DNA of 64,000 nt, from assembly GCA_001005265.1 (NCBI GenBank), contig CP011392.1, forward strand, positions 992,001 through 1,056,000. The letters run 5' to 3'. Under the pieces are notes generated by a model that worked only from the letters and a program-made list of their open reading frames with translations, had not been told where the DNA came from and made no database searches. A program made the position numbers and the translations under genes. How positions within the stretch are numbered: the stretch's first letter is position 1; every line of letters starts with the position of its first letter. Positions 1 through 64,000 of the stretch are shown here, piece by piece. The stretch is from Dehalogenimonas sp. WBC-2 (GTDB taxonomy: Bacteria > Chloroflexota > Dehalococcoidia > Dehalococcoidales > Dehalococcoidaceae).

Positions 1-2
1 GG

Positions 3-752
3 ATAGACATCAAACCAGGTGAGTTTTATCGCCAGTTAGCAGCAACGAAATCCTTACCAAAAACCTCTCAGCCCTCAGTGGGCGCTATTTCTGAAGTTTA
101 TAAACGTATCGCTGCCACTGACCCGGAAATTTTATCCATACACATGTCATCGGGTTTAAGCGGCACATTCAACGCTGCTCAAGCAGCCGCAAAACTCGTA
201 CCAGAGGCAAATGTTACCCATATTGATACCAAAACCTTATCTGCTGCGTCCGGTTGGCAGGTTGAGGCAGCAGCAAGAACGGCAAAAGCAGGATGGGCCA
301 AAGATCGGATTTTGTCATTACTGAAACGCATCGGAGAAGCCAGCGAGAGCCTTTACACTTTGAAAGAACTTAAATATCTGATTCACGGCGGGCGAATAAG
401 CCATTTTACAGGCACAATAGCATCTATACTGGATATAAAACCACTTATTGGAGTAGAGAAGAAGGGCGGCACATATGTACAACTTGGACGTGTACGTACC
501 TTTAATAAGGCTTTAGAAGGACTTGTTGACCTGATCTCACGTAAGCATCCTGACGGTAGCTCCCTACGTGTTCAGGTGCTTCATGCACACAATCCTGAAG
601 GTGCTGAAGGACTGCATGATATGGTCAATAAACGATTTAATTGTACGTGGCTGCCGGTTGGCCCCTTATCCCTGGTACTTGGTGCTCATACAGGACCAAG
701 TATGGTAGGAGTTGCTTATGCTCCCAACGAAATTTTTGCTGAAATACCATAG
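3..752 (+). CDS. DegV family fatty-acid-binding protein (5' truncated by window edge)
   Basis: The reading frame is open from base 3, so the start codon lies outside the window; the first in-frame GTG at 78 is internal. DegV proteins bind a single fatty acid and, as FakB, present it to a fatty-acid kinase. Two hallmarks are visible: the SSGLSGT loop (about base 144) that contacts the lipid carboxylate, and the later HGGRIS segment followed by ILDIKPLI (about 390-450). About 249 residues are visible of a usual ~280, so only the extreme N-terminus is missing. No FakA-like kinase is in view. Family assignment is firm; the lipid bound cannot be told. Confidence 0.9.
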   Translation: MDIKPGEFYRQLAATKSLPKTSQPSVGAISEVYKRIAATDPEILSIHMSSGLSGTFNAAQAAAKLVPEANVTHIDTKTLSAASGWQVEAAARTAKAGWAKDRILSLLKRIGEASESLYTLKELKYLIHGGRISHFTGTIASILDIKPLIGVEKKGGTYVQLGRVRTFNKALEGLVDLISRKHPDGSSLRVQVLHAHNPEGAEGLHDMVNKRFNCTWLPVGPLSLVLGAHTGPSMVGVAYAPNEIFAEIP

Positions 753-827
753 AGCGAAACCAGTCACTATATCTAGTCTTTGATGTTACTGGTCAGAAAA
801 TGAACTGTTTTCCGAGAGTATTAGACA

Positions 828-1475
828 ATGAATGATAACTCTTCACAGCCAGATTCAGTTGAATGGGAAACAGCCCTGGTGCTAATTAATCGACAGCGCC
901 AAATATTAGGGTCTAAGTTTGTTCTCCTGTTTTATGAACCATATATACAAAGAGTCACTGATATTCTTCGCAAAGAGTTTCCGTTGGAACTCCAGACTAT
1001 AGCCGATGAAAATCTGCATAATTTAGTCTCATTTATTCATCTATCATGCAACCCATCGCGTGGATTAATGAAACGTTTGGAAGCCACCTGTGATGGCTGC
1101 GGTTGGTGTTGTTCCCAAACCAGCAAGATCGTAATTTCACAAAATGACGCTGAACAAATTAGCGCAAAATTACACCAAAAGACAGAAGAGCTGTTTTCAT
1201 ACAATGAGAATGAGTGGACGATCAAACGTGGTCAACCATGCCAATGGTGGAATCCTAGAAACGGACGCTGTATGATCTACAAAATACGTCCACAAACTTG
1301 CCGAACATGGCCTCAATGGACCAATGAAAAAGGACAACACGGGCTTCAAGCAAGGCCCGATTGCCGTTATTCAATTATGGTAATGGTATATCTAACAATA
1401 GAGTCAATCCGGGATGCTTCGTATCGAGCGAAGTTAAACCCAAATGCATCTGTTTATCCCACTACCGCGAAGTAA
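828..1475 (+). CDS. YkgJ-type cysteine cluster protein
   Basis: 215 aa. The motif CDGCGWCC places C88, C91, C94 and C95 together, followed by C138, C148, C158 and C179; CxxCxxCC followed by spaced cysteines is the mark of the YkgJ/UPF0153 family, thought to bind zinc or an iron-sulfur cluster. The PQTCRTWP segment (158 region) is also typical. The N-terminal ~80 residues form a helical extension without known motifs. ATG start at 828; 75 bases separate it from degV on the same strand. Function in the cell is unknown. Confidence 0.8.
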   Translation: MNDNSSQPDSVEWETALVLINRQRQILGSKFVLLFYEPYIQRVTDILRKEFPLELQTIADENLHNLVSFIHLSCNPSRGLMKRLEATCDGCGWCCSQTSKIVISQNDAEQISAKLHQKTEELFSYNENEWTIKRGQPCQWWNPRNGRCMIYKIRPQTCRTWPQWTNEKGQHGLQARPDCRYSIMVMVYLTIESIRDASYRAKLNPNASVYPTTAK

Positions 1476-1594
1476 ACATAGACTGGCAAACAGCCCATGA
1501 TTGTTCAGATTTAATCAAAAATCGACATTTATTAAGCAACCAGCTTGTATAGGACGGTAGCTGCAGATGTTCAAAATCTCTCATTCAGATAAAA

Positions 1595-1670
1595 TGGTCG
1601 GGGTGAGAGGATTTGAACCTCCGGCCTCAGCGTCCCAAACGCTGCGCGCTGCCAACTGCGCCACACCCCG
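1595..1670 (-). tRNA. tRNA-Pro (anticodon UGG)
   Basis: The minus strand folds into a full cloverleaf: a perfect 7-bp acceptor stem (CGGGGTG/CACCCCG), anticodon stem CAGCG/CGCTG with loop TTTGGGA (anticodon TGG), and a T-loop TTCGAAT. Discriminator A and the 3' CCA are encoded (1595-1598). Confidence 0.96.
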
Positions 1671-1837
1671 CTACCGAAACACTAAATATAAAATACCTAA
1701 ATCCTAAACAAATTCAAATATTCAAGCTCGAATATAAAAACAGTACCAATTATCTGAAAATCAGTATTCCGATATTATCTGGATTTAGGATATTACCAAG
1801 TTAAAGACAGAGTATTATATCACCAACCGGCTACGGG

Positions 1838-2575
1838 TCAATTCATGCGGCGGCAATCAGGACAAAGCTCAAATTCAGTTGGCGAAAGCTGTGATTTAGC
1901 CGCCATGAATTCCAGCTGTTTCACCGGAGCAAAATGGATACCGCAGCGGCCACAGGCCTTAAGCGCGAAATCTGCAGTGCCTTTAGGCCAACTGATAATT
2001 CGCTTGCTGGCGGTGTCAACGAGGGTGATAGCATCTGTGGGACAGATATAGGCACAGGAACCGCAGGCGATACAGGAACCGGCATCATCATAGAACGGCA
2101 AGGCCACTTCACGTTCAGTGCCGCGGTTAACCAGGCTGATAGCACTGGCGCCCACCACCTCAGCGCAGACGCGGGCACACATGCCACACAAAACACAATT
2201 ATCTTTAGAATCTTCTTCATCAGATTTGAAACGGGATTCAGTAACGCCTAATTTCTCAGCCATTTCCCTTACGGCAGCGGAGTTGGGACAGCGCGCTAAA
2301 AGCAGCTCCATCACGGTCTTCCTGACTCTGACCACTTTCTCAGAATCAGTGGTTACCTTAAGGCCTTCTTCAACGGGATAAAGGCAGGAAGTTACCAGGC
2401 GTTTCCGTCCGCGGCGTTCTACTTCCACCAGGCATACCCGGCAAGCGCCGTAATCATGGATGGCCTCAGAATGACAAAGCGTGGGAATATCAATGCCGCC
2501 CTGCTGCGCCACCGAAAGCACCGTCTGGCATGGATCAGCTTCAAATGCATGGCCGTTTATTGTCAATTTAACCAT
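1838..2575 (-). CDS. NuoG/HoxU-like iron-sulfur subunit of an NADH diaphorase module
   Basis: 245 aa from the ATG at 2575, chosen because MVKLTINGH is the normal start of this family and the upstream in-frame codons lie inside the preceding gene. Order of domains: plant-type [2Fe-2S] ferredoxin (C34, C45, C48, C64), a NuoG-type linker, then two [4Fe-4S] motifs (C127/C130/C133/C137 and C168/C171/C174/C178). The length matches HoxU-type small subunits; there is no molybdopterin or H-cluster domain. The C-terminus adds a further Cys4 set (C208, C211, C238, C241) resembling a zinc ribbon. It starts 7 bases after the NuoF-like gene. Inferred role: electron transfer between the POR and the flavin subunit. 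Confidence 0.85.
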   Translation of the reverse strand: MVKLTINGHAFEADPCQTVLSVAQQGGIDIPTLCHSEAIHDYGACRVCLVEVERRGRKRLVTSCLYPVEEGLKVTTDSEKVVRVRKTVMELLLARCPNSAAVREMAEKLGVTESRFKSDEEDSKDNCVLCGMCARVCAEVVGASAISLVNRGTEREVALPFYDDAGSCIACGSCAYICPTDAITLVDTASKRIISWPKGTADFALKACGRCGIHFAPVKQLEFMAAKSQLSPTEFELCPDCRRMN

Positions 2576-2582
2576 TGTATTA

Positions 2583-4460
2583 CTATTTAACCTCCACGGC
2601 ATTAAGGCGGCAGACATCAAAACAGGCACCGCACTTGGTACATTTACTCTGATCCAGTATGACCGGCATTTTCTTGCCTTGTGAAGTAATGGCGTTAACC
2701 GGGCAGGGTTTTATACACAGATTACAGCCGGGACAATTAGCCTCAATGATTGAATAAGTGATCAAAGGTTTACAAACACCAGCCGGGCAGCGTTTTTCTT
2801 TGATGTGAGCCTCATATTCATGCCGGAAATAGCGGATGGTGGACATGACCGGATTGGCAGCACCACCGCCCAGACCGCACAGCGCACCCCAGGTCAGGGT
2901 CTCTGACAGGTCTTCCAACAGTTCAATGTCACCTTCTCTGCCCTTACCGTCAATGATCCGGCCTAAAATCTGGTTCATGCGTTTTAGACCTTCACGACAG
3001 GGCACGCATTTTCCGCAGGATTCCCCTTCAAGGAAGGAGACGAAATAGCGGGCGATGTCCACCATGCAGTTATCTTCATCCATGACGATCATAGCGCCGG
3101 AGCCCATCATTGAACCGGCGCGGGTCAGTTCATCAAAATCAACCGGCAGATCAAGCATACTGTCCGGCAGACAGCCCCCCGAAGGACCGCCGGTCTGAAC
3201 AGCTTTGAATTTTTTATTCTTGGGTATGCCGCCACCGATATCATAGATAATTTCCCGGAGGGTGATGCCCATCGGCACCTCAATGAGCCCGGTATTGTTC
3301 ACCTTGCCGACCAGCGAAAAGATCTTGGTGCCTTTGCTGTTAGCCGTGCCGATGGAACTGTACCAGTCAGCACCGCGGTTGATAATCAGCGGCACATTGG
3401 CCAGAGTCTCAACATTGTTGAGCACTGTCGGCTGGTCCCAAAGACCGCGTTCAGAGGTATGAATATATTTGGCTCTGGGTTCACCGACCCGGCCTTCAAG
3501 CGAGGCCATCAAAGCAGTGGATTCACCGCAGACAAAGGCGCCGCCACCCCGGTTAATCTTAATATCAAAATCAAAGCCGGAACCAAGGATATTTTTTCCT
3601 AACAGTCCCATAGCTTCGGCCTTGTCGATTGCCATCTCAGCATGCTTGACAGCGACGGGGTACTCATTGCGAATATAGATATAACCTACATGAGAGCCAA
3701 CGGCGTAGGCGGCGATGACCATGCCTTCAAGAATAGCGTAGGGGTTGCCTTCCATCAGAGAGCGATCCATGAAAGCACCTGGATCTCCCTCATCACAGTT
3801 ACAGATGAGGTATTTGGTATCACCATGGGCTTCTCTAGTGCTTTCCCATTTGGCTCCGGTGGCGAAGCCGCCGCCGCCACGTCCGCGTAATCCTGACTTC
3901 TTTACCTGGTCAATAACATCCTGTGGAGTCATATCAAAAAGCGATTTAGACAGGGCGGTGAATCCACCGGCACCGATATAATCTTCAACAATGGTGGGGT
4001 CAATATAACCGTTAGCGCCGAAAACCAGACGCATCTGTTTCTTGTAGAACGGCACATCATGTTCATAAGTGACGCGTTCTTTGGAGCCGGGCAAGGTATA
4101 AAGCAGCCTTTCAACCACTTTGCCCTGCTCAATGGTGCTGTCAATCACTTCCGCGACATCAGCTGGTTTTACCCGTTGGTACAGGATGTTCTCCGGCCGT
4201 ATAACGACCAAGGGGCCGCGTTCACAGAATCCATGACAGCCGGTGGTCTTGACGGCTACTTTATCTTCAATACCCCGTGATTTGATCTCATCCTTAAAGG
4301 CCTGGGCGACCTTGGCACCGCCGTAAGCCAGACAACCCGTGCCGCAGCACACGGTAATCAGGCGCTGGTTTTTACCGGCCGCCGAATTGATCTCCGAGCG
4401 CAGTTTTTCCAGTTCAGCCACAGAATTGAGCCGTGTAGATGTGGTTGTTTTTAGTGCCAT
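2583..4460 (-). CDS. NuoF/HymB-like NAD(H)- and FMN-binding diaphorase subunit
   Basis: 625 aa, the normal length for HymB/HndC-type proteins. N-terminus: thioredoxin-like [2Fe-2S] domain (C38/C39, C43, C75, C79). Middle: the Gly-rich GRGGGGFATGAKW NADH/FMN site and CNCDEGDPGAFMDR. Then the NuoF [4Fe-4S] motif SCGKCVPC (from C482) and a C-terminal 2[4Fe-4S] ferredoxin domain (from C576 and C607). Such subunits exchange electrons between NAD(H), FMN and ferredoxin in NAD-linked hydrogenases and bifurcating enzymes. Here no hydrogenase subunit accompanies it; the operon partners are POR subunits. It begins 1 base after the NuoE-like gene ends. Confidence 0.92.
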   Translation of the reverse strand: MALKTTTSTRLNSVAELEKLRSEINSAAGKNQRLITVCCGTGCLAYGGAKVAQAFKDEIKSRGIEDKVAVKTTGCHGFCERGPLVVIRPENILYQRVKPADVAEVIDSTIEQGKVVERLLYTLPGSKERVTYEHDVPFYKKQMRLVFGANGYIDPTIVEDYIGAGGFTALSKSLFDMTPQDVIDQVKKSGLRGRGGGGFATGAKWESTREAHGDTKYLICNCDEGDPGAFMDRSLMEGNPYAILEGMVIAAYAVGSHVGYIYIRNEYPVAVKHAEMAIDKAEAMGLLGKNILGSGFDFDIKINRGGGAFVCGESTALMASLEGRVGEPRAKYIHTSERGLWDQPTVLNNVETLANVPLIINRGADWYSSIGTANSKGTKIFSLVGKVNNTGLIEVPMGITLREIIYDIGGGIPKNKKFKAVQTGGPSGGCLPDSMLDLPVDFDELTRAGSMMGSGAMIVMDEDNCMVDIARYFVSFLEGESCGKCVPCREGLKRMNQILGRIIDGKGREGDIELLEDLSETLTWGALCGLGGGAANPVMSTIRYFRHEYEAHIKEKRCPAGVCKPLITYSIIEANCPGCNLCIKPCPVNAITSQGKKMPVILDQSKCTKCGACFDVCRLNAVEVK

Positions 4461-4461
4461 A

Positions 4462-4932
4462 CTATTTACAGCTCTCCAGTATTGATTTCACTTTATCGGT
4501 GGACACCTGGCCGACGTACTCACCGTCAACAACGACTACAGGCCCCAGCGCGCAGGCACCGACACAGTTGACTGTTTCCAGTGTGAATTTCATATCAGCC
4601 GAGGTTTCACCGGCACAAAGACACATCTCAGTTTCCAGTTTATCCAGGACTTTCTCGGCGCCGCGTACATGACAGGCGGTGCCCATACAGACATGTATGC
4701 CGTGGCGGCCACGTGGTTTCAGGCTAAAAGCCTTAAAAAAGGTGGCCACGCTATAAACCCGGCTCAAAGGAAGATTCAAACCTTCACTGACCATTACCAG
4801 TGATTCTTTGGGCAGATAATTCAATTCAAGCTGAATATCCTGCAAAATGCCTACCAGCATACTGGCGTCCCGGTCATATTTGGCTAAGACATTGTTGACC
4901 ACTTCAGCCGGGGTTTTGGTGGTGACGGTCAT
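4462..4932 (-). CDS. NuoE/HymA-like [2Fe-2S] subunit
   Basis: 156 aa. The four cluster ligands C82-x4-C87 and C123-x3-C127 are those of the 24-kDa NuoE family. The N-terminal helical part (YLPKESL and the VYSVATFF segment) is also standard. The ATG overlaps the porB stop as ATGA, implying coupled translation. Predicted to pass electrons within the diaphorase module together with the two downstream subunits. Confidence 0.92.
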   Translation of the reverse strand: MTVTTKTPAEVVNNVLAKYDRDASMLVGILQDIQLELNYLPKESLVMVSEGLNLPLSRVYSVATFFKAFSLKPRGRHGIHVCMGTACHVRGAEKVLDKLETEMCLCAGETSADMKFTLETVNCVGACALGPVVVVDGEYVGQVSTDKVKSILESCK

Positions 4933-5849
4933 ACCGCTTTCTCCAATAATTTCTCATATTCTGCAACCACTCTGGTCTGAATCTGCTGTAGTACATCTGG
5001 TTTAATATGCCGGAAGCGGCGCTGCAACTTCATGTAATCATCAATGGGCTTGAGTTTCTCCGGCACCAGACTCATCTTATACTTGCCGTTCTCGACTTCA
5101 TATAGCGGGAAGATACCGGTCTCAACTGCCAAACGTCCCAGCATAATGGTAATCTCAGTGTCACAGCGCCAGCCGGTGGGACAGACTGACATGATATGAA
5201 TATAGGCCGGGCCCTTTACCGCCAGCCCTTTTTTAACTTTCTCTATCAGATCAAAAGGGTAACTGGGACAGGCGGTAGCCACGTAAGGAATATTGTGGGC
5301 TACCGCAATTTCCGGCATATTCTTTTTCCATGAACTCTGTCCGGCCTGGACTTTTCCGGCCGGTGAAGTGGTGGTTGAGGCGCCGAAAGGGGTGGCGGAG
5401 GAGCGCTGAATTCCGGTATTCATGTAAGCTTCATTGTCGAAGCAGAGGTAGGTAAAATTGTGGCCGCGTTCCATGGCTCCGGACAGTGCCTGCAGACCGA
5501 TGTCAAAAGTAGCTCCATCACCGGCAATGGCAACGACATTAATGTCTTCCTGAGGCAGTTTGCCCTTGCGCATCTGAGCCCGCAATCCAGCTTCGACACC
5601 GGAAGCCACGGCGGCACTATTCTCAAACAGGGTATGGATCCACGGCAATTTCCATGAGGTGTATGGCAGTTGTGAAGCCACAATCTCCATGCAGCCGGTG
5701 GCGTTAACCACAATGGTATTATGCCCGAAAGCCTTAGCCGCCAGCCTGACCGCCAAGGCTTCTCCGCAGCCGATACAGGCACGGTGGCCGGGAACAAAAT
5801 TCTCCTCTTTAGTAACCAGACGCGAGGCGTAAATACCTAAATTCTGCAT
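4929..5849 (-). CDS. porB: pyruvate/2-oxoacid:ferredoxin oxidoreductase, beta subunit
   Basis: 306 aa. It carries the thiamine-diphosphate motif GDG (110-112) closing with N139 in CFDNEAYMNTG, and the [4Fe-4S] ligands C25, C28 and C53 in the HRACIGCGEA region, with a further cysteine in CPTGWRCD. This arrangement is that of four-subunit pyruvate:ferredoxin oxidoreductases. The start overlaps the porA stop by one base (TAATG). The substrate could be another 2-oxoacid, but the sequence resembles pyruvate enzymes most. Confidence 0.9.
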   Translation of the reverse strand: MQNLGIYASRLVTKEENFVPGHRACIGCGEALAVRLAAKAFGHNTIVVNATGCMEIVASQLPYTSWKLPWIHTLFENSAAVASGVEAGLRAQMRKGKLPQEDINVVAIAGDGATFDIGLQALSGAMERGHNFTYLCFDNEAYMNTGIQRSSATPFGASTTTSPAGKVQAGQSSWKKNMPEIAVAHNIPYVATACPSYPFDLIEKVKKGLAVKGPAYIHIMSVCPTGWRCDTEITIMLGRLAVETGIFPLYEVENGKYKMSLVPEKLKPIDDYMKLQRRFRHIKPDVLQQIQTRVVAEYEKLLEKAV

Positions 5850-7024
5850 TATCCCCTCACCCCCACGATCTCATATTCCTGTTCCTGGCCGGTACTGGCT
5901 ATCTCCATACCGTCAATAACCATCTTCTCAAAGCCGCTGACGGTAATATCCCTGCCACCCAAACCTCCGATAAAGCTGACTATTTTAGGCTTATGAATTT
6001 CATTGTATAAAGCTGCTTTAATCTCCGAAGCTACCGGACCGCCAGGTCCGCCGGAAGAGATGCAGCGATCCAGCACCAGCAAAGTCTCCACACCTTTTAA
6101 GGCCGCTCTGAACTCTTCAAACGGGAATGGCCGCCACAACCGAAGCCGGATCAATCCGATATCAACACCTGACTCACGAAGCTTGTCAACCGCGGTCATA
6201 GCGGTCTCGGAAAAGCTGCCCATGGTGAACAGCAGCGTTTTGGCGCCTTCGCACTTGTAACATTCCACCGGTTTATAGCTGCGGCCGAACTTTTGGGAAA
6301 ATTCATCCCATATTTCCAGAATGATATCTTTAACATTCAACATGGCCTGTTCCTGGGCCCATTTGGCCTCACTAAAGACCACCGGCGGCGCAAAATCACC
6401 CATGGCAACCGGCCTGGATGGATGTAGCGTCATGGGGTATTTAGTGGCAGGCAGAAATTCACAAACGTCCTTTTCTTCCGGCATCTCAATAGGCTCAATA
6501 ACATGAGATAGATTGAAGCCGTCCAGATGCACCATAACCGGCAGCAATACTTTATGATGCTCCGTAATCTTAAAAGCACAGATGATATGGTCTACCACTT
6601 CCTGGCCGTTTTCAGTAAAGATTTGGATCCAGCCGGTATCCCGCACCGCCATAGCGTCGGAATGATCACCCCAGACAGATAGAGGTGCCGAAAGTGCGCG
6701 GTTAGCCACGGCCATCACCATGGGTAGTCTCATACCCGAAGCAACATACAATACTTCATGCATCAACTCCAGACCCTGGCCTGCGGTGGCCGTAAAGGTG
6801 CGGGCCCCGGCCGCTGAAGAGCCGAGGCAGGCGCTCATGGCCGAATGTTCCGATTCAACCGGAATGTATTCAGCATCAAGTTCGCCTTCGGCCACCAGCT
6901 CTGCCAGATGTTCCACGATGTGTGTTTGGGGGGTAATAGGATAGGCAGCAATAACATCAACATTGGCCAGTTTTACGGCATCGGCCAAAGCTATGGATAC
7001 TTCAATCCCCACTCTTGTCGTCAT
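5849..7024 (-). CDS. porA: pyruvate/2-oxoacid:ferredoxin oxidoreductase, alpha subunit
   Basis: 391 aa from the ATG at 7024, which overlaps the porD stop by one base (TAATG). The N-terminal pyrimidine-binding domain shows AAYPITPQTHIVE and the VESEHSAMSACLG segment, followed by the TAGQGLELM loop; these bind the thiamine pyrimidine ring and substrate. The C-terminal half is the transketolase-like domain (VLDRCISSGGPGGP region). Heteromeric enzyme with porB, porD and porG. Confidence 0.92.
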   Translation of the reverse strand: MTTRVGIEVSIALADAVKLANVDVIAAYPITPQTHIVEHLAELVAEGELDAEYIPVESEHSAMSACLGSSAAGARTFTATAGQGLELMHEVLYVASGMRLPMVMAVANRALSAPLSVWGDHSDAMAVRDTGWIQIFTENGQEVVDHIICAFKITEHHKVLLPVMVHLDGFNLSHVIEPIEMPEEKDVCEFLPATKYPMTLHPSRPVAMGDFAPPVVFSEAKWAQEQAMLNVKDIILEIWDEFSQKFGRSYKPVECYKCEGAKTLLFTMGSFSETAMTAVDKLRESGVDIGLIRLRLWRPFPFEEFRAALKGVETLLVLDRCISSGGPGGPVASEIKAALYNEIHKPKIVSFIGGLGGRDITVSGFEKMVIDGMEIASTGQEQEYEIVGVRG

Positions 7025-7329
7025 TACTTCTCCTCCTCTTCCCGCATAGCTATGACCCTGGTAGGACACTCATAAGAGCAAATCCCGCAGCCCTTACAAT
7101 AATAAAAGTCGGCTTCATAAAAACCCCGCTGGTTCTGCCGTATGCAACCCTCGGGACAAAAGACAAAGCAGATACCGCATTTCAGACATCTGGAAAAATC
7201 ATAGGTGGGTTTCTGCGAACGCCAGTCACCGGTACGGTAAATTGCGGCGTTACCCGGCTCTGTTACGGCAGCGCCGATTTCAATTTCCTGCCAGGTGAGT
7301 TCATTTTCAGGTTTAGCCAACAGTTTCAA
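7024..7329 (-). CDS. porD: pyruvate/2-oxoacid:ferredoxin oxidoreductase, delta (ferredoxin) subunit
   Basis: About 101 aa with two classical [4Fe-4S] motifs, CLKCGICFVFCPEG and CKGCGICSYECPT, as in PorD. Two TTG codons can serve as start: 7329, only one base after the AAGGAG box, and 7320, ten bases after it; the latter is the better-spaced choice. Either way the gene overlaps the end of porG. The C-terminal tail is acidic. Confidence 0.9.
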   Translation of the reverse strand: MKLLAKPENELTWQEIEIGAAVTEPGNAAIYRTGDWRSQKPTYDFSRCLKCGICFVFCPEGCIRQNQRGFYEADFYYCKGCGICSYECPTRVIAMREEEEK

Positions 7330-7888
7330 GCTCCTTTACCTGAGTCTCTCCAAAAGCGCGTTTTAAAGCTTTAAGATTCTTTTCAGCCAGACGGCCGAAA
7401 CGAGCCTTTAACGGTTCATTCATCGATTCCAGTTCAATGATTCCGGTAGCCTTGATCAAGGCACCAAGCATAGTGGTATTTACAATGGGGACACCAAGTT
7501 CCTCACGAGCAATACGGTTGGCGTCAATGACTGCTACCTGCCATTTCTCGCTAAGGTGTGAGAAGGAATCAATAGCTTTGGTAGTATTGATAATGATAAT
7601 GCCGCCATTTTTAAGGCCTGAAGTCACGTTGCCGATCTCAACAAGACTGGGGTCAAGAACGACCACCACATCCGGCTCAAGGATCCCCGCACGATTACGA
7701 ATAGGGTGGGTGCTGCTGACACGGTTGAAGGCCATGACCGGTGCGCCGCGGCGTTCCGGCCCGAAACTGGGAAATCCCTGAGCGTATTTTCCCTCAGCGA
7801 TGGCTGCCTGAGCCACCAATTCAGCCGAGGTAACGGCGCCCTGACCGCCCCGCCCATGCCACCTAAGTTCAGTAAGTTCGCTTCTGAT
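7313..7888 (-). CDS. porG: pyruvate/2-oxoacid:ferredoxin oxidoreductase, gamma subunit (apparent AUC start)
   Basis: 191 aa if translation begins at the ATC at 7888. The family's N-terminal motif RWHGRGGQGAVTSAE and the PSFGPERRGAPV segment are intact, so the coding region must begin upstream of the first GTG (7819). No ATG, GTG or TTG exists in frame between the upstream stop and that motif, yet a strong Shine-Dalgarno AGGGAGGAG sits five bases before the ATC, exactly where a start is expected. First gene of the POR-diaphorase operon, 36 bases downstream of tRNA-Arg. Family call is firm; the start codon is inference. Confidence 0.88.
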   Translation of the reverse strand: MRSELTELRWHGRGGQGAVTSAELVAQAAIAEGKYAQGFPSFGPERRGAPVMAFNRVSSTHPIRNRAGILEPDVVVVLDPSLVEIGNVTSGLKNGGIIIINTTKAIDSFSHLSEKWQVAVIDANRIAREELGVPIVNTTMLGALIKATGIIELESMNEPLKARFGRLAEKNLKALKRAFGETQVKELETVG

Positions 7889-7924
7889 AGTAGCTCCTCC
7901 CTGACCATTATTCTGAATTTAAAC

Positions 7925-7997
7925 TGCCCCTGGAGCGACTCGAACGCTCGCAACCAGCTTCGGAGGCTGGTGCTCTATCCGCCTGAGCTACAGGGGC
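7925..7997 (-). tRNA. tRNA-Arg (anticodon CCG)
   Basis: Perfect 7-bp acceptor stem GCCCCTG/CAGGGGC, anticodon stem CCAGC/GCTGG with loop CTCCGAA (anticodon CCG), T-loop TTCGAGT. The 3' CCA is not encoded. It lies directly upstream of porG on the same strand and may share its transcript. Confidence 0.95.
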
Positions 7998-8052
7998 GAA
8001 GGGTGGACTTGTATTTTAGCCTATTTAGGGTCTTCTTGACAAGAAAACAGCT

Positions 8053-9333
8053 TTAGTGAGGCGGTGGCAAGACTTCTGAGGGCGCCATTGAGGATTTTTT
8101 AAAGAATGGTTTGAGCAATGAAGGTGCCACAAGAGTAGTGACCAGACTCACGGCAACGGCAACACCAAAGATATCACGGCTAATAGCGCCAACTAAAAGA
8201 CCGGCACCAGCAACGATCAGGCCTACTTCGCCGCGCGGCACCATACCCATGCCGATAATAAGGCTGCCGCGGTTACCACATTTGCCGACCAGACGGGCGG
8301 GGATGTAACAACCGACAATCTTTCCCGCAATGGCCAGCACAATAATCACCAGCGCCGGCACGATGACCACGGCGATCTCACCCAGATCCACCTGCATGCC
8401 CAGATAGGCAAAGAAGAAAGGCGCCAGGAAGAGCATGATAGGTCTGGTTTGATGGATGATTTCTTCACGCTCAGCGGTAGCGGCAAACATCAGCCCGGCC
8501 ACATAAGCACCGACTACCGGATGCAACCCCACCAGCGTCACTCCATATGAAATCAACACGCCAATGATAAGCGCGGTAATCGGCATCAAACCGGAATCTT
8601 TGAACGGCGTAAGTAAAAAACGTGAAATATATTTGTGACCGTAATAACCGAGGAATAAAATACCTGCCCATACGGCAAACCCAATCACGCCGGTAATCAG
8701 GGCGCTGCCTGCTGAAAGTTCACCCGTTTTGGCCATAGATATGACGATGGAAAGAATCACCAGACCAATGATGTCGTCTATGACAGCGGCGACAAGTATA
8801 ATCGTGCCTTCACGAGTACCCAGTTTACCCATGTCCATCAATATACGCACCGTAATGCCGATGCTGGTTGCGGTCAGAACAGCGCCGGTGAACAGCCAGC
8901 CGACAGTTCCGATATCGGGGAAGAAATACATGGCGGCAAAATAGCCTAATATGAAAGGCACTATCACACCGCCGATGGCTACCAGCGCTCCGGTAAAGGC
9001 ATTTTTTACAAATGCCCTGACGTCAGTCTCAAGCCCGGCCACAAACAGTAAGGCGATCACAGCTATTTCTGACACTATCTGCAAAGGGTTGAAGTCTTCA
9101 ACTTCAAGTCCGCCCTCAACAAAATGGCCGCTGATACTGGCAAAATTTAGTATCACAGGATCATTAAGCAAGCCGCCCAAGAGGAAGGGGGATATGATAA
9201 TACCGGCGGCCAGTTCACCAATCACCGCCGGTTGTTTTAAATAGCGTTCCGCGATTTCGCCACCCAATCTGGCAGCTAACAACACCAAGCCGAATGTTAA
9301 GATTAACTTGAAATAAATCAGCTCGGTTTCCAT
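8053..9333 (-). CDS. cation:proton antiporter, CPA2/KefB family
   Basis: 426 aa, hydrophobic throughout with about 12 predicted membrane helices. The paired acidic DDIIGLV motif in the middle of the chain and the GYxPARLV/GMGMVPRGEVGLI segment near the end are those of CPA2-type Na+(K+)/H+ exchangers. There is no C-terminal RCK/TrkA domain, unlike the CPA1 protein at 47.9 kb. Single gene; ion specificity cannot be read from sequence. Confidence 0.88.
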   Translation of the reverse strand: METELIYFKLILTFGLVLLAARLGGEIAERYLKQPAVIGELAAGIIISPFLLGGLLNDPVILNFASISGHFVEGGLEVEDFNPLQIVSEIAVIALLFVAGLETDVRAFVKNAFTGALVAIGGVIVPFILGYFAAMYFFPDIGTVGWLFTGAVLTATSIGITVRILMDMGKLGTREGTIILVAAVIDDIIGLVILSIVISMAKTGELSAGSALITGVIGFAVWAGILFLGYYGHKYISRFLLTPFKDSGLMPITALIIGVLISYGVTLVGLHPVVGAYVAGLMFAATAEREEIIHQTRPIMLFLAPFFFAYLGMQVDLGEIAVVIVPALVIIVLAIAGKIVGCYIPARLVGKCGNRGSLIIGMGMVPRGEVGLIVAGAGLLVGAISRDIFGVAVAVSLVTTLVAPSLLKPFFKKSSMAPSEVLPPPH

Positions 9334-9601
9334 ATGGGCAGTAACTTTAGCAGATTTTAATAAATTTCGCCAACTAAGTTCAGTGTCAATAAAATTTACC
9401 GGATTACAGGTTTAAGTTTTCAGTTCATAGCTTTCATTTGGTAGGTATTTGGAGATTGCCACGCGCTACATTGTTCACAATATTCAGCGAGCGACTTTCA
9501 GTTTTTATTCTAGGTTTCACCGGGACAAATGCTGTAGGATAACAAGTCGGTAAACAATTTTAGCTTCACTTTACGATATTAATCAGGTAGAATACTCTTT
9601 T

Positions 9602-9688
9602 GGAGAGGTGTCCGAGTGGCTGATGGTGTCGCTCTCGAAAAGCGATCTCCGTTTTTGCGGAGCGTGGGTTCGAATCCCACCCTCTCCG
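9602..9688 (+). tRNA. tRNA-Ser (anticodon CGA)
   Basis: Acceptor stem GGAGAGG/CCTCTCC, anticodon stem TCGCT/AGCGA with loop CTCGAAA (anticodon CGA), a long variable arm (ATCTCCG..CGGAGCG) as expected for serine tRNAs, and T-loop TTCGAAT. CCA is not encoded. A TAGAAT box at about 9589 can serve as -10. Confidence 0.95.
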
Positions 9689-9697
9689 GTTTTTGAC

Positions 9698-9964
9698 ATG
9701 AAAGACAAACCCTTAAATCAGGAATGGTTTTTTTATGTGGTAAGATGTTCAGATGACACGCTATACTCTGGAATCACCACTAACCTCGAAAACCGGGTAA
9801 AAAAGCACAATCAAGGTTCAGGAGCCAAATATACATCGGGGCGCAGGCCGGTGACTCTGGTGTACAGTGAAAACTGCGCCGATATATCCGCCGCCAGGAT
9901 AAGAGAATCACAGGTTAAAAATTTATCGAGAAGCCAAAAAACTCATCTGATAAATGGACTTTAA
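9698..9964 (+). CDS. GIY-YIG nuclease-domain protein (UPF0213/YhbQ type)
   Basis: 88 aa, one compact GIY-YIG domain: the family's first strand is WFFYVVRCSDDTLYSGIT, with the later R residues and the TSGRRPVTLVY segment of the UPF0213 group. Small stand-alone proteins of this kind are thought to act on DNA, but their role is unsettled. The ATG lies only 9 bases after the tRNA-Ser 3' end and has no Shine-Dalgarno; the message probably arises from the tRNA transcript. Confidence 0.85.
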   Translation: MKDKPLNQEWFFYVVRCSDDTLYSGITTNLENRVKKHNQGSGAKYTSGRRPVTLVYSENCADISAARIRESQVKNLSRSQKTHLINGL

Positions 9965-10065
9965 TATCCGGTTCACGAATCTGTCTTTTAATAGTTATCC
10001 CTTTGTTTGACTATCCGGCTTACTTTTATTATCATTGGCGGGCTTTAGCAAAATGGTGCTCACGT

Positions 10066-10155
10066 GGAGAGGTGCTGGAGTGGTCTATCAGGCACGCCTG
10101 GAAAGCGTGAGTCGGGGCAACCTGACCGTGGGTTCGAACCCCACCCTCTCCGCCA
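10066..10155 (+). tRNA. tRNA-Ser (anticodon GGA)
   Basis: Acceptor stem GGAGAGG/CCTCTCC, anticodon stem CACGC/GCGTG with loop CTGGAAA (anticodon GGA), long variable arm, T-loop TTCGAAC. The 3' CCA is encoded (10153-10155), unlike the other tRNA-Ser 380 bases upstream. Confidence 0.96.
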
Positions 10156-10244
10156 ATCTTTATATCCGATGCACATCCGGTCTTTGACCAAAATGTGTTT
10201 AACTCTATTCCAAGACCGGTTCTCCTGTGGTATAAACAATATAA

Positions 10245-10282
10245 ACAAACGGGGCGCGTTTCCGCGCCCCGTTTGTCTTTTT
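10245..10282 (+). terminator. intrinsic terminator between tRNA-Ser and the DUF151 gene
   Basis: A perfect 14-bp GC-rich stem (10245-10258 with 10263-10276) around a 4-base loop, followed on the plus strand by a short T tract. The stem begins with AAAC on the other strand too, so it may also end the convergent minus-strand DUF151 gene. Confidence 0.85.
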
Positions 10283-10297
10283 AATCTATCCAGTTAA

Positions 10298-10861
10298 CTA
10301 CGATTTACGCTTATCAAAATCTTCCAAGTCAAGATTATCGATAAAATCCCGGAAGGCACTCATTTTATTGATTTCGTCTTCACTGGCTTTTTTGCGCTTT
10401 TCGGTAATATCCCCAGTACCATCCAGATTCTCGATAACCTCAGCCCCTTCGCTCTCTCGCTCCAGCACAATACCAGCTTTGTCCAACACAGATTCATCAG
10501 CGTATATAGGCACATCTACTCTAACTGCTAACGCAAGGGCATCGGAAGGACGGGAATCTATCTCAAGCTGATTGCCGCCGAAGTTGAGCAGTATTTTGGC
10601 GTAGAAGGTGTCGTTCTTCAAGTCGTTAACGATTACGTGTTCCACCTTAGCGCCCAGCACTTCAATGGTGGTTGCCAGCAGGTCATGGGTCATAGGACGC
10701 TGCACCTGGATACCTTCCTGGAGGCGAATGGCGATAGCTTGAGCCTCTGCTGAACCGATCCAAATTGGAAGATAGCGAAGCGTGTTTTTTTCTTTTAGCA
10801 TGACCACACGCTGATAATTAACCAGACTGACCCGAATACTCTCAATGGTCATTTCAATCAT
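10298..10861 (-). CDS. bifunctional nuclease family protein (DUF151) with C-terminal UVR-like tail
   Basis: 187 aa from the ATG at 10861; an in-frame GTG at 10879 overlaps the GGAGG box and is less likely. The DUF151 core (about residues 1-135) shows LPIWIGSAEAQAIA, RPMTHDLL and IDSRPSDALALAVR, all typical; related plant proteins have DNase and RNase activity. The C-terminal ~50 residues are charged and resemble the UvrB/UvrC interaction motif. Single gene facing the tRNA-Ser terminator. Confidence 0.87.
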   Translation of the reverse strand: MIEMTIESIRVSLVNYQRVVMLKEKNTLRYLPIWIGSAEAQAIAIRLQEGIQVQRPMTHDLLATTIEVLGAKVEHVIVNDLKNDTFYAKILLNFGGNQLEIDSRPSDALALAVRVDVPIYADESVLDKAGIVLERESEGAEVIENLDGTGDITEKRKKASEDEINKMSAFRDFIDNLDLEDFDKRKS

Positions 10862-11125
10862 TCTGATGGGAGCCTCCACTGCGCGTTAGCTATGCTAGCT
10901 GCTCAATTCTACCTTGATGACCAGGGGGTGTCAATGAAAAACATACCACCAATTGGCGCTGAAAGATGCTAAAACGTATCCAAAAAGAATAGACTTTAAC
11001 AATCAGGCCGGTTTGTTGTAGAATGTTAAGCCTTCGCCGACAAAGGTTGGCCGGAGTTTCTTAAACAGCATCACACCTTGATTTAGGCGTCTCAAAAACT
11101 ATTGTTCGGTAAGGAGCCAAAAGGA

Positions 11126-13390
11126 ATGCAGAAAAATCCGGAATCGATTGTCTGGTTTGACCAGGTTTCCAAAGAGGACATTCCAGTCGTCGGTGGTAAA
11201 GGCGCCAACCTTGGTGAAATGACAGCCGCCAAAATCCCGGTCCCACCCGGATTCATCGTTACAGCTAGTGCGTATTTTGATTTTATTCAAACTTCCGGCC
11301 TGCAACCAAAGATCAGAAAAGCTCTTGAAAATCTGGACCTTGAAGACTCCAAAGCCCTGTCTACGGCTGCCGGAATAGTTAAGCAGCTTATCCTGGACAC
11401 ATCTATGCCAGCTGAGTTGGCAACCAAAATTCTAAAAGCGTACATTGATTTAGGCGAAGGTCTGGTAGCCGTACGGTCTTCAGCAACGGCAGAGGATCTG
11501 CCTGAAGCTTCTTTTGCCGGACAACAGAGCACTTATCTAAATATTGAAGGCGGAGACGCTGTTGTAAAGGCCGTCCAAAAATGTTGGGCTTCACTTTTTG
11601 AGCCGCGTGCTGTTTACTATCGCGCCGAACAGGGATTCGACCATTTCCAGGTTGGCATCGCCGTACCGGTTCAGCGTATGGTGCAATCGGTGACCTCAGG
11701 AGTCATTTTTACCATTGAGCCAATCACTCATGACAATTCCAAGATAGTTATTGAAGCTATCTACGGTCTGGGTGAGGGTCTGGTTTCAGGAGAAATAACA
11801 CCCGATCTATTCATCATGGATAAAACTGGACCTACCATTTTGTCCCGCCGCATCAGTCATCAGAACCGCAGACTGGTGCGTAACACCGGTGGCGTTGAAA
11901 CCAGCACTGAAGGCGCCAATTACTGGCAAGCTGTCCCCGCTGGCAAACAGGAACAGCAAAAACTTTCTGATGATGACGTTATCAAACTGGCCGAATTGGC
12001 TATCCACATTGAAAAACACTACGGTGTGCCACAGGACATCGAATGGGCAAAGGAAAACGGAGACATATATATAGTGCAATCCCGCCCGGTGACCGCCATC
12101 AAGGAAACCACCGAGATGGAACCGGAGATCAAACGTCCGATACTGCTGGCTGGGGCTGCTGCCTCCCCGGGCCTTGCCTCCGGTCCAGTTAAAATTATCC
12201 TTGATCCCACCCAGATAGACAGAGTATATACCGGTGATATTCTGGTCGCCGAAATGACCACCCCTGATTTTGTCCCCGCTATGAAACGCGCTGCCGCTAT
12301 TGTCACCAACCGCGGCGGACGCACCTCCCATGCAGCCATAGTCAGCAGAGAACTGGGTATCCCCTGTGTCGTCGGTACTGGGGAAGCCACTACACTACTC
12401 AAGGACGGCCAGATAATCACCGTTGACGGGGCGCATGGCAAGGTTTATAACGGTAAAGTAACCCGGCGCATCCAAACCGCATCCGTCATTTCATTGGTAC
12501 GTGATGCTATTAAGACTAAAACAAAAGTTTATGTCAACCTGGCTCAACCAGAGTTAGCAGACTTGGTGGCAGCCCGCAACGTTGATGGCGTCGGGTTGCT
12601 CCGTGCTGAATTCATCATCAGCGCCATAGGCAAACATCCCAACTATATGATTGAAACCGGACGCCAGGAAGAGTTCATCCAGAAACTTTATGAAGGCATA
12701 CTGCCATTTGCCAAAGCTTTCCACCCCCGGCCAGTGGTTTACCGCACCACCGATTTTAAAACCAATGAATACCGTGAGCTTGAAGGCGGCAGCAAGTACG
12801 AACAAGCGGAAGAAAATCCTATGTTAGGCTACCGTGGCGCCTCCCGCTATATCCGCGATATTGAGAGCTTCAAGATGGAGATTGAAGCCATCAAGAGGGT
12901 ACGCAAAGATTACCCCAATTTATGGGTGATGATACCTTTTGTCCGCACAGTAGAGGAGCTTAAGCGCACCAAGGAAATACTTGAGGCCGAAGGCCTAAAA
13001 CGCGGCCCTGATTTCCAGTTGTGGATGATGACTGAAATACCAGCCAATATTTTCATGATCGAAAAGTTTATTGATGCGGGAATTGACGGTATCTCTATCG
13101 GCTCAAATGACTTAACGCAGCTTATTTTAGGTATTGACCGTGATTCTGAGAAGCTTCAGGAGACCTTTGACGAACGCAACGAAGCCGTGATGGCCGCTCT
13201 GGAAATTGCCGTCAAGGCAGCTAAAAAGAAAGGCATTACCGCCTCCATCTGTGGACAGGCTCCATCAGTTTATCCTGAATTGACCGAAAAGCTTGTCGCC
13301 TGGGGCATCACATCGGTCTCGGTCAGCCCTGATATGATTGGTACCACACGAGAAATTATCGCCAAGGCTGAGGCAAAATTAAAACTCTGA
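11126..13390 (+). CDS. ppsA: phosphoenolpyruvate synthase
   Basis: 754 aa from the ATG at 11126, nine bases after AAGGAG; an upstream TTG at 11102 is rejected. It makes PEP from pyruvate and ATP, the first gluconeogenic step from acetate-derived pyruvate. Order: N-terminal ATP-grasp PPDK domain (GGKGANLGEM; AVRSSATAEDLP), the swivelling domain with catalytic His402 in GGRTSHAAIVSREL, and the PEP-utilising TIM barrel ending in SIGSNDLTQLILGIDRD and CGQAP. Slightly shorter than the E. coli enzyme (792 aa). Preceded by a ~95-base leader after a TAGAAT box. Works with POR upstream and eno/gap downstream in the window. Confidence 0.95.
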   Translation: MQKNPESIVWFDQVSKEDIPVVGGKGANLGEMTAAKIPVPPGFIVTASAYFDFIQTSGLQPKIRKALENLDLEDSKALSTAAGIVKQLILDTSMPAELATKILKAYIDLGEGLVAVRSSATAEDLPEASFAGQQSTYLNIEGGDAVVKAVQKCWASLFEPRAVYYRAEQGFDHFQVGIAVPVQRMVQSVTSGVIFTIEPITHDNSKIVIEAIYGLGEGLVSGEITPDLFIMDKTGPTILSRRISHQNRRLVRNTGGVETSTEGANYWQAVPAGKQEQQKLSDDDVIKLAELAIHIEKHYGVPQDIEWAKENGDIYIVQSRPVTAIKETTEMEPEIKRPILLAGAAASPGLASGPVKIILDPTQIDRVYTGDILVAEMTTPDFVPAMKRAAAIVTNRGGRTSHAAIVSRELGIPCVVGTGEATTLLKDGQIITVDGAHGKVYNGKVTRRIQTASVISLVRDAIKTKTKVYVNLAQPELADLVAARNVDGVGLLRAEFIISAIGKHPNYMIETGRQEEFIQKLYEGILPFAKAFHPRPVVYRTTDFKTNEYRELEGGSKYEQAEENPMLGYRGASRYIRDIESFKMEIEAIKRVRKDYPNLWVMIPFVRTVEELKRTKEILEAEGLKRGPDFQLWMMTEIPANIFMIEKFIDAGIDGISIGSNDLTQLILGIDRDSEKLQETFDERNEAVMAALEIAVKAAKKKGITASICGQAPSVYPELTEKLVAWGITSVSVSPDMIGTTREIIAKAEAKLKL

Positions 13391-13527
13391 TACATGGTAT
13401 TAAAGGGACTATATAGATTATTTTAATCCGTGCTGTTCCTCCATGATGTGCTAATATAGAGTGACGTGGAATTTAGCCCTGACGCTCCGAATGGTCGTTA
13501 TATCCCGGGAGTGGCATATAGCCATCG

Positions 13528-14625
13528 ATGGAACGTCATGATTATGGGGTGGGCTTTTTTGGCAACATGTCTCGTGTGGTGTCGCTCTTGATAAACGAAT
13601 TACCAAATATCCGTATCTCCCTGGAAGAACGGGAGAAGCAGTGGTTATCCCCATTCGCCACACTATCCTGCGAAAGCCGGGGACGCGCTGTGACCGAGAC
13701 GCCATGTAATGTTAGGACATGTTTCCAGCGTGACCGCGACCGCATCATCCATGCCAAGGCTTTCAGACGGCTGAAACATAAAACCCAGGTCTTCATAGCC
13801 CCCAGCGGTGACCATTATGTGACCCGCCTGACTCACACTCTTGAAGTGTCGCAACTGGCCCGTACCATTGCCCGGGCGCTACGCTTAAATGAAGATCTGG
13901 CCGAAGCCATCAGCCTCGGCCACGATCTGGGGCACACCCCCTTCGGCCATGCAGGTGAGGAGGTTCTGGCTGAGCTTTACCCCGGAGGTTTCAGGCACAA
14001 TGAACAGAGTTTGAGGGTGGTCGATTTTTTGGAAAACAATGGCCGCGGCCTTAATTTAAGCTGGGAAGTTAGAGACGGCATTCTCAACCATTCCAAGGCC
14101 CGTGCCGGTATTTTGTCTGATACCACTGACCGGCCTTCCACACCAGAGGGAGACATCTGCCGTCTGGCAGACGCTTTAGCTTACATTAACCATGATATCG
14201 GAGATGCGGTACGGGCAGGAATGCTGAAAGAAGAAGAATTACCGGCACAAGCGGTGGCAATACTTGGTAATAGTCATTCTCAACGAATAGATACAATGGT
14301 GAATGATGTTATCCTGGCTTCCTGGGGCATGTCCGGGCAGGCATCAGAGCAGCCAGCGATTATCGGCATGAGCCAAACCGTGCTGGAAGCCACCAACCTT
14401 CTAAGGGATTTCCTCTTCGAACATGTGTATTGCCGGCATGATGCCGATACTGAAGATGCCCGCCGGATCGTCAGGAGTCTGTATAGCTTCTTATCTCAGT
14501 TCCCCAACCGAATGCCCGAAGAGTTCATGGTCGCTGACGACCTTGAACGAGGGGTTGTCGACTATATTGCCGGAATGACCGACCTGTATGCCACCAAAAT
14601 GGCGTTGTCCTTTGGATTGAGTTAA
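13528..14625 (+). CDS. dgt: dGTPase-like HD-domain triphosphohydrolase
   Basis: 365 aa. The HD motif is complete: the first His in RLTHTLEVSQLAR, then the HDLGHTPFGHAGE block, with the arginine-rich FQRDRDRIIHAKAFRRLKHKTQV leader read in two parts as in Dgt proteins. These hydrolyse dNTPs to nucleoside and triphosphate. The start is uncertain: ATG 13528, ATG 13567 or a later codon, since homology begins near SLEEREKQWLSP (about 13620). The stop is followed at once by the dnaG ATG. Confidence 0.88.
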   Translation: MERHDYGVGFFGNMSRVVSLLINELPNIRISLEEREKQWLSPFATLSCESRGRAVTETPCNVRTCFQRDRDRIIHAKAFRRLKHKTQVFIAPSGDHYVTRLTHTLEVSQLARTIARALRLNEDLAEAISLGHDLGHTPFGHAGEEVLAELYPGGFRHNEQSLRVVDFLENNGRGLNLSWEVRDGILNHSKARAGILSDTTDRPSTPEGDICRLADALAYINHDIGDAVRAGMLKEEELPAQAVAILGNSHSQRIDTMVNDVILASWGMSGQASEQPAIIGMSQTVLEATNLLRDFLFEHVYCRHDADTEDARRIVRSLYSFLSQFPNRMPEEFMVADDLERGVVDYIAGMTDLYATKMALSFGLS

Positions 14626-16398
14626 ATGGATTCAGTAACCGAAATAAAAAACAAGGCCGATATTGTAGAACTGATCAGTCAGTACACCACGCTGACCCGT
14701 TCCGGCAAGACACTAAAAGGTTTGTGCCCTTTTCACTCAGAAAAACATGGCAGTTTTTTTGTCTACCCTGATAATCAGACATGGCATTGTTTTGGAGCCT
14801 GCGCCACCGGCGGTGATATTTTTTCATTCATCATGAAAAAGGAGGGCTTGTCTTTTGGAGAAGCTCTTGAACGTCTGGCCGAAAAATACGGCATTGACTT
14901 GCCTTCACGTCATGAACCTTCACTGGCGCAAGACCATATGGGTGAACTTTACCGGCTTAACGCCACAGCGGCACAATATTTTCATGACCTGCTTCTGACT
15001 TCACCGCTGGCAACCAGGGCCAGAACGTATCTTGAAAAGCGCGGCGTCAACGCTGATTCAATCGCCGATTTTCAGTTGGGTTATGCGGCACCGGAGTGGC
15101 AGGCATTAATGGATTATCTAAATCAGGCAGGGTTTACCAACGAGCATATCCTGGAAGCCGGCCTTTCAGGACGCGCCGATTCAGGACGCCGTTATGACCG
15201 TTTTCGTGATCAGATCATGATTCCCATTGTTGATGTCCGGGGGCGTATTACAGGCTTTGGCGCCAGAGTGTTGGATGATTCACAGCCAAAATACCTCAAC
15301 TCACCGGAAACGCCGACCTTTTCAAAAAGCGCCACCCTTTTTGGTATTAACATGGCGGCCGCGGCCATCCGTCAAGCCGATGCGGCAATCATCGTCGAGG
15401 GTTATTTTGATGTCATAATCAGCCATCAATTCGGTTTTAAGAATACGGTTGCCAGCATGGGCACCGCCATTACTGAAAAACAGATTATGATACTAAAAAA
15501 ATTATCTCATCACTTGATTCTGGCGCTGGATGCCGATGCCGCTGGTGAGGAAGCCATGGTGCGCTGCGTTCCCTTCGAAAACCTGCTTGATACTGAAATC
15601 AGGGTCGCCTCAGCTCCAGCCGGTCAGGACCCGGACGAAGTGATCCGTTGCAACTCTAAAGATTGGACTGAATTAATTGCCTCGTCTGTCCCCTTAATTG
15701 ACTTTGTCTTCAACCGTTATTCAGCCATTGAGGACCTCCATACCGCAGGAGGAAAGTCCGGTTTGGCACAAAATTTTTTACCTGTAATAGCTGAGATAAA
15801 AGATCCGGTCAGGCGAGGGCACTACCTGGCAGAATTAGCCGGCCGGGTGGGAGCCTCAACAGCTGACCTGCAGCATAGTCTAAATCAACTCAAAAAGTCA
15901 CCGAGTTTTCCCAATACTGTATCAGGCCAGCAGCCACCAGTCGCGGCGTTACCCGTGACAGCCAGCGCCGTTGAGGATTACCTGCTAACACTCATAATAA
16001 AACATCCGGAATTGAAAATACACTGCCAGTCTGTTAAAACAGAGTATTTTGAGAACATAGAAAACAGAGAAATATTTAAATTATGCCTGACAACCGGTGA
16101 TTCAGCCACCCTCCGGCAAAATTTAGACCTGGCTATCCGGGAACGCTTTGATTGGCTGTCAGCTTTGCCCGCGATGGATACCAAATTGCCCGAACGCCTG
16201 TCCGAGTGCGCTTCCCGTCTGGAAGAAAAATACCTTAAAATGACCGCCACAAAGATACATGAAATACTTAATACAGAAAGTGATCGGGGCAGTGTTGCCG
16301 AACTCCTCAGATACCGTGAGCAGGGACTGGCCTTAGACAGCCGCCTTGCCGAGCTTTTTAAGCGCAAAGAGGCACGACGCAACAATCCCGGGAGGTAA
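14626..16398 (+). CDS. dnaG: DNA primase
   Basis: 590 aa; its ATG directly abuts the dgt stop. Zinc-binding domain at the N-terminus (C34, H37, C55, C59; the last pair is CFGAC, three residues apart rather than the textbook two). The TOPRIM core shows VEGYFDV and LALDADAAGEEA with the acidic metal ligands. The C-terminal DnaB-interaction region is present but diverged. Followed 3 bases later by rpoD, the classical dnaG-rpoD arrangement. Confidence 0.95.
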   Translation: MDSVTEIKNKADIVELISQYTTLTRSGKTLKGLCPFHSEKHGSFFVYPDNQTWHCFGACATGGDIFSFIMKKEGLSFGEALERLAEKYGIDLPSRHEPSLAQDHMGELYRLNATAAQYFHDLLLTSPLATRARTYLEKRGVNADSIADFQLGYAAPEWQALMDYLNQAGFTNEHILEAGLSGRADSGRRYDRFRDQIMIPIVDVRGRITGFGARVLDDSQPKYLNSPETPTFSKSATLFGINMAAAAIRQADAAIIVEGYFDVIISHQFGFKNTVASMGTAITEKQIMILKKLSHHLILALDADAAGEEAMVRCVPFENLLDTEIRVASAPAGQDPDEVIRCNSKDWTELIASSVPLIDFVFNRYSAIEDLHTAGGKSGLAQNFLPVIAEIKDPVRRGHYLAELAGRVGASTADLQHSLNQLKKSPSFPNTVSGQQPPVAALPVTASAVEDYLLTLIIKHPELKIHCQSVKTEYFENIENREIFKLCLTTGDSATLRQNLDLAIRERFDWLSALPAMDTKLPERLSECASRLEEKYLKMTATKIHEILNTESDRGSVAELLRYREQGLALDSRLAELFKRKEARRNNPGR

Positions 16399-16401
16399 AG
16401 A

Positions 16402-17901
16402 ATGGAAAGAGACAATGACATGGCTGAAAGTCCGAGTAACAGGGCGGAGAACATCAGTAAATCAATGGTAGTAATCGATGATGAAGAGCCAAAAGACGCC
16501 TCTGACATTAATCCGGAGGATCTAAACGAAGAGGATAACGGAACAGACTCAGATTCTATTCCTGAAGAAGCTGAGCATTTGCTGCCGGAAATGGACGCAC
16601 CGCTGGAACAATTAGAGCACGGGATTGTAGATGACCCGGTGCGTATGTACCTTCATGAGATCGGCCGGGTTCCGTTGCTCAATGCCGAAACCGAGAAGAT
16701 GTTAGCCAAGAAAATGGAAGCCGGCAAGCGTATCCGTGAAATCCGTGAAGTATGCAAGGAAAAAGACGGACACAACCCTTCTTCGGTAGAAGTAATGATT
16801 TGTATGCTGCAGGAATTAGTGAAGGCCGCTGAGACGGTCGCTATGTTGCAAAAACAACTGGGGCTGGAGGTATCCACCAATTTCAAGGATGCCGTGTTCT
16901 CTCCCAAATTACGTGCCAGTATTGATCAGGAAATTGACCAGGAACTGACCAAGAGTATCGCTGAGGAGCAGGGAGCGCCGGTATCTCAGATCGAACAAGC
17001 ACTAATTGACCTGTCACTGAATAGCGAACTCTTGCCTAGAAAAGTCCTTGAAGGCATACCCGCCGAAACAGACTTGTCTGAAATCAATGAATTAGTGGCC
17101 GGTGCTGCCTTCGTCAACCGTTTGAATAACTACGAACACCAGTTTAAAAACTACCTTGACACTGTTGAGATCGAGGCTCGGAAAGCCGAACGTCATCTTA
17201 TCCAGGCCAACTTGCGTCTGGTGGTCAGTGTGGCTAAAAAGCATATCGGACGCGGCATGCCTTTGCTTGATTTAATCCAGGAAGGCAATATCGGTCTCAT
17301 CCGTGCCGTGGAAAAATTTGATTTTCATCGCGGTTTCAAGTTCTCAACCTACGCAACCTGGTGGATACGGCAGGCCATCACCCGGGCTATTGCCGATCAG
17401 GCGCGTACTATCCGCATCCCGGTGCATATGGTAGAAACAATTAATAAACTGCTTTCGATATCCCGCTCTTTATCGCAAAAACTCGGCCGTGAACCAACAC
17501 CCGATGAGATTGCAGTGGAAATGGAACTGCCCCCTGAAAAAGTCCGTGAGATTGCCAAAGTCTCTCAGTTACCCGTATCGCTTGAATCACCCATAGGTGA
17601 AGAAGAAGATTCACACCTTGGTGATTTCATAGAAGATCAAAACGCTCTGCCGCCGCCTGATGCCGCTTCAAGACAATTACTCAAGGAGCAGATAGATAGT
17701 GTGCTAGGCAGCCTTACTCCCCGTGAACGGCGTGTTCTTCAGCTTCGTTTCGGTCTGGAAGACGGCCGCAGCCGGACGCTGGAGGAAGTGGGTAAAGAGT
17801 TCAATGTCACCCGTGAACGGATACGGCAGATAGAAGCCAAGGCGTTGCGTAAACTTCGTCATCCCACCCGCAGTCGCAAACTAAAAGACTATTTAGAGTA
17901 G
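16402..17901 (+). CDS. rpoD: primary RNA polymerase sigma factor (sigma-70)
   Basis: 499 aa, ATG preceded by GGGAGGT. An acidic N-terminal ~70 residues replaces most of region 1.1; region 1.2 is [16 protein letters not shown]; region 2 includes [17 protein letters not shown] and the promoter-melting/-10 segment [19 protein letters not shown]; region 3 follows; region 4.2 is the helix-turn-helix [20 protein letters not shown]. The complete region 4 fits the canonical TTGACA/TATAAT elements seen in this window. Last gene of dgt-dnaG-rpoD. Confidence 0.97.
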
Positions 17902-17921
17902 TTACCAAGATTTGTTGGAAT

Positions 17922-17954
17922 AAACAGAGAGGGGCTTTCAGCCCCTCTCTGTTT
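17922..17954. terminator. bidirectional terminator between rpoD and birA
   Basis: A perfect 15-bp stem (17922-17936 with 17940-17954) around a 3-base loop, with A/T flanks on both sides. It sits between two convergent genes, so it can serve both. Confidence 0.85.
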
Positions 17955-17962
17955 ATTATGCT

Positions 17963-18733
17963 CTAGGCATGCCGCAACATAACATCCCCGGCAACAACAT
18001 CGTGTTCTGAGCCGTCTTTTTTGCGAATTATCAAGGCGCCGTTGTCGCGAACACCTATGGCTGTTCCATCAATAACCTGATCGCCCAAGAATGCCCTGAC
18101 CTCCAAGCCAATGGTAATCAGCCACTTGCACCAACTTTCATAAATACGCCTGCCATCGAAATTAAGGTAAAGGTCCTCCAAATTGACAATGACCGCCCTG
18201 AGCAATTTCAAAATATCAACCTGGCCGCCAGTCGCATCTGACAAACTAGTGGCAATAGCGGCGACCTCATGATACTGCGATATATCAACATTAACATTTA
18301 CACCGATTCCTATGATCGCGAAAGGCTTATCAGCAACCACGCCGCTTTCGACCAAAATTCCAGCGACTTTTCTGTTGTCCAGCAGTACATCATTAGGCCA
18401 TTTCAATCCGGTGTTTACGCTTACTGCGGCTTCGATTGCCTGGGTCACGGCAAGCCCGGCCATCATGGTCAAATACGGCAGGTCTTCTACCGGGGGATAT
18501 AGTAATACTGATAGTGATAACGAACCTTCAGGTGATAACCAGTGCCGGGTAAGACGCCCTCTTCCGGAAGTTTGCTCAGCAGCGACCACAAGTGTTCCTT
18601 CCGGAGCCTTTTTATTGGCCAGTTCTCTGGCTTTATCCATGGTAGAGCCGATGCGGTCATAGGTTAGAAGCGTGTCTCCCCAGGCACACCCTGCCAGAGC
18701 GTTTTGAACTGTACGAAAGTTGATTATTCCCAT
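17963..18733 (-). CDS. birA: biotin--[acetyl-CoA-carboxylase] ligase (no HTH domain)
   Basis: 256 aa from the ATG at 18733. It attaches biotin via biotinyl-AMP to carboxylase carrier proteins. The catalytic loop SGRGRLTRHW and the KWPNDVLL motif are intact; the C-terminal ~45 residues form the SH3-like cap. There is no N-terminal winged helix, so it is the non-regulatory class of BirA. The start has no Shine-Dalgarno, but a TATACT box ends only 7 bases before it, suggesting a leaderless mRNA. Divergent from the PE-domain gene. Confidence 0.92.
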   Translation of the reverse strand: MGIINFRTVQNALAGCAWGDTLLTYDRIGSTMDKARELANKKAPEGTLVVAAEQTSGRGRLTRHWLSPEGSLSLSVLLYPPVEDLPYLTMMAGLAVTQAIEAAVSVNTGLKWPNDVLLDNRKVAGILVESGVVADKPFAIIGIGVNVNVDISQYHEVAAIATSLSDATGGQVDILKLLRAVIVNLEDLYLNFDGRRIYESWCKWLITIGLEVRAFLGDQVIDGTAIGVRDNGALIIRKKDGSEHDVVAGDVMLRHA

Positions 18734-18740
18734 GCCGAAA

Positions 18741-18746
18741 AGTATA
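18741..18746 (-). promoter_or_regulatory. -10 box of birA (leaderless arrangement)
   Basis: TATACT on the minus strand with 7 bases to the ATG, placing the expected transcription start at or next to the start codon. No clear -35 box was found. Confidence 0.5.
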
Positions 18747-18823
18747 ACACTCAAATCAACGTTATCGCCATGTGATTGACACAAGGCAATAACCATACAA
18801 TAATAGCTTTGGGAGAATGATTT

Positions 18824-19399
18824 ATGACCAGTGATAAACTCCAGGAATATCGATCAAAGCGTGATTTCCAGCGAACCAAAGAACCCGCTCCGGAAATCAA
18901 GAGACAACCAACAAAAGAGCCTATTTTTGTTATCCAAAAACACGATGCCTCTCACTTGCATTACGACTTCAGACTGGAAGTTGATGGTGTACTAAAAAGC
19001 TGGGCAATCCCCAAGGGACCTTCGCTGGATCCTCAAGTTAAGCGTCTGGCAGTGCCTACCGAAGACCACCCAATGGCCTACGGAGGTTTTGAGGGCACCA
19101 TCCCGCAGGGGGAGTATGGCGGCGGCACGGTGATGGTCTGGGACTCAGGTAACTATGAAAATATCCAGGCCGCCAAAGAAAAACCGTTATCCATGGCTGA
19201 GGCGCTTGCCGCCGGACGGATCGAAGTTTTCCTAAAAGGAAAGAAGCTTAGAGGCCTTTTTGCCCTGATTCGCACTACCCGCGGCTGGCTCTTATTTAAA
19301 ATGAAAGACGAATACGCCAGAACCAATGACATTCTGGCGGAAGAGCCGAACTCAGCCGTTACCGGCCGCACTTTAGAGGAGATCGCCGCAGCACCATAA
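18824..19399 (+). CDS. stand-alone LigD-type 3'-phosphoesterase domain protein
   Basis: 191 aa consisting of a single phosphoesterase (PE) domain. Signature stretches: FVIQKHDASHLHYDFRLE, SWAIPKGPS, HPMAYGGFEGTIPQGEYGGG and the closing WLLFKMKD. In bacterial NHEJ this domain of LigD trims 3' phosphates and ribonucleotides at DNA ends. No ligase or polymerase domain is fused and no Ku gene is in the window. ATG is preceded by GGGAG. Confidence 0.9.
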   Translation: MTSDKLQEYRSKRDFQRTKEPAPEIKRQPTKEPIFVIQKHDASHLHYDFRLEVDGVLKSWAIPKGPSLDPQVKRLAVPTEDHPMAYGGFEGTIPQGEYGGGTVMVWDSGNYENIQAAKEKPLSMAEALAAGRIEVFLKGKKLRGLFALIRTTRGWLLFKMKDEYARTNDILAEEPNSAVTGRTLEEIAAAP

Positions 19400-19412
19400 A
19401 GGAACATTACTT

Positions 19413-20408
19413 TTAACGTAATTCTACAGCCTGCCGCATTGCCCTCAGATTGGCATCCGGCACATTCATAGAGTAGGTACAACCCGGAGTTACCGCCAAA
19501 CGGCGGGCTTCCAAGCTTTTAATACTATCCTTCGCCTGCGTTCTCACTTCCGCCGGTGAGCCGTACTGCAACAGTCGTTGCTGGTCTATGCCACCCATCA
19601 ACATCCCAGAGAAGAGGCCGGCGGCGGTACCGAGGTCAATATCAGAGGTGCGGTCATGCCAGTTAACTGCTTGGACCGGATAATCAGCAAGCTCCTTCAA
19701 CATCGGATGCTGACCATGAAGATGCAACACATTAAACCAGCCGCCGTCACCAGCATTAAATACCCGCAAGTCGTATGGCCGTCCAAAACAACGGTACTCA
19801 TCAACAGTCATGGCTTCAAAGCTGGCAAAACGTGATGATAAAAACAGTCCGTCAGCTCCCATGTCAATACAAGCCCGGGCAAACCGGGCACTAGTTTCCG
19901 CTAAAGCATCTAAAGCCTGATGAACTTTTTCAGGATACTGCCGCAGGTGAGTAAGCAGCAGTTCATCTCCCGCTAAATACGCGGCCATAGCCAGCGGGTT
20001 AAACATGGTCATGATTACGGGGGTATTTTTGTCTGTTTCATTGATGACTTTTTTCAAAGTCTCAAGGTGCCACCCATAGGTACCACAATTGATATCCCAA
20101 GGCACAATTTTTTCCCAGTCAGATGGCTTTTGTACCACTCGCGACAAATACTCCCGGTCACCATTAAGACTGTCACGATACGCATGCTTAATCCCAAAAT
20201 CATCAACACAATAAGTTGAGGAGACGGGAATCTTGATAAAATCCAAATCATAACGTTTTTGAAAATCCAGAGTAACGGCAGCTAATGAGGCAGGATATTG
20301 GTCATCCCCCGGCCAATGTCGCCAAAATCCAACCGGCACCCGGTCCACTTCTTGACCCGCTATTGAGGCAGTAAGGCGTTCCCTTTTTGTCATGTGATCT
20401 ATTTTCAT
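19413..20408 (-). CDS. uroporphyrinogen decarboxylase-fold (UroD/MtaA-like) protein
   Basis: 331 aa TIM-barrel protein of the UroD superfamily. The N-terminal RERLTASIAGQEVDRVPVGFWRH contains the usual DRVPV and a following aromatic-rich segment; LHLHGQHP and PGCTYSM near the C-terminus could give His/Cys metal ligands as in the corrinoid methyltransferases MtaA/CmuA. Because UroD-like proteins in corrinoid-dependent anaerobes are often methyltransferases rather than haem enzymes, a C1 or corrinoid role is as likely as haem. Monocistronic; weak Shine-Dalgarno AGGAC. Confidence 0.8.
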   Translation of the reverse strand: MKIDHMTKRERLTASIAGQEVDRVPVGFWRHWPGDDQYPASLAAVTLDFQKRYDLDFIKIPVSSTYCVDDFGIKHAYRDSLNGDREYLSRVVQKPSDWEKIVPWDINCGTYGWHLETLKKVINETDKNTPVIMTMFNPLAMAAYLAGDELLLTHLRQYPEKVHQALDALAETSARFARACIDMGADGLFLSSRFASFEAMTVDEYRCFGRPYDLRVFNAGDGGWFNVLHLHGQHPMLKELADYPVQAVNWHDRTSDIDLGTAAGLFSGMLMGGIDQQRLLQYGSPAEVRTQAKDSIKSLEARRLAVTPGCTYSMNVPDANLRAMRQAVELR

Positions 20409-20489
20409 ATTTCTGTCCTAATGAATGAGCTTTCAGAACTCACTAATCTTTTAATCTGCATGCACAGCGGGGATGATTAAGAAGCATTA

Positions 20490-20565
20490 TGGAGCGGGCG
20501 ACGAGACTCGAACTCGCGACAACCTGCTTGGGAAGCAGGTACTCTACCAACTGAGTTACGCCCGC
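20490..20565 (-). tRNA. tRNA-Gly (anticodon CCC)
   Basis: Acceptor stem GCGGGCG/CGCCCGC, anticodon stem CCTGC/GCAGG with loop TTCCCAA (anticodon CCC), T-loop TTCGAGT; discriminator T and CCA encoded. Confidence 0.95.
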
Positions 20566-20649
20566 ATAAATGTGGGGCCATTTTAACCCGCCCAAGCGCG
20601 GTTGTAAAGCGTCTGTCAGGGTTATTTCGCTTCATTTTCTGCCTACGCC

Positions 20650-21048
20650 ATGACTGAACTTGCGGTAGCCGCGGTACTGTTAATCTTCATTTTTGCCAAA
20701 AACGAGTGGACCTTTGGTGGAATAGCTCTATCTGGCGCAATATCATCTGTGTTAATAAGCATCATCCTGCTCATCAGAAACATGGATAACCCATTTTATT
20801 ATGGCAAGCATACCTATGCTGATGTTGATCTATCTGTGTTGTCTAAATTAGAGACGCGGTGGCAAAACCAGGCCCCAACTGCCGAACCTAAACTGGAAGT
20901 ATCGGCAGCACAAATCTACAAACATTTGACCCAGGCTGCTCTAGTCTTCATCATTGCTTGGGGGTTGAACGACGGCGCAATCAGGGGCTTTGTCAGTATC
21001 TGTAACGGCTGGGGTGCTTTTAGGCGCTGGTTTTCCGCTTACTGCTGA
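20650..21048 (+). pseudogene. possible remnant of a DUF4239-like membrane protein
   Basis: 132 codons. Residues ~1-75 look like the C-terminal end of a DUF4239 protein: two hydrophobic helices, then DNPFYYG followed by a run resembling the family's VxPEPF segment. The usual N-terminal ~150 residues are absent and the frame closes 40 bases upstream, just after tRNA-Gly. The last ~36 codons lie antisense to tatA and look non-coding. Most simply a 5'-deleted relic beside a tRNA; it could also be a short unrelated membrane protein. Confidence 0.35.
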
Positions 21049-21207
21049 CGTTACGGATTTAACTTCCTGATCAACGGTATCTTGCGCTTTTCTGAAAGAC
21101 CTAAGCCCTTCACCTAGGGATTTCCCCAGTTCCGGCAGTTTACCGATACCAAAAATCAAAACAACAATCACCAGAACAATTATTATCTCTGTAGGACCGA
21201 TTCTCAT
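20941..21207 (-). CDS. tatA: Sec-independent translocase subunit TatA/TatE
   Basis: 88 aa. One N-terminal membrane helix (EIIIVLVIVVLIFGIGKLPELG) with the conserved FGxGKLPELG hinge, then the amphipathic helix KSLGEGLRSFRKA and a disordered polar tail. TatA forms the pore for folded, often cofactor-bearing, exported proteins; in this lineage Tat export serves reductive dehalogenases and molybdoenzymes. Shine-Dalgarno AGGAG eight bases before the ATG. tatC is not in the window. Confidence 0.95.
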   Translation of the reverse strand: MRIGPTEIIIVLVIVVLIFGIGKLPELGKSLGEGLRSFRKAQDTVDQEVKSVTSAVSGKPAPKSTPAVTDTDKAPDCAVVQPPSNDED

Positions 21208-21377
21208 GTGCAGGACTCCTATTTAATCAATGCTTGATTATACCACAGCTATTTTACTTTGGTATCGCAATATTAACACCGGGCTAAGCCGGATCGTTCA
21301 GCACCAGGAAGATGCGCTTCATCGGATTGTCTGATAATATGGAATTAACTGACTATTCCTATTCAGGAGAGATGATT

Positions 21378-21896
21378 ATGGAAACCGCAGTTTTCGGTGG
21401 TGGTTGTTTTTGGTGTCTTGAGGCAATCTTCAACCGTGTAAAAGGCGTAAGCAAAATAACGTCTGGATACGCTGGCGGCCACGACCATGATCCAACTTAT
21501 GAACAAGTTTGCTCCGGTCGTAGCGGCCATGCAGAAGTAATCAGTGTAGAATACAATCCCGATATGGTCACTTATCATGATTTGCTTGAAGTCTTTTTTA
21601 AAGCACATGATCCAACAACCCTTAACCGCCAGGGTGCAGATAGCGGAACCCAGTACCGTTCAATAATACTTTACACAACCGCCAGTCAAAAAACATCCGC
21701 CGAGCAGTATATAGAAGTGTTAAAAAGAACCGGGGAATACCAACAAGCTGTCGTCACCGAAATAAAACCGCTAGATGTCTTTTATGCTGCTGAGGGCTAT
21801 CATCAAGATTATTACAAACTACACAGCAGTCAGCCATATTGCCGCGCAGTCATCGAACCAAAATTAGCCAAGCTGTTCAACACAAAAAAGAGTTAA
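21378..21896 (+). CDS. msrA: peptide-methionine (S)-S-oxide reductase
   Basis: 172 aa from the ATG at 21378, eight bases after AGGAG; further upstream codons are unlikely. The catalytic GGGCFWCLE (nucleophile C10) is intact, with GYAGG, SGHAEV and GYHQDYY typical of MsrA; a C-terminal cysteine in QPYCRAV may resolve the sulfenate. Repairs oxidised methionine. An oxygen-damage repair enzyme is notable but not rare in strict anaerobes. Confidence 0.95.
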   Translation: METAVFGGGCFWCLEAIFNRVKGVSKITSGYAGGHDHDPTYEQVCSGRSGHAEVISVEYNPDMVTYHDLLEVFFKAHDPTTLNRQGADSGTQYRSIILYTTASQKTSAEQYIEVLKRTGEYQQAVVTEIKPLDVFYAAEGYHQDYYKLHSSQPYCRAVIEPKLAKLFNTKKS

Positions 21897-21937
21897 GAAG
21901 GTCTTAGATTCCTTTGGCATCCAAGTATAAATCAAAT

Positions 21938-22609
21938 ATGAATAACTGGCGTGTAATCACAAGGGACACGGGCAAATTTATTGATAGAGCTGAAGCAGGC
22001 AATTTGCTGGCAAAGCAGCTATCAGTTTTTACCGGGAAACAAGCGCTGGTACTGGGCATACCACGTGGCGGCATGGTTGTCGCCAAAGAGATAGCAAAAC
22101 AGCTTGATGCTGATCTGGATATAATACTATCCCGCAAATTACGGAGTCCGGGACAACCGGAGTTGGCATTTGGTGCTGTCTCTGAGGATGGTCAGGTTTT
22201 ACTCAATTTAGAGATCGTACAGTTGCTTCATATCTCTGACCAATATATCGAATATGAAAAAACCATCCAGCTAGAGGAGATTAACCGCCGCAGCCATTTA
22301 TTCCGCAGCATTCGGCCTAAGGTTTCACTTGAGGGACGTACAGTTATCGTCGTCGACGATGGCGTGGCTACCGGCGCTACTTTCAAGTCGGCTCTTTCGG
22401 CTGCCCGCATCGAATCACCGGGACGTCTTATAGCAGCCATACCTTTAGCCCCGTTGGAAACTGTTGTGGAATTAGCAGCCATGGCTGATGAAGTGGTTTG
22501 TCTCCGCAGCCCGGCAGTCTTTAGTGCGGTAGGACAATTTTATGGCCTCTTTGAACAGCTTAAAGAAGCTGATGTAGAAAATATCCTCCGCGAATATACC
22601 GGACACTAA
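21938..22609 (+). CDS. phosphoribosyltransferase-domain protein (paralogue 1)
   Basis: 223 aa. The PRPP-binding loop is VIVVDDGVATGAT and the N-terminal GIPRGGMVVA hood loop is also recognisable. Family members of this type are not closely tied to one purine or pyrimidine; function unknown. The likely start is the ATG at 21938, which follows a TATAAA box by 6 bases and lacks a Shine-Dalgarno. It is clearly paralogous along its length to the minus-strand gene at 54.3-55.0 kb (shared ILNNEIV-type segment, FGAV-DDG, and PRPP loop). Confidence 0.82.
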   Translation: MNNWRVITRDTGKFIDRAEAGNLLAKQLSVFTGKQALVLGIPRGGMVVAKEIAKQLDADLDIILSRKLRSPGQPELAFGAVSEDGQVLLNLEIVQLLHISDQYIEYEKTIQLEEINRRSHLFRSIRPKVSLEGRTVIVVDDGVATGATFKSALSAARIESPGRLIAAIPLAPLETVVELAAMADEVVCLRSPAVFSAVGQFYGLFEQLKEADVENILREYTGH

Positions 22610-22724
22610 TACACCAGTCAGCTATCTGGTGCAAAAATCCTTCCTCATGCGAAAAATACATCATCCAGATATCCCATAGGCGTAAAACGCAAACGACCTA
22701 GTTACTACTTGAAGAAGAGTTCAC

Positions 22725-22898
22725 TTACCGCCGCCCGCGGCGATGCGTTTGTTCAACTCTTGCCTGCTCCGCTGTCAGTAAATTCCCGGGATAACCCACA
22801 TAGCCACACTGGAAACACTGCGCAAAAGTCCCATATTCATCGTTGTCTTCAAATAAATCACCTTGGCAGCATCGGGGGCAACTTTTAAAATGGTACAT
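22725..22898 (-). CDS. 57-residue zinc-ribbon protein
   Basis: A short gene on the minus strand: ATG at 22898, TAA at 22725-22727, preceded by AAAGGTG about six bases upstream. The product has a clean Cys4 set, CPRCC near the start and CFQCG about 20 residues later (C7, C10/C11, C28, C31), then a conserved-looking GYPGNL turn and a basic tail THRRGRR. This is the layout of a small zinc ribbon that could bind nucleic acid or another protein. No family name can be given. Confidence 0.7.
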   Translation of the reverse strand: MYHFKSCPRCCQGDLFEDNDEYGTFAQCFQCGYVGYPGNLLTAEQARVEQTHRRGRR

Positions 22899-23165
22899 GC
22901 TCTACACCTTTCGCAGTTTATTAGTGCCACACCTACTTTATTCAATTTTACGACCTAATTGAACCTTAATTCCTCCGGCCGGGAAATCCGTAAAATTACC
23001 TAATCTTGACTAAATTAACCCCTATTTTTACTGTTGTATACCTGCCCACTTTAAGTTCACATTTTCTCAATGTGGACACCAGACTTTGGCAATTAAGAAT
23101 ACCCTGAGATATAATCACCTCATGGTGAATAAACATGTCATAGTTCACTTCCCTAGTGGAGTATT

Positions 23166-23858
23166 ATGACCGTTACTATTATTCTTGCGGATGACCACTC
23201 TATGGTACGTAGCGGCATCAAAGCTATGCTCGAAATACAGGCTGATTTTGAAGTCATCGGCGAATATGAAGATGGTTTAGATGCAGTGAAACTGGTAGAG
23301 ACTCTCCACCCTGATGTTCTTGTTGTTGATCTTATGCTCGGCAGTATCTCAGGGATAGAGGTGTGCCATCAGGCGATCAAAAGATCTCCACGAACTTCGA
23401 TCATTCTGCTTTCTATGTACAGTAACGAAATCTATGTACAAGGCGCACTTCGCGCAGGGGCACGAGGCTATGTCCTCAAAGAATCCACCGTCGATGAACT
23501 CGTCAACGCTGTACGTGAAGTAATGGCTGGCCGGCATTACCTGTCAACATCACTGTCACAGCGAGCGATAGCGTCCTATATTAAGCAAACTGAAACTGAA
23601 AGTGTCATCGATGCTTACGAGCAATTATCAACCCGGGAACGCGAAGTACTCCACCTGGTGGTTAGAGGTTGCACCGGTGCCGATATCGCCAAGCGCCTGT
23701 TCATAAGCCCACGGACTGTTGAAGCCCATCGGGCAAACCTAATGCGCAAACTTGATGTTAAGAATCAAAGCCAATTGCTCAGATATGCCCTCCAAAGGGG
23801 TATTATTCCCCCGGAACCAAACACCATACTAAAATCCACTGACACATCTTTTACGTAA
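23166..23858 (+). CDS. NarL/FixJ-type response regulator
   Basis: 230 aa. Receiver domain with acidic D9/D10, phospho-acceptor D55, S83 and K105; then a LuxR-type helix-turn-helix (STREREVLHLVV ... ISPRTVEAHRANLMRKL). No histidine kinase gene is adjacent, so its partner is elsewhere. A TATAAT box near 23110 gives a leader of about 45 bases, with GTGGAG before the ATG. Confidence 0.93.
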   Translation: MTVTIILADDHSMVRSGIKAMLEIQADFEVIGEYEDGLDAVKLVETLHPDVLVVDLMLGSISGIEVCHQAIKRSPRTSIILLSMYSNEIYVQGALRAGARGYVLKESTVDELVNAVREVMAGRHYLSTSLSQRAIASYIKQTETESVIDAYEQLSTREREVLHLVVRGCTGADIAKRLFISPRTVEAHRANLMRKLDVKNQSQLLRYALQRGIIPPEPNTILKSTDTSFT

Positions 23859-24003
23859 AGAATGCCCTGCTATAGCCATAGTTTCCAAACATATCCAGTT
23901 GCGCCATGTTCTGAATTAAAGATATCATGACCCGCCTAGCATAGCTAACAACAGAATCCGATCATTTTGATATAATCCGATTTATTAATTAAAAGGGTGT
24001 TCT

Positions 24004-24993
24004 ATGTCTCTACAATCCGGATGGAATAAATCACCCAAATTAGCCGCCGCCGCATTAATGGGTATCGCAGCTATATGGGGTTCAACTTTTATCGTGGTCC
24101 AGGACGCCGTATCGCGGATGCCGGTGATGGATTTTTTGGCAGTACGTTTTTCTGTCGCCGCTCTGGTTATGATTGCCATACGCCCGCAATGTCTCCGCGG
24201 CATGACCCGGTTGGGATTATTCAGGTCGACAATGCTTGGTCTGGCTCTAGGACTGGCCTATATAACTCAAACTTTTGGACTACAGCAGACCTCTGCGGCT
24301 GTTTCCGGTTTCATTACCGGTATGTTCGTAGTGTTCACCCCGATACTATCCGCAGTCCTCTTACGCAAGACAATCAGCTCCAGGGTGTGGTCAGCAGTGG
24401 TGCTGGCCACCATCGGATTGGCGTTGTTGAGTCTCTACGGCTGGAGCATTGGCGGCGGTGAATTGCTTACTCTTCTATGCGCTCTTCTATTCGCCCTGCA
24501 TATCGTAGGCCTTGGAGCCTGGTCCGGCCAACATGATGTCTATGGTTTGGCAGTACTGCAAATAGCCTTTGTTGCCGTGATGTCATTGGCAGCCACCCTA
24601 CCGGACGGCCTGACCATGCCTCCTGACACCGCCGCATGGGCGGCAGTTGGCTTGACTGCTATCTTTGCCACCGCCGCCGCCTTTCTTATCCAGACATGGG
24701 CGCAGTCTCTCATCTCGCCATCCCGAACGGCTATAATTATTACTATGGAGCCGGTTTTTGCCGGTTTGTTCGCCGTTCTTTTTGCCGGAGAACATCTTAC
24801 AGTACGCATCATCTTCGGCGCCGCCCTGGTGCTGGCGGCTATGCTATTGGTGGAACTTAAACAAGCAACAGCCCCGCCAGCCTATCATGCAGGAGCGTTG
24901 GAGGCCGACGGCGACTTGAACACACCAGATGTTACAACTGTAATCTTCGATTTAACCAGTCCGACAGTATCACCTGACGAGAACACCATTTAA
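24004..24993 (+). CDS. EamA-family (DMT superfamily) transporter
   Basis: 329 aa with about ten hydrophobic helices in two EamA repeats; AAIWGSTFIVVQDAV near the start and MEPVFAGLFAVLFAGEHLT in the second repeat are characteristic. Such proteins export or import small metabolites; substrate unknown. The C-terminal ~45 residues are polar and cytoplasmic. TATAAT at about 23972 followed by a leader with AAAAGGG. Confidence 0.9.
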   Translation: MSLQSGWNKSPKLAAAALMGIAAIWGSTFIVVQDAVSRMPVMDFLAVRFSVAALVMIAIRPQCLRGMTRLGLFRSTMLGLALGLAYITQTFGLQQTSAAVSGFITGMFVVFTPILSAVLLRKTISSRVWSAVVLATIGLALLSLYGWSIGGGELLTLLCALLFALHIVGLGAWSGQHDVYGLAVLQIAFVAVMSLAATLPDGLTMPPDTAAWAAVGLTAIFATAAAFLIQTWAQSLISPSRTAIIITMEPVFAGLFAVLFAGEHLTVRIIFGAALVLAAMLLVELKQATAPPAYHAGALEADGDLNTPDVTTVIFDLTSPTVSPDENTI

Positions 24994-25022
24994 GAGTTAA
25001 ACTGTTATATCGGGCGAATAAA

Positions 25023-25730
25023 TCAATCAGTCTTATCGAATGTTGGCAAAGTCTTGGATTTCCATGGTTCCGGTCTTCGTCTTATTACGGCCCGCGCTGG
25101 CGCGCCATCACCCTTATAAATTTTCAAAGGTAAACAGGCCAAATCGTAGCTCCCTGCGCCTACTGCCGACAGGTCCAAGCCCTCAATGATCCAGATACCT
25201 GCGTTCAGTAATATGCGGTGGACTTCACAACCGTCATGATAGTATCCGCCGACCGAAAGATAATCAACCCCGATGACGGCGACGCCTTTATCAACGATAT
25301 ATTGAGCAGCTTCTGCAGTTATGTAAACATAATTTTCATAAAACGCACTGCTTTGACTCCATAAAGCCGAGTTACTTGTTTTGAATAGAATCCTCTCACC
25401 CCGGCGCAACTGATGGCGGCGCAGTTCCTCCAGCCTGATGCACTCCCTATCTCCAATTTCAATTACCCGGGCGCGTCCCAGCAATACACCCGCCAATTGG
25501 TCAACAGTGGCCGCTCCTTTGATGTAGTGCCCCGGTGCGTCCACATGGGTGCCGGAATGAGAGCCTAATGTAATCTGAGACGTTGAACAACTATCGCCTT
25601 TTTCCAAATCTTGAACGCGCCAGAGATTTACCGGGGGATCACCAGGCCAGGTTGTCATACCATCACACAAAGTGACCGAAATATCGACCCATTCCCCACA
25701 GTCTGAATTTTTCCCGAAGCAATCTTCCAT
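25023..25730 (-). CDS. cyclase/kynurenine-formamidase-like metal hydrolase
   Basis: 235 aa. The metal motif HSGTHVDAPGH is complete, preceded by the ITLGS strand and followed by GVDYLSVGGYYHDGCEVHRILL, which fits the Mn/Zn-dependent cyclase (DUF/PF04199) family. Members include arylformamidase and polyketide-like cyclases; without other tryptophan-degradation genes here a kynurenine role is not supported. GGAGAT before the ATG. Confidence 0.85.
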   Translation of the reverse strand: MEDCFGKNSDCGEWVDISVTLCDGMTTWPGDPPVNLWRVQDLEKGDSCSTSQITLGSHSGTHVDAPGHYIKGAATVDQLAGVLLGRARVIEIGDRECIRLEELRRHQLRRGERILFKTSNSALWSQSSAFYENYVYITAEAAQYIVDKGVAVIGVDYLSVGGYYHDGCEVHRILLNAGIWIIEGLDLSAVGAGSYDLACLPLKIYKGDGAPARAVIRRRPEPWKSKTLPTFDKTD

Positions 25731-25844
25731 CTTTTATCTCCAAACATCCATCATCTATATTAATATATCAAAAACAGCTTTGATACATATTTTTGGAAAC
25801 CATTTACTTCAAAATCACTTTTTGCCTGAGATTAGAGCCAATGA

Positions 25845-25850
25845 TATAAT
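25845..25850 (+). promoter_or_regulatory. -10 box of the LOG-like gene (leaderless arrangement)
   Basis: Perfect TATAAT with 8 bases to the ATG at 25859 and no Shine-Dalgarno between them. Confidence 0.55.
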
Positions 25851-25858
25851 CCGCACGC

Positions 25859-27644
<1,786 letters not shown>

Positions 27645-27719
27645 CAATATGATGGCTGGCAACTAAGCACAGCGCTGTCTCCAAAATCAGGTTAGCGAGC
27701 GATAATTGTGGGATAACCG

Positions 27720-28235
27720 CTACTCTGTTTGCCGGTCATAGACCACCAGTTCAGCAAGCTGCCGCCGTGTCTTAGTTGGGGGTGTGTCACGAGGATAGCC
27801 CAGTGGGGTGAAGGCTATCGGTTCCCACTCTTCGGGGATATCAAGAATACGGCGGGCGGCATCTACATCAAAAGCCGCTACCCAGCAGGTGCCCAGACCC
27901 AGATTAGTGGCTGCCAAAACCAGATGGTCCATGGCTATAGTAGCATCAACATCGGCATAGTTTTTGCCGTCGCTCCGTTTCCAGGCTTTACCTGAGACAC
28001 TGCATACACACACCAGCACCGGGGCCTGGGTGAACCACTGTTTGGGATAAATCTGCTGCAAATCAGCTTCCCGGCCTTTGGTCCGGATAACAACCATTTT
28101 AAACGCTTGGCGGTTTGCCGCTGTCGGTGCCAGGCGGGCGACTTCAAACACTTGCGCCAAGACATCGTCTGAAACCGGTTCTGATCTGTATGCTCTCACG
28201 CTGTAACGCCGCTTGATAACTTCCGTAAACTCCAT
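27720..28235 (-). CDS. nitroreductase-family flavoprotein
   Basis: 171 aa. RRYSVRAYRSEPV at the start and GLGTCWVAAF in the second half are the FMN-contact regions of the NfsA/FRase family. The chain is short (typical 170-220). Substrate unknown; other members reduce nitro-aromatics, quinones or act on flavins. AAGGAG before the ATG. Convergent with enolase. Confidence 0.88.
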   Translation of the reverse strand: MEFTEVIKRRYSVRAYRSEPVSDDVLAQVFEVARLAPTAANRQAFKMVVIRTKGREADLQQIYPKQWFTQAPVLVCVCSVSGKAWKRSDGKNYADVDATIAMDHLVLAATNLGLGTCWVAAFDVDAARRILDIPEEWEPIAFTPLGYPRDTPPTKTRRQLAELVVYDRQTE

Positions 28236-28378
28236 TTGTCAGCTCCTTCGAATCACTCTAATTCATTAACCGTTTGCCGCACCTGAAAAATTATAGCCCG
28301 TCTGCCTTAAGTCTTACAATCAGCTGTCGGGTACCACAGCTGAATCAATTCGAAGAGAGATCCCTGAGTCAATTAGGC

Positions 28379-28384
28379 TATAAT
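28379..28384 (+). promoter_or_regulatory. -10 box of the HgdB-like gene (leaderless arrangement)
   Basis: Perfect TATAAT with 7 bases to the GTG at 28392 and no Shine-Dalgarno. Confidence 0.55.
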
Positions 28385-28391
28385 TGTAATT

Positions 28392-29393
28392 GTGAAGCGT
28401 ATTGGCATAACCACCACCGTACCTGTTGAGGTCATCATTGCAGCAGGAGACGTTCCTGTAGACCTGAACAATCTTTTTGTCAGTGACCAGAATCCATTAG
28501 CGCTTATCACAATTGCTGAAAAGGCCGGTTTCCCGCTTAACACCTGTGCCTGGATCAAGGGCATTTACGGTGCCACGCTTAAACACGGTATTGATGAAGT
28601 CATCTGTGTCACCGGCGGCGACTGCTCCAATACATTAATGCTGATGGAAGTGCTACAGATACAGGGGGTTAGAACAATCCCTTTTGCCTTTCCAGCAGTT
28701 CCGCATAAAGCGGCAGTTGAGACCGCGATAAATGACCTGGCAACAGCATTCAATATCACCCTGCAAATGGCGGAAAGGACTCGCCGGGAGTTATTGCCAA
28801 TCAGGGAACTTACCACGCAACTGGACCGGTTAACATGGCAACAGAATGTGGCCAGCGGCCAAGAAAACCATTCCTGGCTGGTTTCAGCTTCAGATTTTAA
28901 CGGCGATATAGCTGATTATCGTTCAAAATTGAAGCTGGCAATAGATCATGCCGCTGTAAGAGACCCTTTTCCCAATGATGAATTACGGCTCGGACTTATT
29001 GGTGTGCCGCCGGTTTATGCCGCTGAACTCTATCCGTTTATAGAACGATACGGCGGACGGGTCGTATTCAACGAAGTGGCAAGACAATTTTCCATGCCAT
29101 ACGCTGTCACTGGGCTTAGCGAACAATATGCCAGATATACTTACCCGTATTCCACAAGAATGAGGCTGGAAGATATAAATTCTGCTGTCTCAGAGCGGGG
29201 TTTACACGGCATCATCCATTATGTTCAATCCTTTTGCCACCGAGCCATCGGTGATATAATGTTCCGGCTGGAACTTGGAGTCCCTATTCTGACCATTGAA
29301 GGCAACACGGACTTCGGTCTGAGCCAGCACCTGAAAACCCGATTGGAAGCCTTTCTTGATATGTTGCGCCTCAAGTACAACCAACCCCCGTAA
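28392..29393 (+). CDS. 2-hydroxyacyl-CoA dehydratase D-component (HgdB/BcrC-like) protein
   Basis: 333 aa. The opening GITTTVPVEVIIAAGDVPVDLNN is the family signature, and three spaced cysteines (NTCAWIKG, TGGDCSN, QSFCHR) match the [4Fe-4S] ligands of HgdB/BcrC subunits. The family pairs such a subunit with a second dehydratase subunit and an ATP-driven activator (HgdC); neither is adjacent. It may be an orphan double-cubane-type reductase. GTG start, followed 26 bases later by gap. Confidence 0.85.
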   Translation: MKRIGITTTVPVEVIIAAGDVPVDLNNLFVSDQNPLALITIAEKAGFPLNTCAWIKGIYGATLKHGIDEVICVTGGDCSNTLMLMEVLQIQGVRTIPFAFPAVPHKAAVETAINDLATAFNITLQMAERTRRELLPIRELTTQLDRLTWQQNVASGQENHSWLVSASDFNGDIADYRSKLKLAIDHAAVRDPFPNDELRLGLIGVPPVYAAELYPFIERYGGRVVFNEVARQFSMPYAVTGLSEQYARYTYPYSTRMRLEDINSAVSERGLHGIIHYVQSFCHRAIGDIMFRLELGVPILTIEGNTDFGLSQHLKTRLEAFLDMLRLKYNQPP

Positions 29394-29419
29394 TAACCGA
29401 ATAAAAAGGAGGAATCTCT

Positions 29420-30427
29420 ATGGTGACCCGTATTGGTATCAATGGCTTTGGACGTATCGGCCGGCTGACTTTCCGCGCTATGAAAAAATACCACCCGGAT
29501 GAACTCGAAGTTGTGGCTATCAACGATCTGGCTGACACCGCCACCAATGCTCATCTATTAAAATATGATACCAGTTACGGCGCCTATAACGGCACGGTTG
29601 AAAGCGGTGACGGCACCATCATCGTTGATGGCAAGACCGTTAAGGCTTTTTCGGTCAGAGAACCTAACAAAATCCCATGGCGGGATTACGGCGTCGATAT
29701 TGTCATCGAATCCACAGGGCTCTTTGCAGACCGTGCCAAAGCCGCCTGGCATCTTGAAGGCGGCGCTAAAAGGGTGATCATCTCCACTACATCCGCCAAC
29801 GCCGATATAACCATAGTCATGGGTGTCAACCAGCAAAACTACCGGCCAGAAGAACATGTAGTCATTTCAAATGCCTCCTGCACCACCAATTGTGTTACCC
29901 CTATCGTTAAGGTTCTATTTGACAAATTCGGCATTGAAAAGGCCCTGATCAATACCGTCCACGCCTATACCAATGATCAGAGCCTGCTGGATGTTTATCA
30001 CAAAGACCTGCGGCGCGCCAGAGCCGCCGCGTTGAACATCATCCCTACTTCTACCGGGGCCGCCAAGGCGGTTGCTCAGGTAATCCCTGAACTGCAAGGA
30101 CTTATTCATGGCATTTCCCTGAGAGTGCCAGTGGGCAGCGTATCAATTGCGGATGTAACGGCCATTGTCGGCCGTGACGTTACTGCTACCGAGGTCAATG
30201 CCGCACTTGAACAATCGGCGGCCAGCGATCTAAAAGGTATTTTAGCTTTTTGCAAAGAAGAACTGGTTAGCTCTGATTTTAAGGGCAATCCCTCTAGCTG
30301 TATCATCGATGCACCTTCAACCATGGTCATGGCAGGCAACATGGTCAAGGTGCTGGGTTGGTATGATAACGAGTGGGGCTATTCCACCCGCCTGGGTGAC
30401 CTGGCTGCCTTCATCGGCAACAAATAA
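29420..30427 (+). CDS. gap: glyceraldehyde-3-phosphate dehydrogenase, type I
   Basis: 335 aa, normal length. NAD-binding GINGFGRIGRLTFRA, catalytic SNASCTTNCVTP, the HAYTNDQSLLD loop and WYDNEWGYS are all intact. The residue after the first strand's end (INDLAD) is consistent with NAD use. Strong AAGGAGGA seven bases before the ATG. Confidence 0.97.
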   Translation: MVTRIGINGFGRIGRLTFRAMKKYHPDELEVVAINDLADTATNAHLLKYDTSYGAYNGTVESGDGTIIVDGKTVKAFSVREPNKIPWRDYGVDIVIESTGLFADRAKAAWHLEGGAKRVIISTTSANADITIVMGVNQQNYRPEEHVVISNASCTTNCVTPIVKVLFDKFGIEKALINTVHAYTNDQSLLDVYHKDLRRARAAALNIIPTSTGAAKAVAQVIPELQGLIHGISLRVPVGSVSIADVTAIVGRDVTATEVNAALEQSAASDLKGILAFCKEELVSSDFKGNPSSCIIDAPSTMVMAGNMVKVLGWYDNEWGYSTRLGDLAAFIGNK

Positions 30428-30446
30428 TAACGCTCTGGAATTTGCT

Positions 30447-30478
30447 AACAAGCGGGTGCGATAATTCACCCGCTTGTT
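30447..30478 (+). terminator. terminator-like hairpin after gap
   Basis: A perfect 12-bp stem (30447-30458 with 30467-30478) with an 8-base loop; the following T run is weak (CTATGT). Confidence 0.55.
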
Positions 30479-30578
30479 CTATGTAGCTTGCTATTACTAA
30501 CCAATTACCGTAGTTATGGTTGACACTGTGGCCGCGTAAAACTAAAATGGCCTTAGAAGTTATCGTTTGGAGGGTTTA

Positions 30579-31760
30579 ATGAAGCTGATAGTGGTTGGAT
30601 TAGGCCAAGCTGGCAGCCGAATAGCTGATGAATTCGCCCGTATTAATAAAAGGGCGCAGAGCCAACGCGGCATTGAAATATGCCCAGGAATTTTTGCCGT
30701 CAATACCGACGCCGCCGATCTCACCGGGCTCACCACCATTGAACCGGATTATCAGCATCGGATTTTGATCGGAGGACGCAAAACCGGCGGTCATGGCGTC
30801 GGCAAGATCAATGAACTCGGCGCAGAGGTAGCCCGGGCTGATGCTGACAAAGTTATCGACGCCTTAAGGAGCGCCCGTCACTTCTATGAAGCAGATGCTT
30901 TTCTTCTGGCAGCCAGTTCTGCTGGCGGCACTGGTTCCGGCTCTATTTCTATCATCGCCCAACGCATAAAAGAGCGCTATCCTGACAAGCCTCTCTATTC
31001 ACTGCTGGCGTTGCCTTTTGAACATGAACGAGACACTGAAGAGCGGGCCTCCTACAACTCAGCTGTCTGCCTCAAATCTATTTATTCTATCTCAGACTGT
31101 GTGTTTCTTGTTGATAATCAGCGCTATGTTATGAAGGACGCATCACTAGGCAACAACATGTCACGCATCAATGAGCTTATTGTTGAACCATTTTATGATT
31201 TGTTGTGCGCAGGTGAGGAAAAAAATCCAAAGTTTATCGGTGCCAAGACTTTGGATGCTGGCGATATTATCCAGACTCTTTCCGGATGGTCAGTTTTGGG
31301 TTCAGGTCAATCCGACCTCAGTAAATCATTCAGTTTATTTGAACGCAGCACTGACTTCCGTAAAAAAACTTCCGAGACTCACAGAGGTATCCAGGCCATG
31401 GATGAAGCCATCAGTGAAATGTCATTAAAGTGCAATCCCAAGGACGCCGGACGCGCTATATATCTGGTTTCAGCACCGGCCAAAGAAATGAACATGGACA
31501 TGATGCGGGAACTTAATGAATGGATGCGGGAGTTATGTCCCAATGCCATTATCCGAAATGGTGACTATCCCCGCGGCTCCAACAGATTGACCGTAACTGT
31601 CATTCTTTCCGAACTCTCCGACGTGGAAAGAGTCCGAAACTTCTACTCCGATTCTCTGAGCCTGATCCCGATTATTAAACAACGCCAAGTGGAATTACGT
31701 CACAAGCTTGAAGATATAAACGATATGGGCAAAGATATCCCTTCGCTTCTGGAAGACTAG
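30579..31760 (+). CDS. tubulin/FtsZ-superfamily GTPase (not canonical FtsZ)
   Basis: 393 aa from the ATG at 30579, preceded by GGAGGG. The tubulin signature AGGTGSG (residues 115-121) matches the G-box consensus, and the N-terminal VVGLGQAGSRIADEF is the first nucleotide loop. The possible T7 loop is RINELIVEPFYDLL. It lacks FtsZ's usual GGGTGTGAAP and its C-terminal FtsA/ZipA-binding tail; it more resembles CetZ- or TubZ-like groups. GTP-driven polymerisation is known for the superfamily; a role in cell shape or DNA segregation is inference. Terminated just downstream and transcribed alone. Confidence 0.85.
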   Translation: MKLIVVGLGQAGSRIADEFARINKRAQSQRGIEICPGIFAVNTDAADLTGLTTIEPDYQHRILIGGRKTGGHGVGKINELGAEVARADADKVIDALRSARHFYEADAFLLAASSAGGTGSGSISIIAQRIKERYPDKPLYSLLALPFEHERDTEERASYNSAVCLKSIYSISDCVFLVDNQRYVMKDASLGNNMSRINELIVEPFYDLLCAGEEKNPKFIGAKTLDAGDIIQTLSGWSVLGSGQSDLSKSFSLFERSTDFRKKTSETHRGIQAMDEAISEMSLKCNPKDAGRAIYLVSAPAKEMNMDMMRELNEWMRELCPNAIIRNGDYPRGSNRLTVTVILSELSDVERVRNFYSDSLSLIPIIKQRQVELRHKLEDINDMGKDIPSLLED

Positions 31761-31776
31761 CTTCTTTTTCCTATTC

Positions 31777-31809
31777 AACAGCCTCGCCAATTGGCGAGGC
31801 TGTTTTTTT
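31777..31809 (+). terminator. intrinsic terminator after the tubulin-like gene
   Basis: A perfect 14-bp inverted repeat (31777-31790 with 31791-31804) followed by seven T residues. Confidence 0.9.
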
Positions 31810-31857
31810 GGGGCGCATCTGATTGCCACTAGAGTTACAATATAATAAAATGCCGAT

Positions 31858-32982
31858 ATGCATAAACGTTATTCGTTTTCTACAGATACTTCATTTCAGA
31901 TTCACGCGTTCTTTCTCATCTCGTTTAACATCCTGCTGATGGTCTTTTTATTGGCCGGATCACCCGTTTATGCCAGTTCCTTGCCACCCACCAGCCCCAC
32001 CTGCTCATTGGAAACAAATTACACTTCAACTCACAATGGAAATCCGATATACCTTTTTGACAGCATGGATTTACCAGTACCCTCAGACTGGTGGGTAAAC
32101 ATGGTCGCCGCCACGCTTGGCGTTCTTATTGCTTACGGAGTTTATTACTTAAGACTCAGAACGATAGCACGGCAGCGGGAACTACTGGAAATCGAGGTCG
32201 CGGAACGAACAATAGCCCTAAAACTGGCCAACGATGAACTTGACCGCGAAATCCAGCGCAGGGCTGAATTTAATAGAGCCCTGGTGCATGAACTAAAAAC
32301 ACCACTAACGGCCATACTAGCTTCCGCCGAATTGTTTGTTGACGAACTGGTTGGTGATCACCGGCAGGACCTGGCAAAAAATATTTTCCGGGCAGCACAG
32401 AATCTTGACCGCCGGACAGATGAACTATTGGACGTAACGCGGGGTGAGATTGGAATCTTGACAATTAATCCTGTTACAACTGATATCCGGCCGCTGTTGC
32501 AAAATATTATAGAGATGCTCAAGCCAGCGGCGGCACGCAAACACCAATCACTGGACATCAATATCATCGGGGATATACCTCCAGTTCATATAGATGACGA
32601 CCGTTTGCGACAGGTGTTGTATAATTATGTCATAAATGCAATAAAATACACTCCGGAGAAAGGCCACATAAGCCTTAAGGCATACGGCACACCGGAAGAT
32701 TTAAATATTGAGGTAACTGATAATGGACCCGGTATCAGCCAGGAAGGTCAAAAGCGCCTGTTCGAACCTTATTACCGGGTACCGCAGAACGGCACTGAAC
32801 GCCTCAGCGGCATGGGTCTGGGGCTTGCTTTGTCTAAGATGATCATTCAATTACACGGCGGCCGGGTTTGGGTTAACAGTGCGCCAGGACAAGGCGCGGT
32901 TTTTGGTTTTTCTGTGCCTTTGGCAAAAACAAGGAGCAACTATGAAAGCACTGATGATAGAAGACGATTCTCAGATCGTTGA
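31858..32982 (+). CDS. membrane sensor histidine kinase
   Basis: 374 aa. Residues ~16-39 form a signal anchor, ~40-78 are exterior, and ~79-98 make a second membrane helix, followed by a coiled-coil linker (100-138). The H-box is RALVHELKTPLTAI with phospho-acceptor H144; the catalytic part shows NYVINAIKYT, DNGPGIS and MGLGLALSKMI. No PAS or HAMP domain, so sensing would use the short ~40-residue exterior loop. TATAAT lies 11 bases before the ATG, leaving almost no leader. The downstream regulator overlaps by 41 bases. Confidence 0.92.
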   Translation: MHKRYSFSTDTSFQIHAFFLISFNILLMVFLLAGSPVYASSLPPTSPTCSLETNYTSTHNGNPIYLFDSMDLPVPSDWWVNMVAATLGVLIAYGVYYLRLRTIARQRELLEIEVAERTIALKLANDELDREIQRRAEFNRALVHELKTPLTAILASAELFVDELVGDHRQDLAKNIFRAAQNLDRRTDELLDVTRGEIGILTINPVTTDIRPLLQNIIEMLKPAAARKHQSLDINIIGDIPPVHIDDDRLRQVLYNYVINAIKYTPEKGHISLKAYGTPEDLNIEVTDNGPGISQEGQKRLFEPYYRVPQNGTERLSGMGLGLALSKMIIQLHGGRVWVNSAPGQGAVFGFSVPLAKTRSNYESTDDRRRFSDR

Positions 32983-33637
32983 TTCGGTATCCTGGGCTTT
33001 CCGTATGCGCTGGCCGGATATGGAATTCATTTCAACTGATTCCGGTACCAAGGGCATCACTTTGGCCCGTGAGCACCGGCCGGATGTTGCCATTCTTGAT
33101 CTGGGACTGCCGGACATAAGCGGTTTCGATACTTTGAAGGGTATCCGTAAATTCTCCGATCTCCCAATCATTATTCTCACCGCCCGCAAAGACGAGTTTG
33201 ACATCGTCAAAGGTCTGGAAGCAGGGGCCGATGATTACCTGGCCAAGCCGTTTCGGCAGATGGAACTGCTTTCCCGCATAAAAGCACTATTACGGCGTTC
33301 TGCAATGCCAAGTCAGGATTCAGCCCTTTCCGCTGGAGGCCTACGGCTGTCGCCAGCCACCGGCATACTGCACATGCCAGATAAAGAGATATCCTTGACC
33401 CGCACCGAAGAAATAATTATGAATAAACTGATGCAACACAGCGGCGGAGTAGTGACTTATGCCATGCTCGCTGAAGCTCTTTGGAACGACTGTTATCCTG
33501 ATTGCGTCGCCGCACTCAGGGTCTACATCAGGCAATTACGTCAGAAGATTGAGACAGACATTGATAACCCGCGAATCATACTAAACAAGCATGGTGTTGG
33601 CTATATGCTGATCGCCCCTGAGCCAGCTATAGATTAG
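32942..33637 (+). CDS. OmpR/PhoB-type response regulator
   Basis: 231 aa from the ATG at 32942 (AAGGAG upstream), which lies inside the kinase gene in another frame. Receiver: acidic E7-D8-D9, phospho-acceptor D53 and ADDYLAKPF lysine. C-terminal winged helix with LTRTEEIIMNKLM and ALRVYIRQLRQKIE. Clearly the partner of the overlapping kinase; the target genes are unknown, but the next two genes are candidates. Confidence 0.94.
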   Translation: MKALMIEDDSQIVDSVSWAFRMRWPDMEFISTDSGTKGITLAREHRPDVAILDLGLPDISGFDTLKGIRKFSDLPIIILTARKDEFDIVKGLEAGADDYLAKPFRQMELLSRIKALLRRSAMPSQDSALSAGGLRLSPATGILHMPDKEISLTRTEEIIMNKLMQHSGGVVTYAMLAEALWNDCYPDCVAALRVYIRQLRQKIETDIDNPRIILNKHGVGYMLIAPEPAID

Positions 33638-33674
33638 CCGGTTCTATTACTGAAAACACAGCGGAGAAAATCAT

Positions 33675-33920
33675 TTGAGCGTTACAAGTCTCATTATTGG
33701 TATTATCAGTTTATTTGCTATTTTTGTCGCTTTTTTGCCCTATCTAGGCTTTTTGCACTGGTTCATTGTTCCGTTGGCAGTCGTGGGTTTTTTTCTGGGA
33801 CTGGCCGGTCGGACGCAATCCCGAAATAAAGGCTTGGCGACCGTGGGCGTTGTGTTGTGTAGCATTGCATTATTGGTTGGCTTAATAAAACTTCTTGGTT
33901 TTTTTGATATACTGGTCTAA
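33675..33920 (+). CDS. small membrane protein, DUF4190-like
   Basis: 81 aa from a TTG start with GGAGAAAA upstream. Two or three hydrophobic helices with a central short basic loop (GRTQSRNKG) and the later GVVLCSIALLVGLI; this matches the general pattern of DUF4190 proteins. 37 bases after the response regulator and 30 before the next gene, so likely one operon. Function unknown. Confidence 0.65.
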   Translation: MSVTSLIIGIISLFAIFVAFLPYLGFLHWFIVPLAVVGFFLGLAGRTQSRNKGLATVGVVLCSIALLVGLIKLLGFFDILV

Positions 33921-33950
33921 ACTGATGCGAGTTTTATCGCAGGAGGCAGT

Positions 33951-34508
33951 GTGACCACCTCTGATTCGTCAAACGAAACGTTAAATAATTATGATGGCAG
34001 GCATTTCCGCCGTGTACGGGTTCTCATCTACACCACCAGCGGTATTTTTTCCGGCTTTACTTTATGTCAGCCTCAACAGCGCCTGCTAGACGCGCTAAAC
34101 AAAGGGTTTCACACCTCTAAGTTACAAACATCTCCGGATTTCCTACCTCTTTTTGAGGTGAATTATTCCCAGAACAACAATTCCAATCTCCACATGGACA
34201 CAGCCTATGTCCGAAAGAATAGCATTCTCTTTGTAGGGGAGCAAAACGATGTGACTCCTGAGTCTCCGACACACATGCATCCGCTCCGTCGCAAAAAGCC
34301 GCTACAGGCCACCATAAATTTACCGCACATCGTCCTAACCGGTAATATGCACAGTGAGATGTGGGAAGAAATGCAGGACGCTCTGAACCACACCGACCAA
34401 TTCATCCCTTTAACTGATGTGGATTTTGATCCGCCTTTGGAAAGCGGCATTGATCGCTTGAGTTTTGTAGCCATCAACAAAGACCATATTATTTACGTTG
34501 GCAAGTAA
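33951..34508 (+). CDS. unrecognised protein made of two copies of one ~70-residue domain
   Basis: 185 aa from a GTG start, with AGGAGG seven bases upstream. I do not recognise the family. Residues ~22-96 and ~122-184 align with each other: VRVLIYTTSGIFSGF / INLPHIVLTGNMHSEMW, then DALNKG / DALNHT, FLPLFEVNY / FIPLTDVDF, and finally NSILFVG / DHIIYVG. The pattern suggests two small beta-rich domains joined by a polar linker (~97-120). No signal peptide or membrane helix. Closely follows the two-component genes, so it may be regulated with them. Confidence 0.7.
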   Translation: MTTSDSSNETLNNYDGRHFRRVRVLIYTTSGIFSGFTLCQPQQRLLDALNKGFHTSKLQTSPDFLPLFEVNYSQNNNSNLHMDTAYVRKNSILFVGEQNDVTPESPTHMHPLRRKKPLQATINLPHIVLTGNMHSEMWEEMQDALNHTDQFIPLTDVDFDPPLESGIDRLSFVAINKDHIIYVGK

Positions 34509-34685
34509 CTATTAAACAAATTGGATATCTAACCAGGCCTTGCATCGCTTAGACCAAGTCGCCAGCAAAGGTTAATTAATAGTACTATTCTTGTTAAGAC
34601 CTGACCATTAATTCAATCCAAAGCATAAAACTCACTTAACTTAGCATCCGCTGATCATCTAGCTAAACGCTTTGTTAAATTCCCC

Positions 34686-35804
34686 TTATTTTGTCAGGTC
34701 GTGCTTCATTTTAATATATTGCAGCAAATCAGCTCTGGACACGAATCCCTTAAAAACATCGTTCTGCAGTACTGCTACTTGGTTGAACCCTGTCGACTGC
34801 AATAATTCAAAAGCCGTCATTAGTTCATCTTCCGGAGACACTGCCTGTACTTCACTTATCGGGGTCATTATTCTAACTATAGTTTCATGCGGCCATGACT
34901 CTTTGGGCACTTTCTTTACATCAGTCAAACTTAACAATCCGGCCATTTTCCCATTGACGATGACGGGTAGCGCACGCTGCGCATGTCCCAGCATCATCGT
35001 CATGGCTTGTTCTATTGTCAGATCATCCGTCGCTGTTGCAACAGAATACTTGGATATCTCTTTAACTTTGGTGCCCTTCAAGGATTCTGAGAGTATCGAT
35101 TGCTGATAACTAGCCGTCGCTGCCGAAGCCAGGAACCAACCGATGAGTGCCAGCCATAACCCACTGATACCGATGACAAAAGCCAGAGCGATACCGCCAA
35201 AGATTAATATATAGGCAATTACCTGACCGGTACCGGCGGCAATTTTTGTAGCCTTAGCTTCATCATTGCTGATCTTCCACAAGATAGAACGGAAAACCCG
35301 GCCGCCGTCCAGCGGGAATCCAGGTAGAAGATTGAAAACGCCAAGTACCAGGTTGATTTGAGCCAGGTAAATAACCACGGCGTTGAGTGCTGTAGCCTCC
35401 CGTCCGGTAGCAAAGAAAATCAAAAAAAGCAGGCCGGAGAGGATAAAACTAACTAACGGTCCGGTCAACGCCATCCGGAATTCTGCGCCCGGAGTCTCAG
35501 CTTCTTTGGTGATGTTAGAGGCGCCACCAAAAATAAAAAGGGTAATATTCTTGACCGGAATACCGTTGCGCATGGCAATAATAGAGTGGCCAAGTTCATG
35601 AGCCAGCACCGAAACAAATAAACTCAAGGAAGCCACAATCCCGAGAAGCCAATAGACAAAGGTGTCACGACCAGGTAAAACAGTCTCCAGAGGAAAATAG
35701 CCTTCCGCCAGCGACCAGGTTAAAAAGACAAAGATGAACAACCACGAGATATGAACATCAATTTCTATACCAAGAATTCGCCCCAAGCGGAACGATGACC
35801 GCAT
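34686..35804 (-). CDS. site-2 protease (M50) with CBS pair, paralogue 1
   Basis: 372 aa. About six membrane helices hold the metalloprotease motifs LAHELGHS and GFPLDGGRVFR; residues ~245-365 form two CBS repeats (VNGKMAGLLSLTDV; LQNDVFKGFVSRADL) that usually bind adenine nucleotides. Such proteases cut substrates within the membrane, often to release a regulator. Paralogous to the gene at 36.8-37.9 kb; a GreA-like gene lies between. AAGGAG before the ATG. Confidence 0.9.
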   Translation of the reverse strand: MRSSFRLGRILGIEIDVHISWLFIFVFLTWSLAEGYFPLETVLPGRDTFVYWLLGIVASLSLFVSVLAHELGHSIIAMRNGIPVKNITLFIFGGASNITKEAETPGAEFRMALTGPLVSFILSGLLFLIFFATGREATALNAVVIYLAQINLVLGVFNLLPGFPLDGGRVFRSILWKISNDEAKATKIAAGTGQVIAYILIFGGIALAFVIGISGLWLALIGWFLASAATASYQQSILSESLKGTKVKEISKYSVATATDDLTIEQAMTMMLGHAQRALPVIVNGKMAGLLSLTDVKKVPKESWPHETIVRIMTPISEVQAVSPEDELMTAFELLQSTGFNQVAVLQNDVFKGFVSRADLLQYIKMKHDLTK

Positions 35805-35827
35805 GCCAGACTCCTTATACTTTTAAG

Positions 35828-36640
35828 CTATTCTATGGCTTCTATCGTATACCGAAACGTATAGGCCGGCGCCACTACCTCAATGGTTTCGCCGATAGTC
35901 CGGCCTATTAGCGCCTTACCGATGGGAGAGGCAGGGGAAATTCGCCCACTCTTGGGATTCACTTCCCTGGGCATCACCAAAGTATAGACGCAAATTGCGC
36001 CCGTAGCTAATTCTTTCATGGTGATACAGCGGCCAAGTTCAGCTTTATTGCCAGCTGCATAATTATGTTCGCTATCTATGACCGCGTGTTTCAATAAAGT
36101 GGCCAATTCCTCGATTTTACCATCCAGCTTGGCTTTTTCCTCTCTGGCCGCATGATAGGGGGCATTTTCTTTAAGATCCTTGTCTGCCGCGGCACGTTTA
36201 ATGTCGTCCAGAATGTGAATACGTTTTTCTTTTAGCAGTGCCAGTTCGGTTTCTAGTTCGTTCTGCTTTTCCGGGGTTAAGACCAGCTTATCTACACTTG
36301 CCGATCTTCGGGCAGTTCCAGCTACTTTTACAGGTGTCCTTTTAATCTTCAAGTGAGTGCTCATGCTAGTCTCTGTCCAACCCTGCTTACCAAAATAAAG
36401 AAACAAATCCTTTACTGTTCTAAGTTTAGAAGCCGCTTCTTCACCAGCGGGTTGCCCTGATGCATATTCTGACAACTTGAGCGCTGAAAGAGTGCCCACC
36501 GACTTATCGCCACCATACCAGCGGACAAAATTCATTATCGCAGGCGTAACCGACTCTCTCTTTGCAGCAGATAGTGAAGCCAGATAACGCAAGGCAGCGT
36601 CAACAAGTGTCGAAGGTTGATTGCTTTTTTCCGAAGTCAT
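35828..36640 (-). CDS. GreA/GreB-family factor with an N-terminal recombinase-like domain
   Basis: 270 aa, about 110 longer than GreA. Residues ~120-270 are a complete Gre protein: coiled coil with the acidic tip DKDLKENAPYHAAREE (D155 and E158 in the positions that stimulate RNA cleavage) and the FKBP-like end SPIGKALIGRTIGE. Residues ~10-100 resemble the SAM-like core-binding domain of tyrosine recombinases (ALRYLASLSAAKRE, TPAIMNFVRWYG, KLRTVKDLFLYFGKQGW). No integrase catalytic domain is present. ATG preceded by AGAGGA. Role as elongation factor is likely; the added domain may bind DNA. Confidence 0.85.
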   Translation of the reverse strand: MTSEKSNQPSTLVDAALRYLASLSAAKRESVTPAIMNFVRWYGGDKSVGTLSALKLSEYASGQPAGEEAASKLRTVKDLFLYFGKQGWTETSMSTHLKIKRTPVKVAGTARRSASVDKLVLTPEKQNELETELALLKEKRIHILDDIKRAAADKDLKENAPYHAAREEKAKLDGKIEELATLLKHAVIDSEHNYAAGNKAELGRCITMKELATGAICVYTLVMPREVNPKSGRISPASPIGKALIGRTIGETIEVVAPAYTFRYTIEAIE

Positions 36641-36756
36641 TTATTCCTCTTTTCTAATTTCGCCAATACACCCGGCCATAAACTTGTTAATTATTGCTTA
36701 AAGACACACTGCTTTTATTATATCAGCGCTCACAAAACCATAGTACTTATCAGTAT

Positions 36757-36791
36757 ATTACCCTGCCTGTCACCGGGCAAGACAGGGTAAT
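36757..36791 (-). terminator. hairpin downstream of the second M50 gene
   Basis: A 9-bp outer stem (36757-36765 with 36783-36791) enclosing a GC-rich loop. There is no strong T tract, so termination is only possible. Confidence 0.4.
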
Positions 36792-36802
36792 GGCTGTGCG
36801 TA

Positions 36803-37915
36803 CTAAGCCTGATTCTGTGCAGCACTCTTCATTTTTTGGTTTACCAGATCCACCAGACTATCTAGAAACAACAAACCTCGCTGTCCATTATGACCGATTA
36901 CCACCGCAAAATCTTTATCAGTCTCATTGAACTCCTGGACAACAGTCAATAAACCCGTTTCAGAAGTAATCTCAAGAGCCGCCTCAATCGGTTGAGACAA
37001 TTCTTTTATGGCTTTTACTCCGGCTAAATCTCCAGCTTCAGATAATAATAATACACCGGCAGTCTGCCCATCTTCTTCCACCCAGAAACTGCGGCAATTG
37101 GGATATTGCTGCTTTAACTCTTTAGTAGTAAGACCGCCTCTGACAATAGGGCAGTCCCAATTCGTTACATCTGAAATGTTCCAGCCTTTAAGCCAAAGTT
37201 GCATTTCAAACTGTTTAAGACTGGTACGGGCAGAGTATTCCAGGTATAAGCCGATTACCGCCAGCCATATTCCAGCCAGCCAGTCACTATAGTAAATGAT
37301 GAAATATGCCCCTGCACCAACAATAATAAAACCGAATATCCTGCCGATAAAGATGGCAACCCTGGTGGCCTTTTCGTAGTCATGACGGAAATGCCACCAT
37401 AATCCCCGAAATATCCTTCCGCCATCCAGAGGAAAACCCGGCAGCATATTAAAGACGGCAACGATCAGATTTATCTGACTCAGCCACAGAGCTATGGCCG
37501 CCAAGACATTTACAGTGCCCAGAAAATAATAATAGGTGCCATAAAACACTGCCGCCAACACCAGACTGGTCATCGGTCCGGCCAGCGCCATTTTTAATTC
37601 TGCCGCCGCCGTTTGAGGTTCACGAGTCATCTGCGCGGCTCCACCAAATAGAAACAGGGTGATACTCTTCACCGGTATACCGTTGTTTTGTCCAACCAGG
37701 GCATGCGCCGCTTCATGAAAAAGAACTGAAAGAAAAAACAGCAGCGCGGTCACTGCCCCCATCACCCAGAAGGTAACATCGGTTTCTTTTGGGACAGCAC
37801 CGGGAAATACCTGCAAGGCCAGAAAAACGGTAATTAGAAAGTAAATAAATACCCAGGAATAATGAATCCTAAACTGGATGCCAAAGATTCTACCGAAATT
37901 AAATCCGTTATCCAA
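36803..37915 (-). CDS. site-2 protease (M50), paralogue 2
   Basis: 370 aa from a TTG start, 6 bases after the thiC stop. Motifs LFHEAAHALVG and GFPLDGGRIFRG sit in about six membrane helices. The C-terminal ~120 residues correspond to the CBS region of the first paralogue but are much diverged and keep no clear CBS pair. Same fold and topology as the gene at 34.7-35.8 kb, so an old duplication. Confidence 0.88.
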   Translation of the reverse strand: MDNGFNFGRIFGIQFRIHYSWVFIYFLITVFLALQVFPGAVPKETDVTFWVMGAVTALLFFLSVLFHEAAHALVGQNNGIPVKSITLFLFGGAAQMTREPQTAAAELKMALAGPMTSLVLAAVFYGTYYYFLGTVNVLAAIALWLSQINLIVAVFNMLPGFPLDGGRIFRGLWWHFRHDYEKATRVAIFIGRIFGFIIVGAGAYFIIYYSDWLAGIWLAVIGLYLEYSARTSLKQFEMQLWLKGWNISDVTNWDCPIVRGGLTTKELKQQYPNCRSFWVEEDGQTAGVLLLSEAGDLAGVKAIKELSQPIEAALEITSETGLLTVVQEFNETDKDFAVVIGHNGQRGLLFLDSLVDLVNQKMKSAAQNQA

Positions 37916-37921
37916 TAAATC

Positions 37922-39220
37922 TCAACACCGGGGCGCTTTTATCCCTAAATATTTCTCCGCCGTCTCCATGGCACAAAACTCACCGCACATGGTGCAGGCG
38001 TTACCGGAGGAATACTGGGCAGCATGCCGTTTAAGACTAAGTTCAGGATCAATTGAAAGTTTAGCCTGGGTCTGCCAATCCAGGCTTTTCCGGGCCTTAG
38101 CCATGCTCAAATCCCATTCAGCAGCACCCTTTATACCTTTGGCAATATCGGCGGCATGACCGGCAATCCTTGAGGCCATGACTCCGTTCCTGACATCATC
38201 CACATCCGGCAATGAAAGATGTTCTGCAGGAGTGACATAGCACAGGAAATCCGCCCCGTACATCGCCGCCATGGCACCGCCAATGGCCGCTGTAATGTGG
38301 TCATAGCCTGCGGCTATGTCGGTCACCAGAGGCCCCAACACGTAGAACGGCGCTCCTTTGCAAATTGATTTCTGTAATTCTATGTTTGCCTGGATCATAT
38401 TTAGCGGTATATGACCTGGTCCCTCCACCATCACCTGAACGCCCGCCTGCCGGGCGCGGTCAACCAGTTCTCCCAGCGTTAAGAGTTCTTCAATTTGAGC
38501 GCGGTCGGTAGCATCAGCCAGACAACCCGGCCTAAGTCCATCACCCAAACTCAAGGTAACATCATTTTTAGCACAAATTTCAAGCAAGCGGTCATATTGC
38601 TCAAACAGTGGATTTTCCTGCTCATGATAAACCATCCAGCCGGCTAAAAGCGCCCCGCCGCGAGAAACGATGTCTGTTATCCTCCCCTGCTGTTTCAGCC
38701 GTGCAACGGTGTTCAGAGTGACTCCGCAATGAACTGTCAGGAAATCAACGCCTTCACGGGCATGACGTTCAATAACACTGAACAAATCGTCAGCCGTAAG
38801 TTCAATCATGGATCCCTTGCTGAGGCGGGCAAACACCCCGGCCTCATATACTGGAACCGTGCCCAGAGCGACAGCACATTTTGCCAAAATCTTCTTTCGG
38901 ATGAACGGCAGGTCACCACCAGTGGAAAGGTCCATTACAGTATCGGCCCCGGCATCCTGCGCCGCTGCCAATTTGGTTAATTCCAAATCCACATCAATAC
39001 AATCAGATGAGGTACCGATGTTGGCATTTACCTTGGTACGCAACCCCCGCCCGATACCGCAGGGATTCAAATGAAGATGGTTGATATTTGCCGGAATAAC
39101 GATAGTGCCTTCAGCGACGCCCTCAAGTATGAACTCGCTGCTCACGTTTTCAGCTGCGGCCACGGCCATCATTTGGGGAGTAATTATGCCCTCACGGGCT
39201 CGTTTCATTTGAGTGGTCAT
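37922..39220 (-). CDS. thiC: phosphomethylpyrimidine synthase
   Basis: 432 aa from the ATG at 39220. A radical-SAM enzyme that rearranges aminoimidazole ribotide into the thiamine pyrimidine. [44 protein letters not shown] and the C-terminal [4Fe-4S] motif [10 protein letters not shown] are all present. An upstream in-frame codon exists but falls in the riboswitch terminator. Controlled by the TPP riboswitch just upstream; the ThiE-like gene is 4 kb away on the other strand. Confidence 0.96.
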
Positions 39221-39221
39221 T

Positions 39222-39252
39222 AAAAAAACCAGAGCTTTATTCCAGACCCTGG
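39222..39252 (-). terminator. riboswitch-controlled terminator before thiC
   Basis: On the minus strand CCAGGGT and GCTCTGG pair (39252-39246 with 39235-39229; two wobble pairs) and are followed by seven T residues, ending two bases before the thiC ATG. Its 5' arm can instead pair with the riboswitch. Confidence 0.75.
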
Positions 39253-39261
39253 CAAACACCT

Positions 39262-39347
39262 CCGCTTCCCTACGCTCGCATTACCGAGTTCAGGTGCCAG
39301 GGTTGTCCCCAATCCCGGAGACTCTCAGCGGCGCGCACCCCTAGCGG
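39262..39347 (-). promoter_or_regulatory. TPP riboswitch (thi box)
   Basis: The minus strand carries the conserved TPP aptamer: P1 CCGCT/AGCGG (39347-39343 with 39266-39262), AGGGGTGC, CTGAGAG, ACCCTGGCACCTGAAC, and the thi-box 3' part GGTAATGCGAGCGTAGGGAA. Position directly ahead of thiC is as expected. AACCCTGGC in the aptamer (39304-39296) is fully complementary to GCCAGGGT (39253-39246), giving an antiterminator. Confidence 0.95.
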
Positions 39348-39358
39348 TCTGGTACCTA

Positions 39359-39388
39359 AGCATAACACAACCCGGCAGCCATGACCAA
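39359..39388 (-). promoter_or_regulatory. probable thiC promoter
   Basis: TTGGTC (39388-39383) and TATGCT (39364-39359) on the minus strand, 18 bases apart, ahead of the riboswitch. It shares the ~45-base divergent region with the rsmG promoter. Confidence 0.5.
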
Positions 39389-39393
39389 AATGT

Positions 39394-39399
39394 TATAAT
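39394..39399 (+). promoter_or_regulatory. -10 box of rsmG (leaderless arrangement)
   Basis: Perfect TATAAT with 6 bases to the ATG at 39406 and no Shine-Dalgarno, the tightest of the leaderless set. Confidence 0.6.
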
Positions 39400-39405
39400 C
39401 TTTTT

Positions 39406-40128
39406 ATGGTTGAGAGACTGCCGATATTACATAGCGGCGCCGGTGAACTCGGGCACTTGCTGGATGAAAAGCAATATGCACTTTTTCACACATACCTGAC
39501 AGAACTGATTATCTGGAATGAACGTTTCAATCTGACCTCGATCACCGGCTGCGCTGAAATCCAAAGTCTTCACTTCCTGGATTCACTTACGGTCATTCAC
39601 TCTGGTATTGATCTCTGTGACAAGAAAATTATCGATATTGGCAGCGGTGCCGGTTTTCCTGGATTGCCTATTAAAATCGCTTTTCCTAAGGCTGATATGT
39701 CACTTCTAGAAGCCACCGGGAAAAAGGCTGATTTTTTGTCTCATCTGATCAGACAGCTGGGACTCTCCGACATTTCGGTCATCAACCGCCGCTCCGAGGA
39801 CGCGGCTCACCAGGAGCTTTATCGAGAGTTATACGACGTCGCCGTGTCCCGGGCAGTCGCTTCGCTCAACACATTATGTGAACTTGCCCTGCCTTTCTGC
39901 CGCATTGGAGGCCACCTCATTGCCATGAAGAAAGGTGATACTAAAGCTGAGTTGGATTCAGCCCAAAATGCTATAAAAATACTGGGTGGTCGACTCAAAG
40001 AGGTTATATCAGTCGAATTAAACTGCTTGCCGGATGAACGCCAGTTGATTGTAATTGAAAAAATTGCCGCTACGCCAGATATATACCCCAGGCGCAGTGG
40101 TCTGCCAGCAAAACGACCGTTGCGCTAA
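39406..40128 (+). CDS. rsmG: 16S rRNA (guanine-N7)-methyltransferase G
   Basis: 240 aa, normal length. Modifies G527 of 16S rRNA using SAM. The SAM-binding motif is DIGSGAGFPGLPIKI and the catalytic-site VSRAVASLNTLCELALPF segment is intact; NLTSITG near the start is also typical. Likely translated from a leaderless message. Heads a plus-strand run of eight genes to hppA. Confidence 0.95.
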   Translation: MVERLPILHSGAGELGHLLDEKQYALFHTYLTELIIWNERFNLTSITGCAEIQSLHFLDSLTVIHSGIDLCDKKIIDIGSGAGFPGLPIKIAFPKADMSLLEATGKKADFLSHLIRQLGLSDISVINRRSEDAAHQELYRELYDVAVSRAVASLNTLCELALPFCRIGGHLIAMKKGDTKAELDSAQNAIKILGGRLKEVISVELNCLPDERQLIVIEKIAATPDIYPRRSGLPAKRPLR

Positions 40129-40195
40129 GGTGTTTGCCCCTCTCACGGCCGGATAGTAGAATATAACCGGAATTGAATTACAGCGGAGGCAGCAT

Positions 40196-41722
40196 TTGGC
40201 CAATTTGATCACAGATGATCTAGGGACTCTCTTGGATATTCTGCCTCCCGAAATCCGCCGCCCATTGAACGAACACCCTGGTTTGACCCAGCTGCTGGAA
40301 GTCATTATGGATGTCGGCCGGGCACCGGAAGCCCGACTGCCGCACCAGTACGAAGTCATATTGCGGCAGGAAGAAGTCACAGAATCTGACCTTGACTATG
40401 TTATCGCCCGGATCAGCGATTTCGGCGGCGATAACCGCGCCGGTATAGAGCGCACTCTGCACCGTATCTCTGCTATCCGCAATCGTAAGGGCAAGGTCAT
40501 AGGACTTACCATACGGGTCGGCCGGGCCGTTATGGGCACCATAAAAATCATTGAAGACCTTATCCAAACCGGTAGCAGTGTTTTATTGCTGGGTCGCCCG
40601 GGAGTCGGTAAGACCACCATGTTGCGTGAGGTGGCGCGGGTATTGGCGGACGATTTGAGGAAAAGGGTTGTTATCGTCGATACCTCCAACGAAATAGCCG
40701 GTGACGGTGATATCCCCCACCCGGCTATCGGCCGCGCCCGCCGCATGCAGGTAGCCATGCCTGATGCCCAGCACGCCGTAATGATTGAAGCGGTGGAAAA
40801 CCATATGCCGGAAGTGATCGTCATTGATGAAATCGGCACTGAACTTGAAGCCCTTGCAGCACGTACCATCGCCGAGCGAGGAGTCCAGTTGGTTGGTACC
40901 GCTCACGGCAACACACTGGACAATCTAATGCAGAATCCGACATTGTCCGATCTTATCGGTGGTATCCAGGCGGTCACTTTGGGTGATGAAGAAGCTAAGC
41001 GCCGCGGCACCCAAAAAACGGTATTGGAACGCAAAGCGCCGCCGACATTTAACATTATCGTTGAAATCCAGGAGCGCGATCAGGTTGCCGTTCACCCTAA
41101 CGCCGCCGAGGCGGTGGACGCAATATTGCGCGGTCATCCGGCGGAAACCGAGATCCGGTCATTGGATGAAAACGGTGAAGTTGTAATCACCCGGATCAAA
41201 CCGGATTCAGTCCGCAACGATAGACATCCAAAAAACGCCGTTGTTGTTATACCTGAAATACCACGCCTTTATCTTTTTGGTATCAACCGCAGTCGGTTGG
41301 AAGAAATCGCTGAAGAGATGCAGGTTAAATTGAGTATTACTGAACGTCTGAATGATGCAGGCATGCTGGTAACCTCCAGAAATTATTTCCGGCGGCGGCC
41401 GCAACGTATCCGCGATGCCGAAACACAGGGTCTGCCGGTATACGTCCTCAAAAGTCACACCCCGGCCCAATTTCGCCAGTTCCTGAATATGCTTAGCCGC
41501 AGAGAACCACAACAGGCTCAGGAATCCGGCGCGCTTGACCCGGCATTACTGGAAGCTGAGGAGGCGGCACAACGTGTTAAAAGTGGAGCGGACAGCGTTG
41601 AACTCAGTCCCCAAGGCGCCTATATCCGGCGTTTACAACACCTGGTGGCTGAGCGGAATCAACTTGGTTCAAGCAGCAAAGGCCATGAGCCAAGACGCAG
41701 GGTCAATATATTCAAGGAGTAA
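40196..41722 (+). CDS. Ycf45/SpoIIIAA-like AAA ATPase with R3H-type C-terminus
   Basis: 508 aa from a TTG start, GGAGG seven bases upstream. P-loop [16 protein letters not shown] (about residue 125-140) and Walker [14 protein letters not shown], followed by a [11 protein letters not shown] segment; this matches the stage III sporulation AA / Ycf45 family of single-strand nucleic-acid-binding ATPases. The C-terminal half (from ~360) includes the basic stretch typical of R3H-containing members. No sporulation genes accompany it, so a sporulation role is unlikely. Confidence 0.85.
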
Positions 41723-41728
41723 TTAATT

Positions 41729-42376
41729 TTGTCGCTTTTTATCACCTTTGAGGGTTGCGATGGATTTGGCAAAAGCTCTCAGGCCAAACTTTTAGCTGAT
41801 CGTCTGGCAATTAATGGCTACCAGGTGTTGCTGACTCAGGAACCCGGAGGTACTGATCTGGGGATTGAAATTGCCCGTCTCCTCAAATGGAGCAGGCATG
41901 GTACTATCGGCCCCCTGGCCGAACTTATGCTTTTCAATGCCTCAAGGGCTGAACTTGTAAACACAGTCATCAAACCGGCTCTTGTTGCCGGAAAGATTGT
42001 CGTCTGTGACCGTTATATTGATTCAACTGTTGTCTATCAGGGATACGGACGGTCTTTATCCCTGTCCACTGTAAAAGCAGTTAACAGTATAGCTTCACAA
42101 GGTTTGATACCAGATTTGACCTTACTGCTGGATATGCCGGTGGAAAAAGGTCAGGAACGCAAGCATTTGCAGCAAGCCGACCGCTTCGAACAGGAAAAAT
42201 TTGATTTTCACCAACAAGTCCGTGATGGTTATCTGGCACTGGCACAAGAAGAACCTTCACGCTGGCTGATAATAGATGCCGCACAGCCGGTATCAAAAAT
42301 AGCGGATATAATTTGGGAACATGTCAAAACCAGAATGGATTCAAAAATAATATTACCACCTGAAAAACAGGGCTAA
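41729..42376 (+). CDS. tmk: thymidylate kinase
   Basis: 215 aa from a TTG start with AAGGAG upstream. P-loop FEGCDGFGKSSQAK, CDRYIDSTVVYQGYG and the LID region around QERKHLQQADRFE are those of dTMP kinase. Phosphorylates dTMP to dTDP. Confidence 0.95.
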   Translation: MSLFITFEGCDGFGKSSQAKLLADRLAINGYQVLLTQEPGGTDLGIEIARLLKWSRHGTIGPLAELMLFNASRAELVNTVIKPALVAGKIVVCDRYIDSTVVYQGYGRSLSLSTVKAVNSIASQGLIPDLTLLLDMPVEKGQERKHLQQADRFEQEKFDFHQQVRDGYLALAQEEPSRWLIIDAAQPVSKIADIIWEHVKTRMDSKIILPPEKQG

Positions 42377-42450
42377 ACCGTTTTCAAGCGCAATTAATAC
42401 TGAAAGCCCGCGCATCACTAACCGCCCCGATGCTATAATGCTGAACCAGC

Positions 42451-43083
42451 ATGGAACACCTTTATCCCCACTTTCGTGAAGAATCAGACTTCATCCGCCA
42501 GGGCTTAAAACTTGTGGCAGGGGTGGATGAGGCTGGCCGCGGCTCACTGGCCGGACCGGTTGTGGCTGGTGCCGTAATATTGGGCAAACAAAGAAAGTGC
42601 GGCTGGCTGAAAGATGTTCAGGATAGCAAACTACTGTCAAGTGAAACCAGAGAAGAACTTTTCCAAATTATTACCGCTGACGCCATCAGCTTTGGCCTTG
42701 GCATCGTTTCCCATACCTATATCGATACATTTGGTATCGTGCCGGCTACTCGTCTGGCAATGAGACTGGCGGTAGCCGAGTTGACTCCGGCACCCCAGGC
42801 ACTGCTGATAGACTTCCTCCGCCTGCCTGATATTCCTTTGGCTCAAAAAGGCATCGTCGATGGCGACGCTATTTGTGTTTCAATCGCTTGTGCCTCTATT
42901 GTTGCCAAGGTAAGCCGCGACCGGCTTATGCGCCGCCTTAACGAACGGTTCGGTGAATACCGGCTGGATCAGCATAAAGGCTACGGCACACGGGGGCATC
43001 TTGAACTTTTAGTCAAACATGGCCCATCTTGTTACCATCGAAAATCGTTTGCACCTGTTCGTAATTTGAGATTACTCTTATGA
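42451..43083 (+). CDS. rnhB: ribonuclease HII
   Basis: 210 aa. Catalytic GVDEAGRGSLAGPVVAGAV with the metal-binding D-E pair, VQDSKLLS, and the later VDGDAICVSIACASIVAKV and DQHKGYGT segments. TATAAT lies 11 bases before the ATG with no Shine-Dalgarno. Overlaps yraN by 4 bases. Confidence 0.95.
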   Translation: MEHLYPHFREESDFIRQGLKLVAGVDEAGRGSLAGPVVAGAVILGKQRKCGWLKDVQDSKLLSSETREELFQIITADAISFGLGIVSHTYIDTFGIVPATRLAMRLAVAELTPAPQALLIDFLRLPDIPLAQKGIVDGDAICVSIACASIVAKVSRDRLMRRLNERFGEYRLDQHKGYGTRGHLELLVKHGPSCYHRKSFAPVRNLRLLL

Positions 43084-43442
43084 ACCGCATATCGTCCGGC
43101 AAGCAGGGGGAGTTAATTGCTCAAAAATATCTGCAACAGGCGGGGTTCAGCATAATCGCCACGAACTGGCGTTGTGAATTTGCCGAAGTGGACATTATCG
43201 CACTGAATAAGGATGAAATTGTATTCTTTGAAGTGCGTTCTAAATCAACAAAAGACTTTGGGACTCCAGCCGAATCGATAACCAGGCGCAAACGGCAAAA
43301 GCTGATATGCGCCGCTGAGCAGTACCTGAGCGAAAATCCGGAGGCGCCGGCCGATTGGCGAATAGACTTTATCGGTGTTGAATTTCTGGGGTCAAGCCAT
43401 CAACTGGAACACATCCCATACGCCGTCACCCGCGATGACTGA
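43080..43442 (+). CDS. YraN/UPF0102 endonuclease-like protein
   Basis: 120 aa, restriction-endonuclease fold. GKQGELIAQKYLQQAGF and EVDIIALNKDEIVFFEVRSKS hold the D..ExK-type acidic residues. Commonly follows rnhB, as here (ATGA overlap). Biochemical role unsettled. Confidence 0.9.
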   Translation: MNRISSGKQGELIAQKYLQQAGFSIIATNWRCEFAEVDIIALNKDEIVFFEVRSKSTKDFGTPAESITRRKRQKLICAAEQYLSENPEAPADWRIDFIGVEFLGSSHQLEHIPYAVTRDD

Positions 43443-43563
43443 TTCGCTGGGCCAACATCTGGGCTATAGCTCCACTATCACTTTCCCTTTACGCTTGCGC
43501 GACGATTATGCTAAAATCAGGCGCTTTTTGATAATCTGGAATGAATGCCCAATCGGAAGTTAC

Positions 43564-44427
43564 TTGACTCATCTCCATAGTCAAACACTAAGGATTATTG
43601 ACGCCAACCTGAACCGCACTGCCGAGGGCTTGCGCGTCATGGAAGATGTTTCCCGTTTTTGCCTCAATTCTCCGGACATGTCACTGCAACTAAAAGCCCA
43701 GCGTCATCGCCTGCTTGAGAATGTGACTTATTCAACTCCTGAGTTGCTTTCAGCCCGGAACAGCGCGGGCGATGTCGGTAGAAAAACTCAGTTTGAAAAA
43801 ACATCAGCCGGGAGCCTTTGTTCTACAGTTAGCGCAAACGCACGCCGGGCTGAACAATCCCTAAGGGTTTTGGAGGAAATGGCTCGTTTACCGGGGTCTG
43901 GTATTGATGGGATTATTATTGAAGAAATACGTTACGCCGTATACACTCTTGAAAAAGAACTTGTTTCTCATATCTCCCGTCAATACAAAACCAACCGTTT
44001 AGCCGGCCAATATCTTATTCTAACCATCAACGATGAATCATCGCTTTCCTTCCCTGATGATGCCGGCATCGTCCAATTGGATCCCGGGAACTCAAAACGC
44101 GGAGATTTCTTAACGGCGGCAACTGAAGCAGCCGATTCATGTAAACGCATCGGTGCTATGTTCATTGTGGGAGAATTTGCTGATATCGCCGTGGCCGCCA
44201 AAGCAGACGGCGTCGCCGTTGATGGCGGTTCTCTGCCGCCGGCGGTCCTTCGCGGTTTGCTCGGTATTGACCAACTCATCGGTTTTTCTGCTGCTAACAT
44301 TGAACAGGCAATAGAAGCTGAAAAAAGCGGCGTTGATTACCTCATGTGTTCCGGTGAGTTGAAGAACAGGCTGGCAAAGAAGGTCGCTATCCCTATCGTC
44401 GTTCCAGATCGGAGCCATGCGGTATGA
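43564..44427 (+). CDS. ThiE-like protein with N-terminal thiamine-synthase domain and eroded TMP synthase domain
   Basis: 287 aa if it starts at the TTG at 43564; a TTG at 43528 is possible. Residues ~8-160 are the N-terminal domain found in cyanobacterial/Chloroflexi thiamine-phosphate synthases (RIIDANLNRTAEGLRVMEDVSRF; ANARRAEQSLRVLEEMAR). The C-terminal part keeps the barrel pattern (ADGVAVDGG, IGFSAANIEQA, GVDYLMCSG) but not the usual catalytic residues, e.g. GEFADIA where ThiE has NDxxxIA and GVAVDGG where it has GVHLGQ. It may not make thiamine phosphate. Ends with ATGA overlap onto the translin gene. Confidence 0.75.
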   Translation: MTHLHSQTLRIIDANLNRTAEGLRVMEDVSRFCLNSPDMSLQLKAQRHRLLENVTYSTPELLSARNSAGDVGRKTQFEKTSAGSLCSTVSANARRAEQSLRVLEEMARLPGSGIDGIIIEEIRYAVYTLEKELVSHISRQYKTNRLAGQYLILTINDESSLSFPDDAGIVQLDPGNSKRGDFLTAATEAADSCKRIGAMFIVGEFADIAVAAKADGVAVDGGSLPPAVLRGLLGIDQLIGFSAANIEQAIEAEKSGVDYLMCSGELKNRLAKKVAIPIVVPDRSHAV

Positions 44428-45068
44428 CGCAAAGCTTCAATGAAAGGCTTGATCTAATCGCCGGCGGCATCCGGCTGTCATTAGCCGCAAAGGACACCGC
44501 CCGTGAGAAATCACTGCCTCTTTCACGTGAAGCCATCCGTTTGTGTTCACTCTCTATCCGGGCTATCCACCGGCAACAGTTCGACCAAGCCGAAGCGGAT
44601 CTTAATAAAGCCCAGATATTGATCACCGGGGCCGGGGCCAGCATTGATGCCTGTGATGAACTTTCAAACACCAGTTTTTTCCGTGATGCCCAGAAGGAAT
44701 ACGCCGAAGGCCGCATCACTTTAGCCGTCATTACCGGTCAGCCGATTCCTTCACCTGAGGATTTAAAAGTAGACTCTGCCGCATATCTAAACGGCATGGG
44801 TGAAGTTACAGGGGAGTTAAGGCGTTATATCCTTGACGGCCTGCGCCAGGGAGATCTGTCGCGCGCTGAGGAACTTCTTAATCACATGGACGCCATCTAT
44901 GAAGTATTGGTGACCATGGATTTTCCCGATGCCATCACCGGTAACTTACGCCGCACCACCGATATGGTACGCGGTATTTTAGAGAGAACCCGCAGTGATC
45001 TTACGCTTACACTGCAGCAGAAGCGCCTGGAAGACCAATTAGGCGCGCTTAACAACCGGCTTAAATAG
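44424..45068 (+). CDS. translin-family RNA/DNA-binding protein
   Basis: 214 aa, mostly helical. The C-terminal half YLNGMGEVTGELRRYILDGLRQGD and the IYEVLVTMDFPDAITGNLRRTTDMVRGILERT run match bacterial and archaeal translins, which form ring-shaped oligomers on single-stranded nucleic acid. Sometimes mislabelled haloacid dehalogenase. Coupled to the ThiE-like gene (ATGA) and 33 bases ahead of hppA. Confidence 0.85.
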   Translation: MTQSFNERLDLIAGGIRLSLAAKDTAREKSLPLSREAIRLCSLSIRAIHRQQFDQAEADLNKAQILITGAGASIDACDELSNTSFFRDAQKEYAEGRITLAVITGQPIPSPEDLKVDSAAYLNGMGEVTGELRRYILDGLRQGDLSRAEELLNHMDAIYEVLVTMDFPDAITGNLRRTTDMVRGILERTRSDLTLTLQQKRLEDQLGALNNRLK

Positions 45069-45101
45069 AGAGCAAAATAATTAAAGGAGGGATCTGAACT
45101 A

Positions 45102-47144
45102 GTGGACCCAATTATTCTCGCCCTTGGCAGCGCTATCCTTGGTCTTGTGCTGGCCTACTTTCTGGCAAAGTTCGTACTTAGCCAGGATGAAGGCAATGCA
45201 AAAGTCCGGGAAATTGCCGCTGCTATCAAAGAGGGAGCTCTGGCGTTTCTTGGACGTGAGTATCGCATACTCGCCATCTTCGTCGCCGTGGTTACCCTGG
45301 TCCTTGTCGTCGTGCCTGATCTGGGCTGGAAAGTAGCGTTATCTTTCGTCTTCGGCGCTATCAGTTCCGGTTTGGCGGGTTTCATCGGCATGTCCATTGC
45401 TATCCGCGCCAACTCACGCACCGCCGCTGCCGCAGCGGTCAGCCTGAACCACGGATTGAAGGTTTCTTTCCGGGCTGGTTCGGTCATGGGCATGACCGTG
45501 GTCGCCATCGGCCTCCTCGGCTTGTCAATCCTGTATTTTGCCTTTAGCGGCGATGCCAATTTCCTGGCCATAATTCCCGGCTATGGTTTCGGCGCTTCCA
45601 CTGTCGCCATCTTTGCCCGTGTCGGCGGCGGTATCTATACCAAAGGCGCTGACACCGGTGCCGACATCGTCGGTAAAGTAGAACAGAACATCCCCGAAGA
45701 TGATCCGCGTAACGCCGCAGTCATCGCCGACTTTGTCGGCGACAACGTCGGCGACACTGCCGGTATGGGTGCCGATCTGTTTGAGTCCTATGTTGATTCC
45801 ATCATCGCCACCATGACACTTGGTACTATCGCCGTTTTCTCCACACATCTTGATATGTCACTGGTGCCGGATGAAAAGACCGCCTGGTGGTTGCCAATGA
45901 TGGTTGCCGCTGGCGGCATAGTCGCCTCTATCATCGGTATTTTCGCCGTTCGCGTCAGCGAGAAGTTACAGATGACGGCACTCCTGAACGCGCTGCGCCG
46001 CGGCACCTACGTCGCCGCAATCCTGTCAGTCATCTTTTCCTTCGCCGCGGTCAGCCTGCTCGGTGCTGATCTCGGATTGTTCGTTGCTATCGTTGCCGGA
46101 TTGGCTGCCGGTCTGGCCATCGGTGAAAGCACCAACTACTTCACTTCTTACGTCTACAAACCGACCCTTAAAATTGCTGAAGCATCTCAAACCGGCGCCG
46201 CCACCAACATTATCGCCGGCTTTGGCAACGGTTTGATGAGCGTCGCTCCCCCGGTTATCTTCATCGTCATTGCCATCATCGTCGCCTATAATTTCGGCGA
46301 TGTTTACGGTGTGGCACTGGCTGGTGTCGGCATGCTGGCCACCCTGGGTATTCAGGATGCCACCGATGCTTACGGCCCGGTGGCCGATAACGCCGGAGGC
46401 ATTGTTGAGATGGCTGGCATGCCCCATGAGATACGGGAACGCACCGACGCGCTGGACTCACTGGGCAATACCACCGCCGCCATCGGCAAGGGTTTCGCCA
46501 TCGGCTCGGCTGGCCTGACCGCCCTGGCGCTACTTTTGTCCTATACCATCGCTGTCGGCATCACCCCATCACAGATCAGTCTGCTGGACCCAAAGGTTTT
46601 GGTTGGACTGTTCCTTGGTGGCATGTTACCATCGGTCTTCAGCGCTATGACCATGCAGGCGGTCGGTAAAACCGGCTTCTCCATTGTTAACGAAGTCCGA
46701 CGTCAATTCAAAGAAATTCCCGGATTGATGGAAGGCACCGGCAAGGCGGAGTACGCCAAGTGCGTTGATATCTGCACCCGTGAGTCCCTCAAGCAGATGA
46801 TCGCCCCAGGCGTTATGACCGTACTCGCCCCGATAGTCGTCGCCTTCTTATTCGGTAAAATCGCTCTGGGTGGCTTCCTGGTTGGCGCTACGGTCACCGG
46901 CTTTATCCTGGCCGTCGCGTTCTCCAATGCTGGCGGCAGCTGGGACAACGCTAAAAAATGGGTTGAGACCGGCGCTTATGGCGGCAAAAAATCAGCCGCT
47001 CACAAGGCTACGGTCATCGGTGATACTGTCGGTGATCCCATGAAGGATACCTCCGGCCCATCACTCAACATCATGATCAAGCTGGTGTCCATCATCTCAC
47101 TGGTACTGGCCCCGGTCATCGTCAATATGACAGGTATCTTCTAA
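45102..47144 (+). CDS. hppA: membrane-bound ion-translocating pyrophosphatase
   Basis: 680 aa from a GTG start with AAAGGAGG upstream; about 16 membrane helices. It couples PPi hydrolysis to ion pumping. Substrate motifs: GGGIYTKGADTGADIVGKVE, DNVGDTAGMGADLFESY, DAYGPVADNAGG and VIGDTVGDPMKDT. GNTTAAIGKG has Ala where K+-independent enzymes have Lys, so it is probably the K+-dependent class; whether H+ or Na+ is moved cannot be told. Ends overlapping the convergent MBL gene by 4 bases. Confidence 0.96.
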   Translation: MDPIILALGSAILGLVLAYFLAKFVLSQDEGNAKVREIAAAIKEGALAFLGREYRILAIFVAVVTLVLVVVPDLGWKVALSFVFGAISSGLAGFIGMSIAIRANSRTAAAAAVSLNHGLKVSFRAGSVMGMTVVAIGLLGLSILYFAFSGDANFLAIIPGYGFGASTVAIFARVGGGIYTKGADTGADIVGKVEQNIPEDDPRNAAVIADFVGDNVGDTAGMGADLFESYVDSIIATMTLGTIAVFSTHLDMSLVPDEKTAWWLPMMVAAGGIVASIIGIFAVRVSEKLQMTALLNALRRGTYVAAILSVIFSFAAVSLLGADLGLFVAIVAGLAAGLAIGESTNYFTSYVYKPTLKIAEASQTGAATNIIAGFGNGLMSVAPPVIFIVIAIIVAYNFGDVYGVALAGVGMLATLGIQDATDAYGPVADNAGGIVEMAGMPHEIRERTDALDSLGNTTAAIGKGFAIGSAGLTALALLLSYTIAVGITPSQISLLDPKVLVGLFLGGMLPSVFSAMTMQAVGKTGFSIVNEVRRQFKEIPGLMEGTGKAEYAKCVDICTRESLKQMIAPGVMTVLAPIVVAFLFGKIALGGFLVGATVTGFILAVAFSNAGGSWDNAKKWVETGAYGGKKSAAHKATVIGDTVGDPMKDTSGPSLNIMIKLVSIISLVLAPVIVNMTGIF

Positions 47145-47779
47145 CAATCCCGTCTTGGCGGGTTAACTAAAAAAGGATTACCCCGGCGTTCGGCTCCGAT
47201 AGTCGTATCGGAGCCGTGCCCGGGGTAAACTTTTATTTCATCATCCAAAACCATCAGCCGACTGTTAATACTGTCAATAATTTGTTCATAATCACCACCG
47301 GGCAAGTCTGTACGGCCAATACCAGCTTCAAACAAAGTATCGCCGGTAAAGACCACATCCTGACCGTAAAGAGCAATACCGCCCGGTGTATGCCCCGGAG
47401 TGTGAATAACTGTGAACTTGAGATTGCCAATTGATAGATTGTCCCAGCCTCTCAGGAGTATTTCAGGCTCCGGTACTTTCACGGTGACCATTCCGGCAAG
47501 GCGAGCCAGTAAACCATCGTTCAAGGTGTTGGAGTCAGATTCATGCACCGCTAAAAGGGCGCCGGTAGCTTCCTTGACCACAGATGTGGCCAATACATGA
47601 TCAAAATGACTGTGAGTCAAGATGATATATTTAATACTTAATCCTAACTCAGTGATATGTTTGATAATTTTTTTGCCGTCGGCGCCCGGATCAATTACCA
47701 TCCCTTCCTTACTGGCCTCATCTCCGATAATATAACAATTGGCTTCAATTGGACCGACTACCAGTCGCTCAATAATCAT
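47141..47779 (-). CDS. metallo-beta-lactamase-fold hydrolase (glyoxalase II-like)
   Basis: 212 aa. The binuclear zinc motif THSHFDHVLA, then HTPGHTPGGIA and FTGDTLFEAGIGRTDLPGG, with a final YPGHGSDT. This is the YcbL/glyoxalase II-like group; a thioester or similar substrate is likely. GGAGAA eight bases before the ATG. Confidence 0.9.
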   Translation of the reverse strand: MIIERLVVGPIEANCYIIGDEASKEGMVIDPGADGKKIIKHITELGLSIKYIILTHSHFDHVLATSVVKEATGALLAVHESDSNTLNDGLLARLAGMVTVKVPEPEILLRGWDNLSIGNLKFTVIHTPGHTPGGIALYGQDVVFTGDTLFEAGIGRTDLPGGDYEQIIDSINSRLMVLDDEIKVYPGHGSDTTIGAERRGNPFLVNPPRRDC

Positions 47780-47866
47780 TAAGACGTTTCTCCAAGAATA
47801 TTTGGCTCAAGGCGCATCTTTACTATATAGTATTCTGACACCTTAATCACTTTACGAGGTACGCTG

Positions 47867-49663
47867 TTGTCAGAACATGTCATGGCCGGGTTGGCGCTTA
47901 TATTACTCCTGGGGATAGCCGCCCAATTGATCGGCTGGTTAACACGCTTGCCCTCTATTTTAATTCTAATTGCCGCGGGTATTCTGGCCGGACCAGTTTT
48001 TGGCTGGTTAGATCCTCAGGAGCTGCTGGGTGATCTGCTGCAACCTTTCGTATCCCTGGCTGTGGCCATAGTATTGTTTGAAGGCGGTCTCAATTTAAAA
48101 ATCGGCGAAATCCGCAAAACAGCGCCGGTAGTTATCAAGCTCATCACCTTCGGGGTGATTATAACCTGGGCCATTGCCAGTCTGGGCGGCATCTGGATAC
48201 TTTCTCTCGACTGGCGCCTGGCGATCGTACTTGGCGCCATCCTGGTCATCAGCGGACCGACCGTTATTATGCCTCTTCTGCGCCATTTGCGGCTGCGGGG
48301 TGATATCGGACCCATACTGAAATGGGAAGGCATACTGATCGACCCCATCGGCGCTACACTGGCACTGCTTGTTTTCGGCTTCATTTTAGCAAGCGGCCTG
48401 CAGGAAGCCCTGACTCAAGATGTCGTTATACTAGTCAAGATAGTGGCAATCGGCGTCATACTAGGCGGACTGGGAGCCTTATTGATAATTCAGTTATTAC
48501 GCCGCTACCTCATACCTGATTTCCTCCAGGTGCCGGTGGTACTGTCACTGGTGATCGGCATATTCCTGGTATCAGGACTATTGCAGCAGGATGCCGGTCT
48601 GTTTACCGCGGTCATCATGGGAGCGATACTAGCCAATCAAAAACAGGTCAGCATCGGACATATCATCACTTTTAAAGAGACTCTGGGATTGATCCTCATA
48701 TCCTTGCTTTTCATTACCCTGTCGGCCACTATCGATTTATCTTCAATAATATCAATGATTGTCCCCATCCTTGTTTTTTGTCTGTTACTAATTTTCGTTG
48801 CCAGACCTGTCGCGGTCTATATCGCCAGCCGGGGGACGAAACTAGGATGGAAAAACTATGCTCTGCTTGCCAGCATTGCGCCCCGTGGTATCGTCTCAGC
48901 TTCAGTGGCTTCCATCTTCGGTTTCCGGCTGGCGGAAAACGGCATTGTTGGCGCGGAGAAAATACTTCCGATAACTTTCGCAGTCATTATCATCACCGTT
49001 ATCTCAAGCAGCCTACTTGCCACCGTTACCACCCGGAAACTCGGTATCTCCAACCCCAATCCACAAGGAGTTGTCTTTATAGGCGGTCAGCTATGGGTTA
49101 GAGATATTGCGACAGCCTTGGAGAAATCCGGTATACCAACACTAATCATTGACAAAAGCAAATCCAATATAGCGTATGCCCGTCGCAAGGACCTTAACGC
49201 TTACTACGGCGATGCTCTCTCTGCAGATGTCATTGATGATGTAGACATCAGCGGTTACGGCAATATACTGGCAATGACCTCGGATGATAACGTCAATCAT
49301 CTGGTGGCGTTGCAGTTCGGCAAGGAATTTGGATCATCTCACACCTATCTGCTGCCTCCGGTGGACATGCCGGCTTTAGAATCCAAAAAGCATATCGGAG
49401 TCCATCTGCCGGGGCGTGTCCTATTCAACAACAAAGCTAATTACGACTATCTAAATGAGATGTATGTTGATGGCGCTCGGATTAAAACAATTAAGATTAC
49501 GGACGAAACTCCTTATACAGCATTTCTCAAAGAGAATAAAGGCGCGGTACCGATATTCAAGATTTCCGCTGACAATGGACTTACAGTGGTAACACCTGAG
49601 ACTAAATTTGAAGAACCTGATACTTTTATGTTAATCAATCTCGTACCATCCTTGTCAGACTAG
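47867..49663 (+). CDS. Na+(K+):proton antiporter, CPA1 family, with C-terminal RCK (TrkA-N-like) domain
   Basis: 598 aa from a TTG start. About 12 membrane helices with SGPTVIMPLL and LIDPIGATLALLV motifs of NhaP-type CPA1 transporters, then a Rossmann domain (~400-510; VVFIGGQLWVRDIATAL) and a C-terminal TrkA-C-like part. The nucleotide-binding domain probably gates ion exchange. With hppA and the CPA2 protein it makes this window rich in ion-coupled energetics. Confidence 0.9.
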   Translation: MSEHVMAGLALILLLGIAAQLIGWLTRLPSILILIAAGILAGPVFGWLDPQELLGDLLQPFVSLAVAIVLFEGGLNLKIGEIRKTAPVVIKLITFGVIITWAIASLGGIWILSLDWRLAIVLGAILVISGPTVIMPLLRHLRLRGDIGPILKWEGILIDPIGATLALLVFGFILASGLQEALTQDVVILVKIVAIGVILGGLGALLIIQLLRRYLIPDFLQVPVVLSLVIGIFLVSGLLQQDAGLFTAVIMGAILANQKQVSIGHIITFKETLGLILISLLFITLSATIDLSSIISMIVPILVFCLLLIFVARPVAVYIASRGTKLGWKNYALLASIAPRGIVSASVASIFGFRLAENGIVGAEKILPITFAVIIITVISSSLLATVTTRKLGISNPNPQGVVFIGGQLWVRDIATALEKSGIPTLIIDKSKSNIAYARRKDLNAYYGDALSADVIDDVDISGYGNILAMTSDDNVNHLVALQFGKEFGSSHTYLLPPVDMPALESKKHIGVHLPGRVLFNNKANYDYLNEMYVDGARIKTIKITDETPYTAFLKENKGAVPIFKISADNGLTVVTPETKFEEPDTFMLINLVPSLSD

Positions 49664-50351
49664 CTGCAAAGTTCAAAAAAACGTTAGATTCTCCGCAACA
49701 GGAAATAAACCCTCAAAAAGTCCCAAAACCCTATTGACAGCCCACGGCTCTGGTGTTAACATGTGTTCTCTATTGAAATGGTTGTTAAGAAGAGTAAGTA
49801 TTTGTTTCTTCTGAAAACAACCGGTTGTTTTTGTCGGTTGTAATCGTAAATTAGAGGTTGTTTTAGCCCTTTTCTGCAAAAACAAATCCACCGCTGCTAC
49901 TTGGGACTGGATGCTGGATGTTGTGGGAAAATTCAGTATCTTTGTATGAATAATCAATAGGTCATAGATCAACTGAAAGGTTACGGACAATCTACTAACC
50001 AAAGTCCGCCCTGCTTTTCCTGCCTGTCCCGAGTGAGTACTCGGGGAGTAAAGTCGAAAGGATGGCTAATCACCACAATGAGGTGGATGGTGCAATCTAA
50101 ACTGGCAACTGTAAACTTTTGACTGGGCTTCCACCACCTGAATTGTTGCTTTGAATCAAAACTCCAGATGCCAAAAAATGTGGATTTGTGTCAAAACAAT
50201 TCGCTATTTTCCATTCGTCCTTTGGGAATTGAAATTTTTTTACTATTTTTTTCTTGTGATTTGGCACTCAATGGCAACCGATATAATAAGGACTCCTGCA
50301 CTGGCTTTTATCCATCACCCGATTCAGGTAAAATATCCCGAGAGGTACCAA
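49664..50351 (+). other. long non-coding stretch with a canonical promoter; candidate leader or ncRNA
   Basis: About 690 bases without a credible gene. It holds a promoter (49734-49762), four copies of GGTTGT (49780, 49823, 49836, 49856), a palindrome AACAACCGGTTGTT (about 49817-49830), a stable hairpin CCCGAGT/ACTCGGG (50028-50045) and complementary GGAC/GTCC and CACCAC/GTGG segments. A second TATAAT at 50282-50287 precedes the DUF1648 gene. I could not match it to RNase P, tmRNA, SRP or 6S RNA. Confidence 0.5.
49734..49762 (+). promoter_or_regulatory. sigma-70 promoter in the non-coding stretch
   Basis: TTGACA (49734-49739) and TAACAT (49757-49762) exactly 17 bases apart, the best -35/-10 pair I saw in the window. 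Predicted start near 49769. Confidence 0.65.
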
Positions 50352-50894
50352 TTGTCGCAACTTACCGATATTCGCCCTGATCCATTAAAGTTCCGTCTGA
50401 GTTTCATTATCCTGCCGTTGATTATTACGCTGCTGACCGCCATCTTGTCAGTGATCTTTTTCAACAGGCTCCCTGAGGCAGTGTATTACCGCTTCGACAC
50501 CGGCGGCGTGCCCTCGGGAAACGCCGTGACTAAAGGCACTTTTCTCATCATGATGGTCGGAATTCAGGGGATTTTATTAGCCGTCGCCTACTTCGCCACC
50601 GCATCAATCAGCCGTGTCCAGACTTTTCGGGATAATGTCGGCAACTTCTGGTTTAATCCGACACGCCTTCTTACATTGATGGGAAACATGCCGGCCATCA
50701 TCCAATTTATAATTGGATATGTTCTGATAGATGCCATCGTTTATGCCCTTCAGTCAGATCATCTCATGCCCTTGTGGCTGTTTGCCGTCATCACTCTGGT
50801 CATCGGCGCCATCTTAATACTCATATTCGGCTTGCCGATCATTATCCAGGCATATAAAGGTTTCAGCAATATCCAGGAAAAGAAGAAGGAGTAA
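50352..50894 (+). CDS. DUF1648 membrane protein
   Basis: 180 aa from the TTG at 50352, seven bases after GAGAGG. Longer versions reaching to 50151 would run through a perfect TATAAT (50282-50287), so the shorter start is preferred. Four membrane helices; [17 protein letters not shown] is the DUF1648 motif (normally LPxxVPxHF) after the first helix. Function unknown; other members occur with stress regulators. Ends 4 bases before glyS, so co-transcribed. Confidence 0.7.
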
Positions 50895-50898
50895 TCAC

Positions 50899-52221
50899 TT
50901 GGCCGACAAAACCAATCCTGTGGATATGGATAAAATCGTTTCTTTAAGCCGCCGCCGCGGCTTCGTTTTTCAGTCATCAGAGATTTACGGTGCCCCCGGC
51001 GGATGTTGGGACTACGGCCCACTGGGTGTTTTGCTAAAAAACAACATCAAGCAGGCCTGGTGGCAGTCCATGGTCCAGGAGAGAGACGATGTGGTGGGCG
51101 TGGACTCCTCGATTTTGATGAACCCTAAGGTATGGGAAGCCTCCGGGCATGTCACCGGTTTTTCTGATCCCATGGCCGATTGTCTGAAGTGCAAGATGCG
51201 CTGGCGTCCCGGGGATTTCGAGGGTGCCGTCTGCCCGTCGTGCGGCGGTGAATTGACCGAACCTCGACAGTTCAATCTGATGTTCAAGACTTTCATGGGC
51301 CCGGTTGAAGATACCGCCAGTGTCGTTTATCTAAGGCCGGAGACCGCTCAGGGAATTTTTGTGAATTTCAACAATGTTCTAAACACCACACGGAAAAAAC
51401 TTCCCTTCGGTATTGCTCAGATGGGTAAGAGTTTCCGCAATGAGATCACTACGGGCAACTTCATCTTCCGCTCACGTGAGTTCGAGCAGATGGAGCTTGA
51501 ATATTTTGTCAAACCGGGCACTGACGATGAGTGGCACGCTCACTGGCTGGAGACCCGTCTCAATTGGTACAAATCACTCGGCATGAAACCTGAAAACCTG
51601 ATGTTGCGTGCGCATTGTAAGGATGAGTTGGCACACTACGCCAAGGCTTGCTCTGACATACAATATCTTTTCCCCATGGGTTGGAGCGAACTGGAAGGTA
51701 TTGCCAACCGCTGCGATTTCGACCTTAAGCAACACTCTCTGCATAGCGGAAAGTCACTGGAATATTTCGACGAAGAGACCAAGGAACAGATCACACCCTA
51801 TGTCATCGAACCTTCGGCCGGCGTCGACCGCTCGGTCTTGGCTTTCATGATCGATGCCTATACCGAAGAACCAGATAAGGATGAGACCCGTACCGTCTTA
51901 AAATTACATCCACGATTGGCACCATACAAGGCCGCCATTTTACCGCTCTCCAAGAAGGAACCCCTGGCTAATCTGTCAAAAGAAATTTACGCCTCATTGA
52001 GGAAAGCCTGGATGGTGACCTACGACGACGCACAGAGTATCGGCCGCCGCTACCGCCGCCAGGACGAAATCGGCACTCCCTACTGCATCACCGTTGATTT
52101 CGATTCATTGAACGACAACCAGGTGACTGTACGAGAGCGTGATTCCATGACCCAGGTACGCATTCCGATTGAAGAAATAAAAGCCTACCTGTTTCCACGT
52201 ATTAAAGGTGAATGCAAATAA
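50899..52221 (+). CDS. glyS: glycyl-tRNA synthetase (alpha2 type)
   Basis: 440 aa from a TTG start with AAGGAG upstream. Class II catalytic core: [10 protein letters not shown], a zinc site CLKCK...CPSC (about residues 95-120), motif 2 SFRNEI with [14 protein letters not shown], and the later [16 protein letters not shown] motif 3. The C-terminal anticodon-binding domain is short but present. Confidence 0.95.
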
Positions 52222-52261
52222 TCAACAATTTCCATCCCATCTTTATCCCTTTGGATCAGCA

Positions 52262-53500
52262 GTGAAGATAATACACTTTGCCGATTTACATCTGGGTGTC
52301 GAAACATATGGGCACATCGACGCAATCACCGGACTGAATACCCGTTTCCAGGATTTCCTGACTGCTTTCGATAAACTGGTAGATTATGCCATCGATAACA
52401 AAGTGGATCTGGTGCTGTTTTGCGGTGACGCCTTCAAAAGCCGCGAACCATCCCAGACCCAGCAGCGGGAATTTGCCCGCCGCATTAAAAAATTGGCAGA
52501 CCACGCTATCCCTGTCTTTTTACTCATTGGAAACCACGACCTGCCGGCAACATCAGGCCGTGCCACCAGCACGGAAATCTATGATACCCTTAAAATACCC
52601 GGAGTGACGGTGGCTGGCCAGCCTAAACTATATTTGATCGAGACTGCCGCTGGCCCTGTCCAGGTCTCAGCGCTTCCCTGGCCTCGCAAGAGTGCCCTGG
52701 AAGGCCGCGCCCAGAGCGATGGGCAACCTCTTTCGACAGAAGAGCTTAAAACCGGCATGGAAAGCATTCTGTCATCGAAGATCCGCCAAATGGCTGACAA
52801 TGTTGATTCCTCCATACCATCAATCATGGCGGCTCATATCTGGGTAGACGGAGCAAAGATCGGTTCCGAAAACAAAATGATTCTCGGCACTGAACCGACC
52901 GTGATGTTAGGGAACATCGCGCTATCCGCTTTCGATTATGTCGCCTTGGGTCACTTGCACAAGCGCCAGGTGCTCAACGAAATACCGCCGGTCATTTACT
53001 CAGGGAGCTTGGAACGCCTTGATTTCGGTGAAGAGAAAGACACAAAAGGTTTTTATCTTATTGACATCGCCATTATTGAAGGCAAGAAAAAGGTTAATTA
53101 CGAGTTTCACCGGTTGGACGGCCGGCGCTTCCTCACTCTTGAAATAACTTTGGCCGAGGGTGATTTGGATCCAACTTCACCAATATTGACGCTACTCGAT
53201 GCAAACAAAGAACACATTACCAATGCCGTCGTGCAGCTCAAGATCAAACTACCCGAATCATTGGTTTCTCTTCTGCGAGACACCGAGATCAAAAATGCCC
53301 TTAAAGATGCCCATTATTTCGTCATCGCCCGCGATGTTGAACGGCAGAATCGCAGCCGCATGGGCGGAACAGAAGGCGAAACACTTACGCCAAGGCAGGC
53401 ACTGGAAAAATACTTGATCATAAGGAATGTAACCGAAGCCCGGCGCCTGGAGCTTATGGCTTACGCCGAGAACATCTTCGTAGAAACAACAACATTATGA
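52262..53500 (+). CDS. Mre11/SbcD-family DNA-repair nuclease
   Basis: 412 aa from the GTG at 52262, which gives the conserved opening (M)KIIHFADLHLG. Metallophosphoesterase motifs follow: FCGDAFKSREP, LIGNHDLP, MAAHIWVDG and LGHLHKRQ. The C-terminal ~120 residues form the capping/coiled-coil region. The usual partner SbcC/Rad50 is not next to it. The downstream pseudouridine synthase overlaps by 4 bases. Confidence 0.9.
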   Translation: MKIIHFADLHLGVETYGHIDAITGLNTRFQDFLTAFDKLVDYAIDNKVDLVLFCGDAFKSREPSQTQQREFARRIKKLADHAIPVFLLIGNHDLPATSGRATSTEIYDTLKIPGVTVAGQPKLYLIETAAGPVQVSALPWPRKSALEGRAQSDGQPLSTEELKTGMESILSSKIRQMADNVDSSIPSIMAAHIWVDGAKIGSENKMILGTEPTVMLGNIALSAFDYVALGHLHKRQVLNEIPPVIYSGSLERLDFGEEKDTKGFYLIDIAIIEGKKKVNYEFHRLDGRRFLTLEITLAEGDLDPTSPILTLLDANKEHITNAVVQLKIKLPESLVSLLRDTEIKNALKDAHYFVIARDVERQNRSRMGGTEGETLTPRQALEKYLIIRNVTEARRLELMAYAENIFVETTTL

Positions 53501-54333
53501 AACCTAAAATAAGACCAACACACCCGGGTTCGACTGCACTGACCTTGCTGAAAAGTCTCCGAGACGGCGGTTTCGGCTCGCGTCGCGATCTGGCCGAAGC
53601 CATTAAAGCTGGAAGAGTCATGGTAAACGGTAACATCGCCGAAAGCTACAGTATGCCTCTTTCAGACACTGATGTCGTAAGTCTGGATGAAAAAGTAGTA
53701 TCACTAGCTCCGGCACAAAAAGTATACATGATACTGAACAAACCTCTTGAGGTCATCTCGTCCACTGAGGATAGCCACGGCCGCCGCACCGTGCTCGACC
53801 TGCTACCGGATAGCTATCACAAATTCCAGTTATTTCCGGTGGGCCGTCTTGATGAAGACACCACCGGACTGATCTTGTTGACCAATGACGGTGAGTTGGC
53901 CTACAAATTGACACACCCTCGGTTTGAAGTGGAAAAAGAATATCTGGTGGCCATAAACGGCGGCCTTTCGGTAACTGACGTTGAGAAGTTATCCGCAGGA
54001 CTAGAACTGGATGACGGACTCAGCGCTCCGGCCCGGCTAAAACCGGTCATAGAGCGGCCGTATAACTATAAAATCATCATCCACGAGGGGCGTAAGCGCA
54101 TAGTCAGGCGTCTTTTTGCCAGTCTGGGGCACCAGGTTCGGGCGTTGAAACGTATTCGCATCGGGTCGTTAGACTTGGGAAATCTTAAAGAAGGAGACTA
54201 TCGTCGTTTAACTCCTATTGAACTCCGTTCGCTCCAATCAGTCCGCGCTCCGTTGGTAAAACGCACAGCTAATGGAAATCCTGTGGAAACGTTTCATAGA
54301 GTGAAACCAACGCCGTCACCAAAATCTGATTAA
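53497..54333 (+). CDS. RluB/RsuA-family pseudouridine synthase
   Basis: 278 aa. N-terminal S4 RNA-binding domain (GGFGSRRDLAEAIKAGRVMVNG), then the catalytic GRLDEDTTGLILLTNDGELA with the active-site Asp, and HEGRKRIVRRLFASLGH. Modifies 23S or 16S rRNA; RluB-like is the best guess. ATGA overlap with the nuclease gene. The extra ~35-residue basic tail is not conserved. Confidence 0.92.
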   Translation: MKPKIRPTHPGSTALTLLKSLRDGGFGSRRDLAEAIKAGRVMVNGNIAESYSMPLSDTDVVSLDEKVVSLAPAQKVYMILNKPLEVISSTEDSHGRRTVLDLLPDSYHKFQLFPVGRLDEDTTGLILLTNDGELAYKLTHPRFEVEKEYLVAINGGLSVTDVEKLSAGLELDDGLSAPARLKPVIERPYNYKIIIHEGRKRIVRRLFASLGHQVRALKRIRIGSLDLGNLKEGDYRRLTPIELRSLQSVRAPLVKRTANGNPVETFHRVKPTPSPKSD

Positions 54334-55037
54334 AGCGGCTGATTGATAGACTTAAGGTTCGGTTTGTAGCGCCGGACTTCCCATTCCCTGATACATTTGA
54401 GACCATCATCATCAGTCATCTCATGCCAGTATCGGTAATAGTAAGAAACATAGAATTTCGGCACCAGTGCCGTATGCACTGTAACCACCCGATCCGCTAT
54501 CTTTTCCACTTTTCTGACAGCCATCTCAGACGCCACCGGCACGGCGACGATAATCCGAGCTGGTCGCCGTCTTCTTACTGATTCCACCGCCGCCATCATA
54601 GTAAAACCTGACGCCAAGCCATCGTCAATTATTATTGCCGTCTTACCTGTAACCACGGATAACTGGCGGTTATTGCGAAATATAAGGCTGCGCTGCTGTA
54701 TGTCATTCCTGACCTTGGCCACCTGATAGTTAATTTGGGATTGTGTGAGTCCCAATGAGCGGACAATCTCATTGTTAAGTATCATTGTGCCGTCGTCGGC
54801 AACCGCGCCGAATCCACCTTCCGGTCTCAGCGGGATCGGAATTTTACGGGCGATGACGACGTCTAATTCAGCAGCGATGGCAAGTGCCACCTGTAAACCC
54901 ACCGGCAAGCCACCATTTGGGATCGCAAGTACAATCGCTTGTTCGTTCTTGTAAGCAGTAAGTTTTTCTGCCAATTGCTTTCCGGCGTCGAACCTATTTT
55001 CAAATAATGGCTGCGGTGCTGGTGCGCGATAAACCAT
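54330..55037 (-). CDS. phosphoribosyltransferase-domain protein (paralogue 2)
   Basis: 235 aa. PRPP loop AIIIDDGLASGFTM and hood AIPNGGLPVG. Same family as the gene at 21.9 kb but with a longer C-terminus and Lys/Pro changes after VIARK. Starts 5 bases after ade ends, so last gene of the hpt-ade operon. Its tail converges on the pseudouridine synthase with a 4-base overlap. Substrate unknown; salvage is suggested by context. Confidence 0.85.
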   Translation of the reverse strand: MVYRAPAPQPLFENRFDAGKQLAEKLTAYKNEQAIVLAIPNGGLPVGLQVALAIAAELDVVIARKIPIPLRPEGGFGAVADDGTMILNNEIVRSLGLTQSQINYQVAKVRNDIQQRSLIFRNNRQLSVVTGKTAIIIDDGLASGFTMMAAVESVRRRRPARIIVAVPVASEMAVRKVEKIADRVVTVHTALVPKFYVSYYYRYWHEMTDDDGLKCIREWEVRRYKPNLKSINQPL

Positions 55038-55042
55038 AAATG

Positions 55043-56743
55043 TCAGTCCTGCTTCCCGATGATTTTAAAAGCCGCTACGTCGACCAATCCCAAATCGGTC
55101 AGTTTCAACTCAGGGATAACCGGCAGAGCCAAAAATGACAGCGCGGCAAAGGGTGCTTGCAGCTTGACTCCTGTTGCCCGGGCGTGAGCTTCCAGGTTCT
55201 CAAAACCAGCAACCACTTCATCCAACGGTTGGTCTGACATCAGCCCGGCTATCGGCAGCGGTAGGCTGGCAAGAACTTTCTCTCCATTGACCACCGCCAG
55301 ACCACCCCCCATTCTGATAACTTCATGGACTGCAAGATAGATATCTTCATCGCTGGCACCGATGGCGATGATGTTATGAGAATCATGAGCAACAGATGAA
55401 GCCAGTGCGCCTTCCCTGATGCCGAAACCTCTCACCAATCCTTTTCCAATATTTCCGGTGGCGTGATGACGCTCAACCACGATCAATTTCAAGGTGTCCT
55501 TACCGATGTCGGGAATTGAATTAACCTGCTCTTTGAGGTATCGGGTGACTATCTGGCCAGGCACAATTTCTATGACCGGTGTCGGACCCTCTGCCGGTTC
55601 CATTTTTAAGTCGGCTACGGTAAAAGGTTTAACGTTCATGGTGCGGTGAAGTTCATCAGGGGCTTTGTTTTCAGTTTGAAACAAGGATTCACCGTCTTTG
55701 GCAACCAATTTACCATCGAAGTATACGTGCTTAATGTCAAATTTTTCGAGGCTGTTTACAACCACAAGGTTTGCCTGGAATCCCGGTGCGATAGCACCGG
55801 TGTGCCCTAAACCGAAATATTCTGCGGCATTGATGGTTGCCATCTGGATGGCAATAACCGGATTCAGCCCTAGTCTTATAGCTTTTCTGACTATGGCATC
55901 CATGTCGCCGTCCCGTTTCAGATCGGCGCAACTACGGTCGTCGACGACGAACATACAGCGGCGGGATACTTCCGGGGTTACCAGCGGTAAAAGTTCCTCG
56001 AGATTTTTTTCCGTAGATCCTTCGCGGATCATGATATGCATACCGCGGGCAAGTTTTTCCTTGGCTTCGTCGATTTTGGTTGACTCATGGTCAGAACCGA
56101 TGCCTGCGCTAATATATGCGTTAAGGTCTTTTTCCCTTAAACCTGGCGCATGCCCGTCGACAATGCCACTCAATGTGGATTCAATCTTATTGAGCACTTC
56201 ACCGACTCCAAACAGCACTCCAGGGAAATTCATCATTTCACCCAAGCCGATTACTCCCGGCTTTCCAAGGACCTGAGCGACACTTTTAGCGTCTAACATC
56301 GCCCCAGAGGTTTCCAAATGGGTTGCCGGTACACAGGACGGCGCCATAACGTGCAGATCAAGTGGCAGCTTCTTCACGGAATCCAGTATATAATCGATGC
56401 CATTGGTACCCGTGACATTGACCAATTCATGCAGGTCTGTTACCACGCCGGTGGTACCCCTGGCTACCACCGCTCGGGCGTACTGGGCTATATCCAGCAT
56501 TGAACTTTCAATATGAGTATGACCATCTATCAATCCCGGTATGAGATACTTACCGCCCAGATCAATTACTTCAACTGCCCGGTCGTAGTCTCCGACTCCG
56601 GCGATTACTCCGTCACAAACGGCAACTGCTATTTCTTCAATCTCTCCATTAAACACATTGACCACGCGCCCATTGCGGAATAACAGATCGGCCGGTTCTT
56701 CTCCACGGGCAACTCTTATCCTGCGCCGCACTTGGTCAATCAA
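55043..56743 (-). CDS. ade: adenine deaminase
   Basis: 566 aa, normal length. Converts adenine to hypoxanthine. GLIDGHTHIESSMLDIAQYA holds the metal-binding His pair; GLGEMMNFPGV, DGHAPGL and VVDDRSCADL continue the amidohydrolase site, and the C-terminal SVAHDSHNIIAIGASDEDI is typical of Ade. The likely start is a TTG at 56743, overlapping hpt by 8 bases, with AGAGGAAAAAG upstream. Its product feeds Hpt. Confidence 0.94.
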   Translation of the reverse strand: MIDQVRRRIRVARGEEPADLLFRNGRVVNVFNGEIEEIAVAVCDGVIAGVGDYDRAVEVIDLGGKYLIPGLIDGHTHIESSMLDIAQYARAVVARGTTGVVTDLHELVNVTGTNGIDYILDSVKKLPLDLHVMAPSCVPATHLETSGAMLDAKSVAQVLGKPGVIGLGEMMNFPGVLFGVGEVLNKIESTLSGIVDGHAPGLREKDLNAYISAGIGSDHESTKIDEAKEKLARGMHIMIREGSTEKNLEELLPLVTPEVSRRCMFVVDDRSCADLKRDGDMDAIVRKAIRLGLNPVIAIQMATINAAEYFGLGHTGAIAPGFQANLVVVNSLEKFDIKHVYFDGKLVAKDGESLFQTENKAPDELHRTMNVKPFTVADLKMEPAEGPTPVIEIVPGQIVTRYLKEQVNSIPDIGKDTLKLIVVERHHATGNIGKGLVRGFGIREGALASSVAHDSHNIIAIGASDEDIYLAVHEVIRMGGGLAVVNGEKVLASLPLPIAGLMSDQPLDEVVAGFENLEAHARATGVKLQAPFAALSFLALPVIPELKLTDLGLVDVAAFKIIGKQD

Positions 56744-57275
56744 CGTCTTTTTCCTCTAATGTATATATATCCGGCAGGTTGCGATAATGTTGGGCGTAAT
56801 CAAGGCCGTATCCCACAATAAATTTATCAGGCACGATGAAACCCCGATAATCTATTCCCACAGATACGCGCCGGCGCGCAGGTTTATCCAATAAGGAACA
56901 TAGTTTCAATGATGCCGGTTTACGGCTGGTTAGATATTTTAGGGCTGCTTCAACACACAAACCTGTATCCACGATGTCTTCGACGATCAGAATATGGCGG
57001 TTTGTGATTTCTACCGTGGGATAAGTTGTAATTTTTACATCGCCACAGGTCGTCACATCGTCTCCGTAGCTTTCCAGCCGGATAAAGTCGAACTCAATGG
57101 GTATAGTCATTTCCCTAACTAAGTCGGCCATAAAAATCGTTGCACCATTAAGTATGCCGATAGCCAATAGATCTTTTCCCTGATAATCTACCGAAATGTG
57201 TTTAGCAAGCAAACGCACTTTAGCAGTAATTTCATTTCTGGGATACAAAGTTTTGAGAATAAACCGGCTGGTCAC
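56736..57275 (-). CDS. hpt: hypoxanthine phosphoribosyltransferase
   Basis: 179 aa from a GTG start. PRPP motif ILIVEDIVDTGLCVE, catalytic-loop SYGDD, and C-terminal VGYGLDYAQHYRNLPDI are standard. Makes IMP from hypoxanthine; with ade downstream it forms a full adenine-to-IMP salvage route. First gene of the operon. Confidence 0.95.
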   Translation of the reverse strand: MTSRFILKTLYPRNEITAKVRLLAKHISVDYQGKDLLAIGILNGATIFMADLVREMTIPIEFDFIRLESYGDDVTTCGDVKITTYPTVEITNRHILIVEDIVDTGLCVEAALKYLTSRKPASLKLCSLLDKPARRRVSVGIDYRGFIVPDKFIVGYGLDYAQHYRNLPDIYTLEEKDVD

Positions 57276-57283
57276 AGCCCTGA

Positions 57284-57289
57284 ATTATA
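57284..57289 (-). promoter_or_regulatory. -10 box of hpt (leaderless arrangement)
   Basis: TATAAT on the minus strand with 8 bases to the GTG at 57275 and no Shine-Dalgarno. Confidence 0.55.
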
Positions 57290-57363
57290 ATGATAAGAAG
57301 ATACTGTGTCCACCGAAAAAGTGTTCCCATCCCTTGAAAGCCATGTTATAATTGGCCTCATAT

Positions 57364-57963
57364 ATGGACGATTTGAACATTGCCGATAGTAAATTAACCT
57401 GTTCGCGATGTCATACCATCATCGATATATCATCTTCCTCCTCTACGGTCAGATTTTGTCCCGGCTGCGGTAATCGATTGGAGATGCCACCTCCGTCGGC
57501 TTTTCATCAACGGGTCAGTTTTTGCCCCTCTTGTGGAAAAGGCCTTTCTGCCCCGTTCGACTATTGTCCTTCATGCGGTGTCGACCTTAGTAATGTCCGG
57601 GAAGCCAAACAGCCGGAAATGATTGCAGCCCCCCCTTCTGCTCCCGGCGAAGTTGCCGCATCAAAGACAGCACGGTCGCCTCTTCCTGCCCGATCGGTCA
57701 ATGAGGAGCGCCAGATTATAACCGATCCCAAACTCAAGAAGCTTTACAAACAATGGGCAGTTCATTCCGACTTGCCGGAGGATGCTTTACCTATAATGGA
57801 ACATCCGCGTCATGTCACCCAGGCTTTTGTTCCTCCTGAAAAAGTAGCTTCATCATTCCAGTTGTCCGCTTTTCTGGCCGGCATCCCGCCTGTCTATCTG
57901 TTTATTGCCGGTACTGTGTTTGTAGCCCTTATCTTAATCCTTGCCATAGTTATAGCTCTATAA
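57364..57963 (+). CDS. double zinc-ribbon protein with C-terminal membrane anchor
   Basis: 199 aa from the ATG at 57364; the in-frame TTG at 57352 overlaps the TATAAT box (57347-57352) and is unlikely. Four CxxC pairs (CSRC, CPGCG, CPSCG, CPSCG) make two zinc ribbons in the first ~75 residues. A low-complexity linker (~80-115) and a helical stretch lead to a single hydrophobic C-terminal helix (~175-199). This is a cytosolic zinc-ribbon head anchored by its tail. Function unknown. Confidence 0.75.
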   Translation: MDDLNIADSKLTCSRCHTIIDISSSSSTVRFCPGCGNRLEMPPPSAFHQRVSFCPSCGKGLSAPFDYCPSCGVDLSNVREAKQPEMIAAPPSAPGEVAASKTARSPLPARSVNEERQIITDPKLKKLYKQWAVHSDLPEDALPIMEHPRHVTQAFVPPEKVASSFQLSAFLAGIPPVYLFIAGTVFVALILILAIVIAL

Positions 57964-58056
57964 CATCGAATGTACTCTCTATCCTTTTTGTGTTGGCAAC
58001 AGCCGAAAGATATAATTATCTCTGTGTTCGACAAAAACCGATAGGAGTATAACTTT

Positions 58057-58974
58057 TTGATCATTAAAGTCGAGAATCTGGTTAAAGTCTACGGACCGAT
58101 ACGCGCTGTCGACGGTCTCAGTTTTGAGGTCGCCAAAGGTGAAGTATTTGGTATGCTCGGGCCCAATGGTGCCGGCAAGACCACCACCGTGGAAATTATC
58201 GAAGGTTTACGCAAGGCAGATTCTGGGAAAGTTACTGTTCTCGGGATGGATGTCACTAAAGCACCAAATGAGATCAAGCAGAGGATCGGCGCACAGCTTC
58301 AAACCCCGGCTCTAATGCCGTCGCTTACCGTTGAGGAATTGCTCGACGTTTTCGGCGCTTTCTACACCCGCACTATCCCGGTTGATGACCTGTTGGATAT
58401 GCTGTCACTACAGGAAAGTCGCAAAGTGCTGGTCAAGAATCTCTCTGGCGGCCAGTTACAGCGTCTCTCTGTAGCCATGGCCCTCATCAATGATCCAGAA
58501 ATTGCTTTTCTCGATGAGCCGACCACTGGTCTCGACCCCCAGGTCCGCCGTGGCATGTGGGGAGTCATTGAAGATATGAAGAAAAAAGGCAAGACCATAT
58601 TTCTTACTACGCACTATATGGAAGAAGCCGAGCGCCTGTGCGACCGAATTGCTATAGTGGACCACGGAAAAATTATTGCCATGGATACCCCGCAAGGGCT
58701 TATTGACAGTAATTTCCGCGAAAAAGCAATTCAATTTGAGTTGGAACCACGGCCGTCTGAGGAAATGTTACGGAATTTAACCGGGGTTACCAGCGTCGCC
58801 ACTGATCTCAATGATGTAGTAATTTACTCAAATGACATTACCGCAACCATGTCAGCCGTCCTCAAATACGCCGAATCACAAAATATCACTTCCCAGCTTA
58901 AAGACCTCCACGTACGGCAGGCCTCCCTGGAAGATGTATTTTTAAAACTAACCGGGAGGAAGATCCGAGAATGA
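58057..58974 (+). CDS. ABC exporter, ATP-binding protein
   Basis: 305 aa from a TTG start with AGGAG upstream. Walker A GPNGAGKTTT, signature LSGGQLQRLS, Walker B IAFLDEPTTGLDP and the H-loop TTHYMEEAERLCD are complete. The C-terminal ~90 residues form the usual export-type extension. Overlaps the permease gene by ATGA. Drug- or lipid-type export is inferred from family. Confidence 0.95.
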   Translation: MIIKVENLVKVYGPIRAVDGLSFEVAKGEVFGMLGPNGAGKTTTVEIIEGLRKADSGKVTVLGMDVTKAPNEIKQRIGAQLQTPALMPSLTVEELLDVFGAFYTRTIPVDDLLDMLSLQESRKVLVKNLSGGQLQRLSVAMALINDPEIAFLDEPTTGLDPQVRRGMWGVIEDMKKKGKTIFLTTHYMEEAERLCDRIAIVDHGKIIAMDTPQGLIDSNFREKAIQFELEPRPSEEMLRNLTGVTSVATDLNDVVIYSNDITATMSAVLKYAESQNITSQLKDLHVRQASLEDVFLKLTGRKIRE

Positions 58975-60050
58975 AAGCCATCAGCAAACTGATCCTATCA
59001 AATTTCAAACAGTTCTTCCGAGACCGGACAGCCCTGTTCTTCACTTTTGCTTTCCCGTTGATTTTTATCTTTATTTTCGGTTGGGTATTCGGTGGTACCG
59101 ACTCCATAAACTACAATGTCGGACTGGTAAATAATGATGATTCTCCGGTGAGTGCAGGTCTGGTTGAGGCCTTAAATCAGGTACCCGTCTTTACTATAAC
59201 CGAGAACACTCTTGAAGGTACTCTTGATGCACTCAAAAAAGGGGATCTATCAGCCGCAATCGTCATTCCCGCCAATTTCGGATCCATTATCTCCGGGGAA
59301 ACGGTGGCACTCACTGTTTATCATGACCCGTCCCAAACACAATCCACCCAAATCATCCTGCCGGTCATGCGCCAGGTCATTGATGGATTCAATCGTGAAT
59401 TTACAGGCGCTCCGGTTCTTCTTACCCTCACCGAAGAATCCATCCTGTCATCCAATTTGACATATATCGATTTCATCATCCCCGGTATCCTGGCCATGTC
59501 AATCATGCAAAGTGGCCTTTTCGGGGTTATCCCGCTGGTAGAATGGCGCGAAAAAAAGGTACTCAAGCGGCTTGGTGTCACTCCTCTAAGCCGTTCCACC
59601 GTAGTGGCAAGTCAATTAGTGTTCAGGCTTGTATTAGCAGTTCTCCAAGCTGCAATACTGTTGATCATCGCAAACTTGGTATTCAATGTCCCGGTACTTG
59701 GCAACCTGTTCTTACTCCTGGGTCTGGTTGTCTTGGGCACCCTGACTTTCATCAGCCTCGGTTATGTCGTCGCCGCCCGCGTAAAAACCGTGGAAGGCGC
59801 CACACCCATCGTCAACCTTATCTCATTCCCGATGTTGTTCCTTTCGGGGGTATTCTTCCCTGTTGATATGATGCCTGATTTCATCCGTCCTGTTATTACT
59901 GCCCTGCCGCTCACCTATCTCGCCGACGGTTTCCGTCAGGTGATGGTTCAGTCTCCGCCTTTGTATTCGATGTCGGTTGACGTGCTGGTGCTGTTCGGAT
60001 GGTTGATCGTTTGCATCGCACTGACGGTGCGTTTCTTTCGCTGGGAATAA
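58971..60050 (+). CDS. ABC-2 type transporter permease
   Basis: 359 aa. One N-terminal membrane helix, a ~130-residue exterior domain and five to six C-terminal helices ending with FPMLFLSGVFFPVDMMPD and LPLTYLADGFRQVM, the ABC-2 signature. Coupled translationally to its ATPase. Ends facing queA. Confidence 0.93.
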   Translation: MKAISKLILSNFKQFFRDRTALFFTFAFPLIFIFIFGWVFGGTDSINYNVGLVNNDDSPVSAGLVEALNQVPVFTITENTLEGTLDALKKGDLSAAIVIPANFGSIISGETVALTVYHDPSQTQSTQIILPVMRQVIDGFNREFTGAPVLLTLTEESILSSNLTYIDFIIPGILAMSIMQSGLFGVIPLVEWREKKVLKRLGVTPLSRSTVVASQLVFRLVLAVLQAAILLIIANLVFNVPVLGNLFLLLGLVVLGTLTFISLGYVVAARVKTVEGATPIVNLISFPMLFLSGVFFPVDMMPDFIRPVITALPLTYLADGFRQVMVQSPPLYSMSVDVLVLFGWLIVCIALTVRFFRWE

Positions 60051-60069
60051 TCAACGTTACTTCGTTAAA

Positions 60070-60105
60070 AGACAAAACGGTCGTCCCAATTGGGACGGCC
60101 GTTAG
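60070..60105 (-). terminator. terminator of queA
   Basis: 12-bp stem (60077-60088 with 60091-60102, one G-U) with a 2-base loop; on the minus strand it is followed by TTTTGTCTTTT, so it ends queA. Confidence 0.8.
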
Positions 60106-60127
60106 TCTATCCAAAGAACCGCTACGC

Positions 60128-61165
60128 TCAATTAATCAGCATCGCATCGCCAAAACTATAGAAGCGATATCCTTCGTCTATAGCTTGGTCATAAGCCACT
60201 TTAAGCCCGTCCCAACCTGCAAAAGCGGCAGTCAGCATCAAGGGTGTCCCCCGTGGCAGATGAAAATTAGTTATCAGTCGATCGATGACCTGATATTTGA
60301 ACCCTGGCAAAATGAACAATTCCACCCAACCCATAAAAGGCTTGAGCGGCATCCCTTTCGTCAAGGCAGCCCATTCCAGTGTTCTTACCGCTGAGGTACC
60401 AACGCCAAAAACTCGGCCTCCCGATACCTTCACCTCGTTTATCGAAGCAGCTGTCTCAGCTGAAAGAACAGCATATTCTTTGTGAATCAGGTGAAGAGCC
60501 GGATCCTCTTCTTTTACCGGTCTAAACGTATCCAATCCAATATGTAGAGTGACAAAAAGTAGTTTGATCCCTTTATTTTCGATCTTTTTTAGAAGTTCCG
60601 GCGTAAAGTGCAACCCAGCAGTCGGCGCCGCTACGCTGCCGCTGACTCTTGAATACACTGTCTGATATCGTTCCTCTTCTGTTTCCGATAGCTGGTGATG
60701 GATATAAGGCGGTAACGCCAGAATGCCCAGTTGCGCCAGCCGGTCTTCGTTTGAAATCAAGATGGAGGCGGTGCCGTCTTCATCTTTCTGCATAACTTGT
60801 AAGGTAACACCGCTATTAACCCCATGCTTGTCGAACAATTCGACGATTGTGCCGGCGCTTAGACGCTTCGCCGGTTTAATGAGAGCTTGCCATTCGTTCC
60901 GTTGCCGACGCAGCAAAAGCAACACTTCGACATGTGCCCCGGTATTGAGTTTACGGCCGAACAGGCGGGCCGGTATGACCCGGGAGTCATTGAAAACAAG
61001 GGCGTCACCGGGCTGTAGATATTTAATGATATCCACAAATCGGCAGTGCTCAATTGTGCCTGTACCGCGGTTGAGCACCAGCAAACGGGAACTATCGCGG
61101 GGTTTGGCCGGGGTTTGGGCTATAAGTTCTTCTGGTAGGTTATAATCGAAATCAGCGGTTTTCAA
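60128..61165 (-). CDS. queA: S-adenosylmethionine:tRNA ribosyltransferase-isomerase
   Basis: 345 aa, normal length. Makes epoxyqueuosine in tRNA. FDYNLPEELIAQTPA at the start, VFNDSRVIPARL, GSVAAPTAGLHFTPELL, and NFHLPRGTPLML are all hallmarks. The start is a TTG at 61165 that lies 8 bases after a TATAAT. No other queuosine genes are in the window. Confidence 0.96.
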   Translation of the reverse strand: MKTADFDYNLPEELIAQTPAKPRDSSRLLVLNRGTGTIEHCRFVDIIKYLQPGDALVFNDSRVIPARLFGRKLNTGAHVEVLLLLRRQRNEWQALIKPAKRLSAGTIVELFDKHGVNSGVTLQVMQKDEDGTASILISNEDRLAQLGILALPPYIHHQLSETEEERYQTVYSRVSGSVAAPTAGLHFTPELLKKIENKGIKLLFVTLHIGLDTFRPVKEEDPALHLIHKEYAVLSAETAASINEVKVSGGRVFGVGTSAVRTLEWAALTKGMPLKPFMGWVELFILPGFKYQVIDRLITNFHLPRGTPLMLTAAFAGWDGLKVAYDQAIDEGYRFYSFGDAMLIN

Positions 61166-61173
61166 AGCGGCTA

Positions 61174-61179
61174 ATTATA
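61174..61179 (-). promoter_or_regulatory. -10 box of queA (leaderless arrangement)
   Basis: TATAAT on the minus strand with 8 bases to the TTG start at 61165 and no Shine-Dalgarno. Confidence 0.55.
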
Positions 61180-61295
61180 GCGGTAAACATCTCAACGATG
61201 CCATCAGATTAGGCACTTGGTATCCACAGCCACACAGCGGGAATACAGACTGCTCTGTTTTACCCCCGGTGACGCTTGTGTTATCCTTTCTACTT

Positions 61296-62078
61296 ATGAA
61301 AATACTCATCTCCAATGACGACGGTATAAATTCTCCCGGACTGTGGTCTCTGGCAACTCACCTGAGCACAGTTGGGGATGTCGCCGTAGTCGCCCCTGAC
61401 CGGGAACAGAGCGCCACTGGTACGGCACTCACTCTTCGTCAACCTCTCCGTGTTCGCAAAGCCGCTTCACCCTTAAATGGCATCGAATGTTTCGCCGCTG
61501 AAGGCATGCCCGGAGACGCCGTTATCCTGGGGTTGGATAAACTTATCCAGGGACCTATCAATCTCGTCGTCTCTGGCATCAACAACGGCCCCAACTTAGG
61601 TGATGATGTCCTCATCTCCGGCACCGTCGGTGCTGCCTTACAGGGTTACCTCAGAAATATCCCGGCTATTGCCGTTTCAACCGTCAGCATTGAATCTGAA
61701 TACCTGGAAGTACCGGCCAGCTTGGTCGCCATCATCGCCGCTGATTTCGATGCCGGCAGGCTTCCGGACGATATATTTTTGAACGTCAATGTTCCAGACC
61801 TGCCGCTTGAGAAGATCAAAGGCATCAGAATTACCAATCTTGCTCATAAAACGAATATTGACAGTGTTCAGGAAGGGCACGACGGCCGCCGCGAATTCTA
61901 CTGGCTGGTACGCCGAAAACTCGATTTTGAAGCCGCCGCCGATACCGACATCAAAGCTATAGAACAAGACTGTATCTCCATCACAGAACTCCACGCCAAC
62001 CTTTTCCGCAAACCGTCGGTCCCGGCGCTGGACATTCTTTGTCAGGAGTGGTTTTTGAAACTCAAAGGCATAATTTAA
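61296..62078 (+). CDS. surE: 5'/3'-nucleotidase SurE
   Basis: 260 aa from the ATG at 61296 (MKILISNDDGINSPG is the family start); upstream in-frame codons are rejected. Metal site SNDDG, then VVAPDREQSATGTALT and VSGINNGPNLGDDVLISGTVGAA. Hydrolyses nucleoside monophosphates. TATCCT ends 8 bases before the ATG, again without Shine-Dalgarno. Confidence 0.96.
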   Translation: MKILISNDDGINSPGLWSLATHLSTVGDVAVVAPDREQSATGTALTLRQPLRVRKAASPLNGIECFAAEGMPGDAVILGLDKLIQGPINLVVSGINNGPNLGDDVLISGTVGAALQGYLRNIPAIAVSTVSIESEYLEVPASLVAIIAADFDAGRLPDDIFLNVNVPDLPLEKIKGIRITNLAHKTNIDSVQEGHDGRREFYWLVRRKLDFEAAADTDIKAIEQDCISITELHANLFRKPSVPALDILCQEWFLKLKGII

Positions 62079-62167
62079 AATATACCGCGTGTTTTTCTGT
62101 ATCGCACCCTTAATCTGGTATAATACTTTTACAACTAGCCCGCTTGTATCCATCTGATGGAACGAGA

Positions 62168-62209
62168 CGGCAATAAGCCTAGAAGAAAATGCCTTCTCTG
62201 CTATTGCCG
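62168..62209 (+). promoter_or_regulatory. hairpin in the leader of the pantothenate operon
   Basis: CGGCAATA (62168-62175) pairs with TATTGCCG (62202-62209), with an inner AGAAG/CTTCT helix. Its last base is the first G of the GGGGAGG ribosome-binding site. A TATAAT near 62118 would give a ~100-base leader. Confidence 0.5.
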
Positions 62210-62227
62210 GGGAGGTATTAACTTTTT

Positions 62228-63094
62228 ATGTCTAGTAAATATCTGAAAATCGGAATCATCGGCGCTGGCAAGACCGGCACCGCTCTGGCGCTTGGTTTGA
62301 ATCAGGCCGGTTACTCTATAGCAGGCATATCCAGCCGGACGTTCTGCTCAGCCGAAAAACTGGCTGTAAAGATACCCGGTGCCGTCGCGTATGACAATCC
62401 TCAAAGCGTTGCCGACGGTGCAGACCTGATCTTCATCACCACTCCGGACACCGCCATCTCCTTGATTGCCGACTCGATTTCAACACACCCCGATCAGATG
62501 ATTTGCCACGTTTCGGCGGCCGATCCGATTGATGTTCTTGCTCCACTGCGACAACAAGGTGCCGTCACCGGTATTTTTCACCCGCTACAAAGTATAGGCT
62601 CCATGGAAAAGGCATCAATCTTACCCGGCATCACTTTTGCTCTTGAAGCTGAAGAACCTCTGCTCGGCATACTACGGCAAATGGCTTCGCGCCTGGGTGG
62701 ACATACCGTGGAGCTTTCGGGAGACGATCGCGTATTGTATCACGCCTCTGCGGTTATGGTATCAAACTATCTTGTAACCCTGGTGAGTCTGGCTTCGAGT
62801 CTGTGGCAGAGGTTTCAGAACAGGGAAAGTGCCGTGAAAGCCCTCCTACCCCTTATTCGCGGCACCGTCGATAACATTGAGACCATCGGCATACCTGCGT
62901 GTCTCACCGGCCCTGTTTCGAGAGGTGATGCCGGGACGGTGAAGCGGCATCTTGTGGCACTTGCTAAAGAGGCACCCGAAATTATGGACCTATACCGATT
63001 ATTGGCTATTAAGACGATCCCTCTGGCCTCAACAAAAGGCGGCATAGATGGCCTGAAAGCCAAAGAAATGAAAGAACTTCTGGAGGCCGTTTAA
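62228..63094 (+). CDS. DUF2520 Rossmann oxidoreductase (candidate ketopantoate reductase)
   Basis: 288 aa. N-terminal NAD(P)-binding loop GIIGAGKTGTALALGL, then ADLIFITTPD and GIFHPLQSIG, and a C-terminal helical DUF2520 domain beginning near DRVLYHASAVMVSNYLVTL. The architecture is that of ketopantoate reductase-type dehydrogenases. It lies directly before panD (one-base overlap, TAATG) and panB, whose pathway needs a ketopantoate reductase; no panE or ilvC is in the window. Function is inference. Confidence 0.82.
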   Translation: MSSKYLKIGIIGAGKTGTALALGLNQAGYSIAGISSRTFCSAEKLAVKIPGAVAYDNPQSVADGADLIFITTPDTAISLIADSISTHPDQMICHVSAADPIDVLAPLRQQGAVTGIFHPLQSIGSMEKASILPGITFALEAEEPLLGILRQMASRLGGHTVELSGDDRVLYHASAVMVSNYLVTLVSLASSLWQRFQNRESAVKALLPLIRGTVDNIETIGIPACLTGPVSRGDAGTVKRHLVALAKEAPEIMDLYRLLAIKTIPLASTKGGIDGLKAKEMKELLEAV

Positions 63095-63471
63095 TGAGAA
63101 CCATGTTGAAAAGCAAACTTCACCGCGCTCGGGTCACCCGCTGCAATTTAGACTACGAGGGCAGCATCACCATTGACCGGGACCTGATGAAAGCTGCGGA
63201 CATTCTGCCGTTTGAACAGGTTCAGGTGCTCAACCTCAACAACAGCGCCCGTTTCGCCACTTATGCTATTGAAGGCGAGGCTGGTAGCGGGGAGATCGGC
63301 CTTAACGGCGCCGCCGCCCGTTGCGCCTCTAAGAGTGACATCGTCATCATTTTGACCTATTCCCAAGTCGCGGAAGAGAAGCTCTCCAGTCATATGCCCA
63401 AGCTGGTTTTTGTTGATGAGCAAAACCACATTTCTAATGTAACACATGCTATTGGGGCGATCTCCTTTTAG
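63094..63471 (+). CDS. panD: aspartate 1-decarboxylase
   Basis: 125 aa. Makes beta-alanine for pantothenate. The self-cleavage site YEGSITID (G23-S24, counting from the ATG at 63094) yields the pyruvoyl cofactor; KLHRARVT at the start and NGAAARCASKSDIVIILTY later are also typical. The start overlaps the DUF2520 stop; a second ATG at 63103 is possible. Confidence 0.96.
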   Translation: MRTMLKSKLHRARVTRCNLDYEGSITIDRDLMKAADILPFEQVQVLNLNNSARFATYAIEGEAGSGEIGLNGAAARCASKSDIVIILTYSQVAEEKLSSHMPKLVFVDEQNHISNVTHAIGAISF

Positions 63472-63480
63472 GAGGAATTT

Positions 63481-64000
63481 ATGAGAACTACCGTTCAGCA
63501 GGTCAGGGATTTAAAATCGAGGGGCGAGAAGATTGCCGTCCTCACCGCCTATGATTACACCACTGCCCAAGTTGTCGACCGGGCCGGAATCTCCGTCATT
63601 CTCGTCGGTGATTCCCTGGGCATGGTCGTTCTGGGTTACGATTCCACCATTCCGGTGACAATGGAAGACATGCTGCATCATACCAAGGCCGTCGTCCGCG
63701 GCTCTCAAAAAGCCATGATCGTGGCCGATATGCCGTTTATGACCTATAATATCAGCATCAAAGAAACGTTACGGAATGCAGCCCGATTCATCCAGGAAGC
63801 CGGTGCCCAGGCTGTTAAACTTGAAGGCGGTGTTACCGTCGCCGATAAAGTCAGAAAACTCGTGGATTGTGGCATTCCGGTCATGGGCCATATCGGCCTG
63901 ACACCTCAATCTGTCAACCAGCTAAGCGGTTATAAGATACAGGGCAAAACGCCGGAAACCGCCAAAAAACTTCTCGCCGATGCCCGGGCGCTTGAGGAAG
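63481..64000 (+). CDS. panB: 3-methyl-2-oxobutanoate hydroxymethyltransferase (3' truncated by window edge)
   Basis: 173 codons are visible, with no stop before the window end. [35 protein letters not shown] with the metal-binding Asp, VADMPFMTY and [16 protein letters not shown] are the PanB motifs. Transfers a methylene group to form ketopantoate. GGAGGA seven bases before the ATG. Confidence 0.95.

Follow-up and report, generated by a model that had tools for sequence, protein, structure and literature searches.

The window analysed here, a stretch of 64,000 nucleotides of the Dehalogenimonas sp. WBC-2 chromosome, carries a gene for a tubulin-superfamily protein, and the question raised by the locus is to which tubulin family the product belongs and what it might do in a bacterium thought to lack a peptidoglycan wall. 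An earlier note on this DNA had proposed a CetZ- or TubZ-like protein serving cell shape or DNA partition in a way not described for this group.

The gene and its transcription signals

Features of the locus are collected in Table 1. The tubulin signature AGGTGSG reported in the earlier note is present within a Pfam Tubulin GTPase domain that scored far above chance (E 4.7e-32, 112.2 bits against a cut-off of 33). The gene had been said to lie alone between two terminators. The downstream terminator was confirmed, but the hairpin upstream, though stable, has no good T run, was not called by the terminator search and is only a likely terminator. For this reason transcription of the CetZ-like gene on its own is rated as likely and not higher. 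Promoter-like sites were no commoner in the region than expected from shuffled sequence (4 found, 5.0 expected).

Table 1. Features of the CetZ-like locus, in window coordinates.
Feature	Position	Strand	Extent	Basis and remarks
Enolase gene	26367..27644	+		Part of conserved surroundings; named by eye
GAPDH gene	29420..30427	+		Upstream of CetZ-like gene; named by eye from sequence
Hairpin, likely terminator	30447..30478	+		Strong hairpin after GAPDH, weak T run; fold z -4.7
Promoter-like site TTGACA-17-TAAAAT	30520..30548	+		Consensus match only, 11/12
GGAGGG, likely ribosome-binding site	30569..30574	+		Read by eye
CetZ-like GTPase	30579..31760	+	393 aa, stop included in span	Single open frame, ATG to stop; ORF, domain, PDB-sequence and fold evidence
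Tubulin signature GGTGSG	30924..30941	+	Residues 116-121	Six residues, each kept in 89-92 of 92 relatives
T7 loop D..D	31254..31265	+	Residues 226-229	Aligns with CetZ1 D215/E218
C-terminal peptide DIPSLL	31734..31751	+	Residues 386-391	
Intrinsic terminator	31777..31804	+		12 pairs and T run; fold z -6.6

Assignment to the CetZ family

By computed family and fold, the 393-aa protein is a CetZ-type tubulin-superfamily GTPase. The Pfam CetZ_C domain was matched at 7.5e-20 (71.6 bits, above the curated cut-off of 21.6); the NCBIfam ftsZ equivalog model gave 54.6 bits where 295.2 are required, and no match to the FtsZ C-terminal domain (FtsZ_C) was found in the protein. A sequence search of the PDB was led by Haloferax volcanii CetZ1 (4.8e-42), followed by CetZ2 (1.3e-28). 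An AlphaFold model with a mean pLDDT of 88.9 was built from an alignment of 34 rows, comprising the window protein (P0001) and archaeal or archaeal-type CetZs, a composition that may pull the model towards CetZ. Fold searches with this model returned CetZ1, CetZ2 and Methanosaeta CetZ as the top three structures (Z 45.7, 45.5 and 39.6), against 35.9 for the best FtsZ and 33-35 for tubulin folds.

The GTP-binding residues, loss of which would have spoken against a working GTPase, and the T7 residues are intact in the alignment. Here the T1 glycines are conserved in 91 of 92 relatives, D226 of T7 in 87 and an acid at position 229 in all 92 (D in 91, E in one). D226 and D229 align with the T7 acidic pair D215/E218 of CetZ1. 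Five paralogues among the 92 relatives have lost D226 and four the GGTGSG signature, and therefore some CetZ-like copies may be non-hydrolysing. The diverged paralogues L125_9, L153_7, L158_6 and L161_13 have neither GGTGSG nor the C-terminal peptide and are possibly non-hydrolysing partners.

Phylogenetic position

Two trees, restricted to CetZ-type and FtsZ rows, were calculated. A quick tree of 98 rows recovered the window type as one group (SH-aLRT 89) with FtsZ apart at 100. A more careful tree was built from 73 rows, with nine long or degenerate ones of the quick tree removed and 34 of 56 window-type rows kept; in it the 12 FtsZ rows again stand apart (100/100), and the archaeal CetZs together with an archaeal-type set from Dehalococcoidia form one clade (96/100). 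The window type falls outside that clade and is itself one clade in 42% of bootstraps, to be read as a clade or a grade. Grouping inside FtsZ, one of the outcomes the earlier note had asked to be checked, is thus not seen, nor is a place inside the archaeal CetZ clade. Because of the latter the protein is called CetZ-like and not canonical CetZ; as judged from the trees, it belongs to a deep CetZ-like bacterial lineage.

The archaeal-type Dehalococcoidia CetZs, 5 rows in the tree, nest with Hecatellales and Hadesarchaea (98/95) and, on this placement, are a separate presence of CetZ in the class. Archaeal-type CetZs without a DIPSLL tail were located in other Dehalococcoidia at L164:6802-7914, L165:6317-7420, L166:6495-7553, L167:2533-3642, L175-L179 and L185.

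The reading as an FtsZ paralogue was rejected on profile scores, tree and fold. The window protein resembles FtsZ in its GTPase core and in a DIPxFL-like terminal peptide, but it fails the FtsZ model, has no FtsZ_C domain, belongs to a separate clade and is not encoded beside ftsA.

The C-terminal peptide

The protein had been described as being without the FtsZ C-terminal tail. This appears to be mistaken: in spite of the missing FtsZ_C match, it ends in GKDIPSLLED, a peptide resembling the FtsZ C-terminal peptide, and the FtsZs of the same genome carry the tails ELEIPAFLR and ELDVPSFLR. In sequence, DIPSLL resembles the FtsZ peptide DIPAFL. FtsZ tails of the DIPxFL kind bind FtsA, ZipA or SepF.

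Complete ends were available for 90 of 92 relatives, of which 86 have [ILV]Px[LIVF] within the last 16 residues and 76 the strict DIPSLL-type pattern at the very end. Among 896 other genes the looser pattern occurred in 24 and the strict pattern in none; the strict pattern was written after the tails had been seen. The conserved Leu is followed by one residue in 69 of the 86 motif-bearing tails, and four divergent paralogues have no tail peptide. Comparable ends (ELESLF, IKPLF, IEPLFE) were found at 62 of 77 archaeal CetZ loci; those of the archaeal-type Dehalococcoidia CetZs differ. The short motif [LIV]x[SPDAE]L[FL] stands at the end of most euryarchaeal CetZs (L189-L254), and a literature search found no paper describing a CetZ C-terminal motif.

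Host genome and distribution

The genome of 1.73 Mb is a single contig with five Tubulin-domain genes, comprising two FtsZs and three CetZ-like genes (the window gene and those at 879 kb and 900 kb). Each ftsZ sits directly after an ftsA, which answers the question, left by the earlier note, of whether true ftsZ is also present. Two complete ftsA-ftsZ pairs (L065:6322-8687 and L066:6561-8942) thus occur in one small genome, and only one of them is followed downstream by a gene (L065:9241-11433) for a long, Ala-rich rod that has a membrane segment at its C-terminus.

Dehalococcoides mccartyi, according to the accessible text of one paper, has no dcw cluster or peptidoglycan and an S-layer-like wall, and dcw loss is dated there to the ancestor of Dehalococcoidales and SAR202 (PMC10608941); Dehalogenimonas genomes are likewise described, in the accessible text of another, as being without peptidoglycan synthesis genes (PMC13390414). 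The premise of a missing peptidoglycan wall fits the present genome. A search for penicillin-binding protein (PBP) transpeptidase domains, positive in 10 of 14 control genomes, found none in it. Matches to the MreB profile were limited to the two ftsA genes and a 649-aa frame taken to be DnaK. SepF was considered as a receptor for the tail and rejected, there being no match in this genome while 7 of 14 controls were positive.

Of 101 genomes sampled from the order, 90 had CetZ_C matches, often with 2-5 copies. The class sample gave matches in 32 of 148 genomes and the phylum sample in 22 of 350, every one of the 22 within the class. PBP transpeptidase domains occurred in 62 of the same 148 class genomes, with no overlap with the 32 CetZ genomes (Fisher p 1.5e-9, a statistic that ignores phylogeny), and 54 had neither. 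At the least, the CetZ-type genes in these samples occur only in the part of the class that lacks PBPs; the exclusion may reflect one or two ancestral events. One CetZ-like gene, L119:6915-8099 on the minus strand, is broken by a TAG stop, and another genome, G096, likewise has one TAG inside a match.

Neighbouring genes and rod proteins

The surroundings of the window gene are conserved in pieces: a 162-aa gene, enolase, a 333-aa gene, GAPDH and CetZ, and elsewhere dnaX, ybaB and recR (the last three named by Pfam, enolase and GAPDH by eye). In clade A, that of the window gene, GAPDH is adjacent in 11 of 14 cases and enolase lies within four genes in 8 of 14.

Rod proteins of 405-910 aa are encoded between or beside CetZ genes. 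They have Pro-free helical stretches, mostly a 25-residue repeat, and a hydrophobic period near 3.57-3.61. By composition, 33 of 1416 genes were classed as rods, 32 of 1080 in CetZ neighbourhoods and 1 of 32 in the two FtsZ loci; none of the 304 genes in control DNA (20 stretches, six genomes) was so classed. A C-terminal motif of the SRLEFLARMY type occurs in 32 genes, each of which lies no more than three genes from a clade-B CetZ, in a convergent arrangement in 31 cases. Counted from the CetZ side, a rod lies within three genes in 32 of 36 clade-B cases, 2 of 14 in clade A, 0 of 9 in clade C and 0 of 13 in clade E. The composition threshold, the motif pattern and the clade lists were set after part of the data had been seen. 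Loci L063-L082 were exploratory and L089-L128 and L149-L168 were chosen for CetZ matches regardless of rods; the clade-B counts in the exploratory and later sets were 13/14 and 19/22. The clade-B genes with no motif-bearing rod within three genes are L120_5 (the last gene of its contig stretch), L076_7, L099_5 and L116_7, the last of which does have a rod with a differing motif.

The rod of the present genome lies at 876-879 kb, beside the clade-B CetZ and not the window gene. Searches with four and then three rods gave no Pfam or NCBIfam names. When this genome was searched with the single rod protein L063_5, the matches were the query itself, the rod next to ftsZ and a further, weak site. 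Membrane-anchored rods with a C-terminal hydrophobic segment form a second type, seen beside ftsZ (L065_9) and near three CetZ genes (L116_5, L123_9, L127_1). In many genomes a charged protein of about 160-190 aa (L067:8423-8947 and relatives, 20 genes matched), with no Pfam or NCBIfam match, is encoded between the rod and the clade-B CetZ and is a possible third component.

Proposed role and alternative explanations

The role that we consider probable, with some reserve, is that of a membrane-proximal cytoskeleton of shape or envelope in wall-less cells of the S-layer type, docked through its tail and, for clade B, working with a rod partner. The protein would polymerise head to tail with GTP, which would be hydrolysed as the T7 acids of a subunit come into contact with the GTP bound by the following one. 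Attachment to a membrane adaptor would be through a helical C-terminal stalk and the DIPSLL peptide, much in the manner of the FtsZ tail; with SepF not found, FtsA is the foremost candidate for that adaptor. Division would be left to the FtsZs and the filament would organise either the shape of the cell or its S-layer-type envelope, and the clade-B paralogue probably works with the 25-residue-repeat rod protein encoded tail to tail beside it. Several points count against this account: the window gene itself has no rod neighbour, glycolytic genes are the commonest neighbours of clade A, the convergent CetZ-rod pair is not an operon, and the CetZ-like tail could bind something else or nothing.

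That the rod is a neighbour by synteny only, with no functional tie to CetZ, is a serious possibility, if short of an even chance: the pair is convergent, not co-transcribed, in 31 of 32 cases, and enolase, GAPDH, dnaX and recR around it are frequently conserved as well, but it is kept where that context is gone (L063, L080, L082), and rods are missing from clades C and E. A diverged division tubulin, acting in the Z-ring with FtsZ and sharing FtsA through the DIPSLL tail in the manner of a second archaeal FtsZ, would account for the FtsZ-like tail; division without peptidoglycan may need extra polymers, and several tubulin-family genes are common in Dehalococcoidales. This is nevertheless rather unlikely given the two ftsA-ftsZ pairs already in the genome, a tree position and fold of CetZ type and the lack of division genes beside the window gene.

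The proximity of GAPDH and enolase to clade-A genes could instead mean that the protein scaffolds metabolic enzymes in an assembly for glycolysis or biosynthesis; a role of this kind is raised for archaeal CetZ, whose gene neighbours concern nucleotides and cofactors, in the accessible text of Brown and Duggin 2023 (PMC9856176). Such a scaffold is improbable here, as the window gene is parted from GAPDH by its own promoter-like site and the hairpin, and housekeeping neighbours can be plain synteny. The proposal of TubZ-like DNA partition found no support and is hardly credible: the protein is a tubulin-superfamily GTPase other than FtsZ, and TubZ is placed near CetZ and archaeal FtsZ in the available part of Santana-Molina et al. 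(PMC9871819), but the gene is chromosomal in a one-contig genome, its neighbours are metabolic and signalling genes with no partition genes seen among them, and its plasmid relatives are haloarchaeal only, with none in phages. A viral or plasmid origin was also rejected, with no relatives in viral contigs (single-protein scan) or phages and only haloarchaeal plasmid matches (29 records), as was a defence role, for which the sole indication was a weak PADLOC DUF499 match (E 5.9e-4, 15.8 bits) taken as chance.

The shape or envelope cytoskeleton preferred here can be extended, tentatively and with considerable doubt, to a two-part system of murein-less bacteria, in which CetZ-like filaments tethered by an FtsZ-style tail would be spaced or cross-linked by 25-residue-repeat rods of up to 900 aa. 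Dehalococcoidia would then have kept CetZ-type polymers at least twice, as a deep bacterial lineage and as an archaeal type near Hecatellales and Hadesarchaea, each only in PBP-less lineages, so that CetZ would recur, in two domains of life, as the partner of wall-less envelopes of the S-layer type.

Relation to known systems

The window protein shares with archaeal CetZ (H. volcanii CetZ1, 4b46, and CetZ2, 4b45) its domain architecture, fold, T1/T4/T7 residues and a short acidic-hydrophobic C-terminal motif (ELESLF or IKPLF in archaea, DIPSLL here), as well as coexistence with two FtsZs and, from papers, wall-less S-layer-type hosts. It differs in having only about 30-35% identity, in lying outside the archaeal clade, in D for E at the T7 position in 91 of 92 members, in a shorter M-loop region, of 21 residues where five archaeal rows have 24-37, and in its bacterial neighbour genes. 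BtubA/B with its partner BtubC and other bacterial rod cytoskeletons are comparable in that a tubulin-family polymer has a possible helical partner; BtubA/B belongs to another tubulin subfamily, and the present rods carry a 25-residue repeat and match nothing in Pfam or NCBIfam.

A conserved, multi-copy CetZ-like family in bacteria with no murein, PBP or clear MreB would allow a test of the idea that, wherever a wall has been lost, cells take their shape from CetZ polymers. The shared C-terminal motif and the rod offer concrete binding partners to seek, in archaea too, where few partners of CetZ are known.

The claim that such proteins are not described for this group stands in part. In the accessible text of Santana-Molina et al. 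2023 (PMC9871819), the only relevant paper found on CetZ in Chloroflexota or Dehalococcoidia, Dehalococcoidia CetZ-like sequences matching the CetZ_C model are named, in one sentence; they are very probably the same family. That text calls them sparse and paraphyletic, whereas they are near-universal in the order here, and it records genes for coiled coils in the vicinity of archaeal tubulin-like genes but is silent on the neighbours in Dehalococcoidia. Its account does not extend to the archaeal-type second set, the motif at the tail, the rod or the restriction to PBP-less genomes, and for the last three no paper was found in a search outside which most subscription papers lay. The Dehalococcoidia CetZ-like kind is therefore already known; new, within these searches, are its near-universality in the order and its absence from all 62 sampled class genomes with a PBP domain. 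CetZ is called archaea-specific in the accessible text of both Brown and Duggin 2023 (PMC9856176) and a 2024 MinD paper (PMC11621097). CetZ-like proteins were also found in archaea named as Bathyarchaeota or Nitrososphaeria (L180, L182-L184, L186), beyond the euryarchaeal range given in the available part of Brown and Duggin.

Follow-up and report, generated by a model that had tools for sequence, protein, structure and literature searches.

Gre factors are usually regarded as minimal proteins of two domains, which diffuse to RNA polymerase. The core-binding (CB) domains of recombinases generally contact specific DNA half-sites, and the SAM-like folds to which they belong often serve as protein-interaction modules. 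The acids D41 and E44 at the tip of GreA are needed for transcript cleavage (PMC7527559). As the precedent of Gfh1 demonstrates, the tip acids by themselves are no proof of cleavage activity (PMC4598747). A fusion of a CB domain and GreA was not found described in the open-access literature that we searched.

We analysed a window of 64,000 nt from Dehalogenimonas sp. WBC-2 (contig CP011392.1, positions 992,001 to 1,056,000), and all positions in the following refer to this window unless a contig is named. The ORF on the minus strand from 36640 to 35828 (270 aa) is a genuine fusion of a recombinase-type CB domain and GreA. It was defined from the ORF list and its translation, and orthologues of the same architecture are present family- and order-wide. 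A preliminary description had located a fused ORF at 35828 to 36640; these coordinates are exact, and the strand is minus.

The ORF starts with ATG (36640), and GAGG, the likely ribosome-binding sequence, was read 6–9 nt before this codon (36646..36649, minus strand). One may argue that the N-terminal extension is an artefact of the gene model, and that the real protein is a GreA of ~150 aa translated from an internal start. In Dehalococcoides-like genomes (genus g2; loci L010, L011 and L012) the Gre boundary indeed coincides exactly with an internal ATG. Stationary-phase cells of Dehalococcoides mccartyi CBDB1 contain GreA (cbdbA743) that is strongly acetylated at K17 (PMC7918482). This K17 fits a residue count that begins at the boundary Met (MTASGYKKLEDELGILK), and the annotated D. 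mccartyi GreA therefore probably omits the CB domain. The fusion may thus have been overlooked in Dehalococcoides, where the published GreA numbering is consistent with a start at the internal Met, and the boundary ATG of genus g2 together with the K17 numbering suggests either that the gene model is truncated or that a short isoform exists. In the WBC-2 gene, however, the internal starts closest to the CB/Gre boundary, ATG 93 and TTG 97, both lie within the CB domain, and no site comparable to the well-placed GAGG of the full-length ATG was read before the internal ATG (Met93). A wrong-start N-terminus was rejected for the WBC-2 protein because of these positions. Moreover, the N-terminal domain is conserved at the protein level with ~30% identity across the phylum and has a confident fold, so that we regard an artefact as highly improbable.

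The fold of the N-terminal domain is open from sequence alone and was settled by profile-profile and structure comparison. A Pfam scan of the single WBC-2 sequence assigned no family to residues 1–104, the N-terminal domains of a few relatives gave weak matches to Phage_int_SAM (best 8e-4), and an HMM of 24 N-terminal domains retrieved chance matches only from the PDB. AlphaFold2, supplied with 66 natural sequences, modelled helices at residues 12–22, 25–42, 53–62, 67–86 and 93–96 with high confidence; the linker behind them, at 103–116, is disordered (pLDDT < 50). When the modelled domain was compared to the PDB by Foldseek, ranks 1–22 were all CB domains of phage integrases, and the next match had a probability of 0.08. 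The best match was 3nrw (TM 0.75), and lambda integrase (1z1b) reached ~0.7; the E-values are modest (best 6e-3), and the case rests on the unanimous ranking. Alignment by hhalign to independently gathered XerC/XerD-type CB domains, which had been collected via PF00589 hits, gave a probability of 94.5 and an E-value of 8e-8 over 94 columns. A profile built from Gre fusions only produced 225 hits among the loci in hand, namely 209 Gre fusions, 15 tyrosine recombinases and one protein in which a recombinase-like N-terminus is joined to another domain, versus 0 hits in the reversed-sequence control. Among the whole-genome matches that were fetched with this profile, every protein either was a Gre fusion or had a recombinase-type CB region.

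The preliminary description had proposed a SAM-like recombinase domain at residues ~10–100, to be checked by profile comparison with phage-integrase N-terminal domains, and had considered that this part might lack a fold match. The hhalign result is such a profile match, the integrases at the top of the Foldseek ranking provide the fold match, and together with the HMM retrieval they place the CB (SAM-like) domain at residues ~10–104 (36329..36613, minus strand). The catalytic domain PF00589 (R..HxxR..Y) had no Pfam match in the fusion protein, which, judged by its domain content, is not a recombinase. A basic flexible linker with a net charge of +3, delimited by pLDDT and charge count, connects the CB domain to the Gre half (residues 105–118; 36287..36328, minus strand).

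The Gre half is complete. The coiled-coil domain comprises residues 119–188 (36077..36286, minus strand), with modelled helices at 123–151 and 160–185, and GreA_GreB_N (PF03449) matches at residues 120–188 with an E-value of 4e-16. The globular C-terminal domain that binds RNA polymerase comprises residues 198–270 (35831..36049, minus strand; GreA_GreB, PF01272, E 2e-19). Both Pfam matches are above the gathering score. PDB sequence matches of the fusion protein are GreA and Gfh1, and the Gre half matches GreA, GreB and Gfh1 by sequence or fold (Foldseek E ~1e-9). The protein misses the NCBIfam equivalog cut-offs for GreA (121.1 versus 145 bits for NF001263, 118.4 versus 139 for TIGR01462), which reflects divergence, since the domains are present.

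Alignment to GreA of E. coli K-12 identified the catalytic tip DKDLKENAP (residues 153–161; 36158..36184, minus strand; tip sequence AAADKDLKENAPYHAARE), in which D155 corresponds to E. coli D41 and E158 to E. coli E44. This agrees with the earlier view that residues ~120–270 form a full Gre factor with catalytic acids. The Gre half should act as GreA, as far as its residues tell, and the canonical DLKEN-like tip argues against an anti-cleavage role of the Gfh1 type for the WBC-2 fusion.

A separate canonical greA, which had also been considered, is not present in the WBC-2 genome (1.73 Mb, 99.75% complete): it encodes one Gre C-domain and one Gre N-domain, and both are in the fusion gene. The fusion takes the place of the ordinary GreA. 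The same genome encodes two DksA/TraR zinc-finger proteins in frames of 135 and 211 aa (C1:233400-233504 and 506042-506143; L394 and L395), which are candidates for other secondary-channel factors.

Far from being a local oddity, the fusion has been conserved in much of the phylum Chloroflexota. It is present in 11 of 11 genomes of the family. In the order sample 126 of 151 genomes gave a match, and by row count ~116 of these have one unbroken frame across both domains. The phylum sample included 27 class-mates from other orders, 26 of which have the CB domain, and fusions were verified in at least 16 Chloroflexota families outside the class. The relatives that can be identified by name belong to the Dehalococcoidales and the Dehalococcoidia. 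A genome scan with the single protein yielded no match; a scan with an alignment found loci but selected on the tip DKD..EN.P. In a phylogenetic tree, 58 of 60 Gre halves from fusions formed one clade (support 0.98), and the clade was recovered with 56 of 60 (support 0.94) when the tip columns were removed. Two fusions of distant families, L183 and L191, are the outliers. We rejected a phage origin: no phage record spans 80% of the protein, and of the listed matches nearly all cover the Gre part only.

Other arrangements were also observed. Two genomes of genus g58, G089 (C33:135-578) and G097 (C36:54149-54595), have only a standalone Gre of ~160 aa and no fusion, a possible case of loss of the CB domain within the order. 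L299 and L313 from the Chloroflexota family f131 are proteins of ~480 aa that end in an active-tip GreA; their N-terminal region of ~230 aa is a different one and contains, as judged by eye, a GIY-YIG-like stretch (VLYVGSTPDSIGRRV) that has no match in Pfam. By their domain layout these two proteins represent a second type of Gre fusion within the Chloroflexota. L013, from a genome of the same genus (G008), combines an SF1 helicase and an MTES_1575 nuclease domain with a terminal GreA/GreB C-domain (E 9e-11); a function in conflict or defence is probable.

Many genomes of other orders contain a second, standalone Gre, and the tip acids of both kinds of protein were compared. The counts were made without the loci L063–L142, whose scan had selected on the tip DKD..EN.P. 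The acid pair is kept in 93 of 94 fused proteins, and the remaining one reads D..D. The pair is intact in none of the 38 standalone Gre proteins from fusion-bearing Dehalococcoidia genomes. In other fusion-bearing classes the tip is D..D in 26 of the 39 other Gre copies and D..E in five, and only one or two of these five resemble real Gre tips. For 30 genomes free of the fusion, standalone copies were sampled via the C domain, and D..E was found in 19 of 27. Ranking by PF03449 instead gave D..E in 29 of 29, but this set is biased to canonical tips and the C-domain-ranked set was used.

Our data demonstrate that the intact acid pair goes with the fused protein wherever the fusion exists. Since the pair is intact on the fusions and mostly lost or altered in the coexisting standalone proteins, cleavage is probably the work of the fused protein where it is present. 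A Gfh1-like role of the standalone proteins does not follow from their loss of acids, as Gfh1 retains its own (PMC4598747). The acid pattern offers a ready test for a division of labour, with cleavage performed by the fused copy and other functions by the standalone one.

The residues of the CB domain bear on what it binds. Its net charge is +5 in WBC-2, with a median of +6 over 202 proteins, and K or R occupies positions 77, 85, 98, 100 and 101 in 92–100% of the fusion sequences. The conserved basic residues lie where helix 4 begins and in the tail, as in the CB domains of recombinases. A T and a Y in the second CB helix are invariant in the recombinase alignment; the corresponding columns of the fusion family, assigned via hhalign, are mostly E/K27 and S/V31. 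With these hallmark residues replaced, DNA contact of the recombinase type may be lost. Residues F38, R40, W41, G43 and Y59 are conserved specifically within the fusion family.

This pattern could be read to mean that the CB domain is now a protein-protein module that has given up DNA binding and contacts either RNA polymerase, e.g. at a lineage-specific insert close to its secondary channel, or a different factor. The unconserved T and Y, the family-specific residues and the general use of SAM-like folds as interaction modules are in line with this reading, but the domain and its tail are consistently basic with near-invariant K/R positions, and we consider it rather unlikely. The integrase fold match and the half-site contacts made by recombinase CB domains would fit a specialised anti-conflict factor, distinct from a general GreA, that is directed to special DNA sites or structures such as stalled forks, Holliday junctions or damaged DNA. 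The hallmark CB positions are, however, unconserved, and as the sole Gre of the WBC-2 genome the protein must also do the general work, so that this specialisation appears improbable. From the residues, a role of the CB domain as a DNA tether is most likely ahead of a protein-binding role, although without certainty.

No link to transcription or recombination was found in the gene neighbourhood, in which thiC, M50 proteases and an FAD oxidoreductase recur; such neighbours give no functional hint for the fusion. M50 (site-2-protease-like) peptidase genes at 34686-35804 and 36803-37915 (minus strand) lie on either side of the gre fusion, in the same orientation. The former encodes CBS domains and starts 24 nt past gre. 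Further away in the window, the gene at 30567-31760 (plus strand) encodes a bacterial CetZ-like tubulin (Pfam: Tubulin E 5e-32, CetZ_C E 8e-20) and adjoins a gene for glyceraldehyde-3-phosphate dehydrogenase.

We lean towards the view that the fusion is the GreA of its lineage, with the CB domain serving as a DNA tether beside RNA polymerase. According to this model, the CB domain of an ancestral tyrosine recombinase was joined ahead of GreA once or nearly once, and the fusion would have been inherited vertically over much of the Chloroflexota. Because the CB domain is N-terminal to the coiled coil, the known geometry of GreA would place it outside the secondary channel on its flexible basic linker, and a linker length of ~15 residues would bring nearby downstream DNA within its reach. 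There it may grip the DNA beside the polymerase, probably non-specifically and probably at the downstream duplex, which would increase the local concentration or dwell time of the factor on stalled complexes. Standalone paralogues, where present, would be non-cleaving or altered channel-binding regulators. The earlier proposal of a factor held at DNA, or of a new role at RNA polymerase, is plausible. More tentatively, and with somewhat less than even confidence, we suggest that a section of the phylum rebuilt its main rescue factor with a recombinase-derived DNA clamp, while the ordinary GreA was lost or became non-cleaving.

If this model holds, transcript cleavage would be coupled to direct DNA contact, and the fusion would represent a previously undescribed, DNA-tethered class of secondary-channel factor. 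A conserved, vertically inherited fusion of this kind in a core transcription factor would mean that cells can anchor the rescue of stalled polymerase to DNA. The fusion also shows that a domain of mobile-element enzymes was adopted for housekeeping. The fusion is a widely conserved new architecture of a known factor, and the mechanism is partly supported.

Among the known systems, the TPR-GreA/B-C-PIN conflict proteins also join Gre to other domains, but with the C domain only, and the available part of their description mentions no CB domain (PMC8195603). The long GreA families PRK06330 and PRK14720 of NCBIfam are Gre fusions like that of WBC-2, but with different partner domains. Gfh1 of Thermus and Rv3788 are precedents for a non-cleaving second Gre, and the standalone proteins of the Chloroflexota may play such a part; Gfh1 retains acidic tip residues, whereas these standalone proteins have lost or altered them (PMC4598747). 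The CB domains of XerC/XerD and phage integrases (PF02899/PF13495; 3nrw, 1z1b) have the same helical fold as the N-terminal domain of the fusion, but in the fusion no catalytic recombinase domain follows, and the invariant T and Y are missing. GreA of E. coli (PDB 1grj; TIGR01462/PF03449+PF01272) shares with the fusion a complete coiled coil, the globular domain and both tip acids, and to this known factor the fusion adds ~118 N-terminal residues that comprise the recombinase-type CB domain and the basic linker.
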